From NCBI RefSeq assembly GCF_000686665.1, contig NZ_JMLH01000023.1, positions 1 through 41,825 of the forward strand: DNA of 41,825 nucleotides, read 5' to 3'. The notes under the pieces are model-generated. The model ran no database searches. It saw only the letters and a program-made list of their open reading frames with translations, and was not told the origin of the DNA. This DNA comes from Thomasclavelia saccharogumia DSM 17460. Its GTDB lineage: Bacteria; Bacillota_I; Bacilli_A; Erysipelotrichales; Coprobacillaceae. Below are positions 1 to 41,825 of the stretch, in pieces. The position numbers and the translations under genes are program-made. Position 1 is the stretch's first letter. Every line of letters starts with the position of its first letter.

Positions 1-1
1 T

Positions 2-673
2 GATTCATGGACAGCATTGCAAGAAGCAATCGAAGCAGCAACTGAAGTCATGAATGATGAAAATGCATTAGAAAGTGATGTAACAGAAGCGTTAAATAAC
101 TTAACAGAAGCAATTGGAAACTTAATCTTAAGAGCTGATAAGACAAGATTACAAACACAATATGATAAGTTAGACAGCTTAGATAAGAGTGTTTATACAG
201 AAGCAAGTGTAGCTAAATTGGTTGAACCAATGGCAAATGCCAAAGCAGTATTAGATGATCCAGATGCAACTCAAGAAGCAGTCGATAATGCATATGCAGA
301 GTTAATAAGAGCAGAATTATCATTAAGATTGATTCCAAATAAGAATCTATTACAAGACTTAATTAATAAAGCAAATGGACTAAATGCCACAAATTACAGT
401 GCGAAGACATGGAATGTAATGCAAGATGCTTTAGAAGAAGCCAAAGCGGTACTAGATGATCCAGAAGCAAGTCAGGCAGAAGTTGATAATGCTAAAGAAG
501 TTTTAGCAAAAGCAATTGCGGGATTGGAAACAAGTAATTCAGTCAAAGCCGGTGATACAACAGCAAGTGTCGCTACTGGAGATACAATAAATATGTTATA
601 TCCACTTGCAGGATTGGCAGCAGCATCTATTGTTTTCTACGGAAGTAAGAAAAAGAAAGAAAAAAAAGATTAA
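2..673 (+). CDS. C-terminal part of a FIVAR-repeat cell-surface protein (5' partial)
   Basis: The frame is open from the first base, so only the last 224 residues are present. They hold a partial and then two full FIVAR-type helical repeats of about 68 residues, recognisable by recurring blocks such as LRLIPNK, LINKANGLNA and DDPxAxQxxVDNA. FIVAR repeats are usually stalk or ligand-binding modules of secreted Gram-positive proteins. The end is a sorting-signal-like tail: a TGD motif (SVATGDT), about 20 hydrophobic residues, then a lysine-rich tip. This replaces a canonical LPxTG. The tail closely resembles that of the fucosidase at 20.8-25.6 kb, so both proteins were probably built from the same stalk-anchor cassette. 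The catalytic or binding part lies upstream of the window and its nature cannot be judged. Confidence 0.88.
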   Translation, partial: DSWTALQEAIEAATEVMNDENALESDVTEALNNLTEAIGNLILRADKTRLQTQYDKLDSLDKSVYTEASVAKLVEPMANAKAVLDDPDATQEAVDNAYAELIRAELSLRLIPNKNLLQDLINKANGLNATNYSAKTWNVMQDALEEAKAVLDDPEASQAEVDNAKEVLAKAIAGLETSNSVKAGDTTASVATGDTINMLYPLAGLAAASIVFYGSKKKKEKKD

Positions 674-680
674 TAATTTA

Positions 681-707
681 GGGTACCTATATTAAGGTAC
701 CTTATTT
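681..707 (+). terminator. Rho-independent terminator after the FIVAR protein gene
   Basis: Arms GGTACCT (682-688) and AGGTACC (695-701) can pair around a six-base loop, followed by a T-rich stretch. It sits just behind the stop codon at 671-673. Confidence 0.7.
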
Positions 708-790
708 TGATTATAATTTTTAGATCTTAATTTAGTATATTTTGAATAATTTTATAATAGATTAAATAAATAAAAAATTTTTAAATTATT

Positions 791-817
791 TTAGCACTTG
801 TGTTGACAAAGTGCTAA
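791..817 (+). promoter_or_regulatory. CIRCE operator 1 (HrcA site)
   Basis: TTAGCACTT (791-799) and AAGTGCTAA (809-817) are perfect inverted arms separated by nine bases, the defining geometry of CIRCE, the operator of the heat-shock repressor HrcA. The -35 hexamer TTGACA (803-808) lies in its spacer, so a bound repressor would cover the promoter. Confidence 0.95.
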
Positions 818-830
818 AAAGGAGTATAAT
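803..830 (+). promoter_or_regulatory. groESL promoter (sigma-A type)
   Basis: TTGACA at 803-808 and TATAAT at 825-830 are separated by 16 bases. Both hexamers are consensus. The promoter lies between and overlaps two CIRCE operators, so it should be strong and tightly HrcA-repressed. Confidence 0.93.
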
Positions 831-834
831 GGTT

Positions 835-861
835 TTAGCACTTAGGAATGGCAAGTGCTAA
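835..861 (+). promoter_or_regulatory. CIRCE operator 2 (HrcA site)
   Basis: A second TTAGCACTT (835-843) and AAGTGCTAA (853-861) pair with a nine-base spacer, beginning 44 bases after the first. It covers the expected transcription start and the 5' UTR, so it would also form a hairpin in the mRNA just upstream of the groES ribosome binding site. Confidence 0.95.
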
Positions 862-877
862 AAAAGGAGTGATTAAA

Positions 878-1138
878 ATGATTAAGCCATTACATGATAA
901 TGTTATTTTAAAAAAAGAAGAAGTAGAAAATAAGACATCAAGTGGGATTATTTTAACAACCGAAACTAAAAAAATTCCAAGTGTAGCAACTGTTGTTGCG
1001 GTAGGACCTGAATGTAAAGCAGAAATTAAAGAAAATGATAAAGTAGTTTATAAAGAATATTCAGGAACAGATATTAAGATTGATGAGATAGATTATATTG
1101 TAATTAGTGAAAAAGATATTTTAGCTTATATTGCTTAG
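878..1138 (+). CDS. groES: Co-chaperonin GroES
   Basis: 86 residues, starting MIKPLHDNVILKKEE. GroES caps the GroEL barrel and closes the folding chamber in the cytoplasm. The family pattern is clear: an N-terminal PLHDNVILKK strand, a mobile-loop region (TSSGIILTTETKK), a VVAVGPE strand and a C-terminal KDILAYI. An in-frame ATG exists at 848, but it lies inside the second CIRCE operator. The ATG at 878, preceded by AAAGGAG, is therefore the start. At 86 residues it is somewhat shorter than the usual 94-97. It is followed 12 bases later by groEL and shares its promoter. Confidence 0.96.
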   Translation: MIKPLHDNVILKKEEVENKTSSGIILTTETKKIPSVATVVAVGPECKAEIKENDKVVYKEYSGTDIKIDEIDYIVISEKDILAYIA

Positions 1139-2770
<1,632 letters not shown>

Positions 2771-2799
2771 TTATAGAAATAATTATAAATATAAACGAA

Positions 2800-2834
2800 A
2801 GGGAATTAGTTAACGTTACTAATTCTCTTTTTTA
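2800..2834 (+). terminator. Rho-independent terminator of groESL
   Basis: AGGGAATTAGT (2800-2810) pairs with ACTAATTCTCT (2818-2828) with one G-T wobble and a seven-base loop, followed by a run of six or more T. Confidence 0.85.
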
Positions 2835-2968
2835 TACAGAATATTAATAATTCATGATATAATTCTAAATATATGATTTTTCATTCAAACTGAAATGAAT
2901 AAGGTGATTTACATCGCTGAGTAGTTATACATTTTTGTCATAATATGTCAATAACTTTTTTTACTTTA

Positions 2969-2996
2969 TTGACTTTTTTGGAGAGAATGTTATTAT
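2969..2996 (+). promoter_or_regulatory. Candidate promoter for a small RNA
   Basis: TTGACT (2969-2974) and TATTAT (2991-2996) are 16 bases apart. No ORF follows within reach, but a terminator sits about 150 bases downstream. Confidence 0.45.
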
Positions 2997-3002
2997 AAAA
3001 AA

Positions 3003-3153
3003 GAGTAGAGTAGAAAAATGAGAAAATAGATAAAACAGTACAAAAAACTAAATATACAATAAAAATTATTTTTACATAATATCTCATTTTAAACACCTGG
3101 AAACGTTGTAACAACTCTATCGAGGTGGTTTTTTACGTCAACTGACGTTTTTT
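3003..3153 (+). ncRNA. Candidate small RNA or leader ending in an intrinsic terminator
   Basis: The segment between the 2969-2996 promoter and a T-run has no ORF. Its 3' half folds: CACCT (3095-3099) pairs with AGGTG (3123-3127) around an inner GTTG/CAAC hairpin. A terminator stem ACGTC (3135-3139) / GACGT (3144-3148) followed by six T comes next. I do not recognise a known RNA family. It could be an independent sRNA or an attenuated leader of the ImmA-like gene downstream. The boundaries are inferred from the promoter and the T-run. Confidence 0.35.
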
Positions 3154-3170
3154 GCTTTATTACTGTGGTA

Positions 3171-3198
3171 CTCTAGAATGGACGAACGCATTCTAGGG
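3171..3198 (+). repeat. 10-bp-arm palindrome upstream of the ImmA-like gene
   Basis: CTCTAGAATG (3171-3180) pairs with CATTCTAGGG (3189-3198) around the eight-base loop GACGAACG, with one T-G wobble. There is no T-run after it, so it is not a terminator. It abuts a GGGAGG purine tract and the start region of the next gene. It could therefore be a repressor operator or a translation-control hairpin; this is inference. Confidence 0.55.
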
Positions 3199-3218
3199 AG
3201 GTGAGAGGAGTGATATGG

Positions 3219-3824
3219 ATGTGTATGGAAATCACAGGATTAAAAAATGAGTTGATGAACAAAGGATATGATATACATAATTTGGATGATAATCAAATAG
3301 AAGAGGCTGCTGAAATTTTATTGAATAAATTTAATATATATAAATTTCCTTTAAATATTGTAAAAGTTGCAGAAAAAATGGGATTGCAATTATTAACAGT
3401 AAAATTTAAAAATAATGAAGATAATCACATTGGTGGAGCACTAGCAATAAATTCAATGCTAACTTTAGAAGGATATAAAAGAGATAAAGTAATAAAAGTA
3501 AACAAAAACAATACACAAGGGCATTAACGTTTTACTATTGTTCATGAAATTTCACATTTAATTTTTGATTATTATTTTAAAGATATTCAAGTTCCATATT
3601 ATGACTATTATGAAAATAATTTTTCATCTAATAATCCTGAAGAACATCGAGCAAATAGATTTGCCGCAGCTTTTTTAATGCCAAGAAGACGTTTTAGAGA
3701 AGAATATGATTATTTGACGAAAGAATTAGGTATAAAAGATAAAGAAGAAATTGAAAGTATGTTGGCTGAAAAATTTCTTGTATCACCTAGAGCTGTAGAG
3801 AAAAGAATATTAGAGGTTTTATAA
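3219..3824 (+). pseudogene. ImmA/IrrE-family metallopeptidase interrupted by an in-frame TAA
   Basis: Reading through one stop gives a continuous 201-codon ImmA/IrrE (DUF955) protein. The N-terminal half (IVKVAEKMGLQLLTV) ends with NNTQGH, then TAA at 3525-3527. The same frame continues RFTIVHEISHLIF with the zinc motif HEISH (codons 109-113 from 3219), and then EEHRANRFAAAFLMP, the usual downstream glutamate-containing block. Family members normally have a polar residue, often Gln, before RFTIxHE, so a CAA to TAA change is the simplest explanation. Proteins of this family cleave HTH repressors in mobile elements and stress circuits. The start was chosen for AGAGGAG at 3204-3210; ATG 3225 and GTG 3210 are alternatives. 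The next gene starts one base after the stop. A sequencing error or stop readthrough cannot be excluded. Confidence 0.8.
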
Positions 3825-3825
3825 A

Positions 3826-4311
3826 ATGGAAGTGCCAAATGCAGGGCAAAATATTTTTGAGGATACAGAAGAACAAGAAAATTATTCGGATGACGCTACA
3901 GCAGATAAAGTAGATAGATTAGAAATCAAGAAGAGAAATGAGTCATATACAAGAATTTTAGAGAGATATTATTTATATATAGATAATATGCTTGATTTTA
4001 AAGAAGAAAAAAGAAATGCAATGTTTTGGGGAGCAATAGGGATATTGCTTATACCAATTCTTATATTTGGCATTGTTTTAATAATAATTGTTTCTAAAGA
4101 TTTGAGTCAGATAGAAAATTTAGTTGCTTTTATTACAGCTATAGGAACGACTATATCTGCAATATATATTGTACCAACAAAAATTATTGAATATTTATTT
4201 AGTAATGAGGAAACACAACGAATTATAGAAATAATAAAAAATATTCAAGAATATGATAAAAATGTTAGAGATGATATAAGAGAAAGAAGAAAAAAAGAGA
4301 ATAATACTTAA
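3826..4311 (+). CDS. Two-TM membrane protein coupled to the ImmA-like gene
   Basis: 161 residues. The N-terminal 60 or so are acidic then helical and charged. Two hydrophobic segments follow (about 67-90 and 97-117). The C-terminal 40 residues are a charged helix rich in Glu, Arg and Lys, likely cytoplasmic. I do not recognise the family with certainty. The helix-TM-TM-helix architecture resembles the small two-TM effector class (SLATT-like) found in defence loci, but that is resemblance only. Its ATG comes one base after the stop of the ImmA-like gene, with GAGG about nine bases upstream, so translation is probably coupled. Truncation of that gene may lower its expression. No signal peptide is visible. 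Confidence 0.75.
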   Translation: MEVPNAGQNIFEDTEEQENYSDDATADKVDRLEIKKRNESYTRILERYYLYIDNMLDFKEEKRNAMFWGAIGILLIPILIFGIVLIIIVSKDLSQIENLVAFITAIGTTISAIYIVPTKIIEYLFSNEETQRIIEIIKNIQEYDKNVRDDIRERRKKENNT

Positions 4312-4312
4312 G

Positions 4313-4369
4313 AGTTGAATGAGGTAACCAAATAATTTAGGGGAAAGTCAAATTATTTTGAGGTCAACT
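4313..4369 (+). repeat. Nested inverted repeats behind the two-TM gene
   Basis: AGTTGA (4313-4318) pairs with TCAACT (4364-4369). Inside them AAATAATTT (4330-4338) faces AAATTATTT (4350-4358). The motif TTTAGGGG occurs twice nearby. There is no T-run, so a terminator role is not supported. The rest of the gap up to 4504 shows no ORF. Confidence 0.4.
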
Positions 4370-4504
4370 TTAGGGGTTTAAAAAAAGACCGCTGAAATTT
4401 AAGAGACAACCTAAAAAATGTAAAAATTATTTTATAGGAACAACTTCAATTGAGGTTCTTACTCGATAATGGGTAACTAAAAATAAGGAAGAATTGAAAT
4501 TAGT

Positions 4505-4537
4505 AAAAGGTAGTTGTTAAACAAACGACTACCTTTT
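4505..4537. terminator. Bidirectional terminator between the two-TM gene and nadE
   Basis: AAAAGGTAGT (4505-4514) and ACTACCTTTT (4528-4537) form a ten-base stem with T-rich flanks on both strands. It lies just past the minus-strand nadE stop. Confidence 0.8.
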
Positions 4538-4542
4538 TAGTA

Positions 4543-6447
4543 TTATAATTCTTCAATTTCTTTGATCCATTCTTTTACATTAGCATCACTAGGCATTCGC
4601 CAGTCACCACGTGGTGATAGAGAAACAGTACCGACTTTAGGACCATCAGGGATACAGCTGCGTTTAAATTGTTGACTAAAGAAGCGCCAGTAAAATTTAG
4701 TAAGCCATTTTTTGATCGTTTCATCATTGTATTTGTCTTTGAATGCAAGTTTAGTTTTTCTAAATAGCTTACGTGGTTCATCACCAAAACGAACCATGTG
4801 ATAAATAAAGAAATCGTGTAATTCATAAGGACCAACGATATCTTCTGTTTTTTGTACGATCTTGTCATTTTCTTGAGGTAATAACTCAGGAGAAACTGGC
4901 GTATCTAAAACATCTTTTAAAATTGTTTCCAATTTTTGACCGTGATATAAACTAGCAACATAATCGACTAAATAACGAACTAAAGTTTTTGGTACTGAAA
5001 CATTGACAGCATACATACTCATATGATCGCCATTATATGTAGACCACCCCAATGCTACTTCTGATAAATCACCGGTTCCAATAACTAAACCACCAACTTG
5101 ATTAGCTTTATTCATTAGAATCTCAGTTCTTGTTCTTGCCTGGACGTTTTCATATGTCACATCATGAATATTTTCATCTTGCTTGATATCTTTAAATTGA
5201 ACTCTTACAGATTCAGTGATATCGATATCGTAGCTAGTAACATTTAATTCTTCCATTAAACCTAAAGCATTGTTTTTAGTTCTTGATGTTGTTCCAAAAC
5301 ATGGCATCGTAATAGCAATAATATTTTTAGTATCATAATTCAACTTTTTAAATGCCATCGTACAAACAAGCAAAGCCAATGTTGAATCTAATCCACCAGA
5401 TATTCCAATTACTGCTTTTTTAATATTAGTTGCTTGTAATCTTTGCATTAAACCACGTGTTTGAATATCAAATACTTCTTTACAACGTTTTTCTCTTAAC
5501 CTAAAATCACTAGGAACAAAAGGATGAGGATCATAGTAATAAGTTGTATTTAGGTCGATATTAGTTGATTCAAAGTAAATAGTTTCATAAGTATTTAATG
5601 ATTTAAATGTGGTCATTTTGCGTCTTTCACTAGATAGTTTTTTTAGATCAAGATCACCATAAATGATTTCACTATCAAAACCATGACTTTCTTTGATCAT
5701 CGTTCCATTTTCACTAATAATATGATGACCGCTAAATACGACATCAGTCGTACTTTCACCATTACCGGCATTACTATATACATATCCACAAATCAAACGA
5801 GCTGATTGAGAATTTACTAATAAATGGCGATAATCTTTTTTACTAGTAACTTCATTACTAGCTGAAGGATTTAAAATTAAAGTTGCACCGTTTAAAGCTA
5901 AATTAATACTAGGAGCGTTTGGTAACCACAAATCTTCACAAATTTCAACTCCAAATTTAAATTCGGGATTAGTTGTAGAAGCAAAAATATAGTTTTTTCC
6001 AAAAGGAATTTTTTGATTATTAAAAATAATTGTCGTATTTTCCTCCGGTGCAGGTTCAAAGCGTCTAGCTTCATAAAATTCTTGATAATTAGGTACATGT
6101 GTTTTAGGAACTAATCCTAATAACTTACCCTGGTGAATAACTGCAGCTACATTATATAAACTGTTTATATGCTGAAAAGGCATTCCAACAACAACAATAA
6201 TATCTTTATTGATTGTTTCATCAATAATGATTGTTAATTGTCTTTTTGCCTCATTTAATAACCGATCTTGGTTAAATAGATCTTCACAAGTATATCCCGT
6301 TAAACATAATTCTGGAAATACTAAAACTTTAGTGCTATTTTCATAAGCCTGATTGATTAATTTACAAATCTGTAAACTATTATTTTTTACGTTAGCAATG
6401 CTTGTATCAAATGAAGCTGCAGCTACACGTATATATCCGTCTTTCAT
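4543..6447 (-). CDS. nadE: Glutamine-dependent NAD+ synthetase
   Basis: 634 residues with two domains. The N-terminal CN-hydrolase (glutaminase) domain has the Glu-Lys-Cys triad visible as E46 (VFPELCLTGY), K115 (VPKTHVPNYQEF) and C170 (FGVEICEDLW). The C-terminal NAD synthase domain has the ATP pyrophosphatase P-loop SGGLDS at 350-355. Ammonia released from glutamine is channelled to convert deamido-NAD to NAD+, the last step of NAD synthesis. The length fits the long glutamine-dependent form. An upstream in-frame ATG (6477) lies within the -10 box. The start MKDGYIRVAA at 6447 follows GGAGGAG and is chosen. It is a single-gene unit between its own promoter and terminator. Confidence 0.96.
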   Translation of the reverse strand: MKDGYIRVAAASFDTSIANVKNNSLQICKLINQAYENSTKVLVFPELCLTGYTCEDLFNQDRLLNEAKRQLTIIIDETINKDIIVVVGMPFQHINSLYNVAAVIHQGKLLGLVPKTHVPNYQEFYEARRFEPAPEENTTIIFNNQKIPFGKNYIFASTTNPEFKFGVEICEDLWLPNAPSINLALNGATLILNPSASNEVTSKKDYRHLLVNSQSARLICGYVYSNAGNGESTTDVVFSGHHIISENGTMIKESHGFDSEIIYGDLDLKKLSSERRKMTTFKSLNTYETIYFESTNIDLNTTYYYDPHPFVPSDFRLREKRCKEVFDIQTRGLMQRLQATNIKKAVIGISGGLDSTLALLVCTMAFKKLNYDTKNIIAITMPCFGTTSRTKNNALGLMEELNVTSYDIDITESVRVQFKDIKQDENIHDVTYENVQARTRTEILMNKANQVGGLVIGTGDLSEVALGWSTYNGDHMSMYAVNVSVPKTLVRYLVDYVASLYHGQKLETILKDVLDTPVSPELLPQENDKIVQKTEDIVGPYELHDFFIYHMVRFGDEPRKLFRKTKLAFKDKYNDETIKKWLTKFYWRFFSQQFKRSCIPDGPKVGTVSLSPRGDWRMPSDANVKEWIKEIEEL

Positions 6448-6468
6448 TATATCTCCTCCAATGCTTAT

Positions 6469-6497
6469 ATTGTACACTTTATCTTATTTCTTAACAA
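6469..6497 (-). promoter_or_regulatory. nadE promoter
   Basis: On the minus strand TTGTTA (6497-6492) and TACAAT (6474-6469) are separated by 17 bases, just upstream of the GGAGGAG of nadE. Confidence 0.6.
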
Positions 6498-6630
6498 TGA
6501 ATAATTGTTTTTTTTAAGAAAATGGTAGATAAAAAGATAATATTTCCAGGGAAATTGTTTAAAATTAAGATATATTTAATTTTATATATAAGCCCATAAT
6601 TTTAAAGCATAGCTAAGACTTGATGGTTTG

Positions 6631-6659
6631 TTGAATTTAGGGGAAATATGGTTTATAAT
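6631..6659 (+). promoter_or_regulatory. Promoter of the FNT-family transporter gene
   Basis: TTGAAT (6631-6636) and TATAAT (6654-6659) have a 17-base spacer. They overlap an upstream in-frame ATG at 6648, which argues that this ATG is not the start. Confidence 0.75.
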
Positions 6660-6683
6660 TATATATATTTGGAGGGCTTTTCT

Positions 6684-7442
6684 ATGAGTTTTGAAATGTT
6701 ATCAAATTTAGGGATAAAAAAATATGAAATGTGTCGTGATGAACCAGGACGTTTTTTTGCGCGTTCGATAGTAGCTGGTCTTTATTTAGGGCTAGCAACA
6801 ATTTTATCAGTTACTTTAGGAACATTATTGTTTCAAAGTAATTTAATTGCTTCTAAGATTGCTGTAGCAGCATCTTTTGGAATCGGACTAGTTATCATTG
6901 TTATTTTAGGATCTGAGTTATTTACTGGAAATTGTTTTACAACGATGATACCAGTGTATGGTAAAAAGTTAAAATTTACTCAGATCATTCCTATGTGGAT
7001 CATTTGTTATATCGGGAATTTTATTGGGATTGCATTAATCTGTTTCTTATTTGTTAAAAGTGGCAGCAATCACGATTTATTTATTACTTATATTGAAAGT
7101 ATTGTTAGTGGTAAGTTAACATTTGATGTATTAGAATTATTTATTAAAGGTGTTTTATGTAATTTTATTGTCTGTGTTGGGGCATATGTCGGAATGAAGA
7201 TGCAGGATGATACAGCTAAAACAATTATTATGATGATTGTTGTAATGGCGTTTGTTTTACCAGGTTTTGAACATAGTATTGCTAATATGGGATATTTTAC
7301 ATTAGGAATAACAGGATTAGGAACAAGTTTTGACTGGTCATTATTACCTTTACATATGTTGATTGCAACGTTAGGTAATATTGTTGGTGGAGGAATATTA
7401 TTAGGATTCCCGCTATATATGATGATAAAACCAAAGAAATAA
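6684..7442 (+). CDS. Formate/nitrite transporter family channel
   Basis: 252 residues, six predicted hydrophobic helices, normal length for the FNT family (FocA, NirC, FdhC). These are pentameric membrane channels for formate, nitrite, hydrosulfide or short acids. Family features are the helix-rich GLYLGLATILSVTLG region, the GSELFTGNCF block in the loop after the second pore helix, and the GFEHSIANM block before the fifth. I cannot say which anion is carried. No pyruvate formate-lyase gene is adjacent. The ATG at 6684 follows GGAGGG and is preferred to the ATG at 6648 inside the promoter. It is a monocistronic unit closed by a hairpin at 7442-7466. Confidence 0.92.
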   Translation: MSFEMLSNLGIKKYEMCRDEPGRFFARSIVAGLYLGLATILSVTLGTLLFQSNLIASKIAVAASFGIGLVIIVILGSELFTGNCFTTMIPVYGKKLKFTQIIPMWIICYIGNFIGIALICFLFVKSGSNHDLFITYIESIVSGKLTFDVLELFIKGVLCNFIVCVGAYVGMKMQDDTAKTIIMMIVVMAFVLPGFEHSIANMGYFTLGITGLGTSFDWSLLPLHMLIATLGNIVGGGILLGFPLYMMIKPKK

Positions 7443-7470
7443 ATCTTCAGGTTAACTGGAGATTTTTTAG
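7442..7470 (+). terminator. Terminator of the FNT gene
   Basis: AAATCTTCAG (7442-7451) pairs with CTGGAGATTT (7457-7466) with one wobble, followed by T's. Confidence 0.8.
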
Positions 7471-7586
7471 TAGTAAGATAATCAATTATTGATGGAGTAA
7501 GAATATAAGGTAAATAAAATGATAAAATTTCTTGATTTTTTTTTATAATTGAGTAGAATATACTTGTAAATTAGGTATTCTAAAAG

Positions 7587-7614
7587 AAAAGGAAGAGGTG
7601 CGACTCTTCCTTTT
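7587..7614. terminator. Hairpin, probably terminating the minus-strand micro-ORF transcript
   Basis: AAAAGGAAGAG (7587-7597) and CTCTTCCTTTT (7604-7614) form a perfect 11-base stem with a six-base loop. Both strands have T's at the 3' arm, so it could stop transcription in either direction. Confidence 0.65.
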
Positions 7615-7656
7615 CGCTGTTTTACGGGCTATTATTCTAATTAAATCCGTTTAGAC

Positions 7657-7752
7657 TTAATTAGATATAAAATTAGAAATAATATTATTAGGTATTCCAT
7701 AATTGGAAACTCTACTATTTTTAATATAAGCCCGCTGGAATATGTTAACCAT
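7657..7752 (-). CDS. Candidate 31-aa peptide (micro-ORF)
   Basis: On the minus strand GGAAGGAGG (7767-7759) lies six bases before an ATG that opens a 31-codon frame, MVNIFQRAYIKNSRVSNYGI and on to the stop at 7657. A strong hairpin (7587-7614) lies about 45 bases past the stop. Upstream, GCAGGTAGCTGCCTGC forms a small palindrome. The peptide is polar and Asn/Ile-rich and does not resemble Fst/TxpA-type membrane toxins. I do not recognise it. It could be a leader peptide, a remnant or a peptide gene. The support is the ribosome binding site and terminator only. Confidence 0.35.
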   Translation of the reverse strand: MVNIFQRAYIKNSRVSNYGIPNNIISNFISN

Positions 7753-7993
7753 ACGTTTCCTCCTTCCATTAAAACAGCAGGCAGCTACCTGCTTATATTT
7801 TATCATGGTAGATATGTTTTTTTGTCTCAACTTTGTTCCATGTTTGTCTTACAATTATCTTATTTTGAAAGTGTTTAGAAATTTCAAGAACTTGGTTTTA
7901 AAATTTGGATTATTTTTAATCTTAAAAGATAAAAAGATGGAGTTTAAAAAAAATAAGAATAATGATAAACTTAAGATAAGAAGGGGTGATTGT

Positions 7994-8728
7994 ATGCCTA
8001 AAAATATTTATGTCCTTTCAGATCTGCATGGTCACTATGACATATTTATTAAAATGTTGAAAAAAATAAAATTTTGTCAAGATGATATATTGTATATTTT
8101 AGGTGATTGTTGTGACCGGGGACCTGACAGTTTAAAAATATATTTATATATTCAAAAATTTAAAAATATGCATTTGATTAAAGGAAATCATGAAATTATG
8201 ATGCGTGATGCTTTTAAAGTTGATGATCCTGCTTCTTCGCAAAGAAGAATGTGGTTTCAAAATGGTGGTAATAAAACTTGTACAAGTTATCATCAATACT
8301 TACATAAAAAGGCTTTTGATGAATATGATTATAAAGTTTTAAAAGCGGCTTTTTATAAAATGATGATTGAATATATAGATAGTTGTCCGTCTTTTATTGA
8401 GATTAATTGTAATGATCAGGATTATGTTTTGATTCATGCAGGAATTAATCCTGAAAAAGGTTTATATGAACAAACAGAAGAAGAATGTGCCTGGATGCGA
8501 GAATATTTTTTTATGTCCAAAGGACTGGATGATAAGATTATTATTTTTGGTCATACGCCAACATGCTATATCCGGCAAAATAGTGATTGTTTTGATGTTT
8601 GGTATGATCCAGTTTTTAAAGATAAGATTGGGATCGATGGTGGTTTAGGACCGTTTGAAAATGGACAGTTAAATTGTATATGTTTAAATACGATGGAAGT
8701 TTTTGTGATTAAAAAAAGTGAGCTGTAA
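7994..8728 (+). CDS. Calcineurin-like phosphatase (PrpE/ApaH type), copy 1
   Basis: 244 residues. The metallophosphoesterase signature is complete: SDLHGHYD (D10, H12), GDCCDRGPDS (D38, D41-R42-G43), GNHE (64-67), then LIHAGI and FGHTPT with the later metal-binding histidines, and GIDGG. These residues bind two metals and hydrolyse phosphomonoesters or nucleoside polyphosphates, as in bacterial PPP-family phosphatases and ApaH-like proteins. The substrate is unknown. The ATG at 7994 follows AGGGGTGAT; the N-terminus begins directly with the metal motif, as expected. It is followed 13 bases later by an RpiR-type regulator gene. A paralogous pair with the same order lies at 18919-20484. Probably cytoplasmic, with no signal peptide. 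Confidence 0.88.
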   Translation: MPKNIYVLSDLHGHYDIFIKMLKKIKFCQDDILYILGDCCDRGPDSLKIYLYIQKFKNMHLIKGNHEIMMRDAFKVDDPASSQRRMWFQNGGNKTCTSYHQYLHKKAFDEYDYKVLKAAFYKMMIEYIDSCPSFIEINCNDQDYVLIHAGINPEKGLYEQTEEECAWMREYFFMSKGLDDKIIIFGHTPTCYIRQNSDCFDVWYDPVFKDKIGIDGGLGPFENGQLNCICLNTMEVFVIKKSEL

Positions 8729-8741
8729 TGGGAGGAAGATT

Positions 8742-9494
8742 ATGAATTTATTATTGAGTAGAATATTAACATATTTAAATGGAGCATTGATATATGATCA
8801 GCATTATCGTTTTTGTAAATTCGTTATTTATAATTATTTAGAATTAGAAGATATGACTTTTAGTGAAGTGATTGAAAAAAGCGGCATTAGTGAAGCAGAT
8901 GTTTTAAGTTTTTGTGATTTACTAGGGTTTAATAATTATGAGGAGTTTAAATCGCGTTTGATTAGAGATCATATGATTCGTTTGGATCAAATTAGGGCGC
9001 GAATGTTAGGTGTAAGTAGTGAAAAATTAATTGCAGGAATGGAAAAATCATGTTCAAATGAAACTATGAAAGAATATATTTCAATTATTTGTGAAGCAAT
9101 TTTTAAAGCAAAAAGAGTTATTTTGATTGGAGCTTTATATCCAATGTCGATTGCAGTTGAATTTCAAACTGATTTAGTTAGTTTTGGTAAACCAGTAATT
9201 CAATATCATAGTTTTGATCAAAATATTAAATTTGATCAAGAAGATGTAATAATTTTTATCTCGGCTACTGGACGGGCGATGAATTCTTTTATGCAAATTC
9301 AAAAAGAAGAAGATGTTGATTTAGCAACATCGATTCTTATAACTCAAAATAAGAATTATGCTTTTGGAAAACATAAAATTGCAGATTATGTAATCCAGGT
9401 TCCAGGTAAGTTTGATGGAATTGATTTTAATTATCAGATCATGACGATTTGTGATCTGCTTAGAGTCCACTATTATCAACAATATTATTTATAA
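8742..9494 (+). CDS. RpiR/MurR-family regulator with SIS domain, copy 1
   Basis: 250 residues. Residues 1-75 form the RpiR-type winged HTH (TFSEVIEKSGISEADVLSFCDLLGF, then YEEFKSRL). Residues 110-240 form a SIS sugar-phosphate binding domain (KRVILIGALYPMSIAVEFQ, then DVIIFISATGRAMN). Such proteins sense phosphosugars and control sugar-catabolic genes. The usual serine-rich SIS loop is changed (GALYPMS). The start at 8742 follows GGAGGA. It is co-transcribed with the phosphatase gene upstream, and a terminator follows. Compared with the copy at 19666 the architecture is the same but the sequence is well diverged, so these are old paralogues rather than a recent duplication. Confidence 0.87.
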   Translation: MNLLLSRILTYLNGALIYDQHYRFCKFVIYNYLELEDMTFSEVIEKSGISEADVLSFCDLLGFNNYEEFKSRLIRDHMIRLDQIRARMLGVSSEKLIAGMEKSCSNETMKEYISIICEAIFKAKRVILIGALYPMSIAVEFQTDLVSFGKPVIQYHSFDQNIKFDQEDVIIFISATGRAMNSFMQIQKEEDVDLATSILITQNKNYAFGKHKIADYVIQVPGKFDGIDFNYQIMTICDLLRVHYYQQYYL

Positions 9495-9498
9495 TGTT

Positions 9499-9533
9499 AA
9501 AAAGGTTTTTACTGATCTTAGTAAAAACCTTTT
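9499..9533. terminator. Bidirectional terminator between the RpiR and HAD genes
   Basis: AAAAAGGTTTTTACT (9499-9513) pairs with AGTAAAAACCTTTT (9520-9533) around a short loop. It serves the plus-strand RpiR gene and slightly overlaps the end of the minus-strand HAD gene. Confidence 0.85.
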
Positions 9534-10347
9534 ATCGAATCAAATAGTTTTCAATTACTTCTTTACAGCCATCATGATCATTATCATTTACAATAACATC
9601 ACAAATTTCTTTAATATTATCATTGGCATTTTGCATTGCAACTGCTAAGCCTGCTGCTTTTAAAACATCATAATCATTATTAGCATCACCTACAGCAATA
9701 GTTTCATCTAATTTAAGATCTAAATAATTACATAATTTAATTAATCCACTTGCTTTAGTAACATTTAAAGGTGAGATTTCTAAAGATGTTGTTTCAGCTA
9801 ATGCAAATGTAAGTGGCAGATCTTTTAATAATTGATAACTTTTTTTGCGTGCTTCTTCGTTTGGGTGATAAAGATTGATTTTTTCAATCATTTTATCTTT
9901 AGAAAAGCTATAAATATCGTCGACAGTTGTAGTAACTCGTTGAAACATTGGCTGATATATTTCCATCTGATATTTTGCCATTTCATTAAGATTCTTTTTA
10001 GAAACAATAGAAGAACCATTATTAAAAAGATGAACCATTATATCACTTTGATTAGCTATCGCCATTATTTTATCAACTATATTAAATGGTATATATTCCT
10101 GGTGAATTATTTTTCTATTTTTTAAATCATAGACTAAAGCGCCACTTTCTAAAACCCCATATTGGATATCACAAATTTCATTTTCATAATCTTTTAATTC
10201 AGCTAAACCTCTTCCTGTTGATAAAACAACATACTTATTTAAGGCTGTTGCTTTTTTTATTGCTGTGATAGTTTGTTTTGAAATCTTTTTTTGACTATTT
10301 AGTAATGTGCCATCCATATCCAAAGCAATCAATTCATAATTAGACAT
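9532..10347 (-). CDS. Cof-type HAD-superfamily phosphatase
   Basis: 271 residues, typical of the Cof/YidA group (about 270). Motif I is DMDGTLLNS near the N-terminus, with the nucleophile aspartate in DxDGT. Motif IV is GDANNDYDVLKAAGLAVAM near residue 220. The middle third is the C2 cap. These cytoplasmic enzymes dephosphorylate sugar phosphates, flavin or pyridoxal phosphates; the substrate cannot be read from sequence. A GGGGAA ribosome binding site lies before the ATG. It is divergent from aroE, and a TATAAT-like -10 is visible in the shared intergenic region. Confidence 0.9.
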   Translation of the reverse strand: MSNYELIALDMDGTLLNSQKKISKQTITAIKKATALNKYVVLSTGRGLAELKDYENEICDIQYGVLESGALVYDLKNRKIIHQEYIPFNIVDKIMAIANQSDIMVHLFNNGSSIVSKKNLNEMAKYQMEIYQPMFQRVTTTVDDIYSFSKDKMIEKINLYHPNEEARKKSYQLLKDLPLTFALAETTSLEISPLNVTKASGLIKLCNYLDLKLDETIAVGDANNDYDVLKAAGLAVAMQNANDNIKEICDVIVNDNDHDGCKEVIENYLIR

Positions 10348-10442
10348 ATATTAATTTCCCCTTTCTGATAATTTATATTATAATAGATAAGAAAAATAAG
10401 ATATATTTTTTTCTAAAACTGCAAACTTAGTTACAGATATGC

Positions 10443-10448
10443 TATAAT
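10443..10448 (+). promoter_or_regulatory. Extended -10 promoter of the aroE operon
   Basis: TATAAT at 10443-10448 is preceded by TGC, giving an extended -10. The -35 is weak (TGCAAA at 10420-10425). It lies 25 bases upstream of the aroE start. Confidence 0.6.
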
Positions 10449-10472
10449 AACCACAAAATACGGAGGAATACC

Positions 10473-11345
10473 ATGAAATCAAAAATAAGTGCAACAACTA
10501 GTTTATATGCTTTTATTGCGAGTCCAGCTCATCATTCTAAATCACCAGCGATGCATAATTGCGCTTTTAAAGAATTAAATATTGATAGCGTTTATTTAGC
10601 GTTCGATATTAAAAGTGAAGTGCTCGAAGCAGCTGTTAAAGGTTTAAAAGCTTTAAAAGTAAAAGGGGCGAATGTCTCGATGCCACATAAGCAGACGATC
10701 ATTCCTTATTTAGATAATATTTCAACAGTATCGAGATTATGTAATGCTGTTAATACAATTAAATTAGAAGATGATAAATATTACGGTACTATTACTGATG
10801 GTGTTGGCTTTATTAAAAGCTTGGAAGAACAAAACTGGTCAATTAAAAATAACAAAATTACAATGGTTGGAGCTGGTGGCGCTGCTACTGCGATCATGGT
10901 TCAAATGGCTATGGATGGAGCAAAAGAGATCGTTATTTATAATCGTAGTCAACGGCCTGAATTTATAGAAATCATCAATAATACGATCGAAGAAACTAAT
11001 TGTAAGATTACATTTAAATCATTAAGTGATTTAAATGCCTTAAAACAAGATATGCATGATAGCTATTTGTTTATTAATACTACCGGAGTAGGAATGGAAC
11101 CGATGCTTGATCGATCAGTTGTTCCTGATGAATCATATTTTGTTCCCAGTTTAAAAGTAGCTGATATTATATATCAGCCAGCAGTTACAAAAATGCTGCA
11201 AATGGCTAAGAATAAAGGCTGTGAAATAATGAATGGAGAATTGATGTTATTGTATCAGGGTGCGGAGTCTTTTAAAATTTGGACGGGGCAGGATATGCCA
11301 ATCAACAAAGTTAAAGAAGTTTTAGGAATCGAGGTAAAAGAATGA
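10473..11345 (+). CDS. aroE: Shikimate dehydrogenase
   Basis: 290 residues. It reduces 3-dehydroshikimate to shikimate with NADPH in aromatic amino acid synthesis. The N-terminal substrate domain shows SKSPAMHN (shikimate-binding serines), NVSMPHKQ with the catalytic lysine, and CNAVNTI. The NADP domain shows VGAGGAATAI, then YNRSQRP. The C-terminal NGELMLLYQGAESFKIWTG block is also typical. The start has CGGAGG 8 bases upstream. Its last bases overlap the start of the next gene by 4 (ATGA), so it leads a four-gene operon. No other aromatic-pathway gene is in the window. Confidence 0.95.
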   Translation: MKSKISATTSLYAFIASPAHHSKSPAMHNCAFKELNIDSVYLAFDIKSEVLEAAVKGLKALKVKGANVSMPHKQTIIPYLDNISTVSRLCNAVNTIKLEDDKYYGTITDGVGFIKSLEEQNWSIKNNKITMVGAGGAATAIMVQMAMDGAKEIVIYNRSQRPEFIEIINNTIEETNCKITFKSLSDLNALKQDMHDSYLFINTTGVGMEPMLDRSVVPDESYFVPSLKVADIIYQPAVTKMLQMAKNKGCEIMNGELMLLYQGAESFKIWTGQDMPINKVKEVLGIEVKE

Positions 11346-11929
11346 AAGAGTTAATCGTTGCTTCAACAAATCAAGGAAAAATCAAAGAAATTAGAGCAAT
11401 GTTGAAAGATATCGATATTGAAGTATTAGCAATGAATGATGTTTTAGATGATGATATTGAAATTGAAGAAAATGGCACAACTTTTAAAGAAAATGCCTTG
11501 ATCAAAGCGAGTACGATTGCCAAGATCGTAAATAAACCAGTCTTAGCTGATGACAGTGGTTTAGAAGTTGATGCTTTAGATAAACAGCCGGGAATATATT
11601 CAGCTCGTTTTTTAGGTGCCGATACTAGTTACGAGATAAAAAATCAATATATTATCGATGCTGTTAAAGATAAAGATCGTAAAGCTCGTTTTGTTTGTGC
11701 AATGGCTTTAGTGATTCCTGGTCAAGAACCGATTTTAATCGAAGAGACAATGGAAGGAATGATCAATGATAAAATAGAAGGTGAAAATGGTTTTGGTTAT
11801 GACCCAATTTTCTATTTCCCTCCTTGTAAGATGACTTCTGCGATGATGTCAATGGAAGAAAAAAATAAACACTCACATCGTGCAAAAGCTTTAAAAAAGT
11901 TATATACAATTTTAAAGGAGATATTATAA
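11342..11929 (+). CDS. rdgB: XTP/dITP diphosphatase (HAM1/RdgB family)
   Basis: 195 residues, standard length. It hydrolyses dITP, ITP and XTP to monophosphates and so keeps deaminated purines out of DNA and RNA. Family blocks seen: VASTNQGKIKEI at the N-terminus, ADDSGLEVDAL with the catalytic aspartates, PGIYSARFLG, GFGYDPIFYFP, and a C-terminal SHRAKAL. The ATG overlaps the aroE stop, implying translational coupling. It is followed by trmL with a one-base stop-start overlap. Confidence 0.95.
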   Translation: MKELIVASTNQGKIKEIRAMLKDIDIEVLAMNDVLDDDIEIEENGTTFKENALIKASTIAKIVNKPVLADDSGLEVDALDKQPGIYSARFLGADTSYEIKNQYIIDAVKDKDRKARFVCAMALVIPGQEPILIEETMEGMINDKIEGENGFGYDPIFYFPPCKMTSAMMSMEEKNKHSHRAKALKKLYTILKEIL

Positions 11930-12438
11930 TGAATCATATTGTTTTAGTACATCCCGCAATTCCTCAAAATACGGGAAATATCATGCGAACTTGTGTTGCT
12001 ACAAACACTAGTCTTCATATCATTAAACCAATGAGCTTTGATTTAGATGATAAAAAAATGAAACGGGCTGGTTTGGATTATGTTAAAGATCTAGATCTAC
12101 ATGTTTATGACAGTTATGAAGAGTTTGAACAAAATAACCCTGGTGAATATCATTTTTTTACCCGTTATTCAAATATATGTTTCACTGATCAGGACTTTAG
12201 TGATAACAGCAAAGAGCACTACTTATTTTTTGGTCATGAACATGATGGAATCCCTAAGGAAATCTTGACTAAGCATTTAGAGCGTTGTTTAAGAATCCCA
12301 ATGAGTGATAAAGTTAGAAGTTTGAATTTATCAAATTGTGCGGCTATTTGTATATATGAAGTTTTAAGACAGCAAAATTATCCCGATCTTTCTAAAGTAG
12401 AGGTTCAAAAGGGAGAAGACTTTTTATATGAGTTATAG
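11929..12438 (+). CDS. trmL: tRNA (cytidine/uridine-34 2'-O)-methyltransferase
   Basis: 169 residues, full length for the TrmL (YibK/CspR) branch of SPOUT methyltransferases, which methylate the wobble ribose of certain leucine tRNAs. The knotted-fold motifs are visible: IPQNTGNIMRTC near the N-terminus, YLFFGHEHDGIP in the middle, and IPMSDKVRSLNLSNCAAICIYE near the C-terminus, where SAM binds. It starts on the last A of the previous stop (TAATG). Confidence 0.94.
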   Translation: MNHIVLVHPAIPQNTGNIMRTCVATNTSLHIIKPMSFDLDDKKMKRAGLDYVKDLDLHVYDSYEEFEQNNPGEYHFFTRYSNICFTDQDFSDNSKEHYLFFGHEHDGIPKEILTKHLERCLRIPMSDKVRSLNLSNCAAICIYEVLRQQNYPDLSKVEVQKGEDFLYEL

Positions 12439-13078
12439 TAAAAAAGATATTTTTTTATCAATCATGTTAATGCTTTTTATTATTACATTAGCAATAGTCT
12501 TTACAGTCTTTTTTAAACAGTTATATTATTTTGATATTGATTATTTGCATATTGATACTCTCAGTGGTATGAGTGAAAAGGTGATCAAAGAAAATTATGA
12601 TATTTTGATCAATTACCAGTCTATTTTTTATCAGGGGGCTTTAAGCTTACCTGATTTTACGATGTCAGCTAGTGGAAAAATTCATTTTCAAGAAGTTAAA
12701 GTTATTTTTGAAGTGATTCAAATTACAATGATTATCAGTGGCTCAATAGCTATTTTGATGATGATTAGGCGTTTAAAGGAAAAAGAGTATCGCTTTTTTA
12801 AATTGACAGGGATGTTGACGATCATCATTCCGGCGATGTTAGGATTTGTGGTAGCATTAGATTTTGATCGTGCTTTTGTCATATTTCATAAAATAGTATT
12901 TAGAAATGATTTTTGGATATTTGATTATCGAAGCGATCCGGTAATTAAGATTTTACCCGAAACGTTTTTTATGCACTGTTTTATCTTGATCGTTGTAATT
13001 GTTATTATGCTGGCACTATTTTGTTTACTTTTTTATAAGTATAAACAAAAGCAAATAATAAACGATACTAATCTATAG
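12428..13078 (+). CDS. TIGR01906-type integral membrane protein
   Basis: 216 residues, four hydrophobic helices (about 8-30, 98-116, 128-146, 180-205) with an extracytoplasmic segment between the first two. The pattern YxIDYLHIDTLSGMS then ENYDILINYQSIFYQG, and the HFQEVKVIF motif before the second helix, fit the TIGR01906/DUF1461 family of Firmicutes. Its function is not known. It overlaps trmL by 11 bases and shares that operon. Its 3' end overlaps the convergent Mrr-like gene by 11 bases. Confidence 0.8.
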   Translation: MSYSKKDIFLSIMLMLFIITLAIVFTVFFKQLYYFDIDYLHIDTLSGMSEKVIKENYDILINYQSIFYQGALSLPDFTMSASGKIHFQEVKVIFEVIQITMIISGSIAILMMIRRLKEKEYRFFKLTGMLTIIIPAMLGFVVALDFDRAFVIFHKIVFRNDFWIFDYRSDPVIKILPETFFMHCFILIVVIVIMLALFCLLFYKYKQKQIINDTNL

Positions 13079-13084
13079 TATCGT
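13062..13084 (-). terminator. Hairpin at the convergent ends of the TIGR01906 and Mrr-like genes
   Basis: ACGATACTA (13062-13070) pairs with TAGTATCGT (13076-13084) with a five-base loop. On the minus strand a U-rich stretch follows, so it best fits termination of the Mrr-like gene. Confidence 0.6.
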
Positions 13085-13766
13085 GGTAATCATGGATGAG
13101 ATATTTAGGCTTTGTTTTTAACGAAGCCTTTGTTTTATCTTTGATAATTTTAATGATAATGCTAATAAAGAAAAATAAACTAATTAGTAAAGGAATCAAA
13201 AAAGATTCTTTTTTTATTGTTCCATAAAACAATAAAAGGGTTATCAATAATGAAATAAGAGGATAATAGAATGGTAATGATTTAGTTAGTAATTTAGATT
13301 TTTTCAAAAAATAACATAACGTTTCATGATCCCATAGCTCTACTTCATTATTTTTAGCGAGATTTATGGCTGCTTTAGAAAATGTGTTATTAGTAAAAAC
13401 TACGGGAATATCACAATTATAATATGTACAGCCGCTTATAGCTTCCTGGATAGCCTTGATTCCAACAGGTTTATTATAACGTTTGCATTGAATTGCATAA
13501 GTATAATTATTTTTTGTAGCAATGACATCAATACCATAATCATTGCTGCTTTTTGATATTGATACATTTTTAAAACTATTTTTTTCTAATAGTAGTTTAG
13601 TAAAAGATTCGAATTGGTAGCCATCAAGATTATTGATATATTCAAGATCAAAATTATTAAAATAAATATTTTTAATAATGTGATAAATAACTTTAATGAT
13701 GGCATTTATTATTTTAAAAGGCAGGATGATGATGTTATTGATCAACCAGACAAATATTAATTTCAT
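13068..13766 (-). CDS. Membrane-flanked Mrr-type (PD-(D/E)XK) nuclease-like protein
   Basis: 232 residues. The centre (about 45-160) is an Mrr_cat-like restriction endonuclease domain: QFESF with a conserved glutamate (E53), SNDYGIDVIAT (D80) and AIQCKRY (Q93-x-K95), then a PVVFTNNTFSKAA strand-helix. These residues form the PD-(D/E)XK metal site, here in the D-QxK form used by Mrr enzymes that cut modified DNA. Unusually, hydrophobic helices lie at both ends (about 2-30 and two between 168 and 210), so the nuclease should sit at the membrane. The start has GGAGG seven bases upstream. Role: defence against foreign or modified DNA is plausible but is inferred. Confidence 0.8.
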   Translation of the reverse strand: MKLIFVWLINNIIILPFKIINAIIKVIYHIIKNIYFNNFDLEYINNLDGYQFESFTKLLLEKNSFKNVSISKSSNDYGIDVIATKNNYTYAIQCKRYNKPVGIKAIQEAISGCTYYNCDIPVVFTNNTFSKAAINLAKNNEVELWDHETLCYFLKKSKLLTKSLPFYYPLISLLITLLLFYGTIKKESFLIPLLISLFFFISIIIKIIKDKTKASLKTKPKYLIHDYHDTID

Positions 13767-13885
13767 TCATACACCTCCATTTGGACATTATAACATGATA
13801 AATGACAAAATTGTAAGATTATGTAATTTACTTCGATGGTTTTTCATTTATTACAGGTGTATGCTAAAAATACGAGGTGATAGCA

Positions 13886-13951
13886 ATGAATAAAATCAAG
13901 GAATTACTAGAAATAATTGAATTTAGTATCGAATTATATTTTTCAAAATAA
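13886..13951 (+). CDS. Candidate 21-aa amphipathic peptide (micro-ORF)
   Basis: An ATG preceded by CGAGGTGAT opens a 21-codon frame, MNKIKELLEIIEFSIELYFS plus Lys, whose stop runs directly into a strong terminator (13951-13974). The peptide would be one amphipathic helix with Ile, Leu and Phe on one face and Glu and Lys on the other. I do not recognise it. It resembles in style short secreted or membrane-acting peptides, but its net charge is slightly negative. No consensus promoter was clear. It may also be a chance ORF in front of the terminator. Confidence 0.4.
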   Translation: MNKIKELLEIIEFSIELYFSK

Positions 13952-13974
13952 AAAGCCTTGATAGCAAGGCTTTT
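13951..13974. terminator. Bidirectional terminator between the micro-ORF and rubrerythrin
   Basis: AAAAGCCTTG (13951-13960) and CAAGGCTTTT (13965-13974) form a perfect ten-base stem with loop ATAG, usable from both strands. Confidence 0.85.
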
Positions 13975-14557
13975 ATCCTAAAAAGAAAGTATTTACTTCA
14001 AAATGAGCTTGAGGATGATCACATGCTGGACATCTTTCAGGTGCTTCTAAACCTTCATAAACAAATCCGCAGTTATTACATTTCCAAACTACAGGTGTTT
14101 CTCTTTTAAATGTTGTACCATTTTCTAAAGCTGCCAATAATTTTAAATATCTTTCTTCATGATGTTTTTCAGCAATTGCGATGCTGTCTAAAATAGCTGC
14201 AATATCTTCAAATCCTTCTTCACGTGCTGTTTTAGCAAAGCTTGGATACATTTCAGTGTATTCTTCATTTTCACCAGCTGCCGCAGCTTTTAAATTTTCA
14301 GCAGTATTTCCAAGTAATACAGGGAAGCTGCCATCTGTATATAAACTTTCACCAGCAAAATCTTTATTCATTAATTTCATTAATCTTTTGGCATGTTCTT
14401 TTTCCTGGTTAGCAGTTTCTAAGAAAATATTTTGAATTTGTACGTATCCTTCTTTTTTAGCGATTGATGCATAATAAGTGTAACGATTGCGTGCTTGACT
14501 TTCGCCAGCAAAAGCATGCATTAAGTTGTTTGCTGTTTTTGTTCCTTTAAGTGTCAT
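13973..14557 (-). CDS. rbr: Rubrerythrin
   Basis: 194 residues. It is a non-haem di-iron peroxidase that reduces hydrogen peroxide in anaerobes. The N-terminal ferritin-like domain has the EXXH-type iron ligands ([12 protein letters not shown], then ANQEKEHAK; later [10 protein letters not shown] and AEKHHEERY). The C-terminal rubredoxin domain has two CxxC knuckles (CNNCG and CPACD) that bind one iron. The length is normal. A GGAGG lies before the ATG. It is the second gene of an operon with perR, 24 bases downstream of it, so it should be derepressed by peroxide. Confidence 0.96.
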
Positions 14558-14581
14558 AATTTGTTTTCCTCCATAAGTCTT

Positions 14582-14971
14582 TTAATTTTTAGTTTTTAAA
14601 CAATTTTTACAAGTTCCACTGAAAACAAGGTCGATTTTTTCAATTTGATGTTCAGTTTCCTTTTGTACATCATTACTAATACGTTCATCATCATAAATAA
14701 TATCAAATACTTGTTGACATTCTTTACAAATAAAATGATGGTGCGCTGAAAGATCAGCATCAAAGTGTACAGTAGTTTGACCCACATCCAATTTCCTTAT
14801 TAATTTAGCTTCCGCTAAAAAATTCAAATTACGATACACTGTTCCTAAACTTAAACCAGGATTATCTTTTTTTAATTCTGTATAAATTGTTTCGGCAGTC
14901 GGATGATCACATCTGGCTTTTAGATTTTCATATATAAGTTCCCGTTGTTTTGAATATCTGGTTTTTGTCAT
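14582..14971 (-). CDS. perR: PerR-type peroxide-sensing repressor (Fur family)
   Basis: 129 residues, slightly short for Fur/PerR (about 140). The N-terminal winged helix reads PTAETIYTELKKD then GLSLGTVYRNLNFLAEAKLI. The C-terminal part has the regulatory ligands in HFDADLSAHHHF and a structural zinc site (CKEC, then CKNC). The aspartates in HFD and VFDI match the PerR rather than the Fur ligand pattern. PerR with Fe is inactivated when peroxide oxidises its histidines, which releases target genes. Autoregulation is likely through the palindrome at 14986-15012. AAAGGAG precedes the ATG. It is co-transcribed with rubrerythrin. Confidence 0.92.
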   Translation of the reverse strand: MTKTRYSKQRELIYENLKARCDHPTAETIYTELKKDNPGLSLGTVYRNLNFLAEAKLIRKLDVGQTTVHFDADLSAHHHFICKECQQVFDIIYDDERISNDVQKETEHQIEKIDLVFSGTCKNCLKTKN

Positions 14972-14985
14972 ATGCTTACTCCTTT

Positions 14986-15012
14986 TTATAATAGTAATGA
15001 TTACTATTATAA
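14986..15012. promoter_or_regulatory. Per-box palindrome upstream of perR-rbr
   Basis: Perfect 12-base arms, TTATAATAGTAA (14986-14997) and TTACTATTATAA (15001-15012), around TGA. This contains the PerR-box half-site TTATAAT and lies over the start site of the minus-strand promoter, a classic repressor position. Confidence 0.85.
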
Positions 15013-15037
15013 TATTATATTATTTTAAAACAGTCAA
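15009..15037 (-). promoter_or_regulatory. perR-rbr promoter
   Basis: On the minus strand TTGACT (15037-15032) and TATTAT (15014-15009) are 17 bases apart. The -10 overlaps the Per-box arm. Confidence 0.75.
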
Positions 15038-15043
15038 CACTAA

Positions 15044-15058
15044 TGATAATTATTCTTA
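15044..15058. promoter_or_regulatory. Second, imperfect Fur/Per-type box
   Basis: TGATAATTATTCTTA matches the 7-1-7 Fur/PerR consensus at 12 of 14 non-spacer positions. It sits just upstream of the -35. It could be an auxiliary site, or chance AT-rich similarity. Confidence 0.4.
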
Positions 15059-15079
15059 ATAAGACTAAATCAATAAATA

Positions 15080-15994
15080 TCATAAAATAAATGTATATAA
15101 AACTAAACAGATCATAAATGAAAAAATACCATGATATAAACGGGCAATAAAATATTCTTTAAAACTATATTCGATGCCATACAATAAATTATCTGTTTGC
15201 ATCATTACACTAATGCCACTAAAAGATAAATTAAAACATATTAAACTATAAACAAGCGGTGTATGCTTAAATTCTAATAACTGTAAACTGCCAGAACTAA
15301 ATTCAAGAATACCTTGAATAATAGCGTTTATAAAACTGTCTTTAATAATATGTGATAAAGCATAACCAATAAATTGAAAAACTAACATGTAACCTAAAAT
15401 AAAAATAAAAGCATAACAGGAGCTAAGAATACTTTGCTTTAAGGCTTCAACAAAGTTCAAATGGGGTTGTTTTAATTTAGTAAGTGATTCTTGAAGAGTT
15501 TGGAACTGATAATGTTGATGATAAAATAGGGCTTTAATAATACTAGGAAGTAAATGGCAAAAATAAATAATTGCGGGATTTTCTAAATTTAATGATACAA
15601 AGATAAAAGAAATTGATGCAAAAGAGGCAATGGAGAGTAGATGCTGTAATTCATTTTGATTAATGTAGTTTAGTTCATAAGCTTCTTTGATCATTTTAAC
15701 ATTTGTCGGGTAACCGCAAAAGAAAGAAATAAAGTATATTGAAGACATGATCGGTGATAATTTAAATAATGGTTTGAATATCCATTGAATTAAATAACTA
15801 AATAAATTTAGTAGACCAAGTGATAAGCATAGTGATATTAAAATCATAAAAGGTAAAAGCGAGGGAAGGAGATTATTAATAACTATTTTAATCACATTAT
15901 TAGAAAGAGAAACAATTTGAAACATATTAAAAAAGGAAAATAAAGTAATAAATGCGACTAAAACTAAAGTAAAATAATAATTTAACTTTTTCAT
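15080..15994 (-). CDS. YlbJ-like nucleoside-recognition (Gate) domain membrane protein
   Basis: 304 residues, about eight hydrophobic helices. The central block SPIMSSIYFISFFCGYPTNVK resembles the GYPSGAK motif of YlbJ and other Gate-domain proteins, and the C-terminal half repeats the Gate-like pattern (LICFNLSFSGISVMMQ). In spore-formers YlbJ is a sporulation membrane protein. Whether this organism sporulates cannot be told, so the role is open. The start at 15994 (MKKLNYYF) follows GGAGGAAGAC; an in-frame ATG at 16006 overlaps that ribosome binding site and is rejected. It lies upstream of perR, which has its own promoter. Confidence 0.72.
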   Translation of the reverse strand: MKKLNYYFTLVLVAFITLFSFFNMFQIVSLSNNVIKIVINNLLPSLLPFMILISLCLSLGLLNLFSYLIQWIFKPLFKLSPIMSSIYFISFFCGYPTNVKMIKEAYELNYINQNELQHLLSIASFASISFIFVSLNLENPAIIYFCHLLPSIIKALFYHQHYQFQTLQESLTKLKQPHLNFVEALKQSILSSCYAFIFILGYMLVFQFIGYALSHIIKDSFINAIIQGILEFSSGSLQLLEFKHTPLVYSLICFNLSFSGISVMMQTDNLLYGIEYSFKEYFIARLYHGIFSFMICLVLYTFIL

Positions 15995-16118
15995 GTCTTC
16001 CTCCATTTCTATTATTATTTAAATACTATTGATTTTTAATAAACAACAAATTTCATTTTCAACATTTTCCTTCTAGTAATATTGAATAAGATAGGGTAAA
16101 ATTAGATGAGGTGAAAAA

Positions 16119-17345
16119 ATGGGTGCCTTAATTGTAGGTGTTAAATATAAAGAAATGAATTATGATTTGGATAATTCATTGATTGAATTAGAAGAATTAT
16201 GTAAAGCGTGTAATATTCAGGTAGTTAAAAGATGTATTCAGAATTTAGATAGGATCAATCCATCATTGTATATTGGAACAGGAAAAGTACAAGAAATCAA
16301 AGCACAGTTAGATGGTATCGATATTGTTATTTTTAATGAAGAATTATCACCTTTACAAGTAAAAAATTTAACAGATATTTTAGATGTTGAGGTAACTGAT
16401 CGTACAGATTTGATTTTGCGAATCTTTGAAGTAAGAGCTAAAAGCAAAGAATCTAAGCTACAAGTAGAAATAGCTAAAGGACAATACTTATTACCACGAT
16501 TAGCTGGGATGAAAGAACATCTGTATAGTCAACAAGGTGGTTCGGGGTTTCGCGGTAGTGGTGAAAAGCAGTTAGAATTAGATCGAAGACTTATTTCTAA
16601 TCAAATAGCGCAGGCTAAAAGACAATTAGCAAAAATTGTTAAACAGCGTCAGAATCAACGAAAAAGACGTAAGAATAATGAGATGAAAGTTATTGCTTTA
16701 GTTGGATATACTAATAGTGGCAAAAGTACCTTGATGAATGCTTTTTGTCTTAATAAAAACAAGCAGGTATTGCAAAAGGACATGTTATTTGCAACCTTGC
16801 AGACAGCTACTCGTAATGTGTTAATAAATAAACATGCCTGTTTACTTACAGATACAGTTGGTTTTATCGATCGTTTACCTCATCATTTGATTCAGGCTTT
16901 TCGTTCAACGCTTGAAGAAGTTGTTGAGGCTGATTTATTGATACATGTAGTTGATACTTCAAATCCTAATTATGAAGCTTATATTGAAACGACTAATCAA
17001 GTATTGAATGAATTGGGAGTAAAGGATACCCCGATGATTTATGCATATAATAAAGTTGATTTAAATAAATATGGTTTTATTGTACCGATAGAACCATATG
17101 TGTTTATTTCGGCTAAGGAGAGAATTGGATTAGATCAGTTAGAAACAGTTATCAGCAGTATCCTTTTTAAAGATTATGCAATTTATGATTTAAATATTCC
17201 TTATCAAGATGGTGAAGTATTTAAGTATTTACATCAACATAGTTTAGTGCTAGAATTTCAGTATTTAGAAGATAGTATTTATTTAAAAATAGAGATGCAT
17301 CCTAGTCAAATAGCTAAATATAGTAAATACTTATTAAAAAATTGA
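16119..17345 (+). CDS. hflX: Ribosome-associated GTPase HflX
   Basis: 408 residues. It splits stalled 70S ribosomes under stress. The N-terminal HflX domain (1-150) shows the IGTGKVQEI and IFNEELSPLQVKNL blocks and the glycine-rich GGSGFRGSGEKQLELDRR linker. The GTPase domain shows G1 GYTNSGKS (196-203), G3 DTVGF (245-249), FRSTLEEV, and G4 NKVD. The C-terminal domain is short. It is the first gene of a unit with the 61-residue gene behind it, which starts 13 bases after its stop. Confidence 0.96.
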   Translation: MGALIVGVKYKEMNYDLDNSLIELEELCKACNIQVVKRCIQNLDRINPSLYIGTGKVQEIKAQLDGIDIVIFNEELSPLQVKNLTDILDVEVTDRTDLILRIFEVRAKSKESKLQVEIAKGQYLLPRLAGMKEHLYSQQGGSGFRGSGEKQLELDRRLISNQIAQAKRQLAKIVKQRQNQRKRRKNNEMKVIALVGYTNSGKSTLMNAFCLNKNKQVLQKDMLFATLQTATRNVLINKHACLLTDTVGFIDRLPHHLIQAFRSTLEEVVEADLLIHVVDTSNPNYEAYIETTNQVLNELGVKDTPMIYAYNKVDLNKYGFIVPIEPYVFISAKERIGLDQLETVISSILFKDYAIYDLNIPYQDGEVFKYLHQHSLVLEFQYLEDSIYLKIEMHPSQIAKYSKYLLKN

Positions 17346-17358
17346 AGGAGGTTTTATC

Positions 17359-17544
17359 ATGGACGAAAAGAAATTATTTCGATTAGATTTAGCGATTGCT
17401 GTTGAGGCAAATTCAGCTAAAGAAGCGTTTGATATTTTAGTAACTGATGAAACATTAAAACAAGTTCGAGAATTAATAATTCAATCTAAAGACAATATTA
17501 AAGAAATGTTTGAAAAGGAAGAAAAACCGGCAGTAATCAATTAG
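17359..17544 (+). CDS. Conserved-looking small hypothetical protein (61 aa)
   Basis: 61 residues, opening with MDEKKLFRLDLAIAVEANSA and followed by a Lys/Glu-rich helix. It is charged and soluble, with no TM and no Cys. A strong AAGGAGG ribosome binding site lies nine bases before the ATG, and a terminator begins within its last codons, so it looks like a real gene. I do not recognise the family. It is co-transcribed with hflX, but no functional link can be read from sequence. Confidence 0.75.
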   Translation: MDEKKLFRLDLAIAVEANSAKEAFDILVTDETLKQVRELIIQSKDNIKEMFEKEEKPAVIN

Positions 17545-17568
17545 TTGATTATTGCTTTTGTTTTTGTT
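17531..17568 (+). terminator. Terminator of the hflX unit
   Basis: CAGTAATCAA (17531-17540) pairs with TTGATTATTG (17545-17554) around TTAG, with one wobble, followed by a T-rich stretch. It overlaps the stop codon of the 61-residue gene. Confidence 0.65.
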
Positions 17569-17580
17569 AAAATCTATAGA
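17552..17580 (+). promoter_or_regulatory. Possible argF promoter
   Basis: TTGCTT (17552-17557) and TATAGA (17575-17580) have a 17-base spacer and lie just behind the terminator stem. Confidence 0.4.
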
Positions 17581-17598
17581 ATAAAGGGGGAATTAGAA

Positions 17599-18588
17599 AT
17601 GAATCTACACGGAAGAAGTTTTTTAACACTTAAAGACTACTCAAAAGAAGAAATAAGATATTTGCTGGATCTTGCTCACAAATTAAAAGCAGACAAGAAA
17701 AAAGGAATTTTAGGTAATCGTCTAGCCGGAAAAAATATTGTTTTGTTATTTGAAAAAACATCAACAAGAACTAGATGTGCTTTTGAAGTAGCAGCATTAG
17801 ATGAAGGTGGACACGTAACTTTTTTATCTAACTCACAAATGGGAAAAAAAGAATCAATTGAAGATACAGCTAAAGTATTAGGAAGAATGTATGATGGAAT
17901 TGAATTTAGAGGTTTTGAACAAAGTACTGTAGAAGCATTGCGTGATTATTCTGGCGTACCAGTATGGAATGGCTTAACAGATGTTGATCATCCAACCCAA
18001 ACATTGGCAGACTTTTTAACGATCGAAGAACATTTAGACAAACCTTTAAATGAAGTGAAGTTTGTCTTTACAGGTGATATCCGTAATAATGTTTGTTATG
18101 GTTTAATGTATGGAGCTGCTAAAATGGGAATGCATTTTGTGGCTTTAGGACCAGATGAATTAAAAATGGATCCTGAAGTAGTTGCTTATTGCAAGGAAGA
18201 GGCAGCTAAATCTGGTGGAAGTTTAACAATTACTAGCAATGTTGATGAAGCTGTTAAAGATGCTGATGTCATCTATACTGATATTTGGGTATCAATGGGG
18301 GAAGCCGAAGAGCTTTATCCAAAACGAGTAAAGCTTTTATCACCATATAAAGTAACACAAGAGATGATGGCTAAAACAGGTAATCCAAAAACTTTATTTA
18401 TGCATTGTTTACCTTCGTTCCATGATTTTGAAACGACTGTGGCAAAAGAAAAATATGAACAAGGTATTGATATTCGTGAAGTAGAAGATGAAGTATTTAG
18501 AAGTGCTAATTCAGTTGTTTTTGATGAAGCTGAAAATAGAATGCATACAATTAAAGCAGTAATGGTTGCAACTTTAGGAAAAGAGTAA
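17599..18588 (+). CDS. argF: Ornithine carbamoyltransferase
   Basis: 329 residues. It forms citrulline from ornithine and carbamoyl phosphate in arginine synthesis. Family motifs are complete: the carbamoyl phosphate loop [24 protein letters not shown], and the ornithine-binding HCLPSFHD (commonly HCLPAFHD). The length is usual. The start ATG 17599 follows AAGGGGGAA; upstream codons of the open frame overlap promoter and terminator sequence. The gene stands alone, far from argCJB and argGH. A catabolic (ArcB-like) role is less likely because no arcA or arcC neighbour is present, but sequence alone does not settle that. Confidence 0.95.
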
Positions 18589-18615
18589 ACGAAGCAATGC
18601 TTCGTTTATTTTTAT
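18587..18615 (+). terminator. Terminator of argF
   Basis: AAACGAAGC (18587-18595) and GCTTCGTTT (18599-18607) form a perfect nine-base stem followed by ATTTTTAT. Confidence 0.85.
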
Positions 18616-18918
18616 AAAAAGATAAATCTTAGGTAAAAATGATAAGTTTGAAATTGGAATAAATCTCGTGAAAAAGGATTTTGAGTATGCTAATATTTTG
18701 ATATGCTTATGATAAAAGACTCTTATTGAGCTGACTAGCTATAAAGGGATAAGATTTTATGTATAAAAAGCAAATGGGTTTATGATCAAAATTATAATTA
18801 GGGAAAATGTTAAAAGAGCTAAAAATGTGGTTATAAATGTGGTTATATCTGATAAGATAAGAAAATAATCAAAAATTTTGGCTTTGTTTATGTTATTATA
18901 TTTGTGGGTGGTGAAATA
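18616..18918 (+). other. 300-base gap before the second phosphatase gene
   Basis: No gene is seen. It holds a perfect tandem repeat of 12 bases at 18823-18846. A convincing sigma-A promoter was not found, although a TATTAT box lies at 18894-18899. Confidence 0.5.
18823..18846 (+). repeat. Perfect tandem 12-bp repeat
   Basis: AAATGTGGTTAT occurs twice back to back (18823-18834 and 18835-18846), about 75 bases upstream of the phosphatase-RpiR pair. Its position suggests a possible regulator binding site for this cassette. Confidence 0.6.
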
Positions 18919-19662
18919 ATGAGACGTGTTTATGTCATAAGTGATCTACATGGTTATTATGATTTGTTTATTAAATTATTAGAAAAAATCTCATTTAGTG
19001 AATTTGATTTATTATATATAATTGGTGATGTATGTGATCGAGGACCAGATAGTTTAAAGATCTTATTTTATATTCAAGAACATGATAATATAATTTTAAT
19101 TAAAGGAAATCATGAATATATGATGCAAGAGGCATTGTATTATGGGGTTTATTATGATGATATTGATTATCCTTCAAAAGCCTTTAAATTGTGGATTGCT
19201 AATGGCGGAAATACAACGATGGAGAATATTCGCGAGTATCTTCAAAAAGATAAATTAAAACATGAGGATTATCGGGTGGTTAGAAGTGCATTTTTAAAGA
19301 ATTTATATGAATATTTAAACAATTTACCAGAATATTTAGAAATAGAAGTTAATAATCAAAGTTATGTTTTAGTCCATGCAGGAATTGACGTAAAACGTCC
19401 TTTAGATAAGCAGGATCTAGATACTTTGCTTTGGATCAGGGAAGGATTTTATTTACAACGTGGTGATTTGACTAAAATTTATATTTTTGGACATACACCA
19501 ACGGCATTATTAAATAAGGATTATAGTTTTAATATCTGGCTTGATGAAGTTCATCATAATAAGATTGGAATTGATGGTGGTTTAGCTTGTGGAACAGTTG
19601 GACAATTAAATTGTTTATGTTTGAATGATGGTCAAATTACAGTGATTCATAAGGGAGGATAA
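18919..19662 (+). CDS. Calcineurin-like phosphatase (PrpE/ApaH type), copy 2
   Basis: 247 residues, collinear with the protein at 7994-8728. Shared motifs: SDLHGYYD, IGDVCDRGPDSLKI, LIKGNHE, YVLVHAGID, IFGHTPT and KIGIDGG, followed by GQLNCLCLN at the end in both. All residues for a di-metal phosphoesterase site are present. The substrate is unknown. The start ATG 18919 lies behind GGTGGTGA. The downstream RpiR-type gene starts three bases after its stop, so the two should be translated together. The cassette lies between argF and the secreted fucosidase, which makes a sugar-related role possible but unproven. Confidence 0.88.
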   Translation: MRRVYVISDLHGYYDLFIKLLEKISFSEFDLLYIIGDVCDRGPDSLKILFYIQEHDNIILIKGNHEYMMQEALYYGVYYDDIDYPSKAFKLWIANGGNTTMENIREYLQKDKLKHEDYRVVRSAFLKNLYEYLNNLPEYLEIEVNNQSYVLVHAGIDVKRPLDKQDLDTLLWIREGFYLQRGDLTKIYIFGHTPTALLNKDYSFNIWLDEVHHNKIGIDGGLACGTVGQLNCLCLNDGQITVIHKGG

Positions 19663-19665
19663 GTG

Positions 19666-20484
19666 ATGCGAAGTGCTTTTTATAATTTAGTTAATTTTAT
19701 TAATACAGCTAATATTAATGACGTTTATGCAAATGCCGCAAGGATGATCTTACGGAATATTTATTTGATTCCTCAAAGTACGATAACTGATGTTGCTGAT
19801 TTTTGTTTTGTTTCAACAGCGACGATTTCTAGATTATGTCGAAAACTTAACTATGAATCTTTTGCTGATTTTAAATTGGATATTACAATGAATCTTAATT
19901 ATTTTAATCGTGATGCTCTAAGACTGCAGTTTGATCATCAATTACCGCAGCGGAAATATTTACATAAAGGTAAAGAAGTATTTAAAGCACACTTTGAAAA
20001 TATCATTGATAATTTACGAGCAACTTACGATAATATCGATTATGAAGATCTAGAGTTTATTGTTGATAAGATCCATAGTGCTAATAAAATTTGTTTCGCA
20101 GGCAATTTTTTTACGCAGTCTGTTTCCATGCAGCTACAGATCGAACTTTCTTATTTAGGAAAAGAATGTAGCGGGATGTATCCTTTATCGCAGCAGCTTT
20201 TAGTAATTGAACAGTTAACGAAAAATGATGTGATTATTGTATCGAGTATTGCTGGTGGTTTTATGATCGATCATCCTGATGTGATGCGTGCGATTTCTAA
20301 ATCTCCAGCTTATAAAATTGTAATAACGCAATTAGATGAGTTTGTATATAGTAATTCAGTAGATATGATTTTACAAGTAGGAACAGATCACCAGTCTTTG
20401 ATTGGTAAGTTTTCTATTACGTATATTTTTGAGGTATTGGAAGCACTGTATCATCTTAAATATGGGACTAAGGATCTTAAGTAG
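19666..20484 (+). CDS. RpiR/MurR-family regulator with SIS domain, copy 2
   Basis: 272 residues. The N-terminal HTH (about 30-75) reads STITDVADFCFVSTATISRL then LNYESFADFKLD, closer to the family consensus than copy 1. The SIS domain (about 125-255) reads ANKICFAGNFFTQSVSMQLQ, then DVIIVSSIAGGFM. This should be a DNA-binding sensor of a phosphosugar or related ligand. It is co-transcribed with the phosphatase and followed by a terminator. It ends about 300 bases before the fucosidase gene on the same strand, so it may regulate that gene. A start two codons earlier (GTG at 19663) is possible. Confidence 0.9.
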   Translation: MRSAFYNLVNFINTANINDVYANAARMILRNIYLIPQSTITDVADFCFVSTATISRLCRKLNYESFADFKLDITMNLNYFNRDALRLQFDHQLPQRKYLHKGKEVFKAHFENIIDNLRATYDNIDYEDLEFIVDKIHSANKICFAGNFFTQSVSMQLQIELSYLGKECSGMYPLSQQLLVIEQLTKNDVIIVSSIAGGFMIDHPDVMRAISKSPAYKIVITQLDEFVYSNSVDMILQVGTDHQSLIGKFSITYIFEVLEALYHLKYGTKDLK

Positions 20485-20498
20485 AATATAGATAAATT

Positions 20499-20540
20499 AA
20501 ATGATGAAACTATTATGTGAATTAGTTATCATCATTTTTT
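20499..20540 (+). terminator. Terminator of phosphatase-RpiR cassette 2
   Basis: AAATGATGAAACTA (20499-20512) pairs with TAGTTATCATCATTT (20523-20537) with one bulge, followed by T's. Confidence 0.8.
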
Positions 20541-20618
20541 ATTATTAAATTAAAAAAGACAAAAAATATATTTAAAAAACTAAATACGTTTTTATATAAA
20601 TAAGATACGATAAATTTA

Positions 20619-20632
20619 TGAAACCGTTTACA
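20619..20632 (+). promoter_or_regulatory. cre site (CcpA operator) upstream of the fucosidase
   Basis: TGAAACCGTTTACA matches the cre consensus TGWAANCGNTNWCA at every defined position. It lies about 160 bases before the fucosidase start, in the region expected to hold its promoter. CcpA with HPr-Ser-P would bind here when preferred sugars are present. Confidence 0.85.
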
Positions 20633-20789
20633 TCACATGATCAAGTAATATACTATTTTTATTGTGTTTAAGTAAAACGGTTTTGTTAATAAATAGAATT
20701 TAAAACGAGGAGGCGATAAATAAAATAATAAGACGAATTTTAATTAAAAAGATAATTATGGGAAAAGAATATTAAATGAAAGGATAAAA

Positions 20790-23700
20790 ATGATGAAGTT
20801 AAGTAAAATAGCGTTATCACTAACGATGATCATGACTCTGGTACCGGGAATAAACCATATAAATGCAGCTGAAAGTTATATTAGTGATAGTGATTTATCA
20901 ACTATGCAGGTGGCAGCTCCAGAACCTTGGGGAGTTACTCCGACAAATGAGCAGTATCGTTATCAAAAAGAAGAATTAGCAGGTTTTGTTCACTTTGGAC
21001 CTAATACTTTCAATGAAATTGAATGGGGAGAAAATTATGGGAATAAAACCCCAGACGAAATATTTAAATTAGAAAATGATTTTGATGCCGAGACATTGGT
21101 AAAAGCATTTAAAGATGCTGGATTTAAGAAGATCATTGTAACTGCTAAACATCATGACGGTTTTTGTATTTGGAATAGTCAATATACAGATTATGATGTT
21201 GCAAATACAAGCTATAAAAATGGTAACGGTGATATCTTGGCAGAAATTTCAGCAGTTTGTACAAAATATGATATTGATATGGGATTGTATTTATCACCAT
21301 GGGATATTCATGATTCTAGTTATGGTTATTATGATGAAAATGGTAATGCGACAACTGAAGAAAATGATGTGTTAGATTATAATGACTATTATGTAAATCA
21401 GTTAAATGAAATTTTAGGAAATGATAAATATGGTAATAATGGTCATTTTACAGAAATTTGGATGGATGGCGCTAAAGGAAGTGGTGCCAATGCCCAAAAA
21501 TATGATTTTAAACGTTGGTATGAGACGATTCAAACACAAGAAGGATTAGAAGCTGGCTTTGATAGTGAATGCATGATTTTCCAATGTGGTGCTAATACGA
21601 CAGTTCGCTGGATTGGAAATGAAAATGGTTTTGCTTCAAAAAATACCTGGTCAAAATCAAATGTTGATATCGAAGCTGATACATGTGATGATAATGTCCA
21701 GGGAAGTTATTCATTGGGATATGAAAATGGCAATAAATGGACAGTACCTGAAGCTGATGCGCGGATTACATCAGGATGGTTCTGGGGGACAAGAAAGAAT
21801 ACCCCTAAAAGTCTTGCCGATTTAGGAAATATGTATTTTAATTCAGTTGGTCATAATGCACCATTGTTATTAAATGTACCACCAAACTCAGATGGAACAG
21901 TTGATCAGGCAATATTAGATAGATTAGCTGAATTTGGGAAAAATATTGAAGAAACATTTAATAATAATTTAGCAGCTTCAACAAATGCCTCAGTAAAAGC
22001 CTCAAGTGTGCGTGGTGACGACATTACCTATGGTCCAGGAAATGTCATTGATGGAAATGATGAAACATATTGGACGGTTGATGATGGGATACAAGAAGGT
22101 ACTCTGTTAATAGATTTAGGTTCAACAAAATCATTTGATGTTGTTTCTATCGAAGAAGCCATTCAGTTTGGTCAAAGTATCAATGAATATAAAGTTGAAT
22201 ATCGTAATGGCGAAAATAGCGAATGGAAAGTCATGGATGAAGGGGAAACGATCGGAGCTAAAAGATTAGTCCGGACAGCAACTGTAAGAGCTGATCAGAT
22301 TCGAATTACAGTCGATACAAACAAAAGCGATGCGGTGCCGATCATCAGTGAAGTAGGTGTATATAAAGCTAGCGAAGGATTTGAGCTAGCGGGTATGGCT
22401 CCTGAAGGAATGGATGTTATTGATATTGAGGATACTGATATTTCAGATGGAATGGGTTATACATTTAATGGTACATGGTATAAAGAAAATATTACAACTT
22501 GTATTAATGGGACAAACCGTTATGCTAATGCGGGGGCATCCTTAACCCTTACATTTACAGGCAGCAAAGTTTATCTGATGGGTACAAAGGATCCAAATCA
22601 TGGTACTGCTACTATTACAATAGATGGTGGTGAAGCAGAAAAAATAGATACAAATGCTAGTTCACGGGCAACTGGACAAATAATTTATGCTTCAAAAGAT
22701 TTAGAAGATGGCGAACATACTTTAACATTAAGTGTAGATTCAAAAGCGATTGGAATCGAAGCTGCATATGTTATTAACAATGGTGGCAAAGGTATGATTG
22801 GATTAGAAGAATCTAGTTATACAATGAATGAAAATGAGAGAATCAATGTTAAAATAGTTCGGGTTGGTGGCAACAAAGGGACAATAACTGCAAAATTACA
22901 ACCTAATCCAGGAAGTGCGATTCAAGATGATTTTAATACTGAACTGATTACTAATATCGTAATGGAAGATGGTGTTAATGAAACTTATGCTCCTGTAGAA
23001 ACAAGAAGAAATACTAATGCAACAGGTGATCGAGTATTTAGTGTCGAATTAACAGAACCAAGTAGTGGTTTGATTTTAGGATTTAATGATAAAGCAAATA
23101 TTACTATTAAAGATACTGAAACGAGTTCTTTAGAAACATTGAATATGCTTCTTGAATCAGGAAAACAAAAGATTGAAGACTGGTATATATCAGGTTGGGT
23201 ACAGTTTAAAGCTGCATTGATATATGCACAAGAAATTGCTGAAAAATCAGATGCTGCTATTTCTGAAATTGAAAAAGCAATTGAGGATCTAAGAATTGCT
23301 GAAAATGGATTAGTTAAAAGAGAAAAATATACTCAAGAAGATCCTTTTGTTTTCCCTTGGCAAAAAGAGACATCAGCAGTACTTGAAGCTGAATTTGCAA
23401 GTGAGATCATCAATGATCCAAGCAATGATAATGGCTGGCCTTGTGTCGTTACTGAAGGTTCATGGGCAAGTAATGGAAAATTTATTGATGCTATCAATCA
23501 TGGTGATGTCGTTAAATATAATTATAATGCGATAAAAGCTGGAATATATCATGTAAAAGCATATTATCGAAGTGGATCAACGACAAATGCTTTAGCATGG
23601 TCAGAAGAAAGCGGAAAAATAGAAAGTGGCAGTGTGTCAGCTGGAGCTAGCAGTACAGCAGCAACGCATATTGCAGAATTTGACTTAAATGTAAAAGAAG

Positions 23701-25625
23701 CTGGTAATGGGGTATTAGTATTTACAGGACCAGCGGGCAGATCACCACAGCTTGATAAATTAGTTTTTACGCCTGGTGATATTGAATTGAGTACATATAA
23801 TATTGAAGCAATTGCCAGTGCTGGTGGTACAATTAGTGACGAAGGTATAACTGAGGTTACTGAAGGTGATAGTAAAACATATAATATTATTGCTGATGAA
23901 GGATATGAAATCAAAGATGTTCTTGTAGATGGCAAATCTGTCGGTATAGTTGATTCTTATACTTTTGAAAATATTGGTGCAAACGCTAAAATTGAAGTAA
24001 TATTTGTATTTAGTAAATATACAGAGAATAATCCATTTGTTTTCCCTGAAGGAAACGATACGATAGTTCTTGAAGCTGAATATGCAAGCGAGATCATCAA
24101 CGATCCAAGCAATGATAATGGCTGGCCTTGTGTCGTTACTGAAGGTTCATGGGCAAGTAATGGAAAATTTATTGATGCTATCAATCATGGTGATGTCGTT
24201 AAATATAATTATAATGCGATAAAAGCTGGAATATATCATGTAAAAGCATATTATCGAAGTGGATCAACGACAAATGCTTTAGCATGGTCAGAAGAAAGCG
24301 GAAAAATAGAAAGTGGCAGTGTGTCAGCTGGAGCTAGCAGTACAGCAGCAACACATATTGCAGAATTTGACTTAAATGTAAAAGAAGCTGGTAAGGGAAT
24401 ATTAGTGTTTACAGGACCAGCAGGCAGATCACCACAGCTTGATAAATTTGAAATCGTATATGTCGAAATTTTAGATAAAGCAGGATTGAATGAGGCAATC
24501 ATTGTTGCTGAAAATTTAAACGAAGCTGATTATACGACAGAAAGCTGGACTGTAATGCAAAATGCTTTAACAAATGCAAAAATTGTTGTAGCTAAAGAAG
24601 ATGTGACTCAAGAAGAAATTGATATTGCAGCAGCAAATTTAAATGCAGCTATAGAAGCTTTAGTTGAAAAAGTAATTGAAACAGATAAATTAGCTTTACA
24701 AATTGCTATTGAAATGGCTGAAGATGTAAATTTAGAATATGTCTTACCAGTTGTAGTAACAGAATTTAATGAGGCTTTAGAAAATGCTAAAGAAGTATAT
24801 GATAATACTAAAGCTACACAAGTTGAAGTAAATAACGCTTTCGATCGACTAGCGAATGCTATGCATATGTTAGAATTCTTTAAAGGTGATAAAACAGCAT
24901 TACAAAAACAAGTAGATATGATCAATGGTTTAGAAGCAGATAAATACATTGAATCTAGATGGAATGCAATGTTATCAGCGTTAGATAAAGCAAATGATGT
25001 ACTAGGTAACGAGAATGCAATGCAGGAAGAAATAGATGAAGCGTATATAGAATTGGTAAAAGCTTTCTTAGACTTAAGATTAAAACCAAATAAGGATTTA
25101 CTAAGTGCTTTGATCAATAAAGTAAATGGATTAAATGAGGCAAATTATACAGTAGCATCATGGGAAGTAATGAATGAAGCATTAAATGATGCAATAGTAG
25201 TATTAGAAGATCCAGATGCGACACAAATAGAAGTAGATGCAGCATATGAGGCATTGATAAGAGCATACTTAAACTTAAGATTGATTCCAAATAAGGACCT
25301 ATTACAAGGGTTGATCAATAAAGCAAACAGCTTAAATGCAGCAAGTTATAGTGCTGAATCATGGAATGTATTACAAGAAACATTAAACAATGTACAGGCA
25401 GTGTTAAATAATTCTGAAGCAAGTCAAGAGCAGGTTGATAATGCTAAAGATACTTTAACTAAGGCAATGGCCGGATTAGAAGTAATTGAAGCAGGTAATC
25501 CAGTCAAAGTTGGAGATTCAACAGTAAGTATTAAAACAGGTGATGATACTTTAACTGGAGTATTTGCGGGATTAGGATTAATAAGTATGGTTACGGTTTT
25601 AGTAAGCAAACGAAAAGAAGATTAA
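20790..25625 (+). CDS. Secreted multidomain alpha-L-fucosidase (GH29) with CBMs, FIVAR stalk and TGD-type anchor
   Basis: 1611 residues. A signal peptide (1 to about 27, ending INAAES) is followed by a GH29 domain (about 40-390) with HFGPNTF, AKHHDGFCIW and EIWMDGAKG; D226 is the likely nucleophile. Then come an F5/8-type C (CBM32-like) domain (391-530), a beta-sandwich module (about 540-665), a Calx-beta-like domain (about 668-775), a helical FIVAR-like segment, two almost identical CBM6/35-like modules (865-991 and 1094-1220) around a bacterial beta-repeat, five FIVAR repeats (1229-1575), and a tail SIKTGDD plus hydrophobic helix plus KRKED. It should release fucose from host or dietary glycans at the cell surface. 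A perfect cre site upstream suggests CcpA control. ATG 20793 is an equally good start, with AAAGGA upstream. Confidence 0.93.
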   Translation: MMKLSKIALSLTMIMTLVPGINHINAAESYISDSDLSTMQVAAPEPWGVTPTNEQYRYQKEELAGFVHFGPNTFNEIEWGENYGNKTPDEIFKLENDFDAETLVKAFKDAGFKKIIVTAKHHDGFCIWNSQYTDYDVANTSYKNGNGDILAEISAVCTKYDIDMGLYLSPWDIHDSSYGYYDENGNATTEENDVLDYNDYYVNQLNEILGNDKYGNNGHFTEIWMDGAKGSGANAQKYDFKRWYETIQTQEGLEAGFDSECMIFQCGANTTVRWIGNENGFASKNTWSKSNVDIEADTCDDNVQGSYSLGYENGNKWTVPEADARITSGWFWGTRKNTPKSLADLGNMYFNSVGHNAPLLLNVPPNSDGTVDQAILDRLAEFGKNIEETFNNNLAASTNASVKASSVRGDDITYGPGNVIDGNDETYWTVDDGIQEGTLLIDLGSTKSFDVVSIEEAIQFGQSINEYKVEYRNGENSEWKVMDEGETIGAKRLVRTATVRADQIRITVDTNKSDAVPIISEVGVYKASEGFELAGMAPEGMDVIDIEDTDISDGMGYTFNGTWYKENITTCINGTNRYANAGASLTLTFTGSKVYLMGTKDPNHGTATITIDGGEAEKIDTNASSRATGQIIYASKDLEDGEHTLTLSVDSKAIGIEAAYVINNGGKGMIGLEESSYTMNENERINVKIVRVGGNKGTITAKLQPNPGSAIQDDFNTELITNIVMEDGVNETYAPVETRRNTNATGDRVFSVELTEPSSGLILGFNDKANITIKDTETSSLETLNMLLESGKQKIEDWYISGWVQFKAALIYAQEIAEKSDAAISEIEKAIEDLRIAENGLVKREKYTQEDPFVFPWQKETSAVLEAEFASEIINDPSNDNGWPCVVTEGSWASNGKFIDAINHGDVVKYNYNAIKAGIYHVKAYYRSGSTTNALAWSEESGKIESGSVSAGASSTAATHIAEFDLNVKEAGNGVLVFTGPAGRSPQLDKLVFTPGDIELSTYNIEAIASAGGTISDEGITEVTEGDSKTYNIIADEGYEIKDVLVDGKSVGIVDSYTFENIGANAKIEVIFVFSKYTENNPFVFPEGNDTIVLEAEYASEIINDPSNDNGWPCVVTEGSWASNGKFIDAINHGDVVKYNYNAIKAGIYHVKAYYRSGSTTNALAWSEESGKIESGSVSAGASSTAATHIAEFDLNVKEAGKGILVFTGPAGRSPQLDKFEIVYVEILDKAGLNEAIIVAENLNEADYTTESWTVMQNALTNAKIVVAKEDVTQEEIDIAAANLNAAIEALVEKVIETDKLALQIAIEMAEDVNLEYVLPVVVTEFNEALENAKEVYDNTKATQVEVNNAFDRLANAMHMLEFFKGDKTALQKQVDMINGLEADKYIESRWNAMLSALDKANDVLGNENAMQEEIDEAYIELVKAFLDLRLKPNKDLLSALINKVNGLNEANYTVASWEVMNEALNDAIVVLEDPDATQIEVDAAYEALIRAYLNLRLIPNKDLLQGLINKANSLNAASYSAESWNVLQETLNNVQAVLNNSEASQEQVDNAKDTLTKAMAGLEVIEAGNPVKVGDSTVSIKTGDDTLTGVFAGLGLISMVTVLVSKRKED
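23382..23761 (+). repeat. 380-bp repeat, copy A (CBM module)
   Basis: Matches 24069-24448 nearly base for base, offset 687. It encodes EAEFASEIINDPSNDNGWPC onward to RSPQLDKL. The few differences cluster at the two ends. Confidence 0.92.
24069..24448 (+). repeat. 380-bp repeat, copy B (CBM module)
   Basis: Second copy of the 23382-23761 segment. Similar but more diverged protein sequence (FVFP block) flanks both copies, so the underlying domain duplication is larger than the near-identical core. Confidence 0.92.
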
Positions 25626-25632
25626 TGAAGTG

Positions 25633-25670
25633 AAGTCAACTTAAGATAGTATCTTAGGTTGACTTTTATT
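25633..25670 (+). terminator. Terminator of the fucosidase gene
   Basis: AAGTCAACTTAAGAT (25633-25647) pairs with ATCTTAGGTTGACTT (25651-25665) with one wobble and a three-base loop, then T's. Confidence 0.85.
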
Positions 25671-25725
25671 ATGGGATGAAATATATTATGTCATAATAAA
25701 TCGAAATTTATAGGAGGATAAAATA

Positions 25726-25977
25726 ATGGAAGATAGAAAAATATTGTTAGATAATATTGATAAAATTCATACGACGGAAATGGGAATTGAGAGAATTAAA
25801 AGAAATTTAAAAATAGATCAAATTGATGTAGTTGAATATTGTAAAAATAAAGTTTTGAAAGAAACTTGTAATATTTATAGACAAGGTAAAAACTGGTACT
25901 GTGAAGTTGATAATCTTAAAATAACGATTAATTCATCTAGTTATACGATTATTACAGCGCACATAATAAATAATTAG
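25726..25977 (+). CDS. DUF3781-type small protein
   Basis: 83 residues. The pattern NIDKIHTTEMGIERIKRNL, then DVVEYCKNKV, then GKNWYCEVDN and ITINSSSYTIITAH matches my memory of the DUF3781 family, small soluble proteins of unknown function in Firmicutes. TAGGAGG lies before the ATG. It is a monogenic unit between the fucosidase and a minus-strand envelope module; no functional tie is visible. Confidence 0.78.
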   Translation: MEDRKILLDNIDKIHTTEMGIERIKRNLKIDQIDVVEYCKNKVLKETCNIYRQGKNWYCEVDNLKITINSSSYTIITAHIINN

Positions 25978-26010
25978 TTGAATTGTAGTATTTTATGAAA
26001 AGAATAAAAA

Positions 26011-26035
26011 ACACAGCAGATTTTAAATGCTGTGT
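26011..26035. terminator. Terminator between the DUF3781 and C39 genes
   Basis: ACACAGCA (26011-26018) and TGCTGTGT (26028-26035) form an eight-base stem. The minus strand continues into a long T-run, so it ends the C39 transcript and may also act on the plus strand. Confidence 0.75.
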
Positions 26036-26048
26036 TGTTGAAATTTTA

Positions 26049-26750
26049 TTATATAAGAGAGTATGACCACATCGCTTTTATTTGTGATGCAAGTCTTTCA
26101 TATGTCCATGAACGTTGACTGTTTTCCTTATTGTTGGGGTCATTGAGATAGAATTCACCATCAATAGTTTTAGTTATTACTAGAAAATGCCCGGTTGTTG
26201 TAAAATCACCTGGTTTAACACTACAGATAATGGGATTTCCTTGATTTAGTTGATTGATCATAGAATTTTTGTCCAAGGGAACGGCTGAGGCTTTTAAATT
26301 AAAAGCTTGACATCCTTTTTCCATAAAAGTCCAGGTTGTTTTACTGCCTTCTAAATAACCATTTTCACTAGCGTATTTAGCAACAAAACGAGGATTGTAA
26401 TCAGTATTGCCAGTAAGACCGACAGCTACCATCGCGATACAGGTAGGACCACAGCCAGCAGTTCCGATGATTTCATCACCATAGGGAGTATATGCCCAGC
26501 GCTTATCCCACTGGATAAATAAGGGGATCTTATCATTGATTTCTAAAGTGATCGGATCGTCGTTTTCTTCGCTTTGATAATTTGTTTTTAATTCTATTGC
26601 CTGAGGGTTATTTTTGACAAATTCTTCGATATATTGAGGGCAATCATTGTTATTATCATATAAGAAATGAGGAACTATCTGAATACCTAGATAGCCAATT
26701 GCTAGAACAAGAATAAAGCAAATAAATGCAGGTGCTTTTTTTAATTTCAT
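26049..26750 (-). CDS. C39-like cysteine peptidase, membrane anchored
   Basis: 233 residues. An N-terminal hydrophobic helix (about 8-30) acts as signal anchor, so the enzyme domain faces outward. The peptidase_C39-like core has GTAGCGPTC (C100 the likely nucleophile), GHFLVI (H188) and YLNDPN (D204), the papain-like triad. Targets could be wall-linked peptides or secreted proteins; none can be named. There is no own ribosome binding site: its ATG overlaps the TGA of the 33-residue ORF upstream (ATGA), so translation is probably coupled. It is the last gene of a unit with the VanZ-like gene. Confidence 0.85.
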   Translation of the reverse strand: MKLKKAPAFICFILVLAIGYLGIQIVPHFLYDNNNDCPQYIEEFVKNNPQAIELKTNYQSEENDDPITLEINDKIPLFIQWDKRWAYTPYGDEIIGTAGCGPTCIAMVAVGLTGNTDYNPRFVAKYASENGYLEGSKTTWTFMEKGCQAFNLKASAVPLDKNSMINQLNQGNPIICSVKPGDFTTTGHFLVITKTIDGEFYLNDPNNKENSQRSWTYERLASQIKAMWSYSLI

Positions 26751-26848
26751 AATGTCATTGAATAGTATTTAATAGCAATTGAAAAGATGGCAATTGCTCC
26801 AAGAATGATAACGATGATTGCTTTTTCTTTAATAGATAATTTTTCCAT
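26747..26848 (-). CDS. 33-aa single-TM peptide, coupled to the C39 peptidase gene
   Basis: On the minus strand AAAGGAG precedes an ATG opening a 33-codon frame: MEKLSIKEKA, a hydrophobic helix of about 16 residues rich in Ile and Ala, then KYYSMTL. Its TGA overlaps the ATG of the C39 peptidase, which lacks a ribosome binding site, so the micro-ORF is very likely translated. It should be a small membrane protein. I do not recognise a family. It may assist or be processed by the peptidase, or merely drive coupling. Confidence 0.7.
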   Translation of the reverse strand: MEKLSIKEKAIIVIILGAIAIFSIAIKYYSMTL

Positions 26849-26863
26849 AATTTTAGCTCCTTT

Positions 26864-27388
26864 TTATAGTATAAATGATGGTAATAGAACAGGATAGAAC
26901 TCATGAAGTGAAAGATAACCAATCATGCCAAAACTAACGAGAAATATTGCTGAAGGTAATTTACTACGTTTTTTGTGAGTAATTAAATGGTATATGACTA
27001 AACCGATAATACCACCTAAAGTGTTTAGAAAAATATCATCAACATCAAAAACTCCCCATCCTGTTGCTAATTGAATTAATTCAAATGATAGACTAGTTAT
27101 AAAGTTTGTAAAAATAACATTACTGTAAGTAAGGGATTTAAAATAATTTAATAAAATAATACTTAGAGGAATAAATAATGCAATATTTCCTAAAATATTA
27201 ATCAATAAAGTTTGGCTTAATCCATGATCATAATACTGGTTAATAAAATCAAATAATATAAAATTTATTTTATAACCTTGATTAGTAAAACCATTTTTAA
27301 GTAAAATGATCTTAATTAACATCCAAAAATAAATCAGAGAACAAAACCCCAGGACAAAATTGGATAGATGTGGTTTTTTTAATGCCAT
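26864..27388 (-). CDS. VanZ-like family membrane protein
   Basis: 174 residues, four to five hydrophobic helices. The NILGNIALFIPLSIIL helix and the GVFDVDDIFLNTLGGIIG motif are characteristic of VanZ-like proteins. VanZ in enterococci gives low-level teicoplanin resistance; most family members have no known role. The start at 27388 follows GGAGGTAATATTT; five more in-frame codons upstream overlap that ribosome binding site. It is the first gene of a unit with the 33-residue peptide and the C39 peptidase, downstream of a two-component system. Confidence 0.85.
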   Translation of the reverse strand: MALKKPHLSNFVLGFCSLIYFWMLIKIILLKNGFTNQGYKINFILFDFINQYYDHGLSQTLLINILGNIALFIPLSIILLNYFKSLTYSNVIFTNFITSLSFELIQLATGWGVFDVDDIFLNTLGGIIGLVIYHLITHKKRSKLPSAIFLVSFGMIGYLSLHEFYPVLLPSFIL

Positions 27389-27409
27389 AAATATTACCTC
27401 CAATCTAAA

Positions 27410-27450
27410 AACCTATTCTATATTGTTATCATAACAAGATAAAATAGGTT
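27410..27450 (-). terminator. Long hairpin between the histidine kinase and vanZ-like genes
   Basis: AACCTATT and AATAGGTT form the outer arms, and TTGTTAT (27423-27429) with ATAACAA (27431-27437) a perfect inner palindrome. On the minus strand TTTTT follows, so it can terminate the two-component transcript. The inner palindrome might also be an operator. Confidence 0.65.
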
Positions 27451-27474
27451 ATGTATTGACATTTACTAAAGAAA

Positions 27475-27494
27475 TTCTTACAAATTTCTTACAA
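27475..27494 (+). promoter_or_regulatory. Predicted response-regulator box (9-2-9 direct repeat), kinase end / vanZ side
   Basis: TTCTTACAA occurs at 27475-27483 and 27486-27494, an 11-base period typical of OmpR-family regulators binding as head-to-tail dimers. A near-identical pair lies upstream of the response regulator gene (29320-29339). This one overlaps the kinase stop, about 90 bases upstream of the vanZ-like start. Confidence 0.6.
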
Positions 27495-28574
27495 TGGTAA
27501 TTTAACTGTAAAGATAATTAATTTATTATTTAAATCAGCACGAATTGTCCCGTGATGAAGTTCGATGATCTTTTTAGTTATCGCTAGCCCTAATCCAGAA
27601 CCACCGGTCTTACTACTTCGTGATTCGTCTAAACGGACAAAGGGTTCAAAAATATGATTTAATTTATTCTTATCAACAAAATTAACAGAATTTGATAATT
27701 TTATGATAATATGATCATTTTCTTTTTTAGCACTAATATTAATTTTTGAATCTTTATCGCTATAATTGATGGCGTTACGAATAAGATTATCAAAAACACG
27801 TTCAAATTGGTTTATATCGATCGATACAATTAAGTTATCTTCGATCTCGTTAACACATTCAAGATTTTTTTCTCGATATAAAGGCATGAATTCATATGAT
27901 ATTTGCGCTAGCATGATTGATAAATTTACTTGCTGTTTATCTAACGTGATATCGCTTAAATTATATTTAGCGATCAAAAAGAATTCTTCGATCAGTTCTT
28001 CTAAACGAAGCGATTTATCATAAGCAATTTTTGTATAATTGCTTTTTTCTTCTAAAGATAAATTAGTTTGGCTTTTTAATAAATCTAAATAGCCAATAAT
28101 TGATGTTAAAGGTGTTTTTAAATCGTGAGCTAAATACAACAATAAATCATTTCTTTGCTTTTCAGCCTGTTTAATAGCAGCTCTGTTTTTTAATGAATCT
28201 TTTTTGATTTGATTCATTTGATCCTCTATTTCTTTAAGTTCAAAAGGAAGACTGATTAATCGCTCGCTATCTTCTACAAGTATTTTTCCCGCTTCTAACA
28301 TCTTTTCGATATACTGTAAGGATTCTCGGTATCGAAGCCAAAAAATAATGATAGTATCAAGAGCAATAAGACTGATCGATATAGCTGGTAAGTTATCTTT
28401 GATCAATTGAGCCAACTGATAAACCAGATCATATTCTTGCCAAACATATTGATGATAGACTTCATAAGAATAAACAAATAGGATAATAAAAGTAATGATC
28501 GATATCCCAATTGTAACAGCTATTTTTTTTAAAAGATTAGCCGTTAAACTTTTTTTGAAATGAGAATTATTCAA
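27489..28574 (-). CDS. Sensor histidine kinase (VanS-like)
   Basis: About 361 residues from a TTG start. Two TM helices (about 18-38 and 61-80) flank a short outer loop of about 25 residues, so it is a small-loop sensor. Then come a coiled HAMP-like linker, the DHp H-box LAHDLKTPLTSIIGYL with H150 as phospho-acceptor, and the ATPase N-box (NLIRNAINYS), G1 region and GGSGLGLAITKKI. The TTG at 28574 overlaps the response-regulator stop (ATTGAATAA). An ATG at 28625 in the same frame would need a 59-base overlap and adds 17 residues with no family character. The pair is co-transcribed. Confidence 0.88.
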   Translation of the reverse strand: MNNSHFKKSLTANLLKKIAVTIGISIITFIILFVYSYEVYHQYVWQEYDLVYQLAQLIKDNLPAISISLIALDTIIIFWLRYRESLQYIEKMLEAGKILVEDSERLISLPFELKEIEDQMNQIKKDSLKNRAAIKQAEKQRNDLLLYLAHDLKTPLTSIIGYLDLLKSQTNLSLEEKSNYTKIAYDKSLRLEELIEEFFLIAKYNLSDITLDKQQVNLSIMLAQISYEFMPLYREKNLECVNEIEDNLIVSIDINQFERVFDNLIRNAINYSDKDSKINISAKKENDHIIIKLSNSVNFVDKNKLNHIFEPFVRLDESRSSKTGGSGLGLAITKKIIELHHGTIRADLNNKLIIFTVKLPL

Positions 28575-29259
28575 TTGTATAACCCACTCCCCAAACAGTT
28601 TTGATAAATTTAGGTTTACGAGCATTTTCGTGCATTTTTTCTCGCAATCTAGCTACATGGGCCATGACGGTATTATTGTTGTCGAGATATTTTTCCTGCC
28701 AAACAGCTTCAAATAATTCTTCTGATGTTACCACACTGCCTTTTTTACTACATAAATACCATAAAATTGAGAATTCTAAAGGAGTAAGATTTAAAGGCTG
28801 ATCGTATAAAGTACATTTATGATTGTCATTATTGATCATTAGACCATTGAAATCGTATATTTGCTGGTTAGGTGTTGTTTCACTAGTATTATAACGAAGA
28901 TAGCGTCTTAATTGGGTTTTGACATGCGCAGCTAACTCTAAAGGATTAAAGGGTTTAGTTATATAGTCATCAGCTCCCAATGTTAAACCATTGATCTTAT
29001 CAAGATCATTATTTTTTGCTGTCAACATGATCACGGGGAAAAAATAATCTTTACGAATTTCTTTTAATAAACTAAAACCATCAAGATCTGGCATCATCAC
29101 ATCTAAAATGGCAAGATCATAGTGATTTTTTTGTAAACTGTCCAAAGCATCCTGCCCGTGATAGTATTTAAAAACATGATAATTTTCGTTTTGTAAATAT
29201 AATTCAACTAAATCAGCAATTGATTGTTCATCATCAACTACTAAGATATTGTAAGCCAT
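28567..29259 (-). CDS. OmpR-family response regulator (VanR-like)
   Basis: 230 residues. The receiver domain has VVDDE, ILDVMMPDLDG with phospho-acceptor D53, MLTAK and KPFNPLEL. The C-terminal winged helix has LTPLEFSILWYL and TVMAHVARLREK, ending VWGVGYTIE. This should be phosphorylated by the overlapping kinase and bind direct-repeat DNA. The repeats TTCTTACAA at 29320-29339, upstream of its promoter, suggest autoregulation. VanR-like in overall character, but no vanH, vanA or vanX ligase genes are present, so glycopeptide resistance is not implied. Confidence 0.93.
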   Translation of the reverse strand: MAYNILVVDDEQSIADLVELYLQNENYHVFKYYHGQDALDSLQKNHYDLAILDVMMPDLDGFSLLKEIRKDYFFPVIMLTAKNNDLDKINGLTLGADDYITKPFNPLELAAHVKTQLRRYLRYNTSETTPNQQIYDFNGLMINNDNHKCTLYDQPLNLTPLEFSILWYLCSKKGSVVTSEELFEAVWQEKYLDNNNTVMAHVARLREKMHENARKPKFIKTVWGVGYTIE

Positions 29260-29319
29260 AATATCACCTCACTTTTCATCTTAGCCTATTTTGTTTAAAA
29301 AGACAAATTTATCGTGTTT

Positions 29320-29339
29320 TTTTAAGAAAATTGTAAGAA
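29320..29339 (-). promoter_or_regulatory. Predicted response-regulator box (9-2-9 direct repeat) upstream of the regulator gene
   Basis: On the minus strand TTCTTACAA (29339-29331), TT, then TTCTTAAAA (29328-29320). This sits upstream of a plausible promoter, TTGTCT with a 17-base spacer and TAAGAT, and repeats the site at 27475-27494 with one change. Confidence 0.6.
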
Positions 29340-29351
29340 AAAAGGGTTAAA

Positions 29352-30740
29352 TTATTTTAACCCCATGCTATTATTTAAATATTTATCATTTAAAGCGATT
29401 ACTTCTTTCATTGCTTTAATACCAGGAGCACCAATCGTATTACGCTTATTTACACATGTTTCAACATTGATTGCTTCATAAATATCTTCATCAAAAACAT
29501 CACAAATAGCTTTAAATTCAGCAATACTTAAATCATCTAAATCTTTATTTTGATCAATTGCATAAAGAACTAGACGTCCGATGATTCCATGAGCATCTCT
29601 AAATGGTACGCCTTTATTGACAAGATAATCAGCAGCGTCAGTAGCATTAGTAAAACCACCAGTTGCTGATTTACGCATTTTTGTTTTATTAAAAGTTGTT
29701 GATTTCAACATATCATTTAATAATTGTAAACAGCCTTTAGTAGTCGTTAAAGCATCGAAAACAAGTTCTTTATCTTCTTGCATATCTTTATTATAAGCTA
29801 ATGGAATACCTTTCATGGTTGTAAGCAGACTAGTTAAAGCGCCATAAACTCTACCGGTCTTACCTCTAATTAATTCCGCAATATCAGGATTTTTCTTTTG
29901 TGGCATGATTGATGACCCAGTTGAAAAAGTATCATCTAATTCCACAAATTGGTATTCATTAGTATTCCAAATAATAATTTCTTCGCTGATTCTTGACATA
30001 TGCATCATCATGGTAGCCATAGCACTTAATAATTCAATTAAATAATCACGATCACTAACACCATCGATACTGTTTAAACAAGGACCATCAAACCCTAATA
30101 ATTCAGCAGTGTAATTACGATCTAACGGATAAGTTGTTCCTGCTAAAGCTCCAGAACCTAATGGGCATATATTCATTCGATCATAGATATCTTCAAGACG
30201 GCTGCTATCGCGTTTAAACATTTCAAAATAGGCACCAAGATGATGAGCTAAAGTAATTGGTTGTGCTTTTTGTAAATGTGTAAAGCCTGGCATGATCGTA
30301 TCTAAATGTTCTTTCATAAGATCATTGATCGTTGTTAAAAGATTGTGAACCAATGTATTTAACATTACAACCTGATCACGAGTATACAAACGCATGTCTA
30401 AAGCAACCTGGTCATTTCTACTTCTACCAGTATGTAATTTTTTACCTGTATCGCCAATTCGGTCGATCAAGGTAGATTCGACAAAGCTATGGATATCTTC
30501 TTGTGAATTATCGATTTCAAGTTTTCCACTTTCGATATCTGCTAAGATCTGCTTTAAAGCAGTTTCGATCTGGTTACCTTCTTCTTTAGTTAAGATGCCT
30601 TGTTTAGCTAACATTTTTACATGAGCAATACTTCCTTGAATATCTTGTTGATAAAAAGTTTGATCAAATTCAATCGATGCATTAAAATCATAGACTAATT
30701 GATTAGTTGGTTTGGTAAATCTGCCACCCCATAAATTCAT
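29352..30740 (-). CDS. argH: Argininosuccinate lyase
   Basis: 462 residues, standard length. It splits argininosuccinate into arginine and fumarate, the last step of arginine synthesis. The fumarase/aspartase superfamily signature is clear: STGSSIMPQKKNPDIAELIR, containing the catalytic serine loop. Also seen are the N-terminal LWGGRFTKP, GRSRNDQVALDMRLY, and FTHLQKAQPITLAHH with the conserved histidine. AGGAGG precedes the ATG. It is the second gene of the argGH unit, 40 bases after argG, with a hairpin in between. Confidence 0.97.
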   Translation of the reverse strand: MNLWGGRFTKPTNQLVYDFNASIEFDQTFYQQDIQGSIAHVKMLAKQGILTKEEGNQIETALKQILADIESGKLEIDNSQEDIHSFVESTLIDRIGDTGKKLHTGRSRNDQVALDMRLYTRDQVVMLNTLVHNLLTTINDLMKEHLDTIMPGFTHLQKAQPITLAHHLGAYFEMFKRDSSRLEDIYDRMNICPLGSGALAGTTYPLDRNYTAELLGFDGPCLNSIDGVSDRDYLIELLSAMATMMMHMSRISEEIIIWNTNEYQFVELDDTFSTGSSIMPQKKNPDIAELIRGKTGRVYGALTSLLTTMKGIPLAYNKDMQEDKELVFDALTTTKGCLQLLNDMLKSTTFNKTKMRKSATGGFTNATDAADYLVNKGVPFRDAHGIIGRLVLYAIDQNKDLDDLSIAEFKAICDVFDEDIYEAINVETCVNKRNTIGAPGIKAMKEVIALNDKYLNNSMGLK

Positions 30741-30760
30741 TTTCTTACCTCCTGTATAAT

Positions 30761-30780
30761 AAAAGGGCTAAAGCCCTTTT
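30761..30780 (-). terminator. Hairpin between argG and argH
   Basis: AAAAGGGCT and AGCCCTTTT pair, followed on the minus strand by TTTTATTATA. It looks like an intrinsic terminator directly behind the argG stop and just upstream of the argH ribosome binding site. It may set a lower argH level, or argH may have its own promoter. Confidence 0.7.
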
Positions 30781-31995
30781 TTATTTTTTATTATTTAATT
30801 TCATTGCTCTAACTTTAGTTGAAAGACCATATAAAGTAATGAATCCTTCAGCATCATGATGATCATATAAATCACCTGTTGCAAAGCTAGCAATATCTTC
30901 ATCATATAAAGAATATGGAGAAGTTGTACCTTCTTTGATAATATTTCCCTTATATAATCTAAACTTAGTAGTACCGCTAACAACTTCTTGAGTTTTATCA
31001 ACAAAAGCAGTTAAAGCTTCACGTAATGGTGAGAACCATTTAGCAGCATATACTAATTCAGCAAATTCCACAGAAACTAAACGTTTATATTTTAAAGTTT
31101 CACGATCTAATACTAATTCTTCTAACTGACGATGAGCTTCCATTAAAATAGTACCACCTGGTGTTTCATACACACCACGTGATTTCATTCCTACAACACG
31201 GTTTTCAACGATATCAACGATTCCGATACCATGTCTACCACCAAGTTCATTCAATTCTTCAAGAATAGCAGTTAAAGGCATTTCTTTTCCATTTAACTTA
31301 ACAGGAACACCTTTTTCCCATTCGATTTGAACATGTTCAGCTTTATCAGGTGCTTTTTCTGGTGCTGTTGATAAAACTAATAAATGATCATAATTTGGTG
31401 TGTTTTCAGGATTTTCAAGTTCTAGTCCTTCATGTGAAATATGCCAAATATTACGATCACGTGAATAACTAGAATCTGCAGAGAATGGTAAATTAATTCC
31501 ATGAGCTTTACAATATTCGATTTCAGATTCTCTTGAATCCATCGTCCATTTAGGATCACGCCAAGCAGCAATGATCTTTAAATCAGGAGCTAATGCTTTG
31601 ATTCCTAGTTCAAAACGAATTTGATCATTACCTTTACCAGTTGCTCCATGACATATTGCAGTCGCACCTTCTTGACGCGCTACATCAACTAATACTTTAG
31701 CAATCAATGGTCTTGCAGTAGCAGTACCTAATAAATATTTATATTCAAATACAGCATCAGCCTGGACAGTTGGAATAATATAATCTTTAACATATTCATC
31801 AACGACATTTTTTATGTAAAGTTTAGTTGCACCACATGCTTTTGCACGTTCTTCTAAGCCATCTAACTCATCAGCTTGTCCAACATCGATACAGCAGCAA
31901 ATAACTTCATAATCATAATTTTCTTTTAACCAAGGAATAATAGCAGTAGTATCAAGTCCCCCGGAATAAGCAAGAACAACTTTTTCTTTCATCAT
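30781..31995 (-). CDS. argG: Argininosuccinate synthase
   Basis: 404 residues, full length. It condenses citrulline and aspartate using ATP. The PP-loop AYSGGLDTTAI is at the N-terminus. Further family blocks: CHGATGKGNDQIRFE with the citrulline/aspartate site, GIGIVDIVENRVVGMKSRGVYETPGG, and SPYSLYDEDIASF. A GGGGG ribosome binding site lies five bases before the first of two adjacent ATGs; the second ATG (31992) is equally plausible. It heads the argG-argH unit, divergent from the AI-2E transporter gene. Confidence 0.97.
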   Translation of the reverse strand: MMKEKVVLAYSGGLDTTAIIPWLKENYDYEVICCCIDVGQADELDGLEERAKACGATKLYIKNVVDEYVKDYIIPTVQADAVFEYKYLLGTATARPLIAKVLVDVARQEGATAICHGATGKGNDQIRFELGIKALAPDLKIIAAWRDPKWTMDSRESEIEYCKAHGINLPFSADSSYSRDRNIWHISHEGLELENPENTPNYDHLLVLSTAPEKAPDKAEHVQIEWEKGVPVKLNGKEMPLTAILEELNELGGRHGIGIVDIVENRVVGMKSRGVYETPGGTILMEAHRQLEELVLDRETLKYKRLVSVEFAELVYAAKWFSPLREALTAFVDKTQEVVSGTTKFRLYKGNIIKEGTTSPYSLYDEDIASFATGDLYDHHDAEGFITLYGLSTKVRAMKLNNKK

Positions 31996-32049
31996 TTAAT
32001 CCCCCTTATAATAACTATTAAATTATCATTATCATAAACTATAGAAAAA

Positions 32050-32076
32050 ATAATTGCAATATTTTATCGCAATTAT
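32050..32076. repeat. Inverted repeat in the argG / AI-2E divergent region
   Basis: ATAATTGC (32050-32057) and GCAATTAT (32069-32076) are perfect arms 11 bases apart. Its position suits an operator for argG; it does not clearly match an ARG box. Confidence 0.4.
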
Positions 32077-32102
32077 GCGATAATTTTATTGGATGTTCAT
32101 AT

Positions 32103-32132
32103 TTGAGCAACAGTAATAAAATAAAGTATACA
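32103..32132 (+). promoter_or_regulatory. Promoter of the AI-2E family gene
   Basis: TTGAGC (32103-32108) and TATACA (32127-32132) are 18 bases apart, just upstream of AGGGGGA and the ATG. Confidence 0.5.
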
Positions 32133-32152
32133 GTATAAATAGGGGGATCTTT

Positions 32153-33262
32153 ATGAGTGAAAATAAGCTGGATTATCAAAAAATCTTAAAAATAGTCTTA
32201 ATTGCGATAATTTGTTATTGGGGACTTAATAATTATGAAATAATTTTTGCGACCTTTAATAACTTATTATCAGTAATCATGCCTTTTATTATTGGCTTTA
32301 TCATTGCTTTTATTTTAAATGTTTTAATGATCAGAGTTGAAAAATTACTAAAAATGTTTTTTAAGGGAAAATGGTTTGATCGTTGTAAAAGAATTATAAG
32401 CATTATTTTATCGATGTTAATATTGATTGGGGTTTTAACATTAATAATAAATCTTGTTATTCCTGAAATATCTAGTGCGATAAAGCTGATTGTCAAAAGT
32501 TTACCAGAAGTATTTGAAGATCTGCAGCAATGGAGTAAAAGCAATGGTGGAATCTCACCACGGTTAGAAGAATTATTAAATAACATTGATTTGAACGCAA
32601 TTACAAAAGAATTTAGTAATGCTTTAAAAGTGGGATTTACAGGAGTCTTAGGGTCAACAGTTGATATTCTTTCAATCCTAATGAGCAGCATTGTTAATGT
32701 GGTTGTAGGATTTGTGTTTGCCTTTTATATTTTAATGAGCAAAGAGACATTAAAACGACAATCTCATAAATTAATAAAGACGTATCTACCTGCAAAAGTT
32801 TCTGCAAAATTAGTTAAGATTGCGAGATTATCACGAACAACTTTTACGAATTTTATTATTGGTCAGACGATTGAAGCAATCATCTTAGGCTCTTTATGTG
32901 CAATTGGAATGAAGATACTAGGATTCCCGTATGCTCCAATGGTAGGAACTTTAGTTGGAATAACTGCATTTGTACCAATTGTCGGTGCTTTTATTGGCGG
33001 AGGAATCGGTGCGTTTATGATCATGACGGTCGATCCGATGCAGGCAGTATTTTTTATCATTTATTTAGTTGTTTTACAGCAGCTTGAAGGTGATTTGATT
33101 TATCCAAGAGTTGTGGGATCATCAGTTGGTCTTCCATCGATTTGGGTTTTGTTTGCCGTTACTGTTGGTGGTGGTTTATGGGGAATTGTTGGCGTTTTAT
33201 TTAGTGTTCCAGTCTTATCGGTAATCTATGCTTTAATAAAGGAACATGTAAATTCAGTTTAA
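32153..33262 (+). CDS. AI-2E family transporter
   Basis: 369 residues, seven or eight hydrophobic helices with the long amphipathic segment (about 95-165) between helices 3 and 4 that marks this family. Typical C-terminal blocks: FIIGQTIEAIILGSLCAIGM, PYAPMVGTLVGITAFVPIVG, and YPRVVGSSVGLPSIWVL. Family members include AI-2 exporters and sodium-proton antiporters, so the substrate cannot be assigned. A ribosome binding site AGGGGGA precedes the ATG. Single-gene unit with its own terminator. Confidence 0.92.
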   Translation: MSENKLDYQKILKIVLIAIICYWGLNNYEIIFATFNNLLSVIMPFIIGFIIAFILNVLMIRVEKLLKMFFKGKWFDRCKRIISIILSMLILIGVLTLIINLVIPEISSAIKLIVKSLPEVFEDLQQWSKSNGGISPRLEELLNNIDLNAITKEFSNALKVGFTGVLGSTVDILSILMSSIVNVVVGFVFAFYILMSKETLKRQSHKLIKTYLPAKVSAKLVKIARLSRTTFTNFIIGQTIEAIILGSLCAIGMKILGFPYAPMVGTLVGITAFVPIVGAFIGGGIGAFMIMTVDPMQAVFFIIYLVVLQQLEGDLIYPRVVGSSVGLPSIWVLFAVTVGGGLWGIVGVLFSVPVLSVIYALIKEHVNSV

Positions 33263-33273
33263 AAGATTTGTTT

Positions 33274-33305
33274 TATCCTGTAATTATTTTACAGGATATT
33301 TTTTG
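33274..33305 (+). terminator. Terminator of the AI-2E family gene
   Basis: TATCCTGTAA (33274-33283) and TTACAGGATA (33289-33298) form a perfect ten-base stem followed by T's. Confidence 0.85.
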
Positions 33306-33406
33306 GATTTAAATAATTATAAAATATCTTGCAATTATATGGATATAGAGCTACTATAATAATATAAATAATAAAAATAATTTATTTATGAAACGAGGAG
33401 ATCAAA

Positions 33407-34120
33407 ATGTTAAGAATTGAAAATCTAACGAAAACTTTTGGAAGTAAAAAGGCAGTAGATGATTTATCACTGCATATAGAAAGGGGACAGATTTACGGTT
33501 TTATTGGTCATAATGGGGCTGGAAAAACAACAACTTTAAAATCTATTGTAGGTATTATGGAATTTGACCAGGGAGATATTTATATTGATGGTAAATCAAT
33601 TAAGAAAGATCCTCTTGCTTGCAAAGCGATTATGGCGTATATTCCTGATAATCCTGATTTATATGAATATTTGACTGGTATTAAGTATTTAAATTTTATT
33701 AGTGATGTTTATGGTATTAGTCAAGAAGATCGTAAGATGAAAATAAAAAAATATGGGGATATGTTTGAGTTGAGTGACTCTTTGGGAGAACCGATCAGTG
33801 CATACTCACATGGAATGAAACAAAAATTAGCGATTATTTCAGCTTTGATCCATGATCCTAAATTAATTATTATGGATGAGCCTTTTGTCGGTTTGGATCC
33901 TAAAGCATCACATTTATTAAAAGGTTTGATGAAAGAAATATGTGATCAAGGTGGGGCGATTTTCTTTTCTACTCATGTTTTGGAAGTTGCTGAAAAGCTT
34001 TGTAATAAAATTGCGATTATTAAAGCAGGTAAACTTGTCATATCTGGAAATACTCAAGAAGTCATTGGAAATGAATCTTTAGAAGATGTATTTTTAGAAT
34101 TGGAGGATGAAAATGCTTAG
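33407..34120 (+). CDS. ABC transporter ATP-binding protein
   Basis: 237 residues. Walker A GHNGAGKTTT, signature YSHGMKQKL, Walker B LIIMDEPFVGLDP and the H-loop STHVLEVAE are in order. The last 25 residues (GNTQEVIGNESLEDVFLELE) are typical of the export-type ABC-2 class. It powers the permease encoded by the next gene, which overlaps it by 8 bases. CGAGGAG precedes the ATG. The substrate is unknown. Confidence 0.94.
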   Translation: MLRIENLTKTFGSKKAVDDLSLHIERGQIYGFIGHNGAGKTTTLKSIVGIMEFDQGDIYIDGKSIKKDPLACKAIMAYIPDNPDLYEYLTGIKYLNFISDVYGISQEDRKMKIKKYGDMFELSDSLGEPISAYSHGMKQKLAIISALIHDPKLIIMDEPFVGLDPKASHLLKGLMKEICDQGGAIFFSTHVLEVAEKLCNKIAIIKAGKLVISGNTQEVIGNESLEDVFLELEDENA

Positions 34121-35723
34121 ATCATTAATTAAGATTCGATTACAGGGAATCTTTATGCGTTCAATGAAAGGTAGTAAAAAACAAAAAATTACTGCTGGTA
34201 AAATAGTTTTGATGTTATTTATCCTGGCTTATATAGCACTTATATTTGGAACGATGTTTGGTTATATGTTTGATCAGATTTTAAAACCTTTTACAATGAT
34301 CGGCTTTGAATGGCTATATTTTGGAATCATGGCAGTTTTGGTTGTTTTATTGTGTTTCATTGGCAGTGTTTTTACGACACAACAAGAAATATATGGGGCT
34401 AAGGATAATGAACTGCTCTTAGCGATGCCGATCAAAACAAAAGATATTTTACTTAGTCGGATCTTTGTAGTTTTGATTATTAATTATGTTTATGAAGCTT
34501 TAGTGGCTTTACCGTGTTTTATTGTTTATTTTGGTCAAACACCTTTTGATATTATTAAATTATTGTTTTTTATCATCGTTATTATTACTTTACCCTTATT
34601 GGCATTGACTTTATCATGTATCTTTGGCTGGCTGATGGCAATGATCATGAAAAAAATTAGAAATAAAACGATTATTACAATGATCATTTCCTTAGGTTTT
34701 TTAGGATTATATTTCTATGTAATCAATAAATTACCAGATTATTTAATCTCATTGATTGCTAATGGGAAAACTATCGGTGAAGCAATTAGAAATACTTTAT
34801 TTCCAATTTATCATTTGTCAATTGCAATTAGTAAAACAAATGCAGTTAGTCTAATATTATATTTACTTTGTGTCTTATTACCATTTGCATTAGTGATTTA
34901 TTTACTTTCAAAGAATTTTATTAGTATTGCAACAAGTAAACCGATATCTAAAAAAGTTAAACTAAAAGATTCTGATATTAAAACATCTAATCAAAAAATG
35001 GCATTATTTAAGCGGGAATTAAAACATTTTACCTCTAATCCAATGGTAATGTTGAATGCTGCTTTAGGAATTGCTTTTACGGTTGTATTAGCTGGAGCAC
35101 TGCTTATTAAAGGAACAGAATTATTAGATATGTTAGAGGTTATTCCAGGACAATATAGAAGTATGATAAATGAGTTTATTGTTCCTTTGTTATCGATTGC
35201 CGTTATTGCCACAAGTTCTATGAATATAATTAGCGCAGCTTTAATTTCTTTAGAAGGGAATCGTTTATGGATCATTAAATCACTACCAATCAAAACAAAA
35301 GATATTCTAGAAAGTAAGGTAGCATTACATTTAGCTTTATGTATTCCCCCAGGTTTATTATTTTCAATTATTGGAAGTATCGTCTTTTCATTAAATATTA
35401 TTGATTGTTTAATTGTGATAATTGTCCCTGTTGTTTTTACGATCTTTGAAGCGTTATTTGGTTTGTTAGTGAACTTATGGAAACCAAAGTTTGATTGGGT
35501 CAATGAAACAGTTGTTGTAAAGCAAAGTGCTTCAATTATGATAACGTTATTTTCAACAATGGCTTTAGTAATCTTGATAGGTATTTGTTATATTGGTTTC
35601 TTTAGTGATTTTATGAGTGCTAAAATGTATGTAAATATGCTATTAGTTATATTTATTATTATTGATTTGGGTCTTTATTATTTATTAAATACATGGGGAA
35701 TTAGAAGGTTTGAAGAGTTATAA
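34113..35723 (+). CDS. ABC-type exporter permease
   Basis: 536 residues with roughly twelve hydrophobic helices arranged as two similar halves. Each half carries the same charged loop motif, LLLAMPIKTKDILLSRI in the first and LWIIKSLPIKTKDILESKV in the second, so the protein is an internally duplicated permease. That fits the large ABC-2 type exporters of Firmicutes (drug, peptide or bacteriocin export); the substrate is not known. The start at 34113 follows GGAGGATGAAA; an ATG two codons earlier overlaps that ribosome binding site. It is co-transcribed with the ATPase gene. Confidence 0.85.
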   Translation: MLRSLIKIRLQGIFMRSMKGSKKQKITAGKIVLMLFILAYIALIFGTMFGYMFDQILKPFTMIGFEWLYFGIMAVLVVLLCFIGSVFTTQQEIYGAKDNELLLAMPIKTKDILLSRIFVVLIINYVYEALVALPCFIVYFGQTPFDIIKLLFFIIVIITLPLLALTLSCIFGWLMAMIMKKIRNKTIITMIISLGFLGLYFYVINKLPDYLISLIANGKTIGEAIRNTLFPIYHLSIAISKTNAVSLILYLLCVLLPFALVIYLLSKNFISIATSKPISKKVKLKDSDIKTSNQKMALFKRELKHFTSNPMVMLNAALGIAFTVVLAGALLIKGTELLDMLEVIPGQYRSMINEFIVPLLSIAVIATSSMNIISAALISLEGNRLWIIKSLPIKTKDILESKVALHLALCIPPGLLFSIIGSIVFSLNIIDCLIVIIVPVVFTIFEALFGLLVNLWKPKFDWVNETVVVKQSASIMITLFSTMALVILIGICYIGFFSDFMSAKMYVNMLLVIFIIIDLGLYYLLNTWGIRRFEEL

Positions 35724-35750
35724 GCTAGAATTCAATTCTAGCTTTTTTAT
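35722..35750 (+). terminator. Terminator of the ABC exporter operon
   Basis: AAGCTAGAATT (35722-35732) and AATTCTAGCTT (35734-35744) form an 11-base palindrome followed by six or seven T; it begins inside the stop codon. Confidence 0.85.
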
Positions 35751-35829
35751 CGTCAAAAACAATGATTTAAGATTTTTTTAATATACATATTTAAGCTGCT
35801 GTTTTATAATAAAGAGGGAGGGTAGTAAG

Positions 35830-37923
35830 ATGGCATTTAATTTTAAAAATAAAATTCATAAAGTTCGTTTTTATGGAGCCTTAGAACAAGAACGAGAACA
35901 GAAAAATAAACAGGATAATATAGTCAGCAGGCGGTTGATCGTTTTGCTTTGTTTCATTGTTGCTATTACATCAGTCATGGCTGCTAGACTAGCTTTGATT
36001 CAGTTTAAAGACAGCGATGAATTAGCTGTTAAATTAGAAAAATACGGTACTGCTACATATTCAACCGATGCCCCTAGAGGTGAAATCGTCGATCGTAATT
36101 ATGTTAAACTGGTACAAAATACTAATGTTATCTGTGCAACTTATTATGCACCTAAAAAGATCAAAGATGAACAGTTGAAAACATCGGCTAAATTTTTAGC
36201 GAAGACGATAAATCTAGATACTTCTTCTATTTCAACCCGTAATAAAAAAGATTATTTCATTATTGCATATCCAGATCTAGCTGATGAATTAGTCAGTGAT
36301 GAAGAAAAGGCTAAACTTAAAGAGCAGAATAATTATGACAGTGCCTTATTAAATCTTCAGATCGAACGGATCACTGATGAGATGCTTGAAGAATACATGG
36401 ATGAAAACACATTAAAATATACGCACTTTTATTATTTGATGAAGAGCTGTTCAAGCGGATCATCAGTACTAGCAGAAGGGATCAGTGAAGAAGAAGCAAG
36501 TATCATTGGAGAAAACATCGATATCCTGCCAGGAATCGATGTAACGACAGACTGGTCACGGCAGTATGTTTACGACCGGGAATTCAGTCAGGTACTGGGC
36601 AGAGTAACGACGAAAAAACAGGGTCTGCCTTCGGAAATGAAAAATGAACTGTTAGCTTTAGGATATCAAAACGATTCCAGAGTCGGGGTATCTGGATTAG
36701 AAGCACAGTATGAAAATATCTTGAGAGGAAGCGACAGCAGCTATACATTGAATTATGACAGTAGTGGAAATCCAATTGTTACAAGTACCAAATCAGGAAC
36801 AGCCGGATCAAATATCCGTCTATCGATCGATTGGGAGCTGCAGCAGTTTGCCGATTCGATAATAGAAGAAGAACTGGTCAAGATGAACAGTCAAAATAAA
36901 TTCTTTAATAAGATGTTTTTTACACTGATGGATCCCTACACGGGTGAGATCATCGTGATGTCTGGGAAAATCATCAATAAAGAAACCGGAGAAGTAACAG
37001 ATTATGCAGCGGGAAACTATTTAGATGCCAATTTGATTGGATCGACGATCAAAGGAGGAACTCTTTATACAGCGTTCAAAGAAGGGGTGATAACACCAGG
37101 GACGACCTTTATGGATGAACCAATCAAGATCAAAGGAACGAAAGAGAAGAAATCACATCGAGATTTAGGACTGATCAATGAAATAGATGCTCTAGCATAC
37201 TCATCAAATGTTTATATGTTTAGAATAGCGATGCTGTTAGGAGGAGCAAACTACGTATATGATGGACCGCTAAAGATCAATGATGAAGCTTTTGAAACCT
37301 TAAGAAGAGATCTTGGAGAATTAGGCTTGGGAGTAAAGACAGGGATCGATATTCCTAACGAAGCGTTTGGATATAGAGGAAGCAAGCGAACTGGAGGGTA
37401 TTTATTAGATGCTTCGATTGGACAATATGATACATATACAAATATCCAGTTAGCACAGTATGCCTGCACACTAGCAAACGGTGGAAAGAGAATCAAACCA
37501 CATTTATTTTTAGATTCATATGTAACAGATGCTGATGGATTGGCAAATGCCAACTATACAGTTAAAACAGAAGTGTTAGATGATGTATCTAGTCAAACGA
37601 CGGCTTTTAGCCAAATCAAACAGGGAATGAGAGCCTGTGTAACAAGAACAAACGGGACATGTAATTCTTACTGGAGCAGTAAATCCTATGTGACATATGC
37701 AAAAACGGGGACTGCTGAAGATTATACAGGAACAGGAGAGACCGATTATCCAAACCATTTACAGATCGGATATATCCAGGCAGATGAAAACTCTGAACCA
37801 ATCGTAGCCTTTGCCTGTATCGCGATACGACAAACGACAGCATCGAATGGAGGCAGCAGTTCAGCACCGTTGATTTCACAGCAGATAATTGATAAATATG
37901 TAGAAAAGTATGGTTTAAATTAA
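35830..37923 (+). CDS. Class B penicillin-binding protein (PBP2 / FtsI-like transpeptidase)
   Basis: 697 residues. One N-terminal TM (about 35-57) anchors it; a dimerisation domain follows, opening with DAPRGEIVDRN. The transpeptidase domain has S405-T-I-K408 (SxxK nucleophile), S458-S-N460 (SxN) and K625-T-G627 (KTG). It cross-links peptidoglycan outside the membrane and is the target of beta-lactams. The SxxK context (LIGSTIKGG) differs from the usual PGSTFK. Base composition is higher in GC (about 40%) than the neighbours (about 30%). AGAGGGAGGG lies before the ATG, and a TATAAT box at 35805-35810 marks its promoter. Division versus elongation role is not decidable here. Confidence 0.92.
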   Translation: MAFNFKNKIHKVRFYGALEQEREQKNKQDNIVSRRLIVLLCFIVAITSVMAARLALIQFKDSDELAVKLEKYGTATYSTDAPRGEIVDRNYVKLVQNTNVICATYYAPKKIKDEQLKTSAKFLAKTINLDTSSISTRNKKDYFIIAYPDLADELVSDEEKAKLKEQNNYDSALLNLQIERITDEMLEEYMDENTLKYTHFYYLMKSCSSGSSVLAEGISEEEASIIGENIDILPGIDVTTDWSRQYVYDREFSQVLGRVTTKKQGLPSEMKNELLALGYQNDSRVGVSGLEAQYENILRGSDSSYTLNYDSSGNPIVTSTKSGTAGSNIRLSIDWELQQFADSIIEEELVKMNSQNKFFNKMFFTLMDPYTGEIIVMSGKIINKETGEVTDYAAGNYLDANLIGSTIKGGTLYTAFKEGVITPGTTFMDEPIKIKGTKEKKSHRDLGLINEIDALAYSSNVYMFRIAMLLGGANYVYDGPLKINDEAFETLRRDLGELGLGVKTGIDIPNEAFGYRGSKRTGGYLLDASIGQYDTYTNIQLAQYACTLANGGKRIKPHLFLDSYVTDADGLANANYTVKTEVLDDVSSQTTAFSQIKQGMRACVTRTNGTCNSYWSSKSYVTYAKTGTAEDYTGTGETDYPNHLQIGYIQADENSEPIVAFACIAIRQTTASNGGSSSAPLISQQIIDKYVEKYGLN

Positions 37924-37934
37924 GTTTTAGAATA

Positions 37935-37975
37935 ATGTGAAGATTCTTATATATCAAGGATCTTCACATTTATAA
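37935..37975 (+). terminator. Terminator of the PBP gene
   Basis: ATGTGAAGATTCTT (37935-37948) pairs with AAGGATCTTCACAT (37956-37969) with one wobble, then T-rich sequence. Confidence 0.8.
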
Positions 37976-38040
37976 ATAATAAGTTTTTTTTATTAGAGTT
38001 AAAGAATTATTTTAAATCAAGAAAGAAATTCAATTTTTAT

Positions 38041-38068
38041 TTGACAAAATATTTTTTAGTAATATAAT
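38041..38068 (+). promoter_or_regulatory. argCJB promoter
   Basis: TTGACA (38041-38046) and TATAAT (38063-38068) with a 16-base spacer; both consensus. Confidence 0.85.
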
Positions 38069-38074
38069 AGTAAC

Positions 38075-38305
38075 CAAACTCGATGACTAAAAGAGTAGTT
38101 TTGATGACGATTTTTAGCGAGCTGATGTGGGTGGAAGATTGGCAGTCTAATCAAAATGAAGCGCATTTACGAGAGGAAAGTGGGAACTTAGAGTATCACT
38201 TTCGGGCAATCACCCTTAACGATGAAAGAGATCATAGGGTCAACTTATGATAAATAGAGTGGTAACGCGGTTAATTTCGTCTCTTGTTTAAGAGACGTTT
38301 TTTTA
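38075..38305 (+). promoter_or_regulatory. T-box riboswitch controlling argC-argJ-argB
   Basis: A 230-base leader with T-box hallmarks. Stem I is closed by CTCG/CGAG and TTTTGAT/ATCAAAA, with the loop-E-like AGTA and a distal GGTGGAAG. The T-box sequence GAGTGGTAACGCGG lies at 38257-38270. The terminator stem CGTCTCTT (38278-38285) / AAGAGACG (38290-38297) ends in T's. The 3' side of the specifier loop reads TGAAGCGCATTTA; the Arg codon CGC followed by A is the natural specifier given the genes downstream. Uncharged tRNA-Arg would then pair with the T-box and allow read-through. Confidence 0.92.
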
Positions 38306-38331
38306 TATTAAAGAAAGTGGAGGACTAAAAA

Positions 38332-39369
38332 ATGATTAGAGTAGGAATTGTGGGATCAACCGGATATGGGGGATGTGAGTTAGTGCGATTTTTATTAACA
38401 CATAAAGAAGTTGAAATTAAGTGGGTTTCATCAAGGACATACACTGATCAAGAATATAGTTTTGTTTATGCTAGTTATTTTAAGCTGTTAGATCAAAAAT
38501 GTGTTGATGAAAACATCGAAGATTATTTAGATGATGTTGATGTTGTGTTTTTTGCAACACCTCAGGGAGTGTGTGCAAAGATGGTTAATGAAAATGTTTT
38601 AAGTAAAGTAAAAGTGATTGATTTAAGTGCTGATTATCGAATTAAAAATGTAGATACTTATGAAAAGTGGTATGGAATCGAACATGCTTCTCCAGAATTT
38701 ATCAAAGAAGCTGTATATGGATTGTGTGAAATTAATCGTGAACAAATAAAAAAAGCGCGTTTGATTGCAAATCCAGGCTGCTATCCAACATGCTCGATCT
38801 TAACAATCTATCCGTTAGCCAAAGCAGGATTGATCGATATGGATACATTGATCATTGATGCTAAAAGTGGTGTTAGTGGCGCGGGACGTGGCGCTAAAGT
38901 GGCTAACTTATATTGTGAAGTAAATGAAAGTATTAAAGCATATGGGGTTGCGAGTCATCGTCATACCCCAGAAATTGAAGAACAGTTAGGTTATGCTTGT
39001 AATCAGGAAGTATTATTGAACTTTACGCCTCATCTAGTTCCGATGAATCGTGGTATTTTAGTAACTGCTTATGCAAAATTAAAAGCCGGAGTTAGTAAAG
39101 AAGATGTAGCTAAGGCTTATCAATGTTATGATGATGAGTATTTTGTAAGAGTTTTAAATTCTGGAGTTTTACCAGAAGTTCGAAATGTTAAAGCTAGTAA
39201 TTTTGTTGATATTAATTATAAGATCGACTCTCGGACTAATCGAATTATTATGATGGGAGCAATGGATAACTTAGTAAAAGGGGCGGCTGGTCAAGCAATT
39301 CAAAATATGAATATCATGTTTGGACTTGATGAAAAAGCTGGGTTGCTTTTAGCGCCTGCGGTATTATAG
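38332..39369 (+). CDS. argC: N-acetyl-gamma-glutamyl-phosphate reductase
   Basis: 345 residues. It reduces N-acetylglutamyl phosphate to the semialdehyde with NADPH, step three of arginine synthesis. The N-terminal dinucleotide motif is GSTGYGGCELVRFL. The active-site cysteine is in NPGCYPTCSI, and the AGRGAK and SHRHTPEIEEQL blocks are also typical. AGTGGAGG precedes the ATG. It is the first gene after the T-box; the operon continues with argJ 12 bases downstream. Confidence 0.97.
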   Translation: MIRVGIVGSTGYGGCELVRFLLTHKEVEIKWVSSRTYTDQEYSFVYASYFKLLDQKCVDENIEDYLDDVDVVFFATPQGVCAKMVNENVLSKVKVIDLSADYRIKNVDTYEKWYGIEHASPEFIKEAVYGLCEINREQIKKARLIANPGCYPTCSILTIYPLAKAGLIDMDTLIIDAKSGVSGAGRGAKVANLYCEVNESIKAYGVASHRHTPEIEEQLGYACNQEVLLNFTPHLVPMNRGILVTAYAKLKAGVSKEDVAKAYQCYDDEYFVRVLNSGVLPEVRNVKASNFVDINYKIDSRTNRIIMMGAMDNLVKGAAGQAIQNMNIMFGLDEKAGLLLAPAVL

Positions 39370-39381
39370 GGGGATTTGATA

Positions 39382-40605
39382 ATGAAAATAATTGATAATG
39401 GAACAGTGACTTCGCCAATTGGTTTTTTTGGAGCAGGAGCCCATGTTGGTATAAAAAAAGAGAAAAAAGATTTAGCGTTGATCTATAGTCAAGTCGATGC
39501 TAAAGCAGTCGGTACATTTACACAAAATATTGTTAAGGCGGCACCGGTAGTATGGGATAAGATGATCGTAGAGAACTATGATCATGCAAGAGTTGTTGCA
39601 ATCAATAGTGGTGTTGCTAATGCTTGTACTGGTGATGAGGGAATGAAGTATAATGAAGAGTTCGCTAAAAGCGTAGCTGATAATTTTAGTTTTGAAAAAG
39701 AAGAAGTTTTGATTTGTTCAACTGGGGTAATTGGTAAACAGTTACCGATGGATAAAATTATCGCGGGTATACCACAAGTAAAATCATTGTTAAGTGATAG
39801 TGAAGAGGCTGGTATGATCGTAGCTGAAGCAATTATGACGACAGATACAAAACCAAAGCATCTTGCAGTGGAAATTAAACTTGATGGAAAGAAAGTTACT
39901 TTGGGTGCTTGTTGTAAGGGTTCAGGGATGATTCATCCTAATATGGCGACGATGTTAGGGTTTATTACAACTGATTGTAATATTTCTAAAGAGTTATTAA
40001 ATAAGGCTTTAAAAGAAGTAATTCCTGATACTTTTAATATGGTATCTGTAGATCGGGATACTTCAACAAATGATACTGTCTTATTATTAGCTAATGGTTT
40101 AGCTAATAATAAAGAAATCGTTAATGAAGATGAAGATTATCAAATTTTTAAAGAAGCTTTATATTATGTTAATGAATATCTAGCTAAAGCTATTGCTGGT
40201 GATGGCGAAGGAGCTACTAAATTATTGGAGGTACAAGTTCATGGTGCCAGCAGTATTAAACAGGCTAAAGTGATTGCTAAAAGTGTTTGTACATCACCGT
40301 TAGTAAAGACAGCTGTTTATGGTAATGATGCTAATTGGGGAAGATTATTATGTGCAATGGGGTATTCTGGTGAAGAATTTGATCCTTATGATGTGGACTT
40401 AAGTGTTGCTAGTGAATTTGGTCAGTTGCAGTTAGTATCTAAGGGAATGGCAACAGATTATAGTGAAGAAAAAGCAACCAAGATATTATCAAGTAGTGAA
40501 GTTAAAGCAATTATTGATATTCATAATGGTGATTTTAAAGCAACAGCATGGGGTTGTGATCTAACTTATGATTATGTTAAGATCAATGCTGATTATCGTT
40601 CGTAA
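39382..40605 (+). CDS. argJ: Glutamate N-acetyltransferase / ornithine acetyltransferase
   Basis: 407 residues. It transfers the acetyl group from N-acetylornithine to glutamate, so the acetyl cycle is closed; some members also use acetyl-CoA. The self-cleavage site is visible in the block HPNMATMLGFITTD, where the threonine of MATML becomes the N-terminal nucleophile of the beta chain. Also typical are CSTGVIGKQLPMDKI and VDRDTSTNDTVLLLANG. The ATG at 39382 follows GGGGGA. The presence of argJ makes argE unnecessary. Confidence 0.96.
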   Translation: MKIIDNGTVTSPIGFFGAGAHVGIKKEKKDLALIYSQVDAKAVGTFTQNIVKAAPVVWDKMIVENYDHARVVAINSGVANACTGDEGMKYNEEFAKSVADNFSFEKEEVLICSTGVIGKQLPMDKIIAGIPQVKSLLSDSEEAGMIVAEAIMTTDTKPKHLAVEIKLDGKKVTLGACCKGSGMIHPNMATMLGFITTDCNISKELLNKALKEVIPDTFNMVSVDRDTSTNDTVLLLANGLANNKEIVNEDEDYQIFKEALYYVNEYLAKAIAGDGEGATKLLEVQVHGASSIKQAKVIAKSVCTSPLVKTAVYGNDANWGRLLCAMGYSGEEFDPYDVDLSVASEFGQLQLVSKGMATDYSEEKATKILSSSEVKAIIDIHNGDFKATAWGCDLTYDYVKINADYRS

Positions 40606-40617
40606 GGGGGAATTTAA

Positions 40618-41481
40618 GTGCATACAAGAGAACAAAATAAAGCTCAAGTATTAGTTGATGCGCTAAGCTATATTCAAAAATTTGCTGGAGATACAGTTGT
40701 TATTAAATATGGTGGCAGTGCGATGACAAATGAAGTTATCAAACAGTCAGTATTAAAAGATATCGCAGTATTAAAATCAGTTGGAATCAAGCCGGTAATA
40801 GTTCATGGTGGGGGAAAAGATATTAATACTTGGTTAAATAAGGTTAGTATTGAAAGTGAATTTAAAAATGGTTTAAGAGTTACTACTAAAGAAACTTTAG
40901 AAGTTGCAGAAATGGTACTATCTGGAAAGTTGAATAAAGGACTGGTACAGCATATGGAAAGAATTGGTACGCATGCTGTCGGGTTATCAGGTAAAGATGG
41001 TAATATGCTTACTGTTGAAAAACATTTTTCTAAAGGTGAAGATATTGGCTGGGTAGGTAAGATCACAGCAGTTGATACTGATTTGATTGAAACGTTATTG
41101 ATGAATGGTTATACTCCAATTATTTCAACGATCGGTTTAGATGAAAAATATAATGCTTATAATATTAACGCTGATGATGTGGCAACTGCTATTGCTCGTG
41201 CTTTAAAGGCGAGTAAACTAGTCTTTTTAACTGATATTGAAGGGGTATTGAAAGACCCTAATGATCCTAAAACTTTGATTTCTAAAATTAATACCGCTTC
41301 AGCAAAAGTATTATTTGAATCAGGAATTATTCAAGGAGGAATGATTCCTAAGTTACAAAACTGTATTGATGCAGTACAAAATGATGTAAATAAAGTCCAT
41401 ATTTTAGATGGTAGAATGGAACATAGTTTGTTAGTTGAAATTTTTACTACTAATGGTGTTGGAACTGAAATAAAAAAGTAA
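40618..41481 (+). CDS. argB: Acetylglutamate kinase
   Basis: 287 residues, GTG start behind GGGGGAA. It phosphorylates N-acetylglutamate, step two of arginine synthesis. Amino-acid-kinase motifs: IKYGGSAM at the N-terminus, VHGGGKDI, GLSGKDG, then FLTDIEGVLKD and IQGGMIPKLQNCI. An N-terminal helix of about 18 residues before the first strand is the kind of extension seen in arginine-inhibited hexameric forms, so feedback inhibition is plausible. It is the last gene of the T-box operon. argD, often next, is replaced here by a terminator and an IS element. Confidence 0.96.
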   Translation: MHTREQNKAQVLVDALSYIQKFAGDTVVIKYGGSAMTNEVIKQSVLKDIAVLKSVGIKPVIVHGGGKDINTWLNKVSIESEFKNGLRVTTKETLEVAEMVLSGKLNKGLVQHMERIGTHAVGLSGKDGNMLTVEKHFSKGEDIGWVGKITAVDTDLIETLLMNGYTPIISTIGLDEKYNAYNINADDVATAIARALKASKLVFLTDIEGVLKDPNDPKTLISKINTASAKVLFESGIIQGGMIPKLQNCIDAVQNDVNKVHILDGRMEHSLLVEIFTTNGVGTEIKK

Positions 41482-41528
41482 TCTCATCAGACAATGTCAT
41501 TAAGTTAGGCATTAAAATACTGAAAAAG

Positions 41529-41560
41529 CTCTTTAATGTAATTTAAAGAGACTTTTTTAT
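41529..41560 (+). terminator. Terminator of the argCJB operon
   Basis: CTCTTTAA (41529-41536) and TTAAAGAG (41543-41550) pair, followed by ACTTTTTTA. Confidence 0.75.
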
Positions 41561-41590
41561 TTAGCTATTGACAAATAGTGAGAATCGTGT

Positions 41591-41632
41591 GGCTAGTAAT
41601 GAATAGCAAAATATTCATTACTAGCCCTTTTT
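41591..41632 (+). terminator. Strong hairpin in front of the transposase gene
   Basis: GGCTAGTAATGAAT (41591-41604) and ATTCATTACTAGCC (41613-41626) form a perfect 14-base stem with an eight-base loop, then CTTTTT. Many insertion sequences carry such a stem to block transcription entering from outside; it may also mark the left end of the element. Confidence 0.7.
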
Positions 41633-41662
41633 AGTAGATGTATTTTTTAGGAGGTATTACAT

Positions 41663-41825
41663 ATGATGAAACATTCAAATTCAAACATCTACTATTCACC
41701 AAAAAAGATCAAAAAGATTCTCAATCAATCTATCGATTTTACTCTTGAAGGGATTCAGTGCTTCTGCCATGATCCAATCTCAAATTTTACTCGTAATCGC
41801 TTATTACCTGCTCGTATATTGATTG
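41663..41825 (+). CDS. IS4-like transposase, N-terminal part (3' partial)
   Basis: The first 54 codons are present, starting MMKHSNSNIYYSPKKIKKIL; the gene runs out of the window. The later stretch PISNFTRNRLLPARILI resembles the region before the DDE domain in IS4-family transposases, where a polar F-T/S-R-x-R-x-L motif is common. AGGAGG lies eight bases before the first ATG. A transposase of this class would cut and paste its own element. The catalytic DDE residues and right end are not visible, so intactness cannot be judged. Confidence 0.72.
   Translation, partial: MMKHSNSNIYYSPKKIKKILNQSIDFTLEGIQCFCHDPISNFTRNRLLPARILI

What the first reader, a model, noticed from the sequence alone, without database searches (positions are those of the whole stretch)
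7994..9494. A repeated phosphatase + RpiR/SIS regulator cassette, copy 1
A calcineurin-type phosphatase gene followed directly by an RpiR-type sensor gene occurs twice in 12 kb (here and at 18919-20484), with the same order, orientation and close spacing, but well-diverged sequences. Two old paralogous pairs that stay coupled suggest a working unit: the phosphatase may make or destroy the phosphorylated ligand sensed by the SIS domain. I know of no described system with this layout.
Basis: partly seen in the sequence, partly recalled or inferred. Interest (0 to 1): 0.7.

Follow-up and report, generated by a model that had tools for sequence, protein, structure and literature searches.

The report
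Phosphatase–RpiR operons, sugar-transport linked
A phosphatase gene followed by a sugar-sensing regulator gene is a real two-gene unit kept across a family of gut bacteria, built twice from different regulators and often sitting beside a third gene related to sugar-uptake (PTS) proteins, which points to an undescribed phosphate-based sugar-signalling module whose mechanism is not yet tested.

Summary
Confirmed: two two-gene operons, phosphatase (PP) then RpiR-type regulator, at 7994-9494 and 18919-20484. The PPs are 47% identical, the regulators only 19%. The unit is not peculiar to this genome: 39 of 43 genomes of the family hold this PP. Of 53 non-redundant PP loci with usable flanks, 44 have an RpiR gene adjacent, in several unrelated gene contexts. 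Two corrections. (1) The cassettes are not one duplicated pair. The PPs are sister clades, but the regulators come from two RpiR subfamilies (joint clade rejected, AU p = 0.0003), so pairing arose twice or one partner was swapped. (2) The pair is part of a larger neighbourhood. A protein with an unknown N-terminal domain, a PTS EIIB domain and sometimes a ROK domain lies next to 26 of the 53 PPs, and stays there where the regulator is lost; it is missing beside both cassettes here. The copy-2 regulator has a 98%-conserved recognition helix; the copy-1 regulator has lost the usual contact arginine. Both SIS phosphate sites are altered, so a canonical phosphosugar ligand is uncertain. Best reading: a PTS-linked module in which the phosphatase resets a phosphorylated signal that the RpiR protein reads. 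Substrate, ligand and regulon are untested.

The parts
7941..7971 (+). Candidate operator or promoter element: inverted repeat AGTTTA-N19-TAAACT, 22 nt before PP copy 1
   Evidence: Only match in the window, 0.07 expected. Present before type-I PP in 5 of 6 Thomasclavelia-type loci; shuffles reach at most 2. It overlaps the likely promoter; function not shown.
7994..8728 (+). Phosphatase copy 1 (PP clade I), calcineurin-type metallophosphoesterase
   Evidence: PF00149 60 bits; catalytic motifs SDLHG, GDxCDRG, GNHE, HAG, GHTP intact; clade I support 1.0.
8742..9494 (+). Regulator copy 1 (R1 subfamily): RpiR fold with degenerate HTH and modified SIS site
   Evidence: HTH_6 26.2, SIS 24.8; structure model; recognition helix 32% versus SIS 58% mean identity among orthologs.
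9500..9533 (.). Hairpin, likely bidirectional terminator between cassette 1 and the convergent Cof-type gene
   Evidence: -15.9 kcal/mol, z -5.9.
18919..19662 (+). Phosphatase copy 2 (PP clade II)
   Evidence: PF00149 64 bits; 47% identical to copy 1; clade II support 1.0.
19666..20484 (+). Regulator copy 2 (R2 subfamily): RpiR-type with intact, highly conserved recognition helix
   Evidence: HTH_6 35.3 bits; recognition helix 98% identical across genera; every assessable ortholog is paired with PP.
20499..20540 (+). Hairpin followed by a T run, likely terminator of cassette 2
   Evidence: -13.5 kcal/mol, z -3.1.

Best explanation
Each cassette is a two-gene operon encoding a calcineurin-type phosphatase and an RpiR-type regulator. 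The operons belong to a PTS-linked signalling module that in many relatives also has an EIIB-like protein beside it. Proposed working: the EIIB-like domain carries PTS phosphate on its Cys, or otherwise reports sugar flux; the phosphatase removes phosphate from this protein or from a phosphorylated product of the pathway and so resets the signal; the RpiR protein senses the resulting state through its modified SIS domain and controls its own operon and probably a few other genes. In this genome both cassettes have lost the adjacent EIIB gene and would have to use a distant one (one full-length copy, on another contig) or run without it. SHOWN: operon-like structure, conservation, intact catalytic motifs, repeated association of the three families, the Cys of the EIIB domain. 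INFERRED: enzyme substrate, ligand, direction of control, regulon.
For: Of 53 PP loci with both flanks, 44 have RpiR adjacent, 26 have the EIIB-like gene within 3 kb, 52 have one or the other, 18 both. Spacing PP to regulator is -75 to +57 nt in the co-directional pairs, often a 4-nt overlap. Gene surroundings differ between lineages while the pair stays. PP clade I always pairs with R1 and clade II with R2, although R1 and R2 are separate subfamilies, so the association was made more than once. PP-linked EIIB-like proteins also come from two separate parts of their family tree. The EIIB domain matches chitobiose/cellobiose IIB, E 9e-18, and keeps the CxxGxxT/S Cys in 20 of 22. PP catalytic residues are invariant. 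Precedent: the Mlc-EIIB complex (3bp8 among the fold matches of the EIIB-ROK protein), where a ROK repressor reads PTS state (own knowledge of that system).
Against: No substrate, ligand or regulon data. The EIIB-like gene is absent beside both cassettes in this genome and beside 27 of 53 PP loci. Nine genomes keep PP without R2, so the regulator is not needed for PP function. In Sharpea and Eggerthia the EIIB Cys is Ser. R1 lacks the arginine that contacts DNA in NanR and its recognition helix is poorly conserved, so DNA binding by copy 1 is doubtful. The EIIB-like family is large in these genomes (up to about 25 hits), so some adjacency is expected by chance, though nowhere near half of loci.
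Confidence: 0.4

Rival explanations
1. Ligand-maker model: the phosphatase dephosphorylates a small sugar phosphate or related metabolite that is the SIS ligand, a two-gene metabolite sensor with its own reset enzyme.
For: SIS domains of the RpiR family bind phosphosugars (NanR, HexR/RccR). Subfamily-specific SIS loops are nearly invariant (GALYPxSIAVE and SATGR in R1; GNFFTQS and SSIAGG in R2), so a ligand is likely. R2 never occurs without PP in assessable genomes.
Against: Against NanR Ser135/Ser179/Ser181/Thr184, R1 has Pro/Ser/Thr/mixed and R2 has Thr/Ser/Ala/Phe or Tyr. The nearest characterised relatives of PP act on proteins or dinucleoside polyphosphates, not sugars.
Confidence: 0.22
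2. Dinucleotide or alarmone model: PP is an ApaH/PrpE-like hydrolase of Ap4A-type signals and the RpiR protein only tunes its expression.
For: The best PDB hits of PP include ApaH, and ApaH and PrpE profiles match weakly. In type-II loci PP follows hflX, near groESL and perR/rubrerythrin genes, a stress-like setting.
Against: Scores are far below the ApaH and PrpE cutoffs (46 versus 223 bits; 25 versus 340). The neighbourhood differs in type-I loci. It does not explain the EIIB-like partner.
Confidence: 0.17
3. Simple autoregulated enzyme operon: the RpiR protein is a local repressor of the phosphatase gene; no shared signal and no wider regulon.
For: Two-gene operons with own terminators. The only candidate operator is at the operon's own promoter. 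PP persists without R2 in nine genomes.
Against: Repeated recruitment of sugar-sensing regulators and of EIIB-like proteins suggests a shared signal. R1's recognition helix is degenerate although it stays paired.
Confidence: 0.17
4. Chance adjacency or inherited synteny without function, in genomes rich in RpiR genes.
For: These genomes carry 10 to 56 HTH_6 matches. Loci within a family share ancestry.
Against: Pairing in different contexts, two regulator subfamilies, tight overlap, retention in other families and in records labelled Lachnospiraceae/Clostridiaceae with 46-56% GC.
Confidence: 0.04

Closest known systems
RpiR/MurR family one-component regulators (NanR, RccR/HexR, MurR)
   Same: HTH plus SIS architecture; fold of R1 matches MurR (Z 15.7) and, by Foldseek, NanR and RccR; R2 HTH passes the Pfam cutoff
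   Different: Phosphate-site residues altered in both; R1 HTH degenerate without the contact Arg; coupled to a metallophosphatase gene instead of a sugar catabolic gene
Bacterial PPP/ApaH-like metallophosphatases (PrpA/PrpB, ApaH, PrpE, lambda PP)
   Same: PF00149 fold and all catalytic motifs
   Different: Far below every equivalog cutoff in NCBIfam; own clade; substrate unknown; linked to RpiR and EIIB-like genes
Mlc-EIIB(Glc) PTS signalling in E. coli
   Same: ROK-type protein and EIIB domain used to report PTS phosphorylation state
   Different: Here EIIB is fused to an unknown N-terminal domain and sometimes to a ROK-like domain without HTH; the transcription factor is RpiR-type; a phosphatase is added
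PTS lactose/chitobiose-type EIIB
   Same: EIIB domain (E 9e-18) with the Cys loop
   Different: Not a stand-alone transporter subunit; carries an unknown conserved FYLHF domain

Membership tests
RpiR family (R2, copy 2) | N-terminal HTH_6 above Pfam cutoff | tested here: met
   35.3 versus 28.3 bits
RpiR family (R2, copy 2) | C-terminal SIS domain | tested here: inconclusive
   No Pfam SIS hit, but alignment with NanR/RccR chains extends into the SIS domain; no structure model made for R2
RpiR family (R1, copy 1) | N-terminal HTH_6 above Pfam cutoff | tested here: not met
   26.2 versus 28.3 bits; fold present in model but helix poorly conserved
RpiR family (R1, copy 1) | C-terminal SIS fold | tested here: met
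   MurR Z 15.7, rmsd 2.5, 139 residues aligned; Pfam 24.8 versus 25
Phosphosugar-binding SIS | Ser135, Ser179, Ser181 and Thr184 phosphate ligands (NanR numbering) | tested here: not met
   R1 P/S/T/mixed; R2 T/S/A/F-Y
Calcineurin-type metallophosphatase | PF00149 and catalytic D-H, D, N-H, H, H motifs | tested here: met
   60 and 64 bits; invariant motifs
ApaH, PrpE, PrpA/PrpB equivalogs | NCBIfam equivalog cutoff | tested here: not met
   46 versus 223, 25 versus 340, 67 versus 326 bits
PTS EIIB (third gene, in relatives) | PF02302 and phosphorylatable Cys | tested here: met
   Up to 33.6 bits against cutoff 23.6, some members just below and one without a hit; Cys in 20 of 22
PTS EIIB (third gene, in relatives) | Actual phosphorylation by the PTS | not testable with these tools
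   needs biochemistry

The most novel reading that the evidence does not exclude
A new type of PTS-linked signalling system: an EIIB-like sensor protein, a dedicated PPP-type phosphatase that resets it, and an RpiR/SIS regulator that reads the outcome, assembled repeatedly from interchangeable regulator subfamilies.
Probability: 0.25. Interest if true: 0.75.

Novelty: new variant of a known kind. Interest (0 to 1): 0.55.

Why it matters
PTS signalling is mostly known to end with phosphate moving to the sugar or with phosphorylated regulators; dedicated phosphatases coupled to RpiR regulators are not described in the papers searched. If right, a widespread group of gut bacteria (Thomasclavelia, Faecalibacillus, Massilimicrobiota and relatives) would carry an extra reset step in sugar sensing. 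The recurrent pairing of one phosphatase family with two regulator subfamilies gives a natural experiment for finding the shared signal.

Tried and rejected
Duplicated-pair origin of the two cassettes: rejected by AU test for R1+R2 as one clade (p 0.00026); the group was defined after an earlier tree, and long branches are present. R1 paired genes as a single clade is not rejected (p 0.415), so one origin of the type-I pair remains possible. A shared dyad operator for type II: none found; the block TTTAGTTTA near the promoter is shared by 7 of 16 loci, which one of 200 shuffles also reached. Viral origin: 22 distant relatives in viral contigs, none with an RpiR neighbour. Distant PP relatives (under 170 bits) in Clostridia, Enterococcus, Collinsella: no RpiR neighbour seen by a family-derived HMM, which may miss very divergent RpiR genes. 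Third PP in the genome (L003, 369 aa, 29% identical): no RpiR within the 3.7 kb read. The fold of the FYLHF N-terminal domain was not identified: the search list was filled by ROK and EIIB matches.

Full report
OBSERVATION. The window holds two same-strand pairs. Copy 1: phosphatase ATG 7994 to 8728 and regulator ATG 8742 to 9494. Copy 2: phosphatase 18919 to 19662 and regulator ATG 19666 to 20484. Each pair is closed by a hairpin: 9500-9533 (-15.9 kcal/mol, z -5.9) and 20499-20540 (-13.5, z -3.1). The phosphatases are PF00149 proteins with all catalytic motifs and are 47% identical. The regulators are only 19% identical. Copy 2 passes the HTH_6 cutoff; copy 1 falls just below the HTH_6 and SIS cutoffs, but its model (pLDDT 89) is an RpiR fold, MurR Z 15.7, with NanR and RccR as the top Foldseek hits.

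HOW WIDESPREAD. 39 of 43 genomes of the family, and 3 other genomes of the order, carry this phosphatase at E below 1e-60. In an even sample of 392 genomes from the phylum, no genome outside the order reached that level; the best matches there were about 150 bits. Named relatives include Thomasclavelia cocleata, Faecalibacillus, Massilimicrobiota, Stoquefichus, Longibaculum, Beduini, Sharpea, Kandleria and Eggerthia, and records labelled Holdemanella, Solobacterium, Hungatella and Clostridiaceae. The labels of the last group are the depositors' and were not checked. Of 59 non-redundant phosphatases, 53 have at least 1.5 kb on both sides; 44 of these have an RpiR gene adjacent. Surroundings change between lineages while the pair stays. 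Nine genomes keep the phosphatase without the regulator, while every assessable R2 ortholog (at least 57% identical) sits behind a phosphatase. R2 therefore depends on PP, but not the reverse.

TWO PAIRINGS, NOT ONE DUPLICATED PAIR. The phosphatases fall into sister clades I and II, both with support 1.0. Clade I pairs only with R1-type and clade II only with R2-type regulators. R1-type genes are also common without a phosphatase, beside a TrpX-like ABC operon or beside methylglyoxal synthase, Cof-type phosphatase and nucleoside phosphorylase genes. In a tree with 40 other RpiR proteins, R1 and R2 each group with different unpaired relatives. Forcing them together is rejected, p 0.00026. The phosphatase has thus been coupled to RpiR proteins at least twice, or one partner was replaced in place.

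THIRD PARTNER. A protein with an unknown N-terminal domain (invariant FYLH), a chitobiose/cellobiose-type EIIB domain (E 9e-18 to PDB 1h9c) and, in some, a ROK-like domain lies within 3 kb of 26 of 53 phosphatases. In type-II loci it is usually divergent, 46-153 bp from the phosphatase, in three Massilimicrobiota loci about 600 bp away. In type-I loci it is downstream of the regulator, upstream co-directional, or divergent. It stays next to the phosphatase in Sharpea, Kandleria and Eggerthia, where the regulator is gone. Its EIIB Cys is kept in 20 of 22. The phosphatase-linked proteins come from two parts of the family tree. In this genome it is absent beside both cassettes; congeners G002, G004 and G005 keep it beside copy 2. 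One full-length member lies on another contig.

REGULATOR DETAILS. In pneumococcal NanR the ligand phosphate is held by Ser135, Ser179, Ser181 and Thr184, and a triple mutant of the last three loses binding (PMC12713135). R1 has Pro, Ser, Thr and a mixed residue there; R2 has Thr, Ser, Ala and Phe or Tyr (the Ser135 match is read from the HMM alignments, the other three by aligning the SxSGxT loop). Both sets are nearly invariant within their subfamily, so a pocket is under selection but may not hold a canonical phosphosugar. The R2 recognition helix is 98% identical across genera, net charge +3. The R1 helix is 32% identical, lacks the NanR Arg56 equivalent and is on average negative. A DNA inverted repeat AGTTTA-N19-TAAACT at 7941-7971 precedes copy 1 and recurs in 5 of 6 type-I Thomasclavelia loci, with longer arms in some. 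It overlaps the probable promoter.

MECHANISM. The most likely reading is a PTS-linked module: EIIB-like protein as phosphorylated reporter, phosphatase as reset, RpiR protein as reader. What is shown is the genetics and the motifs; substrate, ligand and direction are inferred. NCBIfam scores rule out filing the phosphatase as ApaH, PrpE or PrpA/B. I found no description of the layout in the open-access library, which lacks most subscription journals.

Noticed in passing
G000 versus G005, G012, G026 (whole genomes): RpiR genes are strongly expanded and vary widely within one genus: 10 HTH_6 matches in this genome, 56 in a congener. EIIB-like hits vary in parallel (7 versus 25).
   Followed up: partly
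L306-L309, L291, L297: The N-terminal-EIIB protein and a separate ROK gene occur as adjacent genes in several genomes, matching the fused NTD-EIIB-ROK form elsewhere: gene fusion or fission.
   Followed up: no
L087, L089, L090, L096, L102, L106, L109, L110: R1-type regulators without PP recur beside Cof-type HAD phosphatases with methylglyoxal synthase or pyrimidine-nucleoside phosphorylase genes; in the window a Cof-type gene (9532-10347, minus strand) is also convergent with cassette 1.
   Followed up: partly
window 26864-29259, minus strand: VanZ-like gene with a VanS/VanR-like two-component pair (VanR-type model 396 bits, above its cutoff), without van ligase genes in the stretch scanned.
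   Followed up: no
window 20790-25625: 1611-aa exported protein that looks fucosidase-like at its N-terminus (from its sequence, no family search run) with repeated modules, directly after cassette 2.
   Followed up: no
window 12428-13766: Lit-type lipoprotein transacylase gene convergent with an Mrr-type restriction endonuclease gene.
   Followed up: no
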